Source: Byssochlamys sp. IMV 00236
Lineage: Eukaryota > Ascomycota > Eurotiomycetes > Eurotiales > Thermoascaceae
Direction: 5' to 3'
Assembly (NCBI GenBank): GCA_001931875.2
Contig: MSJH02000815.1
Coordinates: 248,001-312,000 of the forward strand
Length of the DNA stretch: 64,000 bases
The translations under genes were made by a program, and so were the position numbers. Below are positions 1 to 64,000 of this stretch, piece by piece; within the stretch, counting starts at the first letter, position 1; each line of letters opens with the position of its first letter. Below the pieces are notes generated by a model, which did no database searches, was not told the origin of the DNA, and worked only from the letters and a program-made list of their open reading frames with translations.

Positions 1-338
1 GTCCTGGCAGCAACATGCTTGGCATGCTAGGAATGCAGATGCCCAAAGATAACCGACGATAATCGACCTACACCACTATTTGACGGGCTATGAATCTCCC
101 TAAACCAGATATCATTTGGGCCAATTGTCTGGATCGAATTATCCACTAATACATCAGACTGGATATGCCAAACACGATTAATCTCGCTTTCCTTCATCAT
201 CCATGCTATGCAACTGCTTGTCTTGTTCCGCCATTGCAAGACCAAGCGTGAGTATCCAAATGCTCCGCCTCACAGATCATCAAATGGCCGGCAATAACCG
301 CAAATAATCACATAAAGGAGAGCGGCTATGCAAGGACT
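1..338. other. left-edge intergenic sequence
   Basis: I see no coding region, RNA gene or repeat here. It lies downstream of the small secreted-peptide gene, which reads leftward, so its 3' untranslated region probably falls in this stretch. Confidence 0.5.
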
Positions 339-564
339 CTAGTTCTGGGCGACGTTAACGTCAGCCGAGTTGAAAGGTACGACGTCGCCTTGCGTGGTCG
401 TCATGGCAGGAGCGGTATCCGTTCGTTCTGTTTGCACCTGTTAGCACTCTATTCGAGCCCGGTTGTAAGCAAACCGGCAGCAGTGAACGCTTACCATGGG
501 TAGTGATTGGAGCCGCAATAGCGACAGCTGCAAGGAGGGAAAAAATGGCGACGGTGAAACGCAT
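339..564 (-). CDS. small secreted peptide, 52 aa, two exons
   Basis: Model: exon 1 at 564-495, intron at 494-428 (GTAAGC...ACAG), exon 2 at 427-339 ending in TAG. The 52-residue product starts MRFTVAIFSLLAAVAIAAP, a textbook signal peptide with an Ala-x-Ala/Pro cleavage region. The mature part is only about 33 residues and ends VPFNSADVNVAQN. It has no cysteines, so it is not a disulfide-rich defence-peptide type. An earlier acceptor in the same intron, at about 440, would give an Arg-rich tail instead; I prefer the later one because its frame gives a compositionally normal secreted tail. I do not recognise a named family. The role is unknown, with an extracellular or cell-wall location inferred from the signal peptide alone. 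Confidence 0.6.
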
Positions 565-3013
<2,449 letters not shown>

Positions 3014-5429
3014 TCCGATTCGGAAACTTATTTAGATGAGACATGACTGATGACGGGGTTTCAACGTTTAATTTGGAATTTGGAATTTGAACTTACTTTG
3101 AACTTGTGCGCTGGCTATGAATGGAAGACGTAGGAAAGGCATCGTATTATTGAATACCAAGCTCCAGAGGCTCGCGTGTCATGAGATTGTATACGTGCAA
3201 GATCCAGTGTTGAGTTTGTAATAGCAGAGCCAGGATATACAATTAAGGGGTCCACTCATGATATGTTTTGCATCTTGACAATTATCTGTTGGCATAGTGC
3301 TCAGAGGGACTGATGGAGTTCTCCTGTAGACGCGGAGTCTGAATCGAAGTTGACGTCTTGGACTTGAGATCAAGAAATTCAGTCTTGACAAAACAAGGTG
3401 TGTTTGATATCCTCAAGAGGTTCCTCGCAACAGCAACGCCAGGACACATCAAGAATGGGGATAAGAGACAGAATGAAGCGAAACAATGCAAATACAAGAA
3501 CTGAAGTGCGTTCTGCTAGATACAATGACTGGCAGTATCCCATGTCCATGAAGGCGGTGTTCTCTTGTCAGTGTTGAAGCCAGAAAACTCTAGAATATAT
3601 ATGTTCCGGTACAGTGAAACTGCTATCTCGGAAGATATGAACAAAGAATGCCAGGGCCGTATTTAATCCATGGTTGAACAAACTAGAACCTGGAGATCCA
3701 GTAGGTTCTATTGACCAAGAAGGGTACCAGCGTTTGATAACTCTTATGCAAGCAAACTGCGAGCAGCGTCTAACATGCAGCAGTGAAATCGTATGACAAT
3801 TTGGTAGGTCTCAAATAGGGCCGGCCCGTTCCTATAGAATCATCATTGCGGCATTTTGTCGTTGTTCCAAGGGTACGTAGCAGGATCGAGACTAACTATT
3901 ACACTATTACTTTCTGATTTCTCTCTTTCTTCCCTTTCCTGGAGAGACTCTCCGAAGTACCGTTGATTTCGATCGAACCAGTTGCAGCCTAGAAATATAT
4001 CCCAAAAGAAGGAGGCATCTCAGGGCTTGCCAAAAAAGCGAGTCCATTTCCCTCAGCATGTCTCCATGCCAGGGGAAATCCTGCAGAGATTAGATAGATG
4101 CCATGTCTCATACGGTTAGATCTAGCGTATTCCCGAACCGAAGACAATGGTGGCGGTATCAAAAGAACTATGAACATAGAAGCGATTTGGGAGGGGAGAT
4201 AATCAATCGAATCCTATTAGACGCGGATATGGTAATAATGGCCAAAGGATGTTCTTTCGAGGACGGTCTCGATCTCGGATTGCGAGTAATATCTGTTTCT
4301 CGGTCGAATCCACTGGATGGAGAACCGAGGCTGATGGTGCAATGCAATGCAAGAACAAGGTCAAAAGACAGCAGGCTTTGCACTGACACCCGTGGTTCAC
4401 TTGTAACATACTTGGTAACGTATTGTATTTAACTATCGCGTGGCTGATAATTGGTGCTGACTGTACCATACGCCGCTACCACGCCATTGCGATTATTGCT
4501 GTTCCCGACATGGAGACTATAAGTTTTCCCGATTATGTGTGTTTTTTTTTTCTATCATAGCTAACTAGTTAAGTAAGTGGTGCTGTTGGATTAGAAATCG
4601 TTTCTGTGGAGTGGCACTAATCCAGACAAGGCCTGACCTTGGCTCAGCGCCTGAAATCCATAATCATAACTCGGTGGTTGGGGAGTGGAAGGTTGTTTCG
4701 AGGACTGCTATCTGGGAGCAGCCATCCACATCTGACCACGAGTCCATGGGAGGAACGAATGACGGAGCGGCTGAAAGTAGTCGGCTCAGTCGTGTTTCGT
4801 GAAAGCCAGAAAGCAGATTTCCAGCATATCCGTTTGCGTGCAGGAGGTCCGTGAGGGCGATCTGGAGGAAGCATGAATCTGATAGGGACATCGGGGACCT
4901 AGCAAGCTACCGGTAACGATGGAGCTGGCTGGTATGGTATGATATGGTGTATACAGTACGGTACAATACGGTATGGCGATCACAAGTGGACTACTGTACA
5001 GTACTACTAGTCTAGTTACTACTACTACAAAGAAACCTGGCCGTAAAATACAGAACTTACCATACCGCCCTGCCCCAGTTACCGTAAAACGCTCAACTGC
5101 CGCCAGCCCTTCCTATCGCTGTCTCGTACAGATCCCCGATTCCTCTCTGATCCGCTTTCTCTTTCTTTCCTTATCCTCTTGCTTGAGCCGCACTCTGGTC
5201 TCCCCACCATCCCGTCACTTGTCAGTCTTCACTGTTTCAATTCATTCGAATCCCTTTGTGACGGCAGACAATCTCTTTGCGGTTCGAGTCGAGTGACCAA
5301 CATTTCTTTCGTTGTTTCCCCGTCCGCCGTCCGATTCCTCCAATGAGTTGTTCGCATCCAACTCAACCGCCCTTCCGTCCTTGATAGACACGACTTTTCT
5401 CCCACGCCATCACCACCCGTCGCGTAGAC
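3014..5429. other. 2.4 kb gene-free intergenic region
   Basis: Only short, unsupported open frames occur (for example 4103-4432). The last 350 bases before 5430 are rich in C+T with few A-rich stretches, typical of an Aspergillus promoter and 5' leader for the demethylase gene downstream. I see no tRNA or transposon remnants. Confidence 0.5.
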
Positions 5430-8400
5430 ATGGTGGCTCCGGCCTCGATGGGAGCGAATCTGGCCAACCCTCCTCCGTCCTCGACCTCTCGACAGCCCGC
5501 TCGCACCTCCAGCACCCATCCGTCCCACTCCCATAATGTGCCTCTGAGTGCGAGACGGTCTGCGCCGCTGGACCTGTCGACCGTTGAACGGCGAGGACAA
5601 CCCAACGCGGCGCGAGAACCGGTGAAACGGGTGCGCCCGCATGGCTTGCAGGAGGCTCCAACCTACCGTCCGACGGAGGAGGAGTGGAAGGATCCTAACG
5701 AGTATATCCGTAAGATCGCACCGGAAGGAAAGAAGTACGGCATCTGCAGGATCATTCCTCCGGAGAATTGGAATCCCCCATTTGCGATAGATACAGAGGT
5801 ACGAGTGAATTCGAAAAATGCGGAGGCCCCCCGGGTTGCTGTGGTCTCATCCTTGGTGGCCACGGATTGCTTGCGCGGGCCCGCAAACCCCCCTTTCGCA
5901 GCGTCCTCGGACGGTTCATGCCATGGTTACTGACGCGTAGTGAACGTAGCGATTTCATTTTAAAACCCGTCGACAGGAGCTCAACTCGGTCGAAGGAGGT
6001 ATGCCCCAGCGTTCAGCCAGACCTGCTGCCGGTGGAGGAGATCCGCAGCCCAGTTCTGACCCGGAGCCAGGAACCCGTGCGAACCTGAACTATCTCGATC
6101 AGCTCGCCAAGTTCCATAAGCAGCATGGGACCAACCTCAACCGCTTCCCCAGCGTTGACAAGAGACCCCTCGATCTATACAAATTGAAGAAAGCCGTCGA
6201 GGTCCGGGGTGGCTTCGACCAGGTCTGCAAGCTGAAGAAATGGGCCGAGATAGGTCGTGACCTCGGCTACAGCGGCAAGATCATGTCTTCCCTATCAACC
6301 TCGCTCAAGAACTCATATCAGAGATGGCTACAACCCTACGAGGAGTATCTGCGTGTCGCTAAGCCGAGTGTGCAGCAGCAGCTGGAACTTGAGCACGGTG
6401 GTCCCTACACTCCATCGCCTCATCCGTCACCGATGAACAAAAGGGCTGTATCGGATCACAATACTCCATCGCGTGATTCGCCAGCAATCCGTGCATCTGT
6501 AGCTCTGAACTCCGTACAGGCCGAAGCGACTCCGGACAAGCCGACACCACCGGTGGAACAGCAGCCACCACTTCGCCCCTCCGGTTTCACACCAGTCAAT
6601 GCGAACCCTGGAGGATTTACAGCTGTTAACAAGTCTCCTTCGTTTGTGGCCGTCAACAATGGTCCTACCGCAACAGTCAAACAGGAGGCCGAGAACGGAA
6701 ATCTCACTCCCAAGAGCATAGCTGACCATCCCTCGGCCACTCCCGCGAGCAATGGCCATGGCATCAAGCGTGCCATCAGCCATGACAGCCTGACTGGCGG
6801 CTCTCAGACCGAGAATGGGGATCCTGATGCGAATGGACGTCGCAGTAAGCGTCTAAGAAAAGGTATGTTGCAGGATACTCTTCTCAGCCCAAGCTGTGGG
6901 AAGAGCATTTAAGCGTAGCCCGAAGCGGAAGATAATGACTCGTGAGTCTAGATGCGCCGCCTCCGCCTACCGTTGCTGGATCGCACATGAGCCTGCTACG
7001 ACCGGCTCCGCCTCGGATGCGACAGAACAACGGCAACCGTCGAACAGGTGATGTGAGTTTATATATATATTTTTTTTTTGTTTTTATTTCGTTTGTTTTC
7101 CGTGGAAAGGAGCACCACTAACTGCTATCTAGAAATGTGAAAGCTGCGGCAAGACAGACGACCGTCCATCGATTCTTCTTTGCGACAGTTGTGAGAATGG
7201 TTACCACAGATACTGCCTGGATCCTCCTATTAACTCCGTTCCTGAGTATGATTGGCATTGTCCCAAGTGCCTTGTTGGAACCGGCGAGTTCGGGTTCGAA
7301 GAGGGTGGCGTATACTCCCTCAAGCAATTCCAGGAGAAAGCGAACAACTTTAAGAAGAACTATTTTGCCCCGAAAATGCCATTCGATCCTGTCTTGAACA
7401 CGCATCGTCGTGAATCAGAAGACGACGTTGAGCGCGAATTCTGGAGACTGGTCGAGAGCTTGACGGAGACTGTTGAAGTTGAATACGGTGCAGATATCCA
7501 CTCCACGACACATGGCAGTGGCTTCCCGACCGTGGAGCGGAATCCTCTTGACCCATACTCTGTCGACCCCTGGAATCTGAACGTGCTTCCTTTCTATGGC
7601 GACTCACTCTTCCGACACATAAAGTCCGATATTTCTGGAATGACTGTGCCTTGGGTCTACGTGGGCATGTGTTTCTCGACTTTTTGTTGGCATAACGAGG
7701 ACCACTATGCTTACTCCGCCAATTATCAACATTTTGGTGCCACAAAGACGTGGTATGGTATCCCTGGAGCCGATGCGGAAGCTTTCGAGGAGGCCATGCG
7801 ACAGGCGGTTCCGGAACTTTTTGAAGGGCAACCCGACCTCCTCTTCCAGCTTGTGACACTCATGCCACCCGACCAGCTGAAAAAAGCCGGTGTCAACGTG
7901 TATGCTCTCGACCAGAGAGCAGGTCAGCTCGTCATTACATTTCCGCAGGCCTATCACGCCGGATTTAACCACGGATTCAACTTCAACGAGGCTGTCAATT
8001 TTGCACCCACGGACTGGGAACCCTGGGGCGCCATGGCCATCGAACGGCTGCGGGCATTTAGAAGGCAACCATGCTTTTCTCACGACGAGCTGTTACTGAC
8101 AGCTGCTTCAAGAGATAGCTCTATTAAGACCGCTAAGTGGCTAGCTCCCGCCCTGGAAAGGACTTATAATCGGGAAGTGGAAGAGCGCGCAGCTTTCATT
8201 AGTCGTCACAAAGAAATAGCCCCGCACAACTGCAAATTGGGTTCGGATGATCCTTCTACCACGGGTGACTGTCAACTGAACTTTGTGGTTGAGGAGAAGG
8301 ATCTCCCCGAAGACGATTACCAGTGCAGTTATTGCAAGGTTTACACCTACCTGACGCAATTCCGCTGCCATAAGACGGGAAAGACTATCTGCCTGCTCCA

Positions 8401-11022
8401 TGCTGAGAGTTACGACTGCTGCGGAGAGCCGTTGGCACAACGACTGACGGGACCGGACCATACTCTCCGCTACCGGATGAGCAACGATGCCCTGAAAGCC
8501 GTGATGGACAAGGTCAAGGACCGTGCCAGGATCCCCGAAGCGTGGTCGGAGAAACTCGACAAGGTTCTGGAAGATGAACCGAAACCCCAGCTGAAGGTCC
8601 TCCACAGCTTGCTAAGCGAAGGTGAGAAAATCCCATACCATTTACCTGGCCTTCAAGATCTTGCGGCATTTGTCCAGCGCTGCGACAAGTGGGTAGAAGA
8701 AGCAAATAACTACATCACGCGGAAACAACAGAACCGCAGAAAGAACGAAAAGGCTTGGCGCAAGGGCAATTCCGTGAAGGCCGCGCAGCTGGAAGAACGC
8801 GATCGTGAACTTCGCAGAGTGGAGAATATCCACGCCCTACTTGCAGAGGCTGATAAACTTTCCTTCGACTGTCCACAGATGGCGGCACTGGAAGAGAAGA
8901 CCCGCGAGATCGACAAATTCCGTCAGGAAATTAACGCCGCCCTTAGGAACCCCCACATCCGGTCGGTTCAGGAAGTAGAAGACCTGGTCGAATCGAGCCG
9001 GAATTTCAATGTGGATATCCCCGAAGTAGAAGGACTCGAGCACATCCTACGGCAAATGAAATGGAATGACGAGGCCCGTCGTAAGCGTGACCAGTATCTG
9101 ACCCTGAAGGAGTGTCAGGAACTAGTCCAGGCTGGTGAGAAACTTGGTTTGGCTGACAATAATGACCACCTGCTCTTCTTCAAGGAGTTGAGTCGCCAGG
9201 GTGAGACCTGGGAGTCAAAGGCCAAAGAATTGATGTCCGCTGAATCTGTACACTACCAGCAGCTTGAGGCCCTTTCCGCGCAGGCCTCTCGGTTCCCTGT
9301 TTCTCCTGAGATCCTTACTGCCGTCGATGCGATCTTGACAAAGCAACGGGAAGCACAGAAACAGATCCAAGATATCTATGAGAGAAGTAAAGACCCGGAC
9401 TTTCGGAAACGACCCAAGTACAAAGAAGTCCGCGAGTTGATGGAGTCACTTGAGCAACTCAACAGTCGGCCAACCGGGGCGATAGACCTCGAGCGGGAAC
9501 AAAAAAGGCACGAGGACTGGATGAGGAAGGGCAAAAAGCTGTTTGGAAAAGCCAACGCTCCCTTGCACATTCTCAAATCTCATATGCAGTACGTTGAGAA
9601 AAAGAATGCGTCTTGTTTCGATCTTGAAGATAGGTGTCGGCCGCCCGTCGAGCCCGCATCGCGCGAGGGAAGTCCCGATGGCCTTCTGGAAAACCATAGC
9701 AGTGGCATGTGGGGAGGTGGCAAGTCTAGGAAGCGAGACGTCTTCTGCATTTGTAGGCAGTCGGAGGCTGGGATGATGATCGAATGTGAAGTCTGTCATG
9801 AATGGTAAGTCCCCTTTGATTGACTCGACCCTAGCCCTTAGCGGCGGTCGCGACTAACAACTCTAGGTACCATGGCAAGTGCTTGAAGATCGCTAGAGGT
9901 AAGGTCAAGGAGTTCGACAAGTATACGTGCCCAATCTGTGATTGGCGCCGAAAGATACCTCGCGACGCCGCTCGCCCAAAGATTGAAGATCTCCTGGATT
10001 GGCAGGCTGAAATCCCATACTTGCCGTTCCAACCCGACGAAGAAGAGGTTTTGGAGAACATAATCAATCAAGCTACTGCCTTCCGGGATTTTCTGCAGAG
10101 CTTCACCAATGCTACTTGCACCACCACGGAGGAAGTTCCGACATTGATATTCTATCTGCGGAAGATTGAGGGAGCTGAAGTTCTTCTCGCTTATGAAACC
10201 AACTTCTTCCGTCAGGAGATCCATAAATGGGCGCCTGTGGCACCAGAGGCTCCTCCGATCCTCGAGCAGTCGCTCTCAACACGCAAACCTCGCCCTACGA
10301 AGCAACAGAAGATAATGGCTCAACTTGGTGTCGAGCGCCCAGAGGATCTTCCACCCCATCTCCGACCGAAGCAGAATAACGTTGCGAAGCGGAAATCCCT
10401 AGAGTCCCAGACCCCGCGACCACATCCATTGCAACCAGCCTCTCAGTTCAGTTCTGATACGCCAGGAGAACGAGCTCGATCAGTTTCGGCCAGCCATGTC
10501 CCAACATTGAGCGCTTCTAGCACGCAGCAATCCCAGCCCTATCCCTTTTCCGCCAATTATTCGCTCGTCGCGAGTGATCCTACTCCAGCATTTGCAGCTG
10601 GATCTTCAGATTTCTTACCTGCCTCTCACGTCCGTTCGCCTACTTTTGCTCCACGTTCTCCGTCACACCATCAAGGTCTAGATCAGCCGCTGTTTAGCCC
10701 ACCGAGCTTCAATCGCGATCAAAACGATGGCCCTTCAGGTGTTGACATGGATGGCAACAATCCGTTCGGAAGCAGCCCTCGCCAGAACTTGGATGATGTC
10801 TTTGCCGATCTCACAAATCAGGACCCAGACCCGGAACCGGAGCCTGAGATGATGGAAAACACTCATGCCAATGAAGCTTTGGAGGTGTTGGATGCGAGCA
10901 ACAGTGGAGAGCACTCTGCGTCTCCTGAGCAGGCCAACGATGAAGCTGGCGAGAAGGGCTTGGCAAACGGTAATGCCGATGGCCGTGAAGATGCCGCGCG
11001 GAATGCAGAGGATGACTTCTAG
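5430..11022 (+). CDS. KDM5/JARID1-type histone H3K4 demethylase, 1736 aa, five exons
   Basis: Exons: 5430-5798, 5950-6862, 6952-7052, 7133-9804 and 9867-11022; phases agree throughout. Domain order is JmjN (about 80-133, split by intron 1), ARID (about 160-255, [15 protein letters not shown]), PHD1 (from about 462, [13 protein letters not shown]), JmjC, a C5HC2 zinc finger (about 858, [15 protein letters not shown]), a PLU-1-like helical region and a second PHD (about 1332-1385, split by intron 4). The JmjC iron ligands are present: His and Glu in CWHNEDHY (about residue 648) and the distal His in [13 protein letters not shown]. This is the full architecture of the Lid2/KDM5 family, which removes methyl groups from H3K4me3/me2 in chromatin using 2-oxoglutarate and Fe(II). 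The C-terminal 300 residues are low-complexity and acidic at the end. Activity is inferred from the intact ligands. Confidence 0.93.
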
Positions 11023-11724
11023 TCAAACCAGTCATTCTGTAATTCGTGTGCTCTATCTGCTTCTTTTCAGTTCCTACTCTGGCTTGCATCACACCCCTCC
11101 AAATGCTCAACTGGGTTACATCGCTTGTTTCCTGGGCCGTTCTGTGGAAGCATATCTGCTTCCTTCTCACTATTCCTATCGCATTATGTCGATGGGTTGC
11201 TCGATTTTTGCACTTCGTGATACTCCACTTTGTCACTTCTGCTTTTTAAGACACCTCCTGTTCCGATACGTTTGATGATGTAGGGTGTTGCGGGGTCGAA
11301 CATACTAGGTGGCTCTAGCCTTCTATACACGGTTTCTTTTTCTGCCTTGAAAATCTTGTCTGCTTGTTACTCGTATGAGTGTCTATTTTGCCTTTGAGCA
11401 TGATGAGTGTTGCCTTCGTGGAACTTTTTGCTTCTATATGTCCATGTAAACCTATGTGGTGATGACACGGGTTCAGGCGGGGGAATGTCGGGGGTGTCAA
11501 GGTTGTGCTTATTTGTCTGATTCTTGTTGCAGAGTTGCTCGGATTTTTACCTCCTTCCTCCCTTTTTACCTTGAATCGACTGGCTTCCGATTAGGTATTG
11601 AGTGTAATATTACTGGATTTATCAACAGACAAAGAAATAAATGTGTATGATTAGCTATCTTATTTCATCAAGCCCAATGTCACCCAAACAGTCGTGCTCG
11701 ACGATCTCCCTTTCAGAACTGTCT
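11023..11724. other. convergent 3' region
   Basis: This T-rich 0.7 kb lies between two genes that converge on it, and should hold both 3' untranslated regions. I see no gene in it. Confidence 0.5.
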
Positions 11725-13155
11725 TTATGCATCGGAATAAGCTGCCAATGCAGATTGTCCTCCGGTATGTATAAACAATACATTCAATTCTTTGCTGTTT
11801 ACGGTCGCACCACTTCGCGCAGACCAATCTCGAACAATCTCCCCGCTTTCCACCCAATGTAACAAGCCCCGAAGAGTCTTGCCTGTATAGACAGGATCAC
11901 CAATGAGGCCGTCCGTTTGCGCCACCCTATTTAAGGCAGCCTTCGTATCTGGATCTAGCTGTCCATACGCGGAGCCCACGAAACGATCATCAAGTCGGAC
12001 ATCGTCCAGGGAGATATCGTTCTGAGGCTCAAGTCCAATCATCCCCCCCGCAGTGCGAGCGAAGCGAACAACGCGTTCTTCATGATATGGCTTTGGTTTT
12101 GTTGGAGAACTCATAATACCGATGATCTGGCGCTTAGGGAACTGTTTTCCGTCTTCACTTTGTCTTTCTTCTTGTCGCGTCTTTTCCAGCAACTCGAAGC
12201 CGGCGATCAATCCAGCTACGGTACTGCCACTGCCAAACGAGACGAAGATATAGTCGAACTGTCCACTTCCCTTCAATGTTCCGCGTTGAGACTCCTCAAG
12301 TTCCTGCTTCGCGATTTCGAATGCACAACGTGCGTAACCCAGACCACCGAGATGATGCAGGCTTGCACCCGAAGGGATCCAGTACGGGACATGCCCCTTG
12401 ACGCGTAGATCCTGCAAAATAGGTTCGACTGGGTCTTTATCGTCGGCGGCTTCATCCGGTTCCAGCATCCTAACCTCTGCACCGAGCATGCGTACCACCT
12501 GCACGTTACCCGTTTGCTGGAACACCTCTGGATTAGTTGTCGAACGCAATCCACCGCCTGTGCCCTTGTGAAGAAGCACGACGGCCTTGAGCCCAAGAAT
12601 CGCAGCTACAGAAGCAACTTGTACTGTGTGATTGCTTTGTATAGCGCCTTCGGTCACGAGCGTCGTCACTTTCCTTCCGTCTTCCTGTGGACGGAGGATG
12701 TCCGGGACGATGTATTCGAGTTTGCGATACTTGTTCCCGGAGCAAGCGAGTGGAGAGCCGTGGTCTTCTCGTTTGCACCATATGTTTATGCGTGGATGTG
12801 AACTCGAGTTTGGGACATCGGTCGTGTCTTTTGCGTTTGCTGCATCCGTGGCGGATGCGGAGAGATGAGGGAGTGGATGGATCGGAGAGGGATGGAGGTA
12901 TTGTAGCGGATATAGAGGGATTTCAGAGAAAGGGGATGGGAGATCTAAACTCGACATATCTGCACGATGAGAGAGGTGATTGTAGGGGTTTCTTGACGCG
13001 AATGTGGCTTTTTGGATGTAAGATACGAAGGTAGTAGAAGAAGAGGAAGAAAAAGGAAGATACTGGCTGCTGTATTGAGATGGGGACGTGGAGATGCTAA
13101 GACCTCTATTGATCAAGAGGCTATTATACACTGTACGGGTGCGATATCTATACAT
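11725..13155 (-). CDS. ACC deaminase / D-cysteine desulfhydrase-like PLP enzyme
   Basis: Intronless, 476 aa from the first Met (13155) or 410 aa from the Met at 12957 (MSSLDLPSPFSEIPLYPLQY). The core belongs to the tryptophan synthase beta superfamily. KREDHGSPLACSGNKYRKLEY-type sequence around residues 127-147 contains the PLP lysine (K about 142) of the GNK-x-RKLEY motif shared by 1-aminocyclopropane-1-carboxylate deaminases and D-cysteine desulfhydrases. TEGAIQSNHT and the Gly-rich SFGSGSTVAGL phosphate loop also fit. The family either opens ACC to 2-oxobutyrate and ammonia or desulfurates D-cysteine; sequence alone does not decide which. The first 66 residues have many Arg and Ser residues and almost no acidic ones, suggesting a mitochondrial leader when the upstream start is used. 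It shares a 340-bp promoter region with the divergent polyphosphatase gene. Confidence 0.87.
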   Translation of the reverse strand: MYRYRTRTVYNSLLINRGLSISTSPSQYSSQYLPFSSSSSTTFVSYIQKATFASRNPYNHLSHRADMSSLDLPSPFSEIPLYPLQYLHPSPIHPLPHLSASATDAANAKDTTDVPNSSSHPRINIWCKREDHGSPLACSGNKYRKLEYIVPDILRPQEDGRKVTTLVTEGAIQSNHTVQVASVAAILGLKAVVLLHKGTGGGLRSTTNPEVFQQTGNVQVVRMLGAEVRMLEPDEAADDKDPVEPILQDLRVKGHVPYWIPSGASLHHLGGLGYARCAFEIAKQELEESQRGTLKGSGQFDYIFVSFGSGSTVAGLIAGFELLEKTRQEERQSEDGKQFPKRQIIGIMSSPTKPKPYHEERVVRFARTAGGMIGLEPQNDISLDDVRLDDRFVGSAYGQLDPDTKAALNRVAQTDGLIGDPVYTGKTLRGLLHWVESGEIVRDWSARSGATVNSKELNVLFIHTGGQSALAAYSDA

Positions 13156-13496
13156 TGCAAAAAGGACAACTGAACTATAGCGACATTGGGGTCGATGTCG
13201 ATAGTTAACAGAGCATGGAGAGCGATGTGGGGAAAGATGATACCATCGCGGGGAAAGGAGGAATCTATCAAGATCAGAGACTGACTGCGCGCCAGTCTGT
13301 TTGCTGCCAACATGCCTTTTCCTTTCCCAGACCTCATCTCCATCCCCATCTATAGCTCCTCTCCTTGTTTTTATATTGTAAATGAAACTTCACTATCACG
13401 ATCCGACAAAATGATGGACCAACGTAAGGCGGTGAGCTGTGATTCTGCCATTGTGTGACATCAGAGAAAAAAGGACCAACTGCGAGATAAATAACG
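13156..13496. promoter_or_regulatory. short shared divergent promoter region
   Basis: This 341-bp interval lies between the start codons of the ACC deaminase-like gene (-) and the polyphosphatase gene (+), so both promoters must fit within it or in the leaders. No specific binding site is claimed. Confidence 0.5.
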
Positions 13497-15143
13497 ATGT
13501 TCCATAAGAATCATATCACCAGGAAGACTCTCAGTGCCCTTAGAAATTTCCATGGACGCATCTGGCCCAGGTACAGACCATTGAACTTGATCAGACCTTT
13601 CTCCTTTCCGACCATGTCAACCGACGTTTCGTCTCGTGTCGGTCTGCTAGAGTTCCTCAGGCGATCCCACGCCCTTCAAGCGCAATATATCGCCGGCCAT
13701 GCTTCCTCCTCTGCTCCCATCCATGTCCTGGGAAACACGTCTGCGGACCTAGACTCGATTATCTCCGCTATTACATACTCCTATTTCGCCAATGGCCGCG
13801 TTCCCTCTGGGAAAGGACGACCGCATGTCCCCCTCATAAACCTCATCGATGTCCCCTCAGGATCGGAACTACGTCGGTTGCGTCCAGAGTTCGTGACCGC
13901 TTTATGGTGGGCGACAAATACGGACATATCAGAATCAGCAAACTGGCAGATTGACGGGCACCAAGCGTCGAATTTCCTCCGGGAGCGTCTGCTTACGATT
14001 ATGGACCTCAAGGCACTGTTGCGAGAACACGAGCGCGCAGAGGGCGGTAGACTCAAAGAATGGAACTTCGACACGACACTAGTTGATTGGAATGCGCTAC
14101 CTCTGCGGTCAAAAGAAGGGAAATCTGGAAGAGGCTCGATTGAGAACCTGCCGGATGTCCATTTCGACGTGGTCGGTTGCATTGACCACCATGTCGATGA
14201 GGACTTTGTGCCTCCGGCAGATTCGCTTCCTGCTGATAATCTGCGGATCGTCCAGCCGGGACCAGGGTCATGTACATCGCTTGTTGTGAGGGAACTGCGA
14301 TCGCGAGGTCTTTGGTCCGATAAACCGGCTGCGGATCTATACGGGGCTGTGGGATCTGTCGGGCCTGAGAACGCAGCTGCGATTTACGAAGCCCAGGTTG
14401 CTAAACTCGCACTGGCTGCAATCCTGATAGACACAACGAATCTCACCTCTGAAGGGAAGGTAACAGATGTCGACCGCGACGCAGTCGCGTTTCTGGAGAC
14501 GAAGATTGAGCACGGGTATTCGATACATCGTTCCTTGCAAACCGCCCAGCATCCTCAGTGGAGTCGTAACGCTTTTTTCGATGCTATACAATCTGCAAAA
14601 CAAAACAGCCTTGACTTTCTCACGACCGAAGAGATACTGGGTCGAGACTATAAAGAATGGATGGAACCGTCTTCTACATCAGGCACTTCCGTCCGCCTGG
14701 GAATGTGCTCTGTTGTGAAACCTATCTCGTGGCTAGTCGAAAAGGCCAGTACCTCTACCAGCTCCACTGTTCGGGATCAAACCAAACAACTCCTCAGTGA
14801 TATTCAGGACTTCTCCCAAACGAGAGAATTAGATGTCGTTGCGATTATGACCGCATTCGTCGACGCGAACGGTCAGTTTCAGCGGGAACTGCTAGTCTGG
14901 TCGGTGAACACAGAGGAGGGTATCCAAAGGTTGGTTAAGCGATTTGCAGAACAATCCTCTAAAGAACTAGAACTAGAGGACTGGACCGATGGTGATAAAC
15001 CCACCGTGGCTGAAGAAATCCGTAGCATTCTCAACAGCGACACATCTTCCACAACGGGATGGAGACATCTCTGGCATCAGAGGGATCTAGCAAAGAGCCG
15101 AAAACAAGTCGCGCCGCTGCTCAGAAAAGCAATTTCCAGTTAA
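13497..15143 (+). CDS. DHH-family exopolyphosphatase (PPX1-like), 548 aa
   Basis: A single exon. Family motifs are visible: HVLGNTSADLDSIISAITYS (the N-terminal metal-binding motif, normally GN.x.DLDS), LIDTTNLTSEGKVTDVDRDA and VGCIDHHVDED, the DHH(A) motif that names the family. The C-terminal part (from about 380) corresponds to the DHHA2 domain, with WRHLWHQRDLAKSRKQVAPLL near the end. PPX1-type enzymes release terminal phosphate from inorganic polyphosphate, in cytosol and mitochondria in yeast. The first 39 residues contain eight Lys/Arg and no acidic residue, ahead of a second Met at 13614 (MSTDVSSRVGLLEFLRRSHA), so mitochondrial and cytosolic forms from two starts are possible. The close relative prune/pyrophosphatase group is an alternative substrate class. 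Confidence 0.9.
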   Translation: MFHKNHITRKTLSALRNFHGRIWPRYRPLNLIRPFSFPTMSTDVSSRVGLLEFLRRSHALQAQYIAGHASSSAPIHVLGNTSADLDSIISAITYSYFANGRVPSGKGRPHVPLINLIDVPSGSELRRLRPEFVTALWWATNTDISESANWQIDGHQASNFLRERLLTIMDLKALLREHERAEGGRLKEWNFDTTLVDWNALPLRSKEGKSGRGSIENLPDVHFDVVGCIDHHVDEDFVPPADSLPADNLRIVQPGPGSCTSLVVRELRSRGLWSDKPAADLYGAVGSVGPENAAAIYEAQVAKLALAAILIDTTNLTSEGKVTDVDRDAVAFLETKIEHGYSIHRSLQTAQHPQWSRNAFFDAIQSAKQNSLDFLTTEEILGRDYKEWMEPSSTSGTSVRLGMCSVVKPISWLVEKASTSTSSTVRDQTKQLLSDIQDFSQTRELDVVAIMTAFVDANGQFQRELLVWSVNTEEGIQRLVKRFAEQSSKELELEDWTDGDKPTVAEEIRSILNSDTSSTTGWRHLWHQRDLAKSRKQVAPLLRKAISS

Positions 15144-15983
15144 TATATCTAGCTTATACCACCATAATGAATAAAAAATAGCCTCTTGAAAGCCAATACA
15201 ACATACTGCGACTACTGCTTTAAAACCCGAGATTACGCCATATAAAGGAAGCGGGAGAAAGCTTGCTTGATTGAATCTAGGAGCTAGGCGAACCCTATAT
15301 AGGTTCGCTAGGTCACGTGATCCCAGTGCAAAGGGGCGCCCAGAAGGGACCACCGGAGGGGGGATCCAACACCATATAACTATCACGCGCCAGAGCGGAA
15401 AAGGCTGAGACATAAAAAAAGTCATTTTTGTAGCTTTTTGAATTTTGAACACTGACAAATAAGGGCTTCCTTAATGACACCGAAGCTTGCCATGCAATCC
15501 TGATCTTACAGATGCAATGCGTTCAGACCAAGAGAAATGAAAGGGCCTATCCCACCCAAAAGAAAGGGAATCATGCCCCCGAAAAGAAAAGAAACATGAT
15601 AATGATAATGATGCAACCTTGCAACTCCGAAAATGTATGGGCCGGCTCATAAAGCAGGAAGAGAAGTGGGCAATGCTGCAAATTCCAACACAGGAAAAAA
15701 GAAAGAAAAGAAAAGAAAAGAAACCTCAAGGCCAGAACCTGCACCTAGTATGAGCACATATTGATACGCTTATCCCTCCCGTTCCGCGACCACTTGTGAT
15801 GACAAGGTCCCTGGTCCTCAGCACTGGCTGAAATAGAAGCTTGTCAAGAAAGTAAACAGAAATCACATGAAGGAAACATGTACCATCACCGAAAACCGAA
15901 ACGATGCTGCTAAAATCGGAAACATTACAAACATGGCCAAAAAGAAAAACAAATAAGTGACATCGAATATGCAATCTCTCAGA
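15144..15983. other. convergent 3' region with purine-rich runs
   Basis: This 0.84 kb between converging genes contains no gene. A run of GAAAA-type repeats lies near 15696-15723, and a short perfect palindrome-like stretch (CTAGCGAACC region versus ggcgaaccctatataggttcgc) lies near 15288-15312. Confidence 0.5.
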
Positions 15984-18900
15984 TCAGTAGCACTCCCATT
16001 CACAAAAGACGCACCACCGGGCACTTCTGTCGGCCAGCACCAGGCCACGCCAGACTCCCCGTTCTCCAATCTTGATGACAGTTTCCCATACGCTGCCATC
16101 GGCTGCACCGTCCGCTGGAGAATCCGCACCGTTGGCGGCGCTGATCATGTGATCGGCCTTCCGAGTCAATCTGAGGATTTTGCCTGATGGTGATTGAATC
16201 GCCAGCTTAGCGGGCTTCTCGCGACCCTGGGTTGACTTGGAGGATGAAAGGGCGGACGTCGATGCAGAGAACTCGTGGGATGCAGAAGAGGTGGTTGAAC
16301 CGGCGGCGCTAGATGCCATACTCAATGCGCTAGATGGCCTGCCAAAGGCACTATGGGGTCGTGAGAAAAGCGATGGCGAGACTCGTCCGTCGGAATTGTC
16401 TTCGCTACCAGTAGATTGTAGCAAAGAAGGATGTTGGCGGACCGCGAAGACAAAAGTGTTATTGATCGCAAGCCTTCCACACTGAGGCTGCATGACGTAC
16501 AGATCGTGACGCTGGGCATGAGGCGTAGGATGGCGAACGAGGAACTCGTAAGGGGGGTTCTCGCCAGTATGGATGATGGGAAGAGAGAGCGCAAGCGGAT
16601 GAGGGATATCCCTAGTGGAGTGCATGAGACCCTTCTTGCCTGCATAGATCTTCAGGACCCCATGGCCTTCGTCGCCTGGCAGGACTGCCTTAATAGTAAA
16701 TCTTTTCTGACCACCAATCCAGTCAGGCTGAACCAAAGCCCTCTTCCTTACCACGTCACCGCTCTCGAAGAAATCACCGTCTGCATCCCTGGCAAAGGCT
16801 GGGGCCTCTACCTCAGCCGCACACTCAACGTCCGCAGGGACCAGAATTCGAATCTGCATTACCTCGAGGCCTTCGATCCTGACCAGACTAGTGTCGTAAT
16901 TGGGCATTTGGAGACCGTTCTTGAAGTAGGGAGGACAGGCCGCAGGAAGCGCCAGGAGGACGTCAGGCGAAATAGGAGGACAAATGTGCTGTTCTTCAGG
17001 ATACAAAGGCACGTGTGTATAACAAATCTCGAGGGGCCGTGCCAGAAAATACCAGCTTTCGGCGGATTGGGAATTCGTAGTGACGAAATTGTTCCTTATG
17101 GGATTTGTATGGCTTGCAAGGGAGCAATCCATTATACGCCATTCTCCGTCGACTAGAATCGCATTCCACCAATGATTCGGTCTCTCCAGACTGTCCAATT
17201 CGGACAGTTCCCCAGGAGTTTTGAGGAATCCTCTGATAACTTCCGCATGTAGTCCGACAGCCGCGCACATTTCTCTCACGAGTATGGCAACTTCTTGCGG
17301 ACTGCCTCTCCTAGAATTTATGACTCTCCTCATGTCGATATCCACGTCGTCCTCAATGGGTTCATCCCATGCTATCTTTTCACTGACCCACGTGAATATA
17401 GCACGAAGTCTTTGGACGTCACTCTTATAGGGCCGACAGACATAGCCCTGTGCCAGACTTGCGGGGTTAGTCATCGGCGGCAAGCTGTTGACAAACCGAG
17501 CGCTCTTGTCCACCAGGTTGAGGTTAACCGCACCCCAGTTCGTTGGCTCACTAAGAGGTAATCCATCAATGCCTTCGTCGCCTTCTGCCGTCTCGTAGAG
17601 CTCCTCGACAGCATAGATGACAGGATGATCCATCATTTGGCATCGCTCGGCCCTCTCAACTCGTTCATTCGAACTCGGGGAAGTTGCACGGTTAACATCC
17701 CGCCGAACTTGCACCCAGTCAACACTTCCAGGGCCGCCTAGTCCCATTTCTCGGGAAGCATCCTTGCCATGGATAGTGGCTGAGGAGATAGCTTCGGGGA
17801 ATCTTAGCTTTGTGGGCGAGGGGGAACCGCCACTTTGACCTACTGAGATGCTGCTCCGAGCGGAAGCCGCTCCTGTCTTCGCAGATTCGATGATTTTCTT
17901 GAAGAATCCCGTCTTCTTGGATTTCGGAGTCGACAGTCCTCCAAACACGCCTGGAGATTCGGCGACAGAGCTGTTTGCTGGAGAAGACCAAGGTATCGCT
18001 GATGATGCCCCCTGCCTTGAAGTATTATGGCTCGAATGGTACGAGATCCCGGTGAGAGGCGTCTGGGGTCTCGAGCCAGCCTTTCCTAAATCGCTGAAGC
18101 CTCTTGGGCGAGCCGTATCCATAGCTGTATTCGGTCTCTCGCTGAAGCTTCCAATCTTTCCCCTTCTAGCAAAGCTACCTGCACTTGTAGCACTGAGGCC
18201 TCCTGCAGAAGGTCCGCTCATCACACTCTGACTTGTCTTCCCGGTGCTTGTCGTTCCATTTGTGGTGGTGCTCTGCACGCCGCTCGATGAGTTTGTTGTA
18301 TTTGACTTGTTTGTGAGAGTACGGTTCAGGACGTTTCTTCCAAGGTCCACTCCTGATTTGCGGGCCCTGAGTTGCGGCTGAGGTGCAGGAATCGAGTGGT
18401 ATCTTCCACGAGGGGGAGGCGGGGGACCCATGTCCTCCGAAGGATCCTGCATGCTATCGACGGATTCCCCATTCTGCTCGTGCAGCTGCCTTAGCCGACT
18501 TTCCATTCTCTGCACATAGTTACTGAGTTGGGGTGGGCCATCATGATATCTGTCAGGGAAGTTATGGCTGTTTTCATAATTGTTCCCCTCGGGATACGGA
18601 TCGGTGTCGCCACCAAGACCCAACGATGTTAGGGGACGAGCATTAACACGCGATGGACTCCTGTCACGCAGAGCATCAAAAGCATCCGGAGACCAAGGAT
18701 TGGCAAAGGTCGGCGGAGGGGACGGAGAGTGGCCCTCTCGCGGAAGACCCATATCTTGCAACGAAGTCATCACATCTTCCATAGCGTCCCTTAAAGGGGA
18801 GGGGGTATGGCCATTGATTTCCGGCGACGGAGGAATTGGTGAGGGCGTTCTAGATACAGCCAGATACCGGTCATTCATCTCCAATGGAGCGGGAGCCGAA

Positions 18901-20066
18901 ACATCGTTCCGCGTCTGGCTGTTAACTGCCACCCTATGCGGAGGTGGAGGCGGTGGAGGCGGCGAATCTTCGCGTTCTTGATAAGAGCCTGGAGAGATTT
19001 CACGGGATGAATGCCTCGACCAAGGATCGTGCGGCCTAACTGGGGTTGGCTCATAAGACTCAGGAAACGGTGCTGGAGAAACCGCTCTGGAATGTGGCCT
19101 GGAAACCGAGCTACCGTATCTCACCATCGCCATTGATGGTTCCTCCCGTTCCTGGGGCTGAGGAGCGACATCATGGGTCGAGACCCTAGACATATAACTG
19201 TTATGCCTCATTATATCCATTGACTGTTCCCCTAGCTCCGGGGGGTGAGGTGAGATACCACGCGTCGGTGGCCGGGAAACGGAACTGTTCTGTCTCATGA
19301 TATCCATTGACTGTTCTTCCAGTTCTGGAGGATAAGGTGAAGTACCACGCGTTGGTAGTCTGGACATAGCACTGTGATGCCTCACTATTTCCATCGATGG
19401 CTCTTCTGGCTGTGGAGGACGTGGTGATATGGCACGAGGGGGTAGTCTGGAAAAGGAACCATGATGTCTCGTTACTGCTGTCAGCGGTGCCTCCGGCTCA
19501 AGAGGACGTGGAGAAACAGCGCGGGCAGGCCTCTTGGACCGTGAAGAGGGTTTTGACAGAGAACTGTGCTTTACCGCCGTTGTCTGTGTACGCAATGGCT
19601 GCACAGTCCTTGGCGGGGTATTATCTCGGGGCGGAGTTTGAGGTATCGAGCTCGCTAATGATGTTGCCAGTCGAGACGGGTTTGAAGAAGGCGGAACAGC
19701 CTCTTTGTGAGCTTGAAACGGTTTTCTGAAAACGGTCTTTTGCTTCTTGGGAGCGGTATTCAACCCATTCGATCGTGACAGACTTCCGCCACTGACGATT
19801 GGGGGTTCAGGTCGACTCACAGGCACGAAGTCTTCCCCTAGGACCGTCACAAAGTTGGAGGGAAAGAGTCCCATCATACGCCTATCGCGACGCAGTCGCC
19901 CCATCCACCACTGTCCATCTCCCGCGTTCAAGCATTCTATGAGATCCCCCTCCACGAAACCCAAGTCTCGTTTGGTCTCACCTCCCCACGAGTACACTGC
20001 TCGACACCAACAGGGAAACCGTGTTGGCAGCTGAGGCGCCTCGAGCGCCATGGCGCTGGTATTCAA
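15984..20066 (-). CDS. cyk3: Cyk3-type SH3 / transglutaminase-like cytokinesis protein, 1360 aa
   Basis: A single long exon. An N-terminal SH3 domain occupies about residues 17-75 (CRAVYSWGGETKRDLGFVEG ... WWMGRL ... GLFPSNFVTVL). A long Pro/Ser-rich linker follows, then a transglutaminase-like domain at about 880-1020 (RLRAIFTWVSEKIAWDEP ... NHWWNAILVDGEWRIMDCS), and a conserved C-terminal module. This order matches fungal Cyk3, which acts at the contractile ring and septum with Hof1/Inn1-type partners. At the usual catalytic Cys position the sequence is RRGSPQEVAILVRE, so the nucleophile is absent while the His and Asp positions remain, as in known Cyk3 proteins: a pseudo-enzyme. The linker carries a 29-residue tandem repeat (separate entry). 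The start may be Met1 (20066) or Met6 (20051); conserved sequence begins just after the latter. Confidence 0.88.
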   Translation of the reverse strand: MNTSAMALEAPQLPTRFPCWCRAVYSWGGETKRDLGFVEGDLIECLNAGDGQWWMGRLRRDRRMMGLFPSNFVTVLGEDFVPVSRPEPPIVSGGSLSRSNGLNTAPKKQKTVFRKPFQAHKEAVPPSSNPSRLATSLASSIPQTPPRDNTPPRTVQPLRTQTTAVKHSSLSKPSSRSKRPARAVSPRPLEPEAPLTAVTRHHGSFSRLPPRAISPRPPQPEEPSMEIVRHHSAMSRLPTRGTSPYPPELEEQSMDIMRQNSSVSRPPTRGISPHPPELGEQSMDIMRHNSYMSRVSTHDVAPQPQEREEPSMAMVRYGSSVSRPHSRAVSPAPFPESYEPTPVRPHDPWSRHSSREISPGSYQEREDSPPPPPPPPHRVAVNSQTRNDVSAPAPLEMNDRYLAVSRTPSPIPPSPEINGHTPSPLRDAMEDVMTSLQDMGLPREGHSPSPPPTFANPWSPDAFDALRDRSPSRVNARPLTSLGLGGDTDPYPEGNNYENSHNFPDRYHDGPPQLSNYVQRMESRLRQLHEQNGESVDSMQDPSEDMGPPPPPRGRYHSIPAPQPQLRARKSGVDLGRNVLNRTLTNKSNTTNSSSGVQSTTTNGTTSTGKTSQSVMSGPSAGGLSATSAGSFARRGKIGSFSERPNTAMDTARPRGFSDLGKAGSRPQTPLTGISYHSSHNTSRQGASSAIPWSSPANSSVAESPGVFGGLSTPKSKKTGFFKKIIESAKTGAASARSSISVGQSGGSPSPTKLRFPEAISSATIHGKDASREMGLGGPGSVDWVQVRRDVNRATSPSSNERVERAERCQMMDHPVIYAVEELYETAEGDEGIDGLPLSEPTNWGAVNLNLVDKSARFVNSLPPMTNPASLAQGYVCRPYKSDVQRLRAIFTWVSEKIAWDEPIEDDVDIDMRRVINSRRGSPQEVAILVREMCAAVGLHAEVIRGFLKTPGELSELDSLERPNHWWNAILVDGEWRIMDCSLASHTNPIRNNFVTTNSQSAESWYFLARPLEICYTHVPLYPEEQHICPPISPDVLLALPAACPPYFKNGLQMPNYDTSLVRIEGLEVMQIRILVPADVECAAEVEAPAFARDADGDFFESGDVVRKRALVQPDWIGGQKRFTIKAVLPGDEGHGVLKIYAGKKGLMHSTRDIPHPLALSLPIIHTGENPPYEFLVRHPTPHAQRHDLYVMQPQCGRLAINNTFVFAVRQHPSLLQSTGSEDNSDGRVSPSLFSRPHSAFGRPSSALSMASSAAGSTTSSASHEFSASTSALSSSKSTQGREKPAKLAIQSPSGKILRLTRKADHMISAANGADSPADGAADGSVWETVIKIGERGVWRGLVLADRSARWCVFCEWECY
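18985..19523 (-). repeat. 87-bp tandem repeat in the Cyk3-type gene (about six units)
   Basis: The linker holds about six imperfect 29-residue units in a row plus a partial seventh. Each starts R-x-[ISV]-SP-x-P and runs through an acidic EEPSM-type centre to RH-x-S-x-x-SR. Successive openings read RAVSPRP, RAISPRP, RGTSPYP, RGISPHP, HDVAPQP, RAVSPAP and REISPGS. The spacing is constant at 87 bp, so the array is in frame. Each unit offers several SP sites and an SR site, resembling proline-directed and basophilic kinase targets; that regulatory reading is inference. Confidence 0.8.
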
Positions 20067-23000
20067 TATGAAGTACTAAGCGATCGTTAAACGCTAGACA
20101 CAGAGGAACGACAGATGTTGCACACAATTATGGCGTAGTGTTCTGCCGTTGCTGTCGACAGGGCTGGGGCGGTCGGTTTGCGGCTGAATGTCAGCAAGGA
20201 GGACTAGCGTGGGAATTTGTGAATGCTAATACAAAATAGAGAAATAGTACAGATAGGAAAAGAGAAAACATAAGAATCGACGAGCCACTAGCAGCCTGGC
20301 AAGCAGACGCAGTGGTTGGAGATAGAAGAGAGTGACAACAGGCAGGGCTGAAGACGGTGAGGCCCGACGGGTGTTTTGACCGGGGTGTTTACGTGGGCGC
20401 CCTATCGGGAATAGCGCAGAGCGGGTGTGCTTTATCGATAAGCTTAACTCCCGCCGTCCATGGATCAGGGCGAGCATCTCTGGACTTCAACTGTTAGCCA
20501 TGCGTTATGAGCCAGTGCTATTTCTGCCAACATCGTGGAATAGAGCCCTTGTATTTATTCTGTTTACTTGTCTGGGAAGACCATCCATCATCTCACGGCG
20601 GGTGGTGGCTGCCAAATGCTGTCCAGGTTGCCAACACCACCCTCTCCACCACCGCTAGCGCCAGCATGGACCACTTTTGGGTTTGAGAGCCAACCTCACA
20701 AACAGCGTATCAGCAGTTGAGATAAGTGGTGGCACGCACTAACTAGAATTGTCTTGAATAATCTATTTGATTTTCCACTCATCTTGTTGGAGATCTAGGT
20801 GGCTGTCGAGAACAGCCCCCTCGTGGATCACTCGAAACACACTGTGTCTACGAAGACTGTAGGTTAGATATGTCTTCATCGCTAGTGCAGAGTCCACAGT
20901 CCATCACAGGTGGTCATTGCGCAAACGAATCAGAGGCTAGTGCACTGTTGCAGGCATCAGCTCTAGTTTCAAATCGGATTTCTTTGTTTGCATGGTGCTT
21001 CCACGTTCTTCTGCCAAAGTTGGCATTTTTCGAAAGTTCTTTGACTGCAGGAGAAGCATTAGTCTTGAGAATAGGGTTCCTTTGTTCCGAGAGACACTAA
21101 AGTATCAGCTTGTCCCCAGATCTCCGTCTCTTTAATACTCCTAACCAATTGCTAGCTTGCCATTGTGGTCTACGAGTGGCCTTGTTTGTTGTCCCCGTCG
21201 TTCAACAGCATGTTCCGTTTTGAGATCTGGTCAGGCTAATGCCCAAGTTAAACAGACCCCTCCACATAACCCCAGCCAGCGCGAAGATATGATTATTCTC
21301 CGTATCTCAAGTCCAAAATAGAATGTTTATAATAAGATATTACGGCGATGTTTTGAACACTTTCGACTACGTGTTGACACGAAACACTAGGCGGTCCTTG
21401 TGAACCAGCCATATATATATATATATATATATATAGAAGCGAGGGCATAAGTCATTTGCAACGTGATAAGCGAATAATGCGACCCATGTGGCATACCCAA
21501 TTCCATTCTTTTCCCTGATAAACCTAACAGAGAGCAGGTGCTTTTTCATTCATACCATCACATTGTATGTGGTCAAACACTTCTTTATTCGATATCGTCA
21601 AGTGGGGCTGGACAAGCGGGATCACCAAACTGATTCGAGATACCACGCGGTTGATTTGAGTTCTAGCAAACGACAATAAACCGCATCTTCGGTGATTGAC
21701 ATAGCCTACTGACTGTGCTGTTAAAACACCCGGTCGCTTATACCTGACAGTTGAGACTGGAATGCAGGTTCTCCTGATCTTGTAACTGCCAAGCAAGACC
21801 TTTGTGATGGAAGCACAGTTAAGCGAAGCGAAGCTTTCTCAGCCTGTCAAAACTCAAAGAACATGAGACCTGACTTTCAAGTCCGAAACATAAAAGCATG
21901 GAGTCATCCCACTATGCCAGAGGTCCCCTATCATCATTAAACTGTGCTCAAATTGCTTCTCCCGATTAGTCATGTATTCGGGACATGTCTCCGATAGCCT
22001 TGCAACTCATCTTCCCAGGAAATGAAAAACCAGGAATTGCTTATACTACGAGAGCACTCCAGTTCCGTCCTCACGCTCTCAATTGATGAGGTCTCGATCC
22101 TGTTACTGCACTCCGCCAAGGAGCACCCCATTCCACTCAATGAGTCATGAAGATGTAACAATGTAAGATTATGTGAAAATTCAACGGAAGACCGGATACG
22201 GACGCTTGGTCCTGGGGTATTGAGCGGCTTACTCGATTAGGCCATCGCGTCGAAAGGCGTCGGTCGTCTCGGTAACAACATCAACTCGACCATCCCGCTT
22301 CCGGTGGAGCGCTCACATTCCAGACATTCGTGACAAATACGGACATCGTATTTCTAGCTTCACGATTAGACGTGTATACCTCTTCTCCTTTTGCGTCCTA
22401 TATGGTCTTTACCAGGGTCATTCGAGACTTATACCCATGGTTCTTTTTGACTGATTCAGAGAACTGAGGACGGAACCGGTGATTCAAGGTACTTGAAAGA
22501 TAGGGACAGCGATTCAGAAGCCTTAGATATGCACAATATGAATTACGTTGTTACATTTCTCCAAAGGTCGGTTACATTTGTCGTATCTATAGGACTGTTA
22601 ATGTCACATTGAAATTGTCTCCGCCTTACATTGACAGAGTGCAGATCTCAACACAGGAGAAGCCAAGGCACAGGGCAGGCCTGGACTGAGCGTGAAACCA
22701 CCCCTACGAGGCTGTTTGCAATCGATAAATGTATGTTTCTCGAGAAAGGATGAATCAGGCCCCTTTTTTTCAGGGGAATGCGCAACTGTACCTTAGCTTT
22801 GTGCAGGCCTGGATGGTAAATCCGTTCTCTGCTGCCCATGGACATATGCAGCAGTAACTACTCCAATCATTGGATAGTCATTCTAGGCACTTCAATGGGC
22901 CGTTCTCAGCTTTGTCTCTAAGACAGTTATAGCAGACTTGAGTTTTGGAAGACTCCGCCTCTGGACGTATGGCAGCTGGATCCCCCGCACCGTATAACGT

Positions 23001-23212
23001 GGCGGTTCAGTTTTTCTAATTCTGGAATGAATGAAAGTCTGCAAACGCTAATCTGGATATTTCGGATCAAGGAGTAGATAACTGTAGGTCTTATTTAGGT
23101 TGCCATCGCTGTTGAATCCACGGACTCATTCTTCCATTTAGGTTCCTTTTCCCAAACACACCAACATCGCCTCTTTGTCCCTCGGCCTTGAACGGCTGTT
23201 GGAATTAACGTT
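20067..23212. other. 3.1 kb gene-free region upstream of the laccase
   Basis: No credible gene is visible in either strand; all open frames are under 100 codons and lack motifs. The left part should be the promoter of the Cyk3-type gene and the right part that of the laccase. It contains the (AT)n tract listed separately. The size is unusual in this otherwise compact window. Confidence 0.55.
21411..21435. repeat. (AT)12 microsatellite
   Basis: Twelve uninterrupted AT dinucleotides lie in the large intergenic region left of the pigment locus. No function is implied. Confidence 0.9.
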
Positions 23213-25334
23213 ATGGCTCCCCTGAAGTCTTTCATGGCGCTGTGCGCCGCATCCCTGCTACCATCAATCTATGGGCGCCACGTTCCTTTCGAACTAAATC
23301 TCACATGGGAAGTGGGAGCCCCTGATGGAAACCCCAGAGAGATGGTTTTCATGAATGGCCAGTTCCCTGGGCCGGAACTGCGAATTGATGAGGGCGATAA
23401 TGTTGAGGTTCGTGGGACTTGATGAGGCTCATTGCCTTTGCTTCGCTAACGAAGATTGCAGTTTATTGTCCATAACAACATGCCTTTCAACACCAGTATC
23501 CATTTCCACGGTATAGAGTATGTCACTCAGTTATAATATGCTGTTAGGATGCTCTTTGGAAAACAATACTGACAATTGACAGGCAACTCAACACTGTATG
23601 GTCAGATGGTGTCCCCGGCCTCACACAAAAGCCCATCCAGCCAGGAGAAAGCTTCACTTATAAGTGGACTGCTACTCAATATGGCACTTACTGGTCTGTT
23701 CCCATCTACAATGTTGACTGCATCGAACAATTACTCAAAGTATAGCAGGTATCACTCTCATGCCCGCTCTACCATGGCTGACGGACTTTATGGCCCAATC
23801 TGGATCAAGTATGTGATACAAATTACTCTCATTTTAAATGAGAGACACGCTAACCAAAGCAGTCCCAAACCGGGCTCACCGCAACCATTCGAATTGATTT
23901 CCAAAAATGAGGACGATCTTAGGGCTATGCGTCGTGCAGAGGCTAATCCACGCCTTGTTGTTTTGTCGGATTGGGATCATCTGACATCTGAAGAGTATCA
24001 AGGTCTGCAGGAATACAGTGGTCTTGACATCTTGTAGGTTTCGACGTGATCGCACCAACAGCATGTACCGCCTGCTAACTGCATTTCAGTTGCGTCGACA
24101 GCATTCTTATCAACGGTAGAGGTGCTGTGCACTGCCCTAGCGCCGATGAGCTATACAGCTACGAGACTCCTTACCTCAAGGGCGCGATTGATAACTTGAA
24201 CTTGACAGACAAGGGGTGAGTTAATCCAGTATAGTTCTATACAAAGAATCTTGCTAACGCGTCTTGTTCAGATGTTATCCTAACATTTTCAAGACCCAAG
24301 GCGGTTTCCCCTATAATGAATCCAGGATCCCTCCGGGTGTCAATTCGGGCTGTGTTGCTACCACTGGAAGTCAGGAAGTCATCGAGGTAGATCCTCAAGA
24401 AGGCTGGGCCAGTTTCAAGTTTATCAGTGCGGCTTGGATGAAATCCTTCGTCGTGTCCATTGACGAGCACCCAATGTGGGTCTACGAGGTTGACGGTCAC
24501 TATATCGAACCACAGCTTGTCGACTCATTCTCTATGTTCAATGGCGAACGCTATTCGGCCATGGTCAAACTGGACAAGACACCAAAGAACTACACTATCA
24601 GAATCCCAGACACAAATGCTGACCAGATCATTGCCGGTTTTGCAACACTCTCATACAAGAACGGCAAGGATCTTGGGCCGTCAAAGCCTTATGTCAACTA
24701 CGGCGGTCTGAATGTCTCGGCAGATGTAGTCGCTTTGAACGTGAAATCACTGCCACCATACCCGCCGATTAAGCCGGCAGCGAGCGCTGATAAGATGCTT
24801 AACCTTACTTTGGGACGCATCAACTCTTCATGGCAATGGACACTTCAAGGCAGCCAGCTTTGGGATGTTATGGCCAACCTGGATACTCCTCTTCTGTTTG
24901 ATCTCGATGCAAGGAAGAACCTTGGAAGCAAGCTTACTCCATCGACTAAGAACGGCACATGGGTCGACCTGCTACTTCAAATGGGCGAGTTCCCCAAAAC
25001 GGCTCCGATCCAAGCTCCCCATGTGATCCACAAACATTCTAACAAGGCCTTTATTATCGGGTTTGGCCAAGGGTTCTTTAACTGGACCAGTGTCGAAGAG
25101 GCTGTCCAACAAGCACCTTCAGATTTCGAATTGGAAAACCCCCAGCTAAGGGACACATTTGTCACCAACGCTCTTACTGGGCCTGCTTGGATGCTTTTAC
25201 GATACCAGGTGGTCAACCCGGGCCCGTTCTTGCTTCACTGTCACATCGAAACCCATTTGGCTTCTGGAATGGGCGTTGCCTTGCTCGATGGTATTGACAA
25301 ATGGCCCGAGGTTCCTCCGGAGTACGCCATCTAG
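23213..25334 (+). CDS. secreted multicopper oxidase (conidial laccase, Abr2/YA type), 593 aa, seven exons
   Basis: Exons: 23213-23407, 23462-23517, 23583-23693, 23749-23808, 23863-24033, 24090-24215 and 24272-25334. The six introns are 54-65 nt and phases close exactly. A signal peptide covers about residues 1-21. Copper ligand blocks are intact: IHFHGIE (about 80), WYHSHARSTMADGLYG (about 121, restored only by removing intron 3), HVIHKHSNKAF (about 489) and HCHIETHLASGM (about 561) with Met as the axial type-1 ligand. The HKH form of the third block and the MADGLYG form of the second match the Ascomycete pigment laccases YA and Abr2 rather than lignin-type laccases. It would oxidise phenolic pigment precursor in the conidial wall. 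It lies 1.7 kb upstream of the PKS in the same orientation. Two donors are GTTCGT and GTCTGT, less usual but required by phase and motif continuity. Confidence 0.9.
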
Positions 25335-27071
25335 AATTAACCTTCACCATGTCCGGCGTGTATAACCTCTCTGGTGCATCTAGAGTTAGAGTTTCGGATT
25401 TATTCAGTTTTAATATCATTTTTAATCTTTTCCGTGTTCCAGGCACTGTCGAATTAATGGTTCTATGCGAAATTGCGCCTTTCATGTATGCAAGTAGATC
25501 GCCTAAAAGTATACTTGACATAATAATTAATTCCTTTTTTTATTTTTATTCTTTGTCTTTGATGTTTATTTGGAATTGTCTGCTTTATTTGTCATATCGG
25601 CCGAAGTCGGTAACTTTTGCTTGCTCGCGATCACTACATTCCATGTTTTTCTTTTTATCAACGACGACAAACTTTGCCCTGTGTTCCTGATGCATCCGGG
25701 GACTCAGGTTTCTGGCAGGACAAACTTGTTCGAGCACGCGAGGGCGATATCCGCTACGAGCCTCAACTCTAAAACAGTTGATGCTCGCAAGCGGAAACTC
25801 GAATCAATCGGGACTCTATAGGAAGAAAGTGTCTGAGTCATGACGTTTTCTAAGTATTGCCCTATTTGATCCATTAATATTGTATGATGTTTGGTTGTTG
25901 TAAGATCTCAACGGAGTCGAAAGGCTAGAAAATGCAGAGTCATGACGCAACTAATTGCAGGGCTCTGGAATGGTCTAAGGACTAAGTAACTACTTTATCG
26001 GAACAATAAATGATCTGTAATCGTTGAAAAAAATGACTTGCATGATTCATGTTGATATCGGTACCATCAGTTAGGTGACAAGATAATAGTTGGGTTTCCG
26101 GATGCATCTGGTGCTTGAGGCAAAAGCCTCATGATCCTGACAAGGAGCCTGGGTCTTGGTCTGACATTTATACAAAATCAACTATATCCAGATATGATCT
26201 GCAAGCCTAGAACTGGCAGACTAATGCGATCCAGTTAGCAACACCCATGCGCTATAGGATAGTATTAATAGGGTATCATCGAGCACGTGATCCTGTATAT
26301 CTATGCGGTAGCGTCGCTGTAACCTTAGCTGCATGCGGATCGCCAAGATCAACTCCAGTCAAACAGTTATCTGGATTACGATGAGAGCAATCATCCTGAT
26401 CGATGTGAAGAGAAACAGTATTGCAATTAGTCTGGTACAATGGCTAGACCACCGGATACTGTGGAGAGGATCCAAACAATGCCGGAAGCAACAATGCCCC
26501 TTCCAGATCTCACGGGGATACTGCCAGTCCTTGCGGACAGCTTCAGAATCCTTGCCTCCTAGTCCTCTTTTGTGGGCAACCCATGTCTTATCGGACAGTG
26601 ATACAGGTATAGCTATAGGATTACATCCCGGATCGAGTAGCCCGCTGACCGTCACAGGTAACGGTGCCATTGACGAGCTCTCCACCTTCGATGGATCTTA
26701 GTCTCGGATCCGAGATATTCGGATGTATGCGCTTCGCTAATCTCTGGTCCATTGGAAGAAATAGCAAAGCGTGGTCTTCCTTGATTCTAGAATTCCTGAC
26801 CTTTGAGTCTCGTCGGTACTACTTACCAAGTGAGATTCGAATAATGACGAGACCAAAAGACAGACCACATCGGGGAACGATGTGGCCACTACCAAGCCGT
26901 GGAAACAAAGTAGTACTTTGCCCACAGAAACCTTGACCCTGATACTCCTGGATCTTTCCCCATAAGAGGAAGGTCTGCCATAGCGTATAAAGTATGGTTT
27001 CCCTTAGGGATAACTTTCTTCTCAAGGCATCGCAGACTATTCGATCCGCAGGGGAAGGAGAATCGCCAACC
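25335..27071. other. laccase-PKS intergenic region
   Basis: This 1.7 kb holds the laccase 3' end and the PKS promoter. Open frames inside (26333-26701 and others) are short and lack recognisable motifs. I looked for developmental regulator sites such as BrlA-type AGGG elements but do not claim any individual site. Confidence 0.5.
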
Positions 27072-30000
27072 ATGCGAGTAACTAGCCGCGTCTATCTCTT
27101 CGGAGATCAGACCGGTGAGTTCGAGACCGGACTTCGCCAGCTCTTGCAGGCGAAGAACAACAGTCTTCTAACGTCTTTTTTCGAGAGATGCTTCTATGCT
27201 TTGCGGCAAGAAGTATCCAAGTTGCCTCCATCACAGAGACAAATCTTCCCTCGGTTCACGAGCATCGTGGATTTGCTAGCAAGACATCGGGAGTTTGGAC
27301 CTAATCCAGCTCTTGAGAGTGCTCTCACATGCATCTATCACTTCGCATGCTTCATCAAGTAAGCCCCATCCCCCATAGGATGTCCCCCATATGATATCAT
27401 AAGACTCGACACTAATACCTGATAGCCACTATGGAGACGGAGGACATGCCTATCCCTCAGCATCAGAAAGCCATATAATAGGTCTGTGTACCGGGCTGCT
27501 GGCGTCTGCTGCTGTCAGCTCCTCCCGCACCGTGGGAGAGCTGATTCCTGCTGCTATCGAAACAGTTACGGTGTCTCTGAGACTCGGACTGTGTGTCTTG
27601 AGGACAAGAGATCTCATTGACCGCAGCTATGAAAAGTCACAAAGCTGGTCAATGGTAGTCTCCGGGCTCAACGAGGAGGAAGTTGGCGCACTCATCCATG
27701 GATTTTGCCAGCGAAAGGTGAGATACGCGTATATATTATCTATGGAAATATATTGACAATAGTAGTCTATTTCTCCTTCGTCTCGGCCTTATATCAGTGC
27801 TGTGAATACCCACAGCTTGACTATCAGTGCTCCTCCGACCATCCTGCAGGAGTTTACGAATGTCTGTCTATCCAAGGAGAACAGGCCCGTGAGAGTTCCA
27901 GTTCACGCTCCTTATCATGCTCCCCATCTTTATGATCGGCGGGATGTGACCAGTATCCTGGAGTCATGGCCGAAGGGAGAGCTTGCGAATTATACTCCAC
28001 GGATTCCTGTCTTGTCCAGTGAGACCGGCGAGATTATCCTGGCACGAAACTTGCACGAACTTCTCGGAATTGCTCTCGAAGAGATTCTGTTACGAAAGTT
28101 ATGCTGGGATAAGGTCCAGGATGGCTACGCGTCAATGCTGAAGCGAACCAGCAGTGCTGCTTGCAGAATATTTCCAATTGCATCTGCTGCCTCCCATGGC
28201 CTGTCTGCTGCTCTGAAGCGGACAGGTGTTCCTGACGTTGAGGTCGATAACACCATCAGCGAATCAGCGAAGACTTGTGATAACGAGAACTCTACCGGTA
28301 GAACCGAGCAATCCAAGATCGCAATTATAGGACTGTCTGGAAGATTCCCTGATGCCCCGAGCCCCGAGCACTTCTGGGATCTCCTTTACAAGGGACTTGA
28401 TGTCCACCGGGTAGTACCCCCTGATAGGTGGGATGTGAAGGCCCATGTCGACCCTACGGGCAAGATCAGAAACACCAGCAAGGTACCTTATGGATGTTGG
28501 ATTGAGGAGCCTGGCTTGTTCGATCCGCGGTTTTTCAACATGTCTCCCCGCGAAGCACTTCAAGCAGACCCAGCCCAGCGTCTAGCGCTAGTGACCGCCT
28601 ACGAAGCCCTTGAGCAGGCTGGCTTTGTACCTGACAGTACTCCTTCAACTCAGAAGGACAGGGTCGGTATATTCTATGGCATGACTAGTGATGACTACCG
28701 TGAAGTCAACAGCGGTCAGGATATTGATACATATTTCATTCCTGGCGGAAATCGCGCTTTCACCCCTGGTCGAATCAATTACCATTTCAAGTTCAGCGGC
28801 CCTAGCGTGAGCGTCGATACGGCTTGTTCATCCAGTTTAGCTGCCATTCACCTGGCGTGCAACTCTCTTTGGAGAAATGACTGCGACACTGCCATTGCAG
28901 GCGGCACTAATGTGTTGACGAATCCAGACAACTTCGCTGGCTTGGACCGGGGTCATTTCCTCTCTGCAAAGGGAAACTGCAACACATTCGATGACGAAGC
29001 AGATGGCTATTGTAGAGCGGATGCGGTAGGCACTGTTGTCCTCAAGCGGTTGGAGGATGCTCAGGCGGACAAGGATCCTATTCTTGGTGTTATCCTTGGG
29101 GCTTACACCAACCACTCCGCTGAGGCAGTGTCAATGACCCGACCCCATGTTGGGGCGCAAGCATTTATCTTCAATAAGCTGCTAAACGAAGCGAACGTGA
29201 GCCCTCGAGATGTTGGCTATATCGAGATGCACGGAACAGGCACACAGGCCGGTGACGCAGTCGAGATGAAATCGGTACTGGATATCTTTGCTCCCGATTA
29301 CACACGGGGACCCAGTCAATCGCTCTATCTAGGTTCCGCCAAAGCCAATATTGGACATGCGGAATCAGCCTCCGGTGTGAGCTCGTTGATCAAAGTACTC
29401 TTGATGTTGAAAGCGAATACGATTCCTCCACACTGTGGCATCAAGACCAAGATCAACCACAACTTTCCTACCGATTTCAAAGAGCGCAACGTCCATATTG
29501 CCTTCAAGCCCACTTCCTGGGAAAGACCTCAGGACGGTAAACGGAGATTGTTCGTTAATAACTTCTCTGCTGCCGGTGGTAACACAGCGCTGCTGATAGA
29601 GGATGCACCTCTTTCTACCGTTTCGGGTGCCCCGGATTCTCGTTCAACGCATATTGTGGCTGTCTCAGCGAGGTCTCAGTCGTCTCTCAGAAATAACATC
29701 CGGTCCCTTATGAAATATGTCAGCGAATTGGACGGCCAGATTGGAGGCGAAAACTTCCTCGGGAAGCTATCATACACCACAACTGCTCGCCGTATACACC
29801 ATCAATTCAGGACTATGGTCAGCGGATCTAGCTTGAAGGGCATTCAAGAGGCACTCTCCTCAGCGGCTTCCCGTGACAGCTTCACACCGATCCCTGCGTC
29901 GACTCCTAGTATCGGCTTCGTGTTCACGGGTCAAGGAGCGCAATATACTGGTATGGGCCAGCAGCTTTATAGCAGCTGTTCCCAGTTCCGGGATAATATA

Positions 30001-33000
30001 GACCGTTTCGACTCTATTGCACGGAGCCAGGGATTCCCGTCGATCGTGCCCTTGATTGATGGAAGCGTTCCGGTCGAGGAGATGAGCCCAGTTGTTACCC
30101 AGCTTGGCACAACTTGTTTGCAGATGGCCATGACTAGATACTGGATGTCATTGGGAGTGAAGCCCGCCTTCGTGCTTGGTCACAGTCTAGGAAACTATGC
30201 TGCGCTCAATGCTGCCGGAGTGTTAACAACTAGCGACACAATATACCTAAGTGGTCGTCGCGCGCAGTTGCTCCAAGAGAAGTGTCAGGTCGGAACTCAC
30301 TCAATGCTTGCTATCAAAGCAAACCTTGCACAGATCAAGCCATTCCTTGACGATGATGCTTATGAAGTAGCTTGCATCAATGCTCCAGGAGAGACTGTTA
30401 TCAGCGGTCTGAGCGCCAATATTGACGTTCTGTCTGAGAAGCTGACTGCGGAGGGGCTGAAGTCAACCAAGCTGAGAGTGCCATACGCGTTCCACTCTGC
30501 TCAAGTGGAGCCCATCCTAGAGAGCTTGGGAGAGGTCGCGCAAGGTGTTACTTTCCACAAGCCTTCAATTCCAGTCGTTTCGGCTCTACTTGGCGAAGTG
30601 ATCAACGAAGATAACTGGGATGCATTAGGTCCCCGTTATCTGCAGAGGCACTGCAGAGAGACTGTGAACTTACTTGCTGCGTTGGAAGCCACCAGACACG
30701 CAAAACTCATGAATGAGAAGACCATCTGGATCGAGGTAGGATCTCACCCTATCTGCTCTGGAATGATCAAGGGAACACTTGGTCCCCAGGCGAACACCGT
30801 CGCATCCCTACGCCGGAATGAGGATACTTGGAAGGTCCTCTGCAACAGCCTTTCCGCCATCTACCTTGCTGGAGTTGATATTCAGTGGAAGGAGTACCAT
30901 GGGGACTTCACTTCCAGCCATCAGGTTCTCCAGCTTCCTGCTTATAGTTGGGATAACAAGAACTACTATATCCCATACAACAACAATTTCTGTCTTACAA
31001 AGGGTGATCCTACGGTCGCTAAGATTGAAGCGGCACCAACCAGCCAGTTTCATACAACCTCTGTCCAGAGAATTGTGGAGACTCGAGATGAGGGTTCTAA
31101 GGCTGTTGTGGTCATGGAATCCGACCTTTCTGACCCTCTCTTGAACCCCGTCATTCAAGGGCACAAGGTCAACGGGGCCGCTCTGTGTCCCTCGGTACGT
31201 ATACCACCTTTACACGTAAAGTGCGACTATTGGTGCTGATAACTGCTTTTAGTCTCTCTACGCTGATATCGCCCAGACCCTTGGCGAGTATTTGATCGAG
31301 AACTATAATCCCGCATTGAGGGGATCAGGACTTGACGTTTGTGACATGACGGTGCCAAAGCCTCTGATCGCCAAGAACTCTGGCCCACAACTATTCCGTG
31401 CTATGGCCACGGCAGACTGGGAAGAGAGGAAAGCTAATATCCAGATATATTCTGTGAAATCCGATGGTAAGAAGATTATGGATCACGCATCATGTCTCGT
31501 CAAATTCTCCGACACCCATCTTTGGGAAGCGGACTGGAAACGCCATTCATACCTCATCAAAAGGAGTATTGAACGACTCCAGAAAAGTGTCGAAGAAGGT
31601 CAGAGTCACAGAATGCATCGCGGTATGTTCTATAAGCTGTTCAGTGCTCTAGTCGACTATGGCGACAATTACAAGTCCGTTGAGGAGGTTGTCCTGGATA
31701 GCGAGGAGTACGAGGCTACCGCTCGCGTTAAATTCCAAGCGAAGAGTGGGAACTTCCATCGCAACCCTTTCTGGATTGATAGCATCGGCCATTTGACAGG
31801 ATTTGTTATGAACGCCAACGATGCTACGGACTCTCAAAGTCAGGTGTACGTGAACCACGGATGGGATTTCATGCGCTGTCTCAAGAAGTTCTCGCCGGAC
31901 ACGACATATAGAACATATGTGAAGATGCAGCCTTGGCAGGGCACTATCTACGCTGGAGACGTTTATGCCTTCGACGGAGATGAGATCGTTGCGGTTTACG
32001 GCGGCGTGAAAGTATGTTTTTCCTTGTACATTCTCTTGGGCACGGAGAAACTGACTTCAAATTAGTTCCAAGGGGTTCCGCGACAGGTGCTGAACACTGT
32101 CCTCCCACCTGCTGGGGGGTCTAAGGCCGCTCCAAGAACAACTGCAAGAGCTGTTCCGCCTCCCCCGATCAATGTCGAGAAGCCGAAATCCTCAGTTGAG
32201 GCCAAGGCAGTCTCAAAAGCTGTTCCTGGCGACCCTGTAAAGTCAGCAGGACCAAGCGTGCTTGTTCAGGCCTTGAAGATCCTGGCAGAGGAGATAGGTG
32301 TATCTGAGGCGGAGCTATCGGATGACCTTGTATTCGCCGATTACGGCGTTGATTCTCTTCTGTCATTGACAATAACAGGCAAATTCAGGGAGGAGCTGAA
32401 CATGGACTTGGAATCATCGACATTTATTGACCATCCGACTGTCAAGGACCTTAAACAGCTTTTGTCCCAAGCAAGTCCATCTGACAGCAGCGATTCCTCT
32501 GAAGAATCGCACTACTCCTTCCGTGATTCCTCCTCAACGGAGCCATCGACTCCCGGTACTCCAGCATTCTTCTCGCCCAAGAGAGGGAGTGTAGTCACTA
32601 ATGTCGGGGAGAGTGAGACAATCAAGACTATTCGCTTGACGCTCTCCGAGGAGATTGGTGTATCTCCAGACGAAATCACGGGGGATGCTAACCTGGCTGA
32701 AATGGGCATGGATTCGCTCCTTTCCCTGACAGTTCTCGGAAGATTGCGCGAAACTCTTGACATCGAGCTTCCTAGTGACTTCTTCATTGAAAATCCGACG
32801 ATGGATGCCGTCGAGACTGCTCTTGATCTCAAGCCCAAGGCAGAACCTATTCCCTCCGAGCTTCCTGTGCCGATTCAAACCGCCGCGGGTGATGAAATAA
32901 ACGGAGTTATCAAGGCTAATTCAACTCATCCACCAGCTACTTCCATCCTGCTCCAGGGAAATCCTAAGAAGGCAACAAAGACACTGTTCCTTTTCCCCGA

Positions 33001-33748
33001 TGGCTCTGGATCGGCTACTTCCTATGCCACCCTCCCTGCAGTTTCATCCGACGTCTGCGTATATGGACTTAACTGCCCATATATGAAGAACCCTGAGAAC
33101 CTCAAGTGCGGCCTTGATGAGCTTACCATGCCATACGTGGCAGAAATTCGACGTCGGCAACCCAAAGGTCCTTATAGCTTTGGTGGATGGTCAGCTGGAG
33201 GGATCTGCGCATATGACGCTGCACGCTACCTCATCCTGGAGGAAGGCGAGAAGGTCGAACGTCTGCTTCTTCTTGACTCACCATTCCCTATCGGTTTAGA
33301 GAAACTACCTCCACGTCTGTATAGTTTCTTTAACACCATCGGCCTCTTCGGTGAAGGGAAAACACCACCTCCCAAGTGGTTGCTTCCTCATTTCCTTGCC
33401 TTTATCGACTCCCTCGATGCCTATAACGCTGTGCCCTTCCCATTTTCCGATCCCGAGCTTGGCGAAAATATGCCCAAGACATATCTTATCTGGGCCAAAG
33501 ATGGTGTCTGCGGTAAGCCGGGCGATCCACGACCAGATCCACCTACCGATGGCAGTAAGGACCCAAGGGAAATGCTTTGGCTGCTGAACGACCGAACTGA
33601 TATGGGCCCTAATGGGTGGGACACACTTGTTGGACCAAACAATGTCGCTGCTATTGAGGCCATCGAGGGAGCTGATCACTTTACCATGATGAAGGGCGAT
33701 AAGGCGGCGAAGCTCTCCGCCTTCATCGGAAGGGCAATGGCAAGCTGA
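27072..33748 (+). CDS. non-reducing polyketide synthase, conidial pigment (WA/Alb1/PksP type), 2149 aa
   Basis: Exons: 27072-27358, 27426-27717, 27766-31194, 31253-32011 and 32066-33748; introns are 48-67 nt and phases close. Domains: SAT (1 to about 360; catalytic GLCTG, Cys about 117), KS (about 375-805; VDTACSSS Cys about 547, HGTGTQAGD, NIGHAES), AT (about 908-1230; FTGQGAQYTGMG, GHSLGNY Ser about 1000), PT (about 1290-1600; GHKVNG His, WDFMRC Asp), two ACPs (DYGVDSLLS about 1684, EMGMDSLLS about 1805) and TE/Claisen cyclase (about 1890-2149; GWSAGG, GADHFTM His). Every catalytic residue is present. Order and length match A. nidulans WA and A. fumigatus Alb1, which make the heptaketide naphthopyrone YWA1 from acetyl and malonyl units. 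Intron 2 was set so that the conserved RPYISAVNTHSLTISAPP is continuous. The cytosolic product would feed wall pigment made by the adjacent laccase. Confidence 0.95.
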
Positions 33749-35103
33749 ACGAGAAAGCCGACGACGAGAGCCTTTTCCTTTTACTTTCCTTATTTGTTTC
33801 GGTTCCTATCTCATACTCGGCGTTCCAGGCTCTAGTTTTTGCTTTCTATTTGCAGAATCGGAGTCGACGCATTTGGTTTTCACACTTTATATAACCGCCT
33901 CTTATTTTTTATCAAGGGCGAAATATCTAGCTATAGCTTTATAATAACAGTAATATAATGTCTCTAATCATACCTGAATACAACCTCTCCAACAATATTC
34001 CACAGGGCCTCTTTACGGACAGTAAAACTCCAGCTGCCACCTTGCATAGTCCCGAGAGAACTGACTTAGCAGGTTAGAGCATCAGACTACTATGCCAAAA
34101 ATGATCATAAAACATTTCTCAACACCAGCAAAGAACTTTCGAAAGAACGATCAAAAAAAATTTGACAACCTGTAAGACCGCAGGCGCATCCTATATCGCT
34201 CTATAGAGACGTATAACACAAAAGATTCTGTGCCCGGGCTGGCTCCAGGGAATGTAAGCTGGATGGAGGCAACCATCCGACTAAAAAGACCAGCGTTCGA
34301 TAACCAGCACCGTACTTTATAGCCTAGCAGTCCCTATCCTTAAGGAGGATCATGACACTCAGCAGCTTCCATGTAACAGGAGAGGCTGGGGTATGCGCAC
34401 TTTTCTCGTGGCATTGGACGTATTGAGATCTTGAGGTGCATAGAAGGCGGTTGGCCCTCTCGCGCTGGTTCTTTGTTTCCTATTTAGGAAATGTGGTTTT
34501 AAACGTCACGTGAGACCCATACTGTATCTGGGAGTCAGTGGAATTGGAGGACCCAAGTGATTATTGGCGCCCTTACTAAAGCTTAAGATGACTCGGGTGA
34601 ATATTAATAGACGGCTAACCACATGAAAGATAGGATTTGTTAGTACTTATGCTCCAGTCGAACAACTCAGAGGTTGAAATATCCCGGTCGGAAATGCCGA
34701 AACTTAAGGAGCAGATAAATGGACGTTTAAGTATTCCTTTTGGCGCAGTTACGGCTGGAAGGAAACAAGATGGGATACACTTATTCTATTTCTGCTGGCA
34801 CGGTATAGATGACATCCTGGAGTCGTCAATTTGTCCAGAGCGAGGCATGAAGGGGAGAGACATGCCAAAAGTCGATCTCAGAAGTACTAAAAAGACAGAC
34901 GGGAGCAATGGATATGACTGAAGGTAAATGGATCAACTCCCTCCTATACTCCACGAACTCAACAAACAAACGACTCATTGATGACGCCAAACTCAGATCA
35001 TTGAAATAAACTGTCCATTCTTTAATGGATCAAAAGCGCTGAAAACATTCTGCCCGCAGTTGATCGGAGATTGCCCTCCAACATGGATAAAGTAGAAAGG
35101 ATT
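33749..35103. other. intergenic region downstream of the PKS
   Basis: This 1.35 kb AT-rich region between converging genes contains no recognised gene. A 94-codon open frame at 34637-34921 lacks motifs and is not called. Confidence 0.5.
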
Positions 35104-38100
35104 CTAAGTAGACATTTCTGAGCTGAATCTAAGCGCACTGCCTCTGCCTGCTGCGCCTGAGTTGTTAACGCCTGGGCTAGTAGGACGACTGTTCGTTGAG
35201 GCCCACTTAGGGCTTCGCGGTTGAGTGCTCGTAGAACGCGTAGATGGGCGGTTTCTTTTAAGATCTCTAAGCTCATCTTCTTTCCTGCGTAGCAGCTCAT
35301 CTCTTGATGCAAGAGTAGCTTCCAGCTCTTGCACTCGTGCGTAGTGCCTGGAGTCATCATTGCTCGTTTTAATTTCCTTGAGCTGTGCCGCATTCGCAGT
35401 TGCCTTCCGTTTGAGTTCTTCATTCTGTTCCTTAAGTTGACGTATCTCGAGACCGGACTGTGCAGCTGCCGTTGAAGCGTTCTGATATTGCTCTCGTGTA
35501 TACTCAGATTGCTTCTTCTCGTAATCGGCCCTTCTTTCAAGGTTCGCATTCTCTTGTAAGAGACGGCGTACTTCTTCACGAGCAGCTTCAAGGTCAGCTT
35601 CGAGACCACCACCACTCTTTAACGCTTCTCTTGCAGCTTCTAGGTCATGCTTCAATTGCGTGCGCTCATCTTTCAACTTGCTAATCTCGTCACGCTGCCT
35701 TTCAAGTCTTTGCTCTAACTTGGTCACCGTCTCAGCCAAACGGTCTCGTTCCTGCCGCGTTTTATGAAGATCCTTGGTGCGTGACTCGTATCGGTGTTGC
35801 AAACCTGCCAACTCTATTGTCTTCTGCTTGTTTCCAGATTGAGCTTCAGAAAGAGTTGCCCGAAGCTGCCGTAATTCAATAGCATGCGTGTTTTTCATCT
35901 GGATAAGACTCCTCTCCAAGGATTGTAAGTCATTGTCTAACGTCTGAGTTGGCTGCGCGGTAGAGTCTGATACCTGGCTGGTATCTTGGGATGCTAAGAA
36001 CCGCTGTCTCTTTGTACTACGCGCATCTGGGTCATCGCCATCCTTTTCTATATTAGTCATTCTTGCTTTTAAAAGAATATCCTCTCAACACTCACAAGGA
36101 CCCGTTTCTGTAGAGAACCCGCTGTCTGCATATACTGAAGACTGGGATCAATAGCTTCTGGCCCTAAGGCAGAAGCAATTTCCGCTGGACTGAGAATCTG
36201 GAGCGGTTCAATCGTCGGCCAAGACCAGCTTGCGTTGAAATTGTCAGAAAGAAGATATGAAAGGAGTTCTTCCGCATCCTCGTGGACATTGAGGGCATCA
36301 TCTTGAAGATCGCCCACTGTATCATGAAGGCGATAAATATAATGTGCAAGAAGGCGAAGGCGCTGTAGTTCAGCGAGATTCGGTAAACAACGCTCAATAT
36401 GCTCGCTGCTATTTGAAATAAGAAATAGAACAACAGGGAGTAGGTTTCCATTCCGGGCAAAGGTTGTCCGCAGGTGCTCTATAGAAGGGTTCTTTGCATT
36501 GAAGGACGAGTCGAGAGAGAAGATGGCAGTTGGGTTTCTGTAAAGCTCAATGACACCATCACTTTGCGCTGAGCGGATCCCGAAGCTCAGTGCTCCTTTG
36601 GTCATCGATATCTCGACATTAGTGCCACTGCCCATTTCTGAACGAGGTCGAGTATATTCAAATCCCTTTCCCAGGAGGTATCGCTCCACGAGATCTACAG
36701 TCTTTCCTTCTCGTACCATGAGAATAATGTGGAGCTCATGACTTTCCGCCATCTCCACAAAGTAGCCTAGCAGTTGAAACTTGGAGCTCGAATACTCTGC
36801 CCAAGCAGCTTCCTTCTCTGGATCACTTGGTGAATCTTGAATGTGTTCAGCTATGTTCAAGTCGGGGTGTACCGTTGTGTTGTTTAGCTTCTCTACCACT
36901 CGGCGCATCTGAGATATCACTTGTTCTCGCTGTGAAAGTCAGAGACCAGACTACAACTGTCAATAGATTATCGGCTCACCTCATTGTTCCCAAGTATCGA
37001 TTCAGATGTGAATAGAGAGTGGAAGTTTTTGATGACATGTGACTCGTCGGTTAAGATTCGTTCATAGACGTCCTTCACCCTAGAATCCATAGGAAGAGTC
37101 ATGGCGAATTCTGACGCCCCAAGTTGAACTGAGCCGGGAGGAGCCTCTTCCGCGGGAACGACAGTCAAATCGCTGGGCTGGATTGTCTGCATCAGAGGGC
37201 CCTCATGGTATTCAGGGAGTGCAGCTCCAGCGTACGTTTGTCCGGGCTGGTCATGTAGATCGGCTGGTGCCGCATGTGAAGTCGGTTCCTTATCCACTCG
37301 AATACTAAGAGGAGACGTAGTTTCGGGTGCTGATGCTGCTGCGGGTTCAATGTCCCCGGCAGACGACGGAGTGGCACTAGCACTGACGCTTTGCAAAGTT
37401 CGAGGGGGAAAATCGGCCTGCAGTTGAGCATACAGGCTCCTCAGTTTTTCCCTCGGGGTAGAGCCAGGAACATGGTCGTATCTCTCGGGGACACCGGATT
37501 TTGGCGCCCTGCTGCTATCCGGGCTGTTCTCCATGATGGCGGAATTCTTTTCGTAATAACTGTAAAGAGTTGGGAATAACGGCGTGATCCTACGACAAAG
37601 GATAGGTTCAGTCCTAGGGTTTGAGTCCTGGGTATGTCTCACGGAGACAGAAAGCGTGCGCTGGCTAAGATTGTGTAGCCCGTAGCCTGTTTGAGATCTG
37701 ACAGGGTTCTGGTTAGAATCAAATACGGTCTCCGGAATTGAACTTATTTGAGACTGTGTTGACTTTTTGGCCTGGGTAGATGGCGTTTCGACCCGCACTG
37801 GAAGGGCTTCAGGAATGGATTGCGTCTCAGCTATCTCATCCGCTTGGATTGTTGTAGTCTGGAAGTGATAGACGTCTCGCAAAGACCGGCAGTATTGGTT
37901 AACGATACGATCATGAGATGAACCTATCGACCCAGATATTGCACTCGAAGACGATATGTGAGTCCCAGTGACAAGCGAGCTTTGTGTGCTGTTAACGCTA
38001 GACTTCTGTAGAGCGCCTAAAGTCTGCAATGTCGCACCAATTGAACGCAGAGGAGTATTTTCCACAGATGATGTGCCAGTTGTTGATGGTGGATTTGAGC

Positions 38101-38706
38101 TTTCAAGAGAAGCACTTCCCTGTATGATGTGGTGTTCTCCTGTCGTCTTATGCGTGCTTTCCGTACTCTGCGTCTCCGGTACCGTCTTGCCAGGTAAAAA
38201 AAGCGGCGATGGCGATTGAGAATTGGATCTTTCTGGCTCCGCTGAGCTCTGCTGAGAGCTGCCAACGCTGTGAGCTGACTGTCTCCTTTTCCCTCTGTAC
38301 AGTCTTCGCCGTCTCCTCGACTGAATGTCTACCTTCTTTTTCTCTTCCCAGGCTTCTATTGCAGCGTCGTTAGCACACTCTTTCGGTTCCTATTGTACAA
38401 TTGTTAGTATTGCACTTTAGCAGATAGAAGGTTGGAAAGAGTATATATATGTCATTGAGATTGCGGGCACTCGGAATGCTGATATGCAGAATTGGAACGC
38501 AAACATACCCAAGTCGGCGAATACGGTCCCTTCCAGTCAATGAGATATCTCGTTCGCGTCTCGTCGAGGATGCAATTAATAGGGTATTCTTCGTCTCCAA
38601 TATCAACTATCTGACTGTCTGTACCGGAAGTAAATGAGTCTTGCGTAGTAGGACAGTGGCTAGTTATAGTAGACAATGTACTCGATTGCTTCCCTCGGCG
38701 CGCCAT
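35104..38706 (-). CDS. Hda3-like subunit of the HDA1 histone deacetylase complex, 1126 aa, four exons
   Basis: Exons (5' to 3'): 38706-38509, 38389-36980, 36929-36096 and 36042-35104. The N-terminus has a chromodomain (about 40-90), split by intron 1: EEYPINCILDETRTRYLIDW then KGPYSPTW joined to EPKECANDAAIEAW. A Ser/Thr-rich linker follows. The HDA2/3 domain starts near LPMDSRVKDVYERILTDE (about 490) and runs through exon 3. The C-terminal 300 residues form a long Glu/Arg/Leu-rich coiled coil. This architecture is that of fungal HDA1-complex subunit 3-type proteins, which scaffold the class II deacetylase on chromatin. The exon 3/4 junction is the weakest: GTGAGT pairs with an AAAG acceptor at 36043, because the nearer ATATAG is out of phase and too close to the branch site. 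Nuclear location is inferred. Confidence 0.82.
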
Positions 38707-39197
38707 TACCTATGCGCGTCGGGCCAGAGTTGCGAAAGTTGCACAGTCCATGACGAAAGGATTATTGATTTTGGATGGGTAGGATGCAGAAAGGGACCTA
38801 CAGATCGTCCAGTAAGTTCTGTCAGTAGAAAGTGAGCAAGAAGCTCTCAATCATGCCGGTAATTAGAACGGTAAGTTGAATTGGCCGGAGACGTGACGGA
38901 CGCGGCGGTTGACCGCCCGCACGTGATAAGGAGCCCTTATCGAAACCATTATCAGACTAGCTACCATTGAAGCATGTTTCTCAAGATGTCATAGATGGTC
39001 ACTTCATACAAATTAGAAGTGTACTGTCTAGAATTTTCTGGTATACGATCTTTCTCCATATACAGTCTCGCAAGTTGAGTGTGTTGATCTGTCTAGGCAA
39101 AATGGTCTGGTTCCACACCCCAGGTCCCTAGATGCAATGCATTGTATCGCAGTCTCACCTACATTACCATCAAGCCCAATAATCACGCGTGTCATAG
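38707..39197. other. intergenic, Hda3-like promoter side
   Basis: This half-kilobase lies between two leftward genes and holds the promoter of the Hda3-like gene and the 3' end of the monooxygenase. I see nothing else in it. Confidence 0.5.
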
Positions 39198-40737
39198 CTA
39201 TGGCCCATTGTTCTCATGTTCTTTCTTCCATGCATCGAAGTCAAAGCCGATCTCCTCCAACGTCCGGATGGAGCGGCGCTCTTCTCCCTTGCTCTGGAAG
39301 GCCTTCTTGATCTCTGGGAAACGGTCCCGCATCCACATTTCCTTTTCTCCCCATCTTGTTCCCAATTTACCCTTCCCCTCAGTACCTAGTTCCGATTCCG
39401 TTCTGGCCTTTCTTGCCCAGTCATACAGGAAGTTGAGATATTCAGCATCCTTCGGAAAAGGTAGAACATGAAACGCTTTGCCGTCTCCCTTCTCTGCAAC
39501 AACAGACTCCTCCCAAGCTTTCATCTCCGCCTTGGACGGAAGAGTTAACTTTCCAGAGAAGACTCGTGCGAAGACAGCAGCCTGGTTTTCAGATAGGGGA
39601 AATGGTATGACCTTCTGGGGAAGGGTCGGAAACACTAATGTAGGATTCTCAATATAGAACAACTGCTGGTAGATATTGAGAGTCCTACTGCCATCCCGAA
39701 TCACCGGTGGCTGTAGGGATGATAAGAACGGAAAAGAATAGAGATAACCCGTGCAAAAGACGATGGCGTCGATTCCATCCTCTATCCTTCCATCCTTGAA
39801 TCGAACTGCACGCTCGTGAGCACTGGGTGACAGAAACTCCACTATCTCGGGGTATTCGATCCTGTCGGCCGCAGGACCAGGTGAGAGATACGACTCCGAC
39901 CGTGATGAGGCTAACAGAGGTCCTTTGCAGACCGAAGCGATCTGAGTCCCAATATCAATTCCAGATGCAGAATTGCCTACCACGATGACCTTTTTCCCCC
40001 TAAAAGCTTCCGGGGAATCATAAAATTTGGAGTGTGAGATGACCCCCGGGTAAGCTAGATTCCATGCCTCGATCCCCTCAATGGCAGGGACGTAAGGAAC
40101 ATTGTAGTGGCCGCTTGCAACCACAACGGCATCGTATGGATCCGTCTCAACGCGTCCATTTTGCAATTCTTTCCTTGTCAGTATCCAAGAATTTCCCGGT
40201 CCAGTAGTGACATCGAGAACTTGTGTCTCGAAATGAATTAGCTCCCTGATATCGTCGGCGTACTCATGAAGGTATTCCGTCACGGTCCGAAACGTCGGGA
40301 ATAGCTGAGAATCCGCTGGAAACGGCTTATCGGAAAACTGCATCAAATCCTTCGGAATGTTGGTTTCTAGTCTTTCATAGAGAGGTGATAGAAAAGTTGC
40401 TTCTTGGCCTTCTTTGCTATTTCGTTTCTGGTGCCAAATGGGCTCTTCGACTGGCTGGCGTGGATCTAATTGCGGAACAGGGGTTGTAGCTCCAATTTTG
40501 TCGGTTCCAGGTGAATAGTTCCAGGTGCCTCCGGGTGTGCTTCGCTGCTCGAATACGTCGATCTTATCGAAGCTCTTCTCAGCGAGGAGATACCTGGATC
40601 AACTTCATTAGCAGGAGCAGATCGCGATATGCGATATCAGCATAGGTGAGATTGATAGTTCCATACTTGGCCGCCGCAAGGCCGGCGGGCCCAGCGCCAA
40701 TAATGGCTATATTCCGGATCTTTGAGATGGCAGTCAT
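39198..40737 (-). CDS. flavin-containing monooxygenase, 488 aa, two exons
   Basis: Exon 1 is 40737-40667, intron 40666-40594 (GTATGG...ATCCAG), exon 2 40593-39198. The N-terminal FAD-binding Rossmann motif IAIIGAGPAGLAAAKYL is rebuilt only when the intron is removed. The second dinucleotide site, VIVVGNSASGIDIGTQI, binds NADPH. Between them lies YPGVISHSKFY, the FxGxxxHxxxY-type FMO/Baeyer-Villiger fingerprint with Tyr in place of the first Phe. FCTGYLYSFPFL matches the C-terminal GY-containing motif of FMOs. It would oxygenate a soft nucleophile (N or S) of unknown identity. It is about 5.4 kb past the PKS and separated from it by a chromatin gene on the opposite strand, so membership in the pigment locus is not supported. 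Confidence 0.87.
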
Positions 40738-41519
40738 AATGACATTATTATAAGGGAGGATATGAACAACAGGTGGCTGTGAAATGCGACTGTTCGGCCC
40801 TGAGGAAACCCCGCCGGTTTTATCTTATCAGACCATCGGGACCCATCTTACTCAGTGTGCCCTTGGCGCCACTTTGGAGGCAAGTTGCGCCATCCCGGCT
40901 CGTGTCTTGTACTCTGATCCGTAACATAAGTCAGTATCAACACTCTACGAAGCTGCTGCGAGGTAAAACATGGAAAATATATGGACAATATGGTAGCTGC
41001 AGAATGTATCTCAGATGATCATCCTCTGCCAGAATCGCTTATATTTACAGGACGCCGTATTGGCTATTTCTCAACAGTCCACATCTCCCTGCGTGGACTT
41101 ATTGCAGTGGAGAATCTGTTCCATAAGTTTAATCACCACTGTTGGGATAGTAGTAACTACAGAATATCATGTTTGATGCTGTCTACCTCCAACACGCCTG
41201 TCCTCGGCGTAAATACCGATTTATATATTACAGCCAAAGCCGGCGAGCCAAGCTTGAGCTCTACCTACGTATCGTACTGTACCGCCCGTAATAATACAGC
41301 CATCACCGACTCCGACACACGAGGTTCGTGATGCAACCAGGCAAACCGCCAGACCTTCATTCTCAAATCCCACAACCTTCGCCATCATCGCTCATAGCCT
41401 CCTAGTCGTTTGCCTGAGAGCTGAACGCGCTCGACACGAGATATCATGTCGTGATCTCGACAACGAAGCTTCCAAGATCGAACAATGCGCGCGTTTTCTT
41501 TTCCTTAGCGACCGCGATC
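40738..41519. promoter_or_regulatory. divergent promoter region
   Basis: This 0.78 kb lies between start codons of the monooxygenase (-) and the Telo_bind-type gene (+). It must carry both promoters. No specific site is claimed. Confidence 0.45.
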
Positions 41520-44500
41520 ATGGACTCCGACGATCGATCTCCGGCTGCTGGAGCTGTCGCACAATCAGCCCATATACCAATATCAGAGCTTTCTCCGGAG
41601 CGTGAAGATATAAGTACTAAGTCTGTGCATGCTGTGGTGACACTGGTCTGGCCATACTCGTCTTCAAGCCAGTCCCTTAGCCTTCTGCTCGCCGAGCCAG
41701 ATTTTCGTCTTCGACGTTCCCAGGGCCAAGTGAAGGTCAACTTTCATGGTACAAGCGCGCAGGAAGTTGCCCAGACTCATGTGGGCATTGGTGACGAAGT
41801 CCACCTCTCCCTGAAAGGGGTCAGATGGACGGACACCCAGGGACCGTTAGCGACGCCTGGCAGAAATGTCAGCTGGGATATCAACTTCGAGAACCATGTA
41901 ACACTTGAGGTACGCTGTCACTCGATAACACGTTATTTGATTTATGGGCTAAAAGATGATGCAGATCTCGAGAGACTCCCGACCTCTAGCCTCAGTGCAA
42001 GTTGATAGGCCAGCATCTCCGCCGCAGAATGATGGTTTCGCAACGCCAGCGAAACCTCCAGCTATGAATCTACACACGGAGCTGGAAGGTCCGTCTGTGG
42101 GATCGGCTCAATGGGCGTCACCAGCTTTTCTACGATCAAACCGCCAGTCTCTGGGTAGCGTTATCGGCCCTGCATTTGATCCCTTCGCGGAGGAAGATGG
42201 CTACGTACCGGGAAAAGGAAGGAAGAGACCCAGGTTCAGCATGCGCAGTAATGAATGGCGACTTGTTGATGAGCCTGCAAGTCCGGTCAAAGAGGAGACT
42301 CCCTGGGATGAAATGGAAGACATGGATATGCAAGACGATGAGCTAGAAGCTGAGCTGGCAGTGGAAGAAACCGCCAGCAATCTGAATGGAGCAGGAACAC
42401 ATTCACCGAAACATATAGACGCAAAAGACGTTGCAGCTGAGCCTATGGTGACCGAAGAGTCTTTATCTGAAACTGCCGCCGGGCTCGCAGCAAGTGACAA
42501 AGCTCTCGCGCAAGATCGAAGTATCCAACGACCTCAAGATGCTGTGGAGGTGGTACGCAAAGATCCTCAGCTAGAGTTTACACCTCCAGTGGTGGCTTCG
42601 CAACGCACCAGCCGTGCTCCTACGGATACACCGCGTCTTCTGCCGCTTCTTTCCCCAGGACTTCTCGTCCCCTCGCCACTGGTAACAGTCTCTCCAAGTC
42701 CACAAGGTTACTTTCCGACGGTGGTTGAGTCTACTACATCTAGTGAACCTCCAGTGGTTTCCGTGGGTTCTGGCGATCATGAAGCGACAATCCAGAACGG
42801 CCCCTTACAGGAAGCTCCTTCGCAGGATCTATTGCAAGAGGCTACCGCACGAGTCCTAGAACATGCTGCTGCCGATGCCGTTGATGCTTCTATGGAGGCG
42901 AATAAACCTTCATCGTCTGAAACAATAGCTGGTATCAGTACCCAAGTTCCTCATTCTCCTCCTGTGGGCGAGTCCGACGTCTTGATAGAATCATCAAACT
43001 TCCAGGTTGTCGAAGAAGGAGTACTTGAGAATACAGGTGAGATCGCAGGGGTAGTTGAGGAAGCAGCTGAAATTGATGAGGCGCGGTCGTTATCTGAGTC
43101 CGTTGAGACAGAGTCTGGCGGCTTCGACGAGGATGATGAAAATATCAGAGAAACCCGGCATGAGGATAGAGAAGCTCAGTTAGGGGATGGAGAAGGTGTC
43201 GATGAGCATGAAGAATACGAATCTACGGAACACGAGGAAGGATATTCCAATAGATCTCGAAATTACTCAAGGTCACCTCCTGTTCCTATTGAAGAGGAAT
43301 CTGAAAGTGAAAGCGAGATAAGTGAGGAAGAAACAGAAGCGGAATTCGAATATGTTAAACGAGAATATGTTAAACCCAGCAACCGGGAGAGCCCTGAAGA
43401 GAGACTACATGATACGGCTTCTTATGTCGCTGAAGACGAGTACGATGACGCGGAAGAAGATGAGGAACAATCTGAGGAACAATCTGAGGAAGAATTCGAC
43501 GAGGAATACGAGTCCGTTCATGTCTACGAGGACGAATCTGGGGAATCACTAGGTTCTGAAGCCGACTCAGAAGATGCGCCTTCGACAAGACCGCAAGCGC
43601 CAGCTCCGGAAAGGACTGTACATCCGGAAATTATCGTTCTAGATAGCGACAGTGAAGAGGAGTCCGGTGTGGCTGGAAACCATTCCGTAGTCCCACCGGA
43701 AGATCAGAGAGATGTCCTCGTGAAAGCGACTGCAACAAGGGATCAGAATGAGCTGTCGGTCTTGCGTACTGTACATGCTGAGGGCTCAGAAGAAATCCAG
43801 GACAACGAAGAAGGCATTAGATACTCTGAAACTGAGGAGTCGCAAGATAGCGAGCATTCTGAGACTTCGGCTGCTCCCGGATCCCCCGCTACTGGTGAAG
43901 ATGTATCAGACAGCTTCCAGGAGGAGAGCGAAGAGGAAGTCCATCAAGAAGTTCAGGAAGAAACCCATCAATATTTCCATCGGGAAATTCAGGAAGGGGC
44001 CCGGGAAGAGGCCCGGGAAGAGAACCTGTCACCATCAGAAGAATCGCACGGGTCCGTGAGCTATCCTTTCTTTACACCCGAGACCGACCTGCAGCAGCCG
44101 ATATCAGACGAGCACAGTGAAAGTGCTATAGATCCTGAGTTACTCCGATCACAACAAATACCACCGACGAGTGCAATAAACGACAATAACAAAGATGCTC
44201 ATGAGCAAAAGGATGAGGCCCTGCTGTATGATCGAAGTTCTAATCTAAGTCGATCCCGTGATCAGGGTCTTTTCCTTGACGGACCAAATTCTCCTCAGCA
44301 CAGCGGTCAAGTCGAAAGAGGCCAGCATCAATATATCGAACTTCACGGTCAATTACCTACCCCTAATGCTACGCAACAGATGGATCCCGTGTCTCCAGAA
44401 CCGGATGATCACATCGCTAGGCCAGAGTTTATGTCCACTCCACGAAATACTCAAGATCCCTTTACCGAACAGTTACAAGAAGACCAGCCAACTCTCCCAG

Positions 44501-45543
44501 ACACTGCGTCACCAGCGCACATTGAGATAGTGTCCACGGATTTTAATGGTCAGAAAGAAGAAAATATTCCGGGTGGCATAGTGCAACATGTGTCTCGACA
44601 TGTGTCTAGCAGAAAATACACAGCCACCGTACCTGTCGAAGACAAGCCGCTGGCCGCAGACGACACAGGTCTGGACCGCGAAGAGCAGCCAGAAGTTCAA
44701 CAGAGCATTGAAAGTAATACAGATGTCGTTGATCGCCGTCCCGTGCAAGTGAGCGTGGAAATCAGTCCTGCTGCGAGTCCGCCGAATCCCCCCGCTCTTC
44801 CAGATCGTAAAGCAAGGGGCTTTCGCAGCGCACATTCTTACTTCGCTCCGCTGGCGACGTTGTTCGACCTTTTCAATTCCGTGATCGATACAATCTCAGT
44901 CGTTGTTGAGACGTCAGCTGTGTCCCGTTCCGCGTCTGGTCCCCGGGATTACTTTCTGACTCTGCAGCTTACAGACCCGTCAATGGCGGGTACTATACTT
45001 CCCGCACAAATATTTCGCCCTTACAAGACGGTCCTGCCAGCTGTGAAAGAAGGAGACGTGATCCTGCTACGTAACTTCAAGGTCCGGACTTTCAATCATT
45101 CAATGATGCTGCTCAGCACAGACACCAGTGCGTGGGCTGTCTTCGACGGCGAGATGGACGAAGCTCGCGTGGCTGGTCCGCCAGTGGAATACGGCCTGGC
45201 TGAACGCTCTTACGCAGACAGTCTACGCGAATGGTTCCGCGAAGATGGCGCTGCTATGGTTGCGGACTACAGGCTCCAGTTGTCCATCGACAGAGCTAGC
45301 AGAGGGGACACGCCTTCCAGCAGCGCTGCCATCAGCGATACCGGCAGCATTGACTCGGGCTTGCGTGAATCACGCGGTGACTCGCTTTTCTCACACCGCG
45401 GGTCCAGACGCAACAGAAAAAGTAACCGGCGAATCACTATCCATGAACTGAGAGACGGGACGCGATATACGGAGGTTGGATCGCCCTCTGATAAGGAGAG
45501 CATTCACGAATTAAGAGACGGCACAGTCTACGCGAATCTTTGA
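41520..45543 (+). CDS. Telo_bind (POT1-type OB) domain protein with large acidic linker, 1322 aa
   Basis: Exon 1 is 41520-41909 and exon 2 is 41965-45543, with a 55-nt phase-0 intron. The Met at 41520 (MDSDDRSPAAG) is preferred over an in-frame Met 23 codons upstream. Residues 20-135 look like an OB fold (GIGDEVHLSLKGVRW). Residues about 1087-1200 match the Telo_bind pattern: an opening YFAPLATLFDLFNSVIDT, DYFLTLQLTDPS, IFRPYKTVLP, then GDVILLRNFKVRTF and SAWAVFDG. Between them are about 900 low-complexity residues very rich in Glu, Asp and Ser, with PEIIVLDSDSEEES at about 685, a strong SUMO-interaction-like motif. The C-terminus repeats IHELRDGT twice. In Aspergillus such proteins are usually named telomere-binding alpha subunit central domain proteins. 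Single-stranded telomeric DNA binding is inferred from the domain only. Confidence 0.72.
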
Positions 45544-46719
45544 TTTGCTCATGCTGCAGCCAGTCCAGAGCTCAAACTGTGTAGAAAAGCATGCATGCCC
45601 TGCGCTACGCTCCTGAAGCTCGGGTTTCGGGTGTAAAAAATCATTCATTGTGTATAATTTGTTGACCGCGTACATTCCATCAAATAAGTATATAGCTCAG
45701 TACATTCTCTCCGGCGAGGCCTAGTAAGATAACGAAGCACGGATCTACTTCTTGATCGTGTCAGGTCAGCAGTGAGAAAACCAAGAGAAGGACTAATAAA
45801 GCCACGGTTAAGGAGCCATGACATTGTCAGACTTTGCCTTTCTACCTCAAGCTCAACCAGCAACCTGCTAAAAGCAGAAGTGTAGCAGCGGTTGAGCCCC
45901 TCGGATTACCAGAGCCTCGTAGGGTATCTTCATAACGGATGACGACGACGCCAGGACGGATTCGAATGGACTCGACGTACCGAGTAAGAATAAGTACGGC
46001 GCACGCGACAGAATCAGGATCCAAAGGATGCTATCATCACAATCATCATCATCACCATCACCATCGTTCTATTACAATGCCTGCATACTGCAGCGACATA
46101 GGTCTTAAACCTCCTCGAAAAGAAAAAGAAGGGCATGTCCCGTCGATCAGGTCATCACCGCATCATGGGAAGCTGCAGAGCCCTCGTGATGATGGTTTTA
46201 GACGCGGGGTCCGCACAAAACGGTCAATCTCGACACACTCATCGGAATCGCCAGCGCAGTGGAGGAATGAAAGAAGCTGCTGGCGATGATTTGAGTCGGT
46301 GGTCTTGGGTTTTGTGGAAAAGAAAAAAAAAAAGAAAAGAGAAAAGAAAAGCGAAAAGAAGGAAAAGAAAAAGAAAAAGAGACGGTGCGGGTGGAGCCGC
46401 CGGGCTGGGCGGTGATTGGCTGGGCGCCGGAAGAGGACGAGCGAGCGACGGCGAGACGTGAGGATGCTTCTCTGCGTCGGTCTCCAACAACATACATACT
46501 CGTCTCTCTACGTCCTCGATCAACACCCTTAATCCTGCCTCACACAGCCCTTTTACGACCTCGACCCCGCCGCTGCCACCTCCTGTACGCCCTGTTCCAT
46601 CTATTCGGCCCATCTTCTATCGTCTACTAGTCTCGCACGAAGAGCCACCACACCCCCCACTAGTGTCAGTCCCTACCTGATGACCGCTCTTTTTCAGAGC
46701 AACTGTATACGCTACCTCG
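45544..46719. other. intergenic region upstream of the eIF4E gene
   Basis: No gene is visible. It contains a (CAT/CAC)n trinucleotide stretch near 46034-46066 and the polypurine tract listed separately. The last 200 bases are C+T-rich, as in a fungal 5' leader. Confidence 0.5.
46319..46381 (+). repeat. 63-bp polypurine tract
   Basis: An almost pure A/G run, interrupted once by C, lies about 340 bp upstream of the eIF4E start codon. Such runs can form non-B DNA or exclude nucleosomes; here that is only a possibility. Confidence 0.8.
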
Positions 46720-47934
46720 ATGGATAACGCAAACCTGTGGACGCGGAGAGCAAAGTAAGACCTTCTGACAGCCTTTTTCCTGTAGTCTCAGGACCTGTGT
46801 CAGGCGCGTGCTGACCGCGATCCTAGCTCCAGCAAGCTGTCTCTGTCCATGTCCGGGACTGACAGAGACGGTGGCGCCCGAGTCGATCTTCCCCGCAATC
46901 ACACAGCGAAGCGCTTCGGTCCCGACAGCTCTCATGGACGGTCGAATCCCTTCAATGCGATATCTCCTCTCTCCGCGGGCGCGTCCTCCCCGTCGATAAA
47001 CGCCTCGTCCGCTTTCGGCCTGGGGTCTGGCGCATTCGCGTCGTTCGGTTCTTCAGCCAAGACTCCGAAGACGCCCTCCGGCGGTGCCTTCGATCTCAGC
47101 TCGAAGACTTCTGGTGATAAGAAGGATGCGCATGAGACGGAAGGCACGGGGACGGACACAGTGAAAGCGAAAGGCTCGACGTCCTCACTCAGCACATCCG
47201 CTTCCACCATCAAGACACACCCTCTCAAGTCGACGTGGATTGTCTGGTACCGTCCACCCACACCGAAATACTCAGACTATGAGAAGTCAACAATCGCACT
47301 GGCATCCATTTCCACGGTTGAAGGCTTCTGGAGTGTCTATTCCCACCTGAAGAGACCATCTCTCCTCCCGACTGTTTCCGACTACCACATCTTCAAGAAG
47401 GGTATACGTCCCGTCTGGGAAGATGAGGCCAACAAGAAGGGTGGGAAGTGGATCGTCAGATTGAAGAAGGGAGTTGCTGACCGGTACTGGGAGGACCTTC
47501 TGCTGGCCATGGTGGGCGACCAGTTCGCGGAAGCTGGAGATGAGGTCTGCGGTGCCGTTCTTAGCGTGCGGAGCGGAGAGGACGTGTTGAGTGTCTGGAC
47601 GAGGATCGACGGTGGAAGGAACATCAAGATCAGGTAAGTCGGGACTTGTCATCGACCAAACTACATATATGGCCCTTGCTAACCGACGTATAGGGAGACG
47701 ATCAAGCGATTGCTCGCCTTCCCGCCAGACACCAACATCGTTTGGAAAAGCCACGATGACAGCATTGCTCAGCGATCTGCTATCGACCAGGCTCGTCAAG
47801 AGAAGGCTGCTGCCAACGCTGGTCATCATCACCACCACGGGGGTGACCGGCGGAGGGCTAATAATGCCAACCACAACAACAGCAACAGCCATGATGACAC
47901 AACGGGTGACAAGGGGAAAGGTTCGGCGTCTTGA
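46720..47934 (+). CDS. class II eIF4E-family cap-binding protein (4EHP/eIF4E2 type), 360 aa
   Basis: Exons: 46720-46754, 46827-47633 and 47694-47934. The 35-nt first exon encodes MDNANLWTRRA and joins to NSSKLSLSMSG with both phases fitting. The eIF4E core is HPLKSTWIVWYRPP, then STVEGFWSVY, HIFKKGIRPVWEDEANKKGG and DEVCGAVLSVR. Compared with class I eIF4E, the first cap-stacking Trp (mouse W56) aligns with Tyr (about residue 154, SDYEKST), while the second (W102) is kept in PVWED. That Trp-to-Tyr change is the signature of class II eIF4E/4EHP, which bind cap and usually repress translation of specific mRNAs. The N-terminal 120 residues are Ser/Gly/Ala-rich and the C-terminus has a His5 run and Asn-rich tail. 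It is cytoplasmic by inference. Confidence 0.9.
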
Positions 47935-49337
47935 AAAAGGGTTAAACTGAGCCTTGGTATGGCCCTGTATAGTAAAGGTTAACTGGCATGCGTTCTTCAC
48001 TGGGTTGGGGGAAGGCTTGGGCGAAATCCTGCGTCTGCTTTAGTTTTAATGCAAGATGACATGAAAGGACCAGCATCTCGATGCTATGTAGTCTACCATT
48101 GGTATCACGATTGCTTCTACATTGGGGGGTTTTACGGGTGATGGGGACAATGGCACTTCTCATGAATTCCTACGATATCTATTTCCGTTCCTTCTTCTTC
48201 GTTGTAAGATAGCACCATCGCAACAGCCCTTCTCTGGGGAGATCACGGATTTTCTCACTTTGAGATTTGTCCACAGTACCCCTTCTTCTAGTTGTTGACT
48301 CGAGAATCATGCTCTGCGGCGTTGACTACTTTTCTTCCACCAGCAACAACATGCGTCAGTATCATCAGTGCGTCCGTCAGCGAGTCAGCTTTGCCTTCTA
48401 CGTGGAAAACGTCACTATGCTCTTTGAACCCTCTTTGTGTACGCCACGCGAATATTCGGATCGATATTGTCTGGTGTTATTCTCCCAAGGACATGGTGCT
48501 CCCAATTATACTGGCGGATGATTTGCACCGTGACAAGTTGAGAATGATAGCAATTGCACCGAACACCCTTCGTGCTCGTCATCAATGCTGCAAATCAGAA
48601 TGCGTCGATAATCTACATAGCGGCTTAGGGCCAGTTGTTTGCCCAATGAGCCACCAATGGAGCCGGCGAAGCTATGTAGATGCGCCGTGTGCTACCTTCC
48701 AAAACAAAGAATGTATATTCTAGGTATATAGTAGGTTCTGTGCTATTTGGAGAAGGATAATCGTTATTGTAATTTTCTTATCCTGAGTGTCGGCATATGT
48801 ACTTACTTTCCCTGCTTAAGAGATACAAATTATACACTCCGATTTTACCATTAAGCAGTTTTGAAAGGAGGCGGAGTTATGATAGCTTGTCATCTTAGTG
48901 CTGGTTAAGCACTTGCAGGAAGATGATATATACTATATTTAATGCTCGGCTGCTTTACGCTACATACTACGTAATACTGTCGAATGTCTCTTCGCTGCCC
49001 TGTGCCAGAACTGTAGCTATATCGGTTTAACTCTCAATAGGTGCACCACTCTCACTTAATATTGTCGAATTATATCCCGGCACACTCAGGAATACTGAAA
49101 CAAGAAGCTAAAATTAGAATAAAGAGGAATGACGGTGAGTATAGAATACATTGCTGGTTTTATATTTACAAGGAACTGAACTTAGGACCTCGGGACACTC
49201 TCCGCAACTTAGTATTGCTTATCAACTACAGCATCATGCCACCCCCTTCACTGCGACATTATCCTACTTCAGGTTGCAATGTCCCTATCATGGGGTATAG
49301 AACCAAAAAAAATCAACAAGAAGGAAAAAAAAGATGT
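47935..49337. other. 1.4 kb intergenic region
   Basis: This region becomes AT-rich after about 48700. Overlapping open frames at 48267-48723 have no conserved motif and are not called. The T-run terminator of the first tRNA gene lies at its right edge. Confidence 0.5.
49324..49332 (-). terminator. Pol III terminator of tRNA-Ser copy 1
   Basis: Reading leftward, eight T residues follow shortly after the tRNA 3' end (the A-run on the given strand). This is the standard RNA polymerase III stop and supports transcription of the tRNA copy as a Pol III gene. Confidence 0.75.
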
Positions 49338-49476
49338 CGACAGAACTGGGATTCGAACCCAGGCGGGCGAACCCACAGGCTTACTATTTGGGGTGTTAGT
49401 TGAAAATTCGAGTTACGGTGTCTTTTGTAAAGGCTACTTACGCAGGCCTGCACCTTAACCACTCGGTCATCCTGTC
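49338..49476 (-). tRNA. tRNA-Ser(GCU), copy 1, interrupted by a 58-nt GT-AG-bordered intron
   Basis: The 5' half is 49476-49442 and the 3' half 49383-49338. Together they give an 81-nt class II tRNA: a 7-bp acceptor stem (GACAGGA with TTCTGTC, one G-T pair), a D arm with GAGTGGTTAAGG, an anticodon stem CAGGC/GCCTG, a long variable arm (GGG-TTCG-CCC type), a T arm CTGGG-TTCGAAT-CCCAG and discriminator G, all typical of tRNA-Ser. The anticodon loop becomes CTGCTAA, anticodon GCU, if the intron at 49441-49384 is removed. That intron begins GTAAGT, contains CAACTAACACC and ends AATAG. Cutting instead at the usual eukaryotic site after position 37 would leave loop CTGCGTA, with a wrong GCG anticodon and U at 37. 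A T8 terminator follows. Confidence 0.85.
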
Positions 49477-50280
49477 AAGATGATGGAAGATGTTCCCTTT
49501 TGACGTTTCTTAAATTGGATATCGAAACACCAACTCTTGAAACTCACGTGATAAATAGTTTTGGCAAGCATAAACATTTGAGCAGTTCCTATATAAAATC
49601 CCTTCTAGGTTTAGGATCGATTGGTTTTTCGGCTGATGTAAAAGTTAAAAGCTAAATTCAGAAGTAACAAGCTCAGTGTGAGGGGTGTGTAGAGGGCGTG
49701 GGAAGAAACAGGATTGTAATAAGACCAAATCGCTGGAGTTCTGAGGTGCATATTGTTTGTTATTCTGGTAGGGGGATGCTGGCGGATTGCACTTGGTTCT
49801 GGGAAATTCCTGATGTTTTGTTGAAGGCGGCAGATTTTTGCTTGCCTAAATTGGCAATCATAAAGCGTCCGTAGTAAACCTGGCTGCATGTCGTCGTGAA
49901 GCTCGGGCCTACAAGGCTGAGATTACTCCCACTCAAGAGTTTCTTCTTTTCCTGTATCATAGGTCGTATTGTTTACAACCTGAATATTGTTCTTGAGAAT
50001 CTCCAAGCCCTATCGTTTACGGTTTCCAAACGTTAGTTCGCTGCTCCTAGATCACCGACCTTTCATTCTCAATGTCCCCGTCATTTCCCCTTCTTTACAT
50101 AAAAAGAAAGGACGTCCTACTCCGATAAAGCGCTAAACAGTGACCAATCATCTTCATAGATTGAGAGGCAAGCTTAACTGAACAGAGTATGATTTACTTG
50201 GACCTGACACAGAAATGATGACTGACTCCAAGCAATAAATTCATAGGAAGAACAAGCCATGTCACCTAAGTTTCCAGATC
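49477..50280. other. AT-rich intergenic region
   Basis: No gene, tRNA or transposon signal is visible. The first bases after the tRNA 5' end (CATCATCTTGACAGG read leftward) resemble the same flank of the second tRNA copy. Confidence 0.5.
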
Positions 50281-51043
50281 ATGAAAATTCTATCTCCATT
50301 GATATCGCCTTCCAGGAAGACCAGGACAATGTCAAAAGTGATAAAGGAGACGGAGGAGGAGGAGGGTGACAACGAAGGTAATGAGCGCAAGGAAGACGAG
50401 GAGGATAAAGACATGCGCGCTCAGAAAATCATATACACGGGAATAACTGTACTAAACAAAAACAGTCGTGTCCCGGATGGGGACGACAATCCCGTTCCTT
50501 GGATACCTGATGCTTCCGTGAGGGAAACTGTGTACCAAATCCGACAATTTCTGCGGACTCGCCCAATAGCCATAGTGAGAGTTATCCGAGAAAGCATAGG
50601 TTCCGGGAGGGAAAGCGATCTCGAAAAGGCACTGCCTTACTGTGGATACATCTTCGTAAATGGTCCTTGGAGAAACGCACTGATAAGATTTGGGATCAAC
50701 CCAAGGACTTTATTTGAATATCGCCTGTACCAAACTATCACGCTGAAAATGGAGTGTGGTCCTATTATTGAATGTGGGAAGCAGGACTGTGCTGAGAAAG
50801 ATGATATTGCCTTCCCTTAACTCGAAAGGGACAGTGATTCTCATCTTATCAACGGAAAGAAATCCATTCCAGACGATAATACCTGGCAAATCTGTGACAT
50901 AACAGATCCTCTTTTGCAGACCCATTTTAGCCAGGGGACAGCTCCGTTCCGAAGTCTCGTGGAAAGATGGATTCTTTTGGAATGGCACAATGGCTAAGCT
51001 TGAGGTCATCATGCGCGATGAGTCAATCAGTCAGAGATGGTAA
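50281..51043 (+). pseudogene. decayed fragment resembling TFIIIC subunit tau95 (Sfc1/GTF3C5)
   Basis: Conserved-looking segments follow the order of the C-terminal half of TFIIIC tau95: a helical segment RQFLRTRPIAIVRVIRES, then LPYCGYIFVNGPWRNALIRFG, RLYQTI, NTWQICDITDPLLQ and DGFFWNGTMAKLEVIMRDE. The frame is broken. A TAA at 50818-50820 interrupts it, with matching sequence continuing in the same frame after it. A +1 shift near 50922-50930 (CATTTTAG) is needed to reach the last block. The family's N-terminal domain is absent; an acidic Glu-rich segment precedes. An intron with weak borders could remove the TAA, but an intron ending at TTTTAG would also delete the conserved CDITDPLL, so decay is favoured. 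The parent protein binds the A box of tRNA genes for Pol III transcription. The family match is from memory of motifs, without a search. Confidence 0.5.
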
Positions 51044-51121
51044 CATCCCTCTCGAGAGAGATATGAATCCCCACAACGCGATCGTATCAGGTATGGAATA
51101 GAGTTTGGCCAGACATATACT

Positions 51122-52939
51122 ATGAAGCAAGCTTTCTTAAGGGGAAATATATTACGCAGGGCACGTATATCTCTTTCCCAAAGATCGATGATGCAGACTC
51201 AGAACGGCTCCCAGAACAACACTCCTGCACTTGAAAAGCCGCTGACCGAAGACAAACTACAAACAATTGATAAAATAGGAAATAAACAGTCGGCTCAGCG
51301 CCTTTATAAACGAACATTGAAGATATTTTCCAAGGAGGAGAGGTTGAATGCAATTGATTTTCTTCGAACACGGAAACACGTCAACCCCACAATCGGACAG
51401 GAGCGATCCATTTCGATCTCAAGTGCATCTGAAGTCCTGTACATCGGCGAGGGTACGTTGAAACGGTGGATAAAAGAGGGAGGGAAAATCGTAGAAATGC
51501 GGCAGGGGTCGTCAAGAGCAGATGGGCCAAGGAAAGAACCCGTCAAGATAACAGACCAGTATGATTCAGGACATTATCCATTCCTCATGCTATCGCCAGA
51601 AGAACTGCACAGCTATGAAGTCATACAACGAAATGAGTTGGACAAGGTACTGCCTACGACGGGATTCCTCTTCTGAGATAATTTACAGATATTTACTTAC
51701 TATGGAATAGCTACATCCTTTTGAACATCCAGTCCCTTTCATCGGGATAGAAGGAGGCCGATCTGGGCGACTGAAAACTTTCGAGGATGCTTATAAGTAT
51801 CTCGGCCAACAGACCCAGACTTTCCACATTGGACATCCACTTGAACCCTCTGAACCCTCTGCAAATAACAAGATGGAAAAGCCAGTACAACTTCCAGATC
51901 CTAATTCCACAAGTTCCTACCTGAGAGACCCAAAGTCTCAGGGGATAATCAAGAAAATGACAGCACAAGAAGTTAACTCTTGGCTTTACAGCCTTTCGCC
52001 AAAGTATGAACCCAGAACACTTTGTTCAACAGAGCGAAATCCTTTCTATCACGAGTTGACGACGTGTGTTGCCTTTATATGTCAGCAGATGATGGCTGCA
52101 AATGATAAGGTGAGCGATGATAATACATATCTCCGCTAGATACCGATGAAGTATGTTGATTGTCTGCATAGCTCGAGTCTGCACTTCCAGTCCAGGTCGA
52201 GTTTGGTTACGACCAACCTTTCCAAGATGCCCCCCAACAATGGGCCATTAAACTTTTGTTCACCACTGACATCGAGATCCTGCTTCCATTGGCACTATGT
52301 CTAAAAGGTTCTGTTAAAGATGAAGTCGCTCCCGACTCCCTCTATCTTCAAGGCTGGACTATAGACCATGCCTTGTTGCCTTGCACAGGGCAGAAAAGGA
52401 CAAGAAAAAGGGAGAAGTCAATCAAGTATATGCAACAATTTTATGAGAACTCACGGCCTATTTTTGACAAGTTCAGGTTGAGTCCAGTACTGTATATCAC
52501 AGATATTGATATGCTGTTTCTTAGAACGCCGGGTTGGCGGCATGTGGACTACGAATTGTCCATGAAGGACTTGGTCGAGATTACTTCACCGTATGTCTCA
52601 GACAAGCATGGTATGATGGGTACACTATTCCTGAGATGTTATGGAGGTCTCAAAACCAATGGTGAGACGCCTCCGAAGATCAGAGACCACCTTCGAAATG
52701 TTTGCGGCTACGACAAAGACAAAGTCCAGCTATTATCCTGGTTTTCTGCTCATGATATGCAATGCTTTCTCAGAATCCTTTCTGGAAATGATGGCTTGAT
52801 CCAAGACAGGATGTCTCATCTGAACGCATCGAATTCTCAATCGATCAATGTAGGTAAGCTATGCCGAGACCTCTTTCCAGGACTTGCCTCGGGCAGACTT
52901 AGGACAGTGCATCAATATCTCGAGAAGAAAACAGATTAA
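51122..52939 (+). CDS. protein of unknown function with HTH-like segment, 563 aa, three exons
   Basis: Exons: 51122-51646, 51711-52109 and 52172-52939; both introns (64 and 62 nt) are phase 0 and the joined frame is fully open. An alternative start is the Met at 51188 (MMQTQNGSQNNTP). At about residues 70-125, FSKEERLNAIDFLRTRK followed by SASEVLYIGEGTLKRWIKEG has the spacing of a psq/CENP-B-like helix-turn-helix, where a helix reads out DNA through a TLKRWI-type segment. The rest (KMTAQEVNSWLYSLSPKYEP, then PPKIRDHLRNVCGYDKDKVQ) matches no family I know. There is no signal peptide, membrane segment or catalytic motif. It sits between the two tRNA-Ser genes next to a decayed fragment, an accessory context. 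DNA binding is a guess from one segment. Confidence 0.55.
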
Positions 52940-53485
52940 TCCAGCGGAGAAGATTACCATAACGCCTCGTACGATACTGCAGCGATGGTGGACATTATCA
53001 ATGTTCTCGTGGGGTTGGTTAAGTCCATTTTGGAATCCCTGGCATAAATCAGAAAGTCGACCCAGGAGAAATTAGTTACTAGATTCTATCTTAACCGGTT
53101 AATCAGGAACATGGTCAGATGACAGGGTATGATATAGAAGAACATGCATGCTTCCTATGTTGAATTAGGTACATAGGAGCTGAATGTCTTATTAACTGAT
53201 ATAGTTGTAACAGAAATCATCCATCCCTCAAAGTAGAATATATTTATATACACCGAAAAAGTATAGCCCGAAAACAGTGCATACTACAACGAAAGCCTTC
53301 AAACGCTGCTAGGGTTACTATCTTACATTTAACCAAGCGCACTCCGAAAGGAGCAGATCATGTTAGGTAGGTACATACATAAAAAAATCCGAATAGGCTG
53401 AGATGCCTGCTACGAAGCACACTCTTCGCTTCAGCGTCGACCGATAATTTGGCAAGATTAAAGGGAAAAAAAAAGATTTAAATGT
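52940..53485. other. intergenic sequence before tRNA copy 2
   Basis: No gene is seen. It is AT-rich and ends in the A-run that forms the terminator of the second tRNA gene. Confidence 0.5.
53466..53474 (-). terminator. Pol III terminator of tRNA-Ser copy 2
   Basis: Nine T residues in the leftward reading, about 12 bases past the tRNA 3' end, form a standard Pol III terminator. Confidence 0.75.
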
Positions 53486-53621
53486 CGACAGAACTGGGAT
53501 TCGAACCCAGGCGGGCGAACCCACAGGCTTACTATTTGAGGTGTTAGTTGAAAGTCGGGCTACGGTGTCTTGTAAAGGCTACTTACGCAGGCCTGCACCT
53601 TAACCACTCGGTCATCCTGTC
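53486..53621 (-). tRNA. tRNA-Ser(GCU), copy 2, interrupted by a 55-nt GT-AG-bordered intron
   Basis: The 5' half is 53621-53587 and the 3' half 53531-53486; both are identical to those of copy 1, giving the same 81-nt class II tRNA-Ser. The intron at 53586-53532 also starts GTAAGTAGCCTTTAC, carries CAACTAACACC and ends CAAATAG. The middle differs from copy 1 by substitutions and a 3-nt length change, while the three splicing-like signals do not. Same orientation as copy 1, 4.1 kb away. Its first bases upstream (CATCATCTGACAGG) are also similar to copy 1, so the pair arose by duplication. As in copy 1, the standard 37/38 intron position does not give a serine anticodon. Confidence 0.85.
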
Positions 53622-54065
53622 AGATGATGACTATTTTTTCCCGAAATAAGCTACTTCACCCAAACATACAGTGCCCCATAGCTATGACCTCTTAATTGAT
53701 CAGTCTTTGGAGCACTGGATCTCCGGAGGTACAACGGCTTGCCTCAGCTTGGGTGTAGATACTGCCACTCAAGCGCAGGCTGAATGCTCACCTGTAAAAC
53801 CAGGCCTTTCTTCTTCCTTCGCTTCTTTCTGCTGCAGGCAGCCAACATTAGCCGCGTGCGCTTTTTCTTGATGACGTCCCACTTGAAGCTCACTTCTACC
53901 TGAGCCTGAGCGATGCCCAGAGACTTCGACCTGTTCACGCATCTTCCCTTGTACGTTCGCAGCGAGCGCAGACACTTCTCAATAAGCGCCCCGCATCATT
54001 TACCAAAGCCCTCTTGCTAAGAGACTTGTGGCACTGACCGCGGGGCTAGTTTTCCGGCAGGTCAG
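53622..54065. promoter_or_regulatory. promoter side of SUMO protease and tRNA 5' flank
   Basis: This 0.44 kb lies between the 5' end of the leftward tRNA and the start of the rightward SUMO protease gene. It becomes C+T-rich toward its right half, as expected for the protease promoter. Confidence 0.45.
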
Positions 54066-57000
54066 ATGCTAAACAAGATACGGAGCGACGACGCTCAAGA
54101 TGATGAGCGCAGGTTGTTCCCGAACTTCGAGTACGTAATCCTACAAGCATTCCTGTCGTCTGTAGTGCTCACTCTTTTCTCGGATACAGCAGGAACAGTT
54201 CGAATGCGGTCACGATCATTCCTGGAGCTACATTCAGAAAACCCGGCAAATTAACGCACGTAAGCAAGATCGCGGCTCCCTCATGAAGACGGCATCTAAC
54301 AGTATACATGGATTAGGGGCTATCTCCGTTTCGGCCCATAGACACAATCGCGCGTCACTCCAGACAAAGTGGGCCAGTTCGTGCGGCGGGGAAGGGGAGG
54401 CAGCTGGATGATCGCAGCGTTACAATTCCTGGTTCTTCCCACCGCGGATACTCTGTGGAACTGGATGAGAATAATAGGCCGACAAAGCGCCAACGTCGAA
54501 GCCTGGAGGCGACATCGGGTCCGGTTGTCGATTTGATAGACGTTGAAGATATGGAACATCAGACGTCTCCAACAGGGACGTCATCCTCGTTTCAGCACAC
54601 GTCCCGTCTATCTTCAACATCTAGCCAGCAGTCCGTACGTCCAAAGAAATCGAAGGGGACAGGGAAGAAACTAGACGAGTATAGGAACGTGGAACGGTTA
54701 ATGAGCGTTGGTCACGCACCGACCAGTCCTCAGAATTATTTCCACAGAAGACAGGTGATTATTGAGGATGACAATGACGCTCCGCCTACACCAAAAAGGA
54801 AACATGGAGACACGCGAGAAGGTGCCGATCGGACTGAGACTGACAAAGTCAACCGTGACAACAAGCCGGAAATCCTCGACAGTGTCGAGATTTGCAATAC
54901 AAGGAACCAAAAGGATGTGACCGAGCTGGAAAGTCCAAAGTCTCGAAAGAAATTCTTTTCGACAGACAGTAAGCGACGCGGATCAAGCGGACGAGAGAGC
55001 CCGGACGAACTACAGGGAGATATCACCGTGCAGCGTGCGCCTTCCTCGCTGAATGGAGTGCATGCGAGGGAAGCCAGTGTCGGCTCCTCATCAGCCGACC
55101 GATCGAAGAAAGATGCCTGCTGGCGATCATCTCCAAGCGATATTCGTCCCGTGGAATTCACGTCCACCTCCGGAAAAGATCGAGGAAAGGCAAACCGGAA
55201 AGAGAGGTCAGACAAGGGTGCTTCTCACAAGAAATTGTTCGAAGCAGACTTGTTCCGTTTCGGCCCTGTCGAGCGTGTATCTTTCGAAGGACAGGGCTTT
55301 GAACTCACTATCAATAAGGCCCGAGACACTCTTTGCCTGGCGGAAACTGCTGACAAGGACAGCACGAAGGGGATTGATATACCGCTGCAGAAAATCACGA
55401 CTGTCTTCGAAGGAGAAAGTCCAAGTCGTAAGATCCGTTTACGTCTTTCGAAAGTGGAGGGCAGCGATGAAATGGTAGATATACAACTATCTTCAGAGAA
55501 GGAAAAGGACAACTTCTGCAAGGTCCTGAAGCGGAAAGATATCAAATTTTTATCAAAAGAAAGGTATGCGTTTGTAGTGGCTTCCCACGGACCTAAAACT
55601 AATGAATCTGCCAGTGGGTGGATGGACGCTGCATTCAATAGGAATGAGAAAAGAACTGCTGCGCAGAAAGGTCGCTACAAGCGCCTCAACGACGCAGAGA
55701 ACAGCGAGGAGCCTGTTCAAAAGTCGAAATCCGAAACGATTAAACGGCCAAAACTTTCCGAATCTCTCCAAGATGACAGCGCCAATACCAACCGCTCTGC
55801 AGGGTCTATGATTAGTCGACCCCCGCGTCGTCTAGGCGAAGCTTCGAGTCATGCGCAGAGCCAAACTGAAGTCCCTGACCCGGACAGTCACAGCCATCCA
55901 TCCAGAAGCGGATCTGATGAAGGAGTCGCAATCCCTGTCAAGAAATATATGGATAATTCCTTGTACGAACGAGAAACACGGTCCAAATCCCGGAAAACAC
56001 AGCCTGCAGTCATTAGGTTCGCGAATCCATGGCCCCCAAGAAGAAAGCTCAAATGTACCTAACAATGACCCAGCGATGATAAGGAGCCAACAGTAGAGAA
56101 AGCAGTGTCCGCTTACAAGCCGCGAAAGTGGTCGAAATCCCTTGTGTACCCTCGAGTGGGAAAGAAGAAGGCTGAAGTCGATGTACATGATCTAGAAAGA
56201 CTCCGTGACGGAGAGTTTCTCAACGATAATCTCGTCGGTTTCTATCTGCGATTCCTTGAACATCACTTGGAACGTACAAGCCCTCAAACGGCGAAGAAGA
56301 TCTATTTTTTCAACTCCTACTTCTTTGAGACACTTACCAATCTTCCGAGAAGCAAACGTGGGATTAACTATGAAGGCGTCCAAAAGTGGACGAGGAATGT
56401 CGATATCTTCAGTCATGACTATATCGTTGTTCCTATCAATGAGAGCGCACATTGGTACGTGGCTATCATATGTAATCTGCCGATCTTGGAGCGCCCTCAA
56501 GAGGGTAGTCCCGAGCTCGAAGGATTTCCTGATAAAGAAGTCTCGGAGGAACGTTCAGAAATCCCTGAGACTCCACCAGCTGTGCCGGAAGATAGTTCGG
56601 TCAACGACCCTAACGCTATCGGCAATGTGCACTCGGATTCCGGTAAAGAAGAGAAGACCCGTCAATCACTCGCTTCAATGACACTTTCTGACAATAGAGA
56701 AGTCTCCTCGCCCACTGGGGAAAAGGTTCAGTCTGGGACAGCACCGGAAGCTGACGATGATTGGCCGGAGGGAGAAGAGAACCCTACCTCGTCACCCCCG
56801 AAGTTCACAAAGCCCGGTGATTATCCTCGTGAGCCAGAACCGAGCCAAGAACAGGAAGATGTGTCACGGAAGAAATCGCAAGCGGCCGATAAGGGAAAGA
56901 AGCAAAAGAAGAAACAAGGACGCTCTTTGCCGAAATACGATCCCAAGCAACCGGTTATTATTACGTTCGATTCCCTGGACCTCCCGCGCTCGCCGACAGT

Positions 57001-57991
57001 AAGATGCCTCCGTGAGTATCTCTACGAGGAAGGGAAGTCTAAACGCGGAATCGACGTCGATGTGAAGGCGATCAAGGGGATGACGGCGCGAGAGATCCCA
57101 CTGCAACCTAATTTCTCAGACTGTGGTCTATACCTACTGGCGTACATGGAAAAGTTCATCCAGGATCCAGATTCTTTTGTGACCAAACTTCTTCAGAGAG
57201 ACATGAAAACGGAGACGGACTGGCCTTCGCTGAAATCCGGTCTCCTCCGCCGTCGCCTTCGCAAGTTCCTCGACGATCTGTACGAAGAGCAGGAGGAGGC
57301 ACGGCGCCATAAGATGACCGAGACAACCACAATGGCTGACAGGAAGCCAATTTCATATCTATTGGGGCCCAGTCAAGTCTCTAAGAAGGTAAGGAGCGGT
57401 GACAAGCCTGCGCGGAAATCTGAAGAGCATGATGCATTATGCTCTAAGGACCAGAGTCCCTCCAAAGATCTCCCTGGAAACAGAAGCAGCCCGGAGGAGC
57501 TAGTGCTAAGACAGTCGAATGGTGATTCGTCGCAGGAGGCTGCATCAAAGGACACTTTGAAGAAGGGAACGCCAGATGAGACAACTCCAAGACAGCCTGA
57601 GGTGGATGATACAACTGTATCAGGCCCAGTTGGAAAAGCTGCAGAGGACGCCGCAGCAATAGTGCAGCCTCCCGCTATGAATGACACGGCACTCGAAAGT
57701 ACGACTTCGGACCGCGAAGTGATTGAAGTACTTGATAGTCAGTCACAACAAGTACCAGCTTCTCCACGCCATCTCCGTCATAGCAAGGGAAAGAGACAGC
57801 CAGGACCTCGACACGCAGAGGCAGCTGACGATGAAAACTTCCTCGATGAACTGCAAGAGGTCGTAAATACGTCCCCAAAAGTTAGAGTTGAGGTGCAAGT
57901 TCCAGGGACACCACCCCTTGGCAGAGCAACGGCACTTGTGGAGGATAGCCCGCGGAGAAGTCCGCGACAGGCGAGACCAACGAGCAAGTGA
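54066..57991 (+). CDS. Ulp2-type SUMO-specific cysteine protease (C48), 1250 aa, four exons
   Basis: Exons: 54066-54130, 54190-54259, 54317-56016 and 56074-57991; phases close, but the first two exons are inferred only from splice signals and open frame. The catalytic domain starts near SLVYPRVGKKKAEVDVHDL (about 627). The triad and oxyanion residues are in place: His in ESAHWYVAII (about 737), Asp in TFDSLDLPRS (about 910), Gln in PLQPNFSDCG (about 954) and Cys in the same block (about 961). About 150 residues of charged low-complexity sequence separate the His and Asp blocks, a feature of Ulp2/SENP6-7 rather than Ulp1. Hydrophobic-acidic stretches PVVDLIDVED (N-terminal) and REVIEVLDSQ (C-terminal) look like SUMO-interaction motifs. 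It would trim poly-SUMO chains in the nucleus. Intron 3 uses a GTTCGC donor; without it the frame meets a stop. Confidence 0.88.
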
Positions 57992-58441
57992 AAGGAAGAC
58001 TGAGTATTTTGCTGAGACGCGTCAAATGTTTTGTGTTTCAGCCTCTTGAAGTTTTGGAGTTGTGATCTGGGTTTTAGCTTCACGAGAGCGCGACCACTTC
58101 CGGTTTGCATTTATATCTTTCAATTCGCGCTGTAGAGTTAGCGTCCTCCGTGTTGCATTTTCTAGTGGCGTTTTACACGGGGAATGGCTAATGCTGGTCT
58201 CCGCGGGTTCTGGTTTTTATTACATAGATGATACCAATATTTGCAAGCACTGATATTTAAAAACACCAGTGTGTCTCTATTATATCGCGATATCTTTAAG
58301 TAGGCTCTCTAGTTTTTCCACCGAGACAGCTCGACTTATAACACCAAGACACCAAAGTCCTCTGCCCTGATTCCTCTGGTTCATTTATGCCGAGTCCCCT
58401 TTCCAAAACCCCCCCTTCTTTCTATGCCAGAACACACCTCC
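57992..58441. other. convergent 3' region
   Basis: This stretch lies between converging genes and has no recognised feature. Confidence 0.5.
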
Positions 58442-59172
58442 TCACCACTCACTCTCATCCGCCTTTACCCACCAACTCATCTTATCCCTCTTGAAAGTCT
58501 CAAAGTCCCACTCGCCACTCTCCAATTGATCCTCACCCGCCGCCCACACATACACCACGGCATCGACCTCCTCCCCTTCATCCGCGAGCTCCGCTTCCGC
58601 CTTATCCAACATATCCCTCAAATGCTCATCCCCTCTCTTCGCAGTACTCTCTTCCGTCCTCCCCCCAACAGTGGAGGTACTGCGCAGGACGCGCACTCTC
58701 ACGGGCTTTTTCACATACTCATCCCCTTCGAACCGGTCAAGACGATAGACGTCACCATCAGTAAGGCCCGAAACGACGGTCCCTAACACAGAAGAGTCGG
58801 ACGAACTGCTGCTGGGGATAATTCCAGGATAATCAGCATTGCGGACACGATGACGGCGATATCCATGTAGAATGGCCGGTCGGATAGTCAGCATGTTTTT
58901 CTGCCAGGGTTCCGGGTCAGGACGGCCGTGGCATACGCGGTGGAGGATTTGGGGAGCCATGAGGGTTCCTGTGTTGTAGATGGAGATTGTGTTAGATTAG
59001 AGAGAGAGAGATTTTGATTAGTTGATGAATATAAAAAAATATGCTAGTGAGGATGGCATGATGATGATGGTTGGGTTCTAAGCTGATTCGATCAAAAGTT
59101 GTTTGATTTTTTTTTTTTTTTTCAAATTTCAATGAAACACCCACCGTAAAAGAAAAGAGTATGGTCCCCCAT
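58442..59172 (-). CDS. gamma-glutamylcyclotransferase/AIG2-like protein, 184 aa, two exons
   Basis: The first exon is only 28 nt (59172-59145), encoding MGDHTLFFY plus one base. The 176-nt intron (59144-58969) contains a T16 run and a CTAAC branch site, and ends ACACAG. Exon 2 is 58968-58442. Splicing rebuilds FFYGTLMAPQILHRVCHG, the family's YG-[ST]-L substrate-binding loop, which is divided by the intron. GVVSGLTDGDVYRLDRFEGDEYVK, seen as two shorter blocks, is the second conserved region and contains the catalytic-type Glu. AIG2/GGCT folds cleave or cyclise gamma-glutamyl groups; the exact substrate here is open. Cytosolic by lack of targeting signals. The start choice is strong because no other upstream Met supplies FFYG. 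Confidence 0.85.
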
Positions 59173-59778
59173 GATTTTTGTTCATGTGCTGGGAATTTCC
59201 CCAATCGAGATTCGTCGTGTTCTGCTTGCGTCGTGTAGGAAGGAAATGATAAATCAACAATGAGCGAATGATTTGTTCAAGTAAGTGATGCCGGAGAATA
59301 AGTAAGTAGTTAATTAAAACGTGCTTACGCCTTTTCTGAACCGAGATAAGTAAGTACGAAGACGTGAGAGATCTGATCTCAAAACCTAGCAAAATTCCAG
59401 ATTATCCCTCGCAGTAGCCATCTAACGCGGAGAAATATCTACCAACATCGTCATTGTTCTTCCTTCTCTCTCTTATCTTATCGGTCTCCTTCAACTTCCC
59501 CAGTTTCAGCTTGTTTGCTCTGTTTGCCTCCCATCCTTCCTTTCCCGCATCGCATCTCCGAAGCGTTCTTGAAGCTCCAGCTGGCCTGAACCGGAAAGCA
59601 ACCCCAGTCCCACGCGCGCGTCTCTCAGTCTTTTTTTCCTCTGCTCTCTCCTCTGGAGCGGAAAAAAGGATTGAGAAATATTCTCTTTCATTTTTGTATT
59701 TTTTTTTTTTTTGAATCGTTCATATACTATCCTGAAAGTGGGAAAAAGGAGGAATAACATTCAAGAGAAACCGCGGGG
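59173..59778. promoter_or_regulatory. divergent promoter region
   Basis: This 0.6 kb separates the AIG2-like gene (-) and Spc3 gene (+). The right half is C+T-rich (59450-59730), as in many Aspergillus 5' leaders, and ends in a T13 run. Confidence 0.45.
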
Positions 59779-60756
59779 ATGCATTCGACAATCAACCGCA
59801 CGCAAACCGTCTTCGGCTTCTTCACGACGGTAGCATTAACTGTCGCAGCGGCGATTGCGCTTTCAGTTCTGCTATATCCAGCTGATGACGTGACGAGTAG
59901 TGTGGAGTTGAAGAATGTGCAAGTGTATGTTTGTCTGTCCCCTTGTGTGTTTCTCGTCGTCGCAACGGGGGAGAAAGAAAGAAAGAAAGAAAGAAACAAG
60001 AAACTAATGATAATTCATGGGGAATGTAGGATCAAGGGCCGACCGCATTACTACTCTTCTAAAAAAGAGGAATACGCACGAATCAGTTTCGATTTGGATG
60101 CTGGTATGGAGACGACATCTTTCCTTTTCTTCTCTTCTCGCTTACTCGCAAGAGTGTTATTATCTATCTGTTTATCTATCTATCTATTTCCGAGATCTAC
60201 AAGACTAACAATTTCAATTCTCTCCATCGCAATAGACCTCTCTCCGCTATTTAACTGGAACACGAAACAACTCTTCGTCTACGTTTATGCTTCCTACCCT
60301 TCTTCCAGCGATGCCCTTGCAACCTCCGAATCCATCATTTGGGATAAGATCATCCCCGCTCCGGAATCGCCTTACTCGCCTAGCGTGTTGAAGGAGCGCT
60401 TCTTCCCTGCCAAGTCTACGTCGAAATCGAAGAGTCGGAGACAATCATCGTCTACCAAGCAGACACAGAAGAAAGGGGAGGGCAAGCCCGGTGTGCTGAA
60501 GCTGAGAAACCAGAAGCCAAAGTACCAGATCACGGACATCACCGGTAAGATGGCCGAGAGACAGAATGTCACGTTAACTGTGGGATGGAACGTGCAGCCG
60601 TGGGTTGGAGCACTCTGGTGGAGCGCTGGTACAGGAGCAGTCCCTCACACGTCAGGCCAGACCGGCCAGAGTAAGACCTTCGATCTTCCTCCGTTGAAAG
60701 GTACCCGGCAAGAGGGAGCAAATGGTGATGCGGCCAAGACGAAGGCGAACGCATGA
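59779..60756 (+). CDS. spc3: signal peptidase complex subunit 3 (Spc3/SPC22-23), 246 aa, three exons
   Basis: Exons: 59779-59924, 60030-60103 and 60236-60756. Both introns are multiples of three without stops, so an uninterrupted frame also exists, but it would insert unrelated low-complexity sequence including GAAA-repeat-coded Lys/Glu. The spliced protein starts MHSTINRTQTVFGFFTTVAL, with a single N-terminal membrane segment (about 12-35), the Spc3/SPC22 opening. The lumenal part contains VQVIKGRPHYYSSKKEEYAR, ISFDLDADLSPLFNWNTKQL, then VYASYPS and WNVQPWVGALWWS. Spc3 is essential for cleavage of secretory signal peptides in the ER. A basic Lys/Ser-rich insert at about 140-175 is larger than in yeast. 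NVTL is a possible N-glycosylation site. Confidence 0.93.
   Translation: MHSTINRTQTVFGFFTTVALTVAAAIALSVLLYPADDVTSSVELKNVQVYVCLSPCVFLVVATGEKERKKERNKKLMIIHGECRIKGRPHYYSSKKEEYARISFDLDAGMETTSFLFFSSRLLARVLLSICLSIYLFPRSTRLTISILSIAIDLSPLFNWNTKQLFVYVYASYPSSSDALATSESIIWDKIIPAPESPYSPSVLKERFFPAKSTSKSKSRRQSSSTKQTQKKGEGKPGVLKLRNQKPKYQITDITGKMAERQNVTLTVGWNVQPWVGALWWSAGTGAVPHTSGQTGQSKTFDLPPLKGTRQEGANGDAAKTKANA
59971..59996 (+). repeat. GAAA tetranucleotide microsatellite in Spc3 intron 1
   Basis: About six tandem GAAA units lie inside the first intron. A second tetranucleotide array (TATC-type, 60162-60186) lies in intron 2. Confidence 0.8.
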
Positions 60757-61134
60757 TAGCTTTTTCCTGAAAGACGAACATTGAAATTCTTTTGGGGCTG
60801 CAGCGATAACTATTCATTCTGTTTTCTGAAATAAACTATCTGCCTTGATGGGGCACCCGACGCTTGTAATATTGTAGAGAGCACATGATAAAAAAGGAAC
60901 GACGCATCAATCATAACCCTGTGTCACATTGAACTATTAAAATAGTATGAAATATTACCAACCATCCCGTGCGCATCATGGGAACCCCCGGATGCCACTG
61001 AGGAAACGCCATTACTGCGAGGCAACAATAAGACGATCGATATCCGAAAGCAGCCTCCTACCCGAAATTTTTTTTTTTTTTTTCATGTCAATTGGCGAAG
61101 AATCGTCATTGGATCATATGGAATCGGTCAGATC
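60757..61134. other. convergent 3' region
   Basis: This stretch between converging genes holds a T15 run near 61069-61083 and no gene. Confidence 0.5.
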
Positions 61135-61746
61135 TTAGGCTGCTGGAACTGTTCCATAAGTTGTGCCATAGTTGTTGCCAGCAGCCGCAGCCGGGGGAGC
61201 GTTGTGGTGATGGCCACCGTTTTGAATGCGGTCGGAGTAGACGCCAGGCGCCGGGCGGGCCGCGAAACGGCCCTCCGCACTCATCCGGCGGCGGTCATAG
61301 TAGATGTACTCCAGATAGAAGGCATGTATATGTCCCGGGAAATAACTATCGCATGTCAGCATGGATTGCCATAGCACATGTTTGATTTCCAAGGCGGACT
61401 GCTTACCCTAGGATTGTCAAGAGAATGTTGATGAGGAGATCTGCGCCGCAGCCAGCAACAAGGAACACTCCGACCGGAGGGACTGCAATGGAGGGAGTAT
61501 CAGCAATTATTGCTAAATAAAAGACTGATCAAGGGCGTATCCAGATGTCGAGACCAGATCTGGGTTCCTGACCCACATCCAAGGCAATTCCACCATATAG
61601 TTATCATAGTTCTGCGAGCACAAGCAAACCGCCATCCTTTCCAGATCGAACCTCGCAAACAAAAAGGGAAGACTCAATGGCTTGGAGATTCACATACTCA
61701 GAAGCGTGATGATGATCAAACAGATCATGCCTAGTGTGCCTGCCAT
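61135..61746 (-). CDS. Pmp3-family plasma-membrane proteolipid with extended tail, 111 aa, three exons
   Basis: Exons: 61746-61698, 61482-61407 and 61345-61135; introns are 215 and 61 nt. The joined protein begins MAGTLGMICLIIITLL, followed by IPPVGVFLVAGCGADLLINI and LLTILGYFPGHIHAFYLEYI. This is the complete Pmp3/UPF0057 signature: two hydrophobic helices with PP-x-GV and GCGAD-x-LINILLT-x-LGY-x-PG between. In yeast, Pmp3 and the Sna2-4 paralogues are small membrane proteins affecting membrane potential and cation tolerance. The C-terminal 55 residues are hydrophilic and rich in Gly, Asn, Ala and His (GGHHHNAPP), so it is more like the Sna3/Sna4 group than the 55-aa Pmp3. Confidence 0.92.
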
Positions 61747-62628
61747 TGTGATTTCCCTTGCAAGTCACAGGTATGCACTTTGTTCACTCTTCTCTGACTT
61801 GAACTGCAGGACTAACGTCCGCGGTTTCCGCTTTCGACTTCTCAACTGCAGCTGGTCCTCCTGTAATAAAGTAGCTCAGGAAGATGATTGCAAAATAAAG
61901 CACAAAGATGAGGACGGGAATGCTATCGTCGATCGGAGTGTATATCCGCTTCATGGGGAACAAGTATTAAGTGCAAAGAGAGTTTTGAAAGACAAAAGGA
62001 CAAGCTAGGAACTGCAGTTACGTCACACTGGAGGGCGTCACTGGACACGTCACGGCAAGATACAGTAGTTAGTTAGACGATGTGAAGATCGACAGCAGTT
62101 AGTCTAGTGAAACGATAGCTCAGCCATCCAGAGCAAAAGGAAGAGAGGAAAAAAAAAACAAAAGCCGCGGACGAGAAGGAACAGTCCACATGACGTCATC
62201 CGGCCCGACCACGGCGCCTGCCATTCTGGGAATAGCGCCAGGCCGTCAGGCACCGCGCAGGGCTTAGCGGTCGATCCATGGAGAAGCTCCTCACTACATA
62301 CTAGTACATAGTAACTTAGTCTACTGACTCTACCAGTCTAGACTCTACACTGTACAGTAACTGAGAACACTCCAGTCCGGCCAATAATGAATCCTTTGTT
62401 GAGTAACTACCTATCCTATCACCTGGTTCTAAACGAGTGTGAGTAGCTACTAGTGATGGAGCACTATACATGATATAACCTAAGGATGCCACACCAGAGA
62501 AGAATGTACATATTGACCGCGGAGAGAGAACGCGTAGCAATCAAAGCCCAACATATATGGGCGCAGACACAGAAATCATTGTACAGTGGCCAGGAGAAAC
62601 GATCAAAGAGTCCTAGAGAACAACTCGA
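61747..62628. other. intergenic region between two leftward genes
   Basis: This 0.88 kb carries the Pmp3-family promoter and the 3' end of the unrecognised gene. No other feature is visible. Confidence 0.5.
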
Positions 62629-64000
62629 TCAGTCAAAGACACCGCTACCAACGTTCCCAGCTTCCGCTTCGTCGTCAGCTTCTTCCCCATCATCGACGAT
62701 AAATACAGTGCCGTAGTCGCTACACCCGCTGCCAAGAGACTCAAAGAGAGACACCTGCGAGGTATTCTCGGAAGAGAACCAGATCGCTTCAGCGTTGGTG
62801 CCCAGAGACATACGTTCATCCTCGTGGATCTGTCTCATTCGCAGCAACAGTGCTAAAGCATCGTCACGGCGGATCAGCGGTGGCTCCTGGGGTTGTTCGA
62901 GCTCATCTTGTCTAGACTTCCCATCGGGAGCCGGTATTCGATATGTCTCTTCCGCGGTTTCATCGACCCCGCTCGTCGTCCCTCCAGAGGGATATGCAGT
63001 CGTATCATCCGATGAGAAGAATGGCCGCTTTGATTTATGTCCACTACGTTCATGGATATCTTGGCCTGACAAGATAGTGCTAGCCTCTCCCTTCGGTGGC
63101 GTGGGAGAATTTAGCGGCAGCTGACTCGCAGTAGCCATATCCCGTGTCCTTCTAACTTTGTATGAAAGACAGGATCTTATATCGTCCCACAGCTCCTCTG
63201 GACAGACAAGGCGCTCGACACTCTCACTGGGCATCACATGTTCCCCATCATTGCTTGACTGTAATTGGCGCCGAGGCCGTTGACGAGGGGTAGCAGCGAA
63301 ATCAATGAAATAGTCCGCTCGACGTCCAGGCTTTGATTCCTTAGCGAACTTCCACGCTGAGTATTTCGCTTCAAGATCGGCTGCGTTATTATCAAACCGA
63401 GGAACAGGACTGTTACAATCTGACGGGGTCGAGGGGTGTGGGTACTGCATCTTCTTCAAAGTAGATGGCCGAGATTTGTGAACAACTAGTGGAGCGGGCC
63501 TTGGAGGGTCAACGCAGTCAGGAGTTGCGTTGACGGGATAAGCGGAGCTGCTCTTGTTAGCTTGGATCTCGAGGTGTTCATGTCGATAATGATAAATATC
63601 AGGCACACCTTTGTGGCCAGAAAGCGATGCAGGAGAATATGTGTTATGAATATCAACATCCAATGGCGGGCGAGTAACCGGATCGCATATAGTTTCCTCT
63701 TTCGTGTCTGTCTCGTCCACTGCAAGGTTTTCCCGCGTGATGATGTCCAAGCTTCGATCTCGAGTATGATGAGAAAACCTCCGATTCCGCTGCAAAGTCA
63801 CCTGGTCCGTCTTTGGCATCACCCTGAGCCGTATTTGCGTTCTCATGGTCTGCTCCAACGTCGGAGTTCCGAAGTTCTCTACCAGCTCAGCTTTAACAAT
63901 TATGTCGAGTATATGGACAGATGATGGATCGTAGGGCTTTGTTTCGAGAAGTCTTCGGCGTACCGGCACTGTGCCAGAGAAACTGCCAACCTTGTGGTCA
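62629..64000 (-). CDS. unrecognised protein, 5'-truncated by the window edge
   Basis: The frame stays open from the window's right edge to a stop at 62629, at least 456 codons, so the start lies outside. I recognise no domain. Visible features are a basic opening (VPVRRRLLETKPYDPSSVHI), a hydrophilic middle with many Pro/Ser/Arg, DYFIDFAATPRQRPRRQL, then PEELWDDIRSCLSYKVRRTR and a short Leu-rich segment RDDALALLLRMRQIHEDER. The C-terminus is acidic (DDGEEADDEAEAG). There is no membrane segment. Composition suggests a largely disordered nuclear or cytoplasmic protein; nothing more can be said. Confidence 0.7.
   Translation of the reverse strand, partial: DHKVGSFSGTVPVRRRLLETKPYDPSSVHILDIIVKAELVENFGTPTLEQTMRTQIRLRVMPKTDQVTLQRNRRFSHHTRDRSLDIITRENLAVDETDTKEETICDPVTRPPLDVDIHNTYSPASLSGHKGVPDIYHYRHEHLEIQANKSSSAYPVNATPDCVDPPRPAPLVVHKSRPSTLKKMQYPHPSTPSDCNSPVPRFDNNAADLEAKYSAWKFAKESKPGRRADYFIDFAATPRQRPRRQLQSSNDGEHVMPSESVERLVCPEELWDDIRSCLSYKVRRTRDMATASQLPLNSPTPPKGEASTILSGQDIHERSGHKSKRPFFSSDDTTAYPSGGTTSGVDETAEETYRIPAPDGKSRQDELEQPQEPPLIRRDDALALLLRMRQIHEDERMSLGTNAEAIWFSSENTSQVSLFESLGSGCSDYGTVFIVDDGEEADDEAEAGNVGSGVFD

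Follow-up and report, generated by a model that had tools for sequence, protein, structure and literature searches.

The tRNA-Ser(GCU) gene studied here, which lies on the minus strand of the window (the whole 64-kb stretch of DNA analysed), is interrupted inside its anticodon, and the question raised by this locus is what kind of intron the insert represents and which machinery would take it out. The gene, hereafter copy a, is laid out as follows:

49338..49476, minus strand: tRNA-Ser(GCU) gene, copy a; 139 nt before splicing; 42.9 bits against Rfam RF00005; ARAGORN call on the spliced form, tRNA-Ser(gct)
49442..49476, minus strand: exon 1 of copy a; 35 nt, tRNA positions 1-35, with CTGC at its end; the same in the other two copies
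49384..49441, minus strand: putative spliceosome-type intron of copy a; 58 nt, between tRNA positions 35 and 36; GTAAGT ... CTAAC ... TAG
49395..49399, minus strand: branch-site-like CTAAC of copy a, 11 nt from the intron end
49338..49383, minus strand: exon 2 of copy a; 46 nt, from the anticodon-loop TAA through the discriminator G; B box GGTTCGAATCC
49325..49332, minus strand: Pol III terminator-like T run of copy a, 8 T

In an Rfam search of the region 49000-54000, copy a gave an end-to-end match to RF00005, above the gathering score of 29, although the search of the whole window at the gathering score listed only a second copy (53621-53486, 43.1 bits; see below) and not copy a. The gene is complete in its parts, having an acceptor stem, D arm, anticodon stem, long variable arm, T arm and discriminator G. 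Because the bases that flank the insert differ from each other, the 35/36 boundary is fixed and cannot slide; its ends are GT and AG, and the insert therefore starts with GTAAGT and finishes with ATAG, with CAACTAAC inside it and 11 nt following CTAAC. The signals given in the initial annotation (GTAAGT, CTAAC and a terminal TAG) are thus all present.

Joining the exons at GT-AG yields an 81-nt product that ARAGORN calls tRNA-Ser(gct), while the product joined at 37/38 is called tRNA-Arg(gcg). Of the eight pairs of 5′ and 3′ cuts tried, all of which give an anticodon loop of 7 nt, the 35/36 pair alone gave GCU together with A37; removal at GT-AG restores GCU in 3/3 copies of the gene. The spliced product carries the identity features of a serine tRNA (class II body, long variable arm, discriminator G and a serine anticodon), as judged from ARAGORN and from the sequence. 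Cutting the Ser(GCU) genes at 37/38 leaves a GCG anticodon followed by U37, so the insert does not sit at the canonical place. Both outcomes, serine with GCU and A37 after GT-AG removal and GCG with U37 under the usual rule, had been anticipated in the initial annotation, and the cut trials and ARAGORN agree with it on each.

Copy a is one of three such genes. The second, which went unmentioned in the earlier reading, is ~4 kb away, and the third is on contig C783.

53486..53621, minus strand: tRNA-Ser(GCU) gene, copy b; 136 nt before splicing; Rfam 43.1 bits; 95% identity to the copy-a region
53532..53586, minus strand: putative spliceosome-type intron of copy b; 55 nt, at the same insertion site as in copy a
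53543..53547, minus strand: branch-site-like CTAAC of copy b
53466..53474, minus strand: Pol III terminator-like T run of copy b, 9 T

The exons (35 + 46 nt) are identical across the three copies, and the inserts, of 58, 55 and 55 nt, differ; within the inserts the signal columns are invariant in 13/13 cases, compared with 31/45 of the remaining columns (Fisher p 0.016). Identical exons, boxes, acceptor stems and T runs around diverging introns appear to reflect selection on the mature tRNA, and, as these and the other insert-bearing copies are few and related, recent duplication or conversion may account for part of the conservation. An introner-like mobile intron was considered and rejected: the copy-a query with its intron matched the three tRNA loci alone in the genome, which leaves no close repeat family, in a method blind to diverged relatives. 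The 5′ half of the Ser(GCU) gene found no match in viral or prokaryote contigs.

Inserts with similar signals were found at two further sites in other tRNA genes of the assembly, in the T stem of Ser(CGA) and Ser(UGA) genes and in the D loop of tRNA-His genes.

Contig C806: tRNA-Ser(CGA) genes L040 and L041, with 37/38 introns of 25 and 23 nt and T-stem inserts of 56 and 60 nt
Contig C478: tRNA-Ser(UGA) gene L064, with a 37/38 intron of 15 nt and a T-stem insert of 55 nt
C613:52719-57562: tRNA-His genes L070, L071 and L072, with D-loop inserts of 53-54 nt; GTGAGT and ACTAAC

The T-stem inserts lie between positions 51 and 52, right before the B box, and carry GTAAGT or GTATGT, CTAAC, and CAG or AAG (AAG being the acceptor in Ser(UGA)); 12/13 of their signal columns are invariant, against 11/47 of the others (p 1e-5). 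Since these genes retain an ordinary 37/38 intron as well, they would need both splicing machines. A decayed fourth Ser(CGA) gene (L038, C577:199531) has a 37/38-type insert and is without the T-stem insert; it is either the older, insert-less state or a copy made after insert removal.

The least secure part of the case is tRNA-His. For the D loop to be normal and the product 71 nt long, the length of an A. niger tRNA-His, the excision has to end in TTG, with TG and not AG at its boundary, and excision at the first AG past the branch would remove most of the D arm; the insert may be a GU-UG intron or something else. No other tRNA-His was found in the main genome by the His T-arm and anticodon-arm patterns: the six anticodon-arm places are the three genes plus three that are not tRNA-like by eye, and the four T-arm places are the three genes plus a Gln-type gene. 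A. niger has an intronless 71-nt tRNA-His, a tRNA-His with a 12-nt intron and a tRNA-Ser(GCT) with a 23-nt intron (PMC6108506).

The pattern CTAACN{3,20}AGN{0,30}GGTTCGANNCC matched 20 places in the assembly compared with 8 in the reversed control: three Ser(GCU), two Ser(CGA), one Ser(UGA), three His, nine Glu-type, one antisense Leu and one other, labelled by eye and in some cases with ARAGORN calls. At the nine Glu-type places CTAAC is part of the gene's own D loop. Neither a CTAAC farther upstream of the B box (8 places, control 9) nor CTGAC in place of CTAAC (6 places, control 9) gave a clear further insert, in searches that mostly demanded CTAAC and a GGTTCGANNCC B box. One CTGAC place (L111, C603:46083, within C603:45960-46300, minus strand) has an A-box-like TAGCTCA...TAGAGC and a B-box-like GGTTCGACCCC ~150 nt apart with the CTGAC between them; it has neither an Rfam nor an ARAGORN tRNA match, and is perhaps a decayed tRNA or a tRNA-like repeat. 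At its gathering score, Rfam listed 4/4 genes with ordinary introns, 1/3 T-stem genes and 0/3 D-loop genes, and genes with inserts of this kind may escape annotation. The misses of ARAGORN were discarded as evidence on the inserts: it found 0/9 insert-bearing genes, but also 0/4 of those with ordinary introns.

An mRNA intron in the window serves for comparison:

9805..9866, plus strand: mRNA intron in a gene for a JmjC/PLU-1 protein; 62 nt; GTAAGT ... GACTAAC ... TAG

The reading frames around it fuse into one frame of 1195 positions with a single stop, and it has the layout of the tRNA inserts, a likeness already remarked on in the initial annotation. In the 64-kb window there are 4 matches to the strict pattern GTAAGT..CTAAC..YAG, where 100 first-order Markov resamplings give 0.23 on average and 3 at most; two of the matches coincide exactly with the tRNA inserts of the window, a third is the mRNA intron and there is one more; the looser GTRWGT..CTRAC..YAG occurs 13 times, against a resampled mean of 3.95 (maximum 10). 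When each insert was shuffled 400,000 times, the 5′ and branch signals fell into place in 0, 1 and 4 shuffles for the three Ser(GCU) copies, and in ≤7 for any of all nine inserts.

Across all nine, the donor at the exon boundary is GTAAGT, GTATGT or GTGAGT, which are common spliceosomal donors, and the length is 53-60 nt; CTAAC is present in each, a count biased by the fact that 6/9 were found with a pattern containing CTAAC, the three Ser(GCU) copies having been found without it. The distance from CTAAC to the end is 10-13 nt in 9/9. An acceptor AG stands at the exon boundary in 6/6 tRNA-Ser inserts, as TAG, CAG or AAG (the last a rare spliceosomal acceptor), and in 0/3 tRNA-His inserts, which end in TTG if the D loop is normal. 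The 37/38 introns of the Ser(CGA) and Ser(UGA) genes have neither a GT start nor CTAAC (3/3), and a GT start is found in 0/8 canonical-position introns of other tRNA genes, with boundaries placed by eye; one of those eight (Lys) has CTAAC near its 5′ end.

The surroundings of the inserts are those of Pol III genes. An A box and a B box are present in all nine insert-bearing genes (by the box consensus as generally known, from which the His A box, extending into the insert, departs once), and 5 to 10 T in a row begin 5 to 13 nt past the gene end in 9/9; together, boxes and T runs make Pol III transcription likely.

Whether the split genes matter for decoding depends on what else in the assembly could read AGC and AGU. 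The spliced 81-nt query returned six pieces, the two halves of each of the three split genes, and nothing else in the assembly. A pattern for the GCU anticodon arm followed by a GGTTCGANNCC B box, which admits an uninterrupted arm or a 37/38 intron no longer than about 28 nt, matched 2 places compared with 6 in the reversed control; one is a real, uninterrupted tRNA-Ser(GCU) on contig C111, and for the other no tRNA match was obtained. The initial annotation had named intact Ser(GCU) genes elsewhere as a possible source of all AGC/AGU decoding, and the C111 gene is the sole one found. We set it aside as the gene of another organism, the contig being Rhizopus-like, with a GC content of 0.35-0.38 and a PMCA-type ATPase 99% identical to that of Rhizopus microsporus; a second AT-rich locus encodes a lipoyl synthase with 94% identity to R. 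microsporus.

The assembly (47.4 Mb, 840 contigs) is fragmented and may be incomplete, its loci fall into two GC classes, and it seems to be a mixture of a Paecilomyces-like fungus and Rhizopus, so that genes have to be counted separately for each organism. C111 and C177 are examples of AT-rich contigs that carry R. microsporus-like DNA. The catalytic domain of the tRNA splicing endonuclease (PF01974) was found at two loci, both on long contigs of the assembly, which suggests that the Rhizopus part may be incomplete. By their GC content of 0.44-0.51, the remaining loci would belong to the Paecilomyces-like genome. One protein of the window is 98% identical to Paecilomyces variotii (Eurotiales, Thermoascaceae) over 93% of the query, its nearest match, and Aspergillus, the genus that the initial annotation proposed for comparison, is probably wrong. 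Three other AT-rich contigs (C276, C382 and C383, with loci L020, L021 and L022), each 38,045-38,047 long, have a tRNA match at corresponding places, called tRNA-Phe by ARAGORN in L020, and are perhaps unmerged copies of one sequence. In the window itself, large frames at 27802-33748 resemble a polyketide synthase by eye, and a multicopper-oxidase-like frame at 24264-25334 adjoins them, possibly as part of a secondary-metabolite cluster.

The window has 14 long open reading frames, and among the 8826 codons of 13 of them 271 are AGT or AGC. With AGY codons in use and no other GCU-serine gene found, AGY should be read through the split genes; this would not hold if the assembly lacked an intact gene or if such a gene had a B box of unusual sequence. 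The tRNA survey behind this covered 63 of the 1741 Rfam first-look candidates, which were scored, and the first part of a D-arm listing of 180 places; the Paecilomyces tRNA-Ser(AGA) was not located within this survey.

Several explanations other than a spliceosomal intron have to be weighed against these data. Two of them leave the insert to the tRNA splicing endonuclease (Sen), which the assembly encodes and for which ordinary 37/38 introns exist in the genome. The Sen complex might remove the insert at a shifted 35/36 site, with tRNA ligase joining the halves, as the initial annotation had allowed. Sen uses a pair between position 32 and intron position -3, and at 35/36 this anticodon-intron pair is absent in 3/3 Ser(GCU) copies; the helix of a bulge-helix-bulge (BHB, 3-4-3) at this cut has 0, 0 and 1 of 4 pairs in the three copies, so that no BHB is formed there, and the best BHB helix among the eight cuts, with 3 of 4 pairs, is at 38/39 (a test on the Ser(GCU) copies). 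A shifted endonuclease site would also leave the GTAAGT, CTAAC and AG signals, and the like inserts in T stems and D loops, without explanation. Non-canonical eukaryotic tRNA introns are described for Cyanidioschyzon merolae and nucleomorphs (PMC4090602), and even with this precedent we regard shifted Sen cutting as very unlikely.

Alternatively, Sen might cut the Ser(GCU) genes at 37/38 and produce a serine-type tRNA with GCG and U37, in which case the gene would lose its AGY role, or two tRNAs would arise by two routes. C32-G(-3) can form for this cut in 3/3 copies, and the pair test therefore does not argue against canonical cutting; the product is, moreover, the one that ARAGORN takes for tRNA-Arg(gcg). 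A pairing base would, however, stand at that place by chance in ~1/4 of cases, a serine tRNA that reads the arginine codons CGC/CGU would be expected to cause much misreading, and AGY codons, which are common, would be left with no GCU-serine gene outside the Rhizopus-like contig; cutting at 37/38 is accordingly a highly improbable account. The third alternative is that the interrupted genes are pseudogenes or silent, and that AGY is served by an uninterrupted gene that the assembly or our searches missed. An assembly in 840 fragments and apparently mixed gives some room for this, as does the dependence of the intact-gene test on a GGTTCGANNCC B box, the partial D-arm listing (of 180 places) and the Rfam scoring of 63/1741 candidates. 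The three copies, however, share their exons exactly and keep the A and B boxes, the acceptor stem and the T runs around diverging introns, which looks like selection on the mature tRNA, and we give the pseudogene view very little credence.

The reading we prefer is that the Ser(GCU) insert is, very probably, a U2-type spliceosomal intron in a nuclear tRNA gene transcribed by Pol III. The suggestion in the initial annotation of a non-canonical position, possibly spliced by the spliceosome, is thus the best supported one, with splicing itself inferred from the gene sequence; its alternative, an endonuclease that tolerates a shifted site, is disfavoured. Against the preferred reading stand the C32-G(-3) pair available for a cut at 37/38, the TG end that the His inserts would need, the rare AAG acceptor in Ser(UGA), and the single-strand folds of the Ser(GCU) precursors (the third copy with 3 extra nt), which contain no cloverleaf and are of ordinary stability (z -1.7 to -2.1). 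Pol III would use the internal A and B boxes to make a transcript ending at the T run, and the spliceosome would pair with GTAAGT and CTAAC and join C35 to U36 at GT/AG, creating the GCU anticodon. Splicing would probably be nuclear, before or alongside the trimming of the 5′ and 3′ ends. RNase P and RNase Z recognise the tRNA elbow, which a T-stem or D-loop insert breaks, so that in those genes splicing should precede end processing, in the nucleus. In the two-intron genes the Sen endonuclease would finish after the spliceosome. The reading of AGC/AGU would depend on the spliceosome, because no other GCU-serine gene assigned to the main fungus was found. For the Ser(GCU) genes the sequence, the boundaries and the three copies are observed, as is the failure of our searches to find an intact copy, and from these we infer transcription, splicing, the order of the steps and this dependence.

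Extended to all nine genes, the spliceosome would be obligatory for all GCU-Ser tRNA, for CGA- and UGA-Ser (together with Sen) and for all tRNA-His (through a GU-UG D-loop intron), and the supply for translation would be tied to splicing capacity, a wider proposal that we hold to be probable on balance. If tRNA genes do contain spliceosome-type introns, one of them within the anticodon, there would be a second nuclear route of tRNA splicing, which would make tRNA supply dependent on the mRNA splicing machine, and there would be free-living fungi whose tRNA genes carry two introns of two kinds.

The Ser(GCU) inserts share with the U2-type introns of fungal mRNAs the GTAAGT donor, the CTAAC branch, the YAG acceptor and, at 55-58 nt, the length; unlike those introns, they are hosted by a Pol III-type tRNA gene with exons of 35 and 46 nt and no open reading frame. 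Spliceosomal introns are also contained in the rRNA genes of lichen-forming ascomycetes, which are alike in having a spliceosome-type intron in a non-coding gene outside Pol II transcription, and differ in that the host is rRNA and Pol I rather than tRNA and Pol III. For tRNA genes, no spliceosomal intron is reported in the open-access titles and abstract beginnings among the matches listed; the novelty of the inserts would be that of spliceosomal introns in a type of host RNA for which none was found described in that literature.

The precedent for combining Pol III with the spliceosome is the U6 gene of S. pombe, which has an mRNA-type intron in a Pol III RNA (PMC8917221 and PMC10484740), for which reverse splicing close to the catalytic nucleotides is the presumed origin (PMC10484740). 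U6 is a component of the spliceosome, whereas the hosts here are tRNAs. Archaea, C. merolae and nucleomorphs have tRNA introns at unusual positions, sometimes several per gene; in archaea and C. merolae these are recognised by a BHB-like structure, and the mechanism by which nucleomorph introns are cut is given as unknown (PMC4090602). The Ser(GCU) inserts differ from the archaeal and C. merolae introns in that no BHB was found at the 35/36 cut. In reviews and tools on tRNA (among them PMC4090602 and PMC8450103), eukaryotic tRNA introns are described as substrates of the endonuclease that usually sit at 37/38, in most cases with a single intron in a gene, and the tRNAscan-SE 2.0 paper limits eukaryotic tRNA genes to one intron (PMC8450103). 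Like canonical Sen introns, which are present in this genome, the Ser(GCU) insert interrupts the anticodon loop; unlike them, the inserts described here are at 35/36, at 51/52 and in the D loop, they carry mRNA-type signals, at 35/36 they have no BHB, and they bring the number of introns to as many as two per gene.
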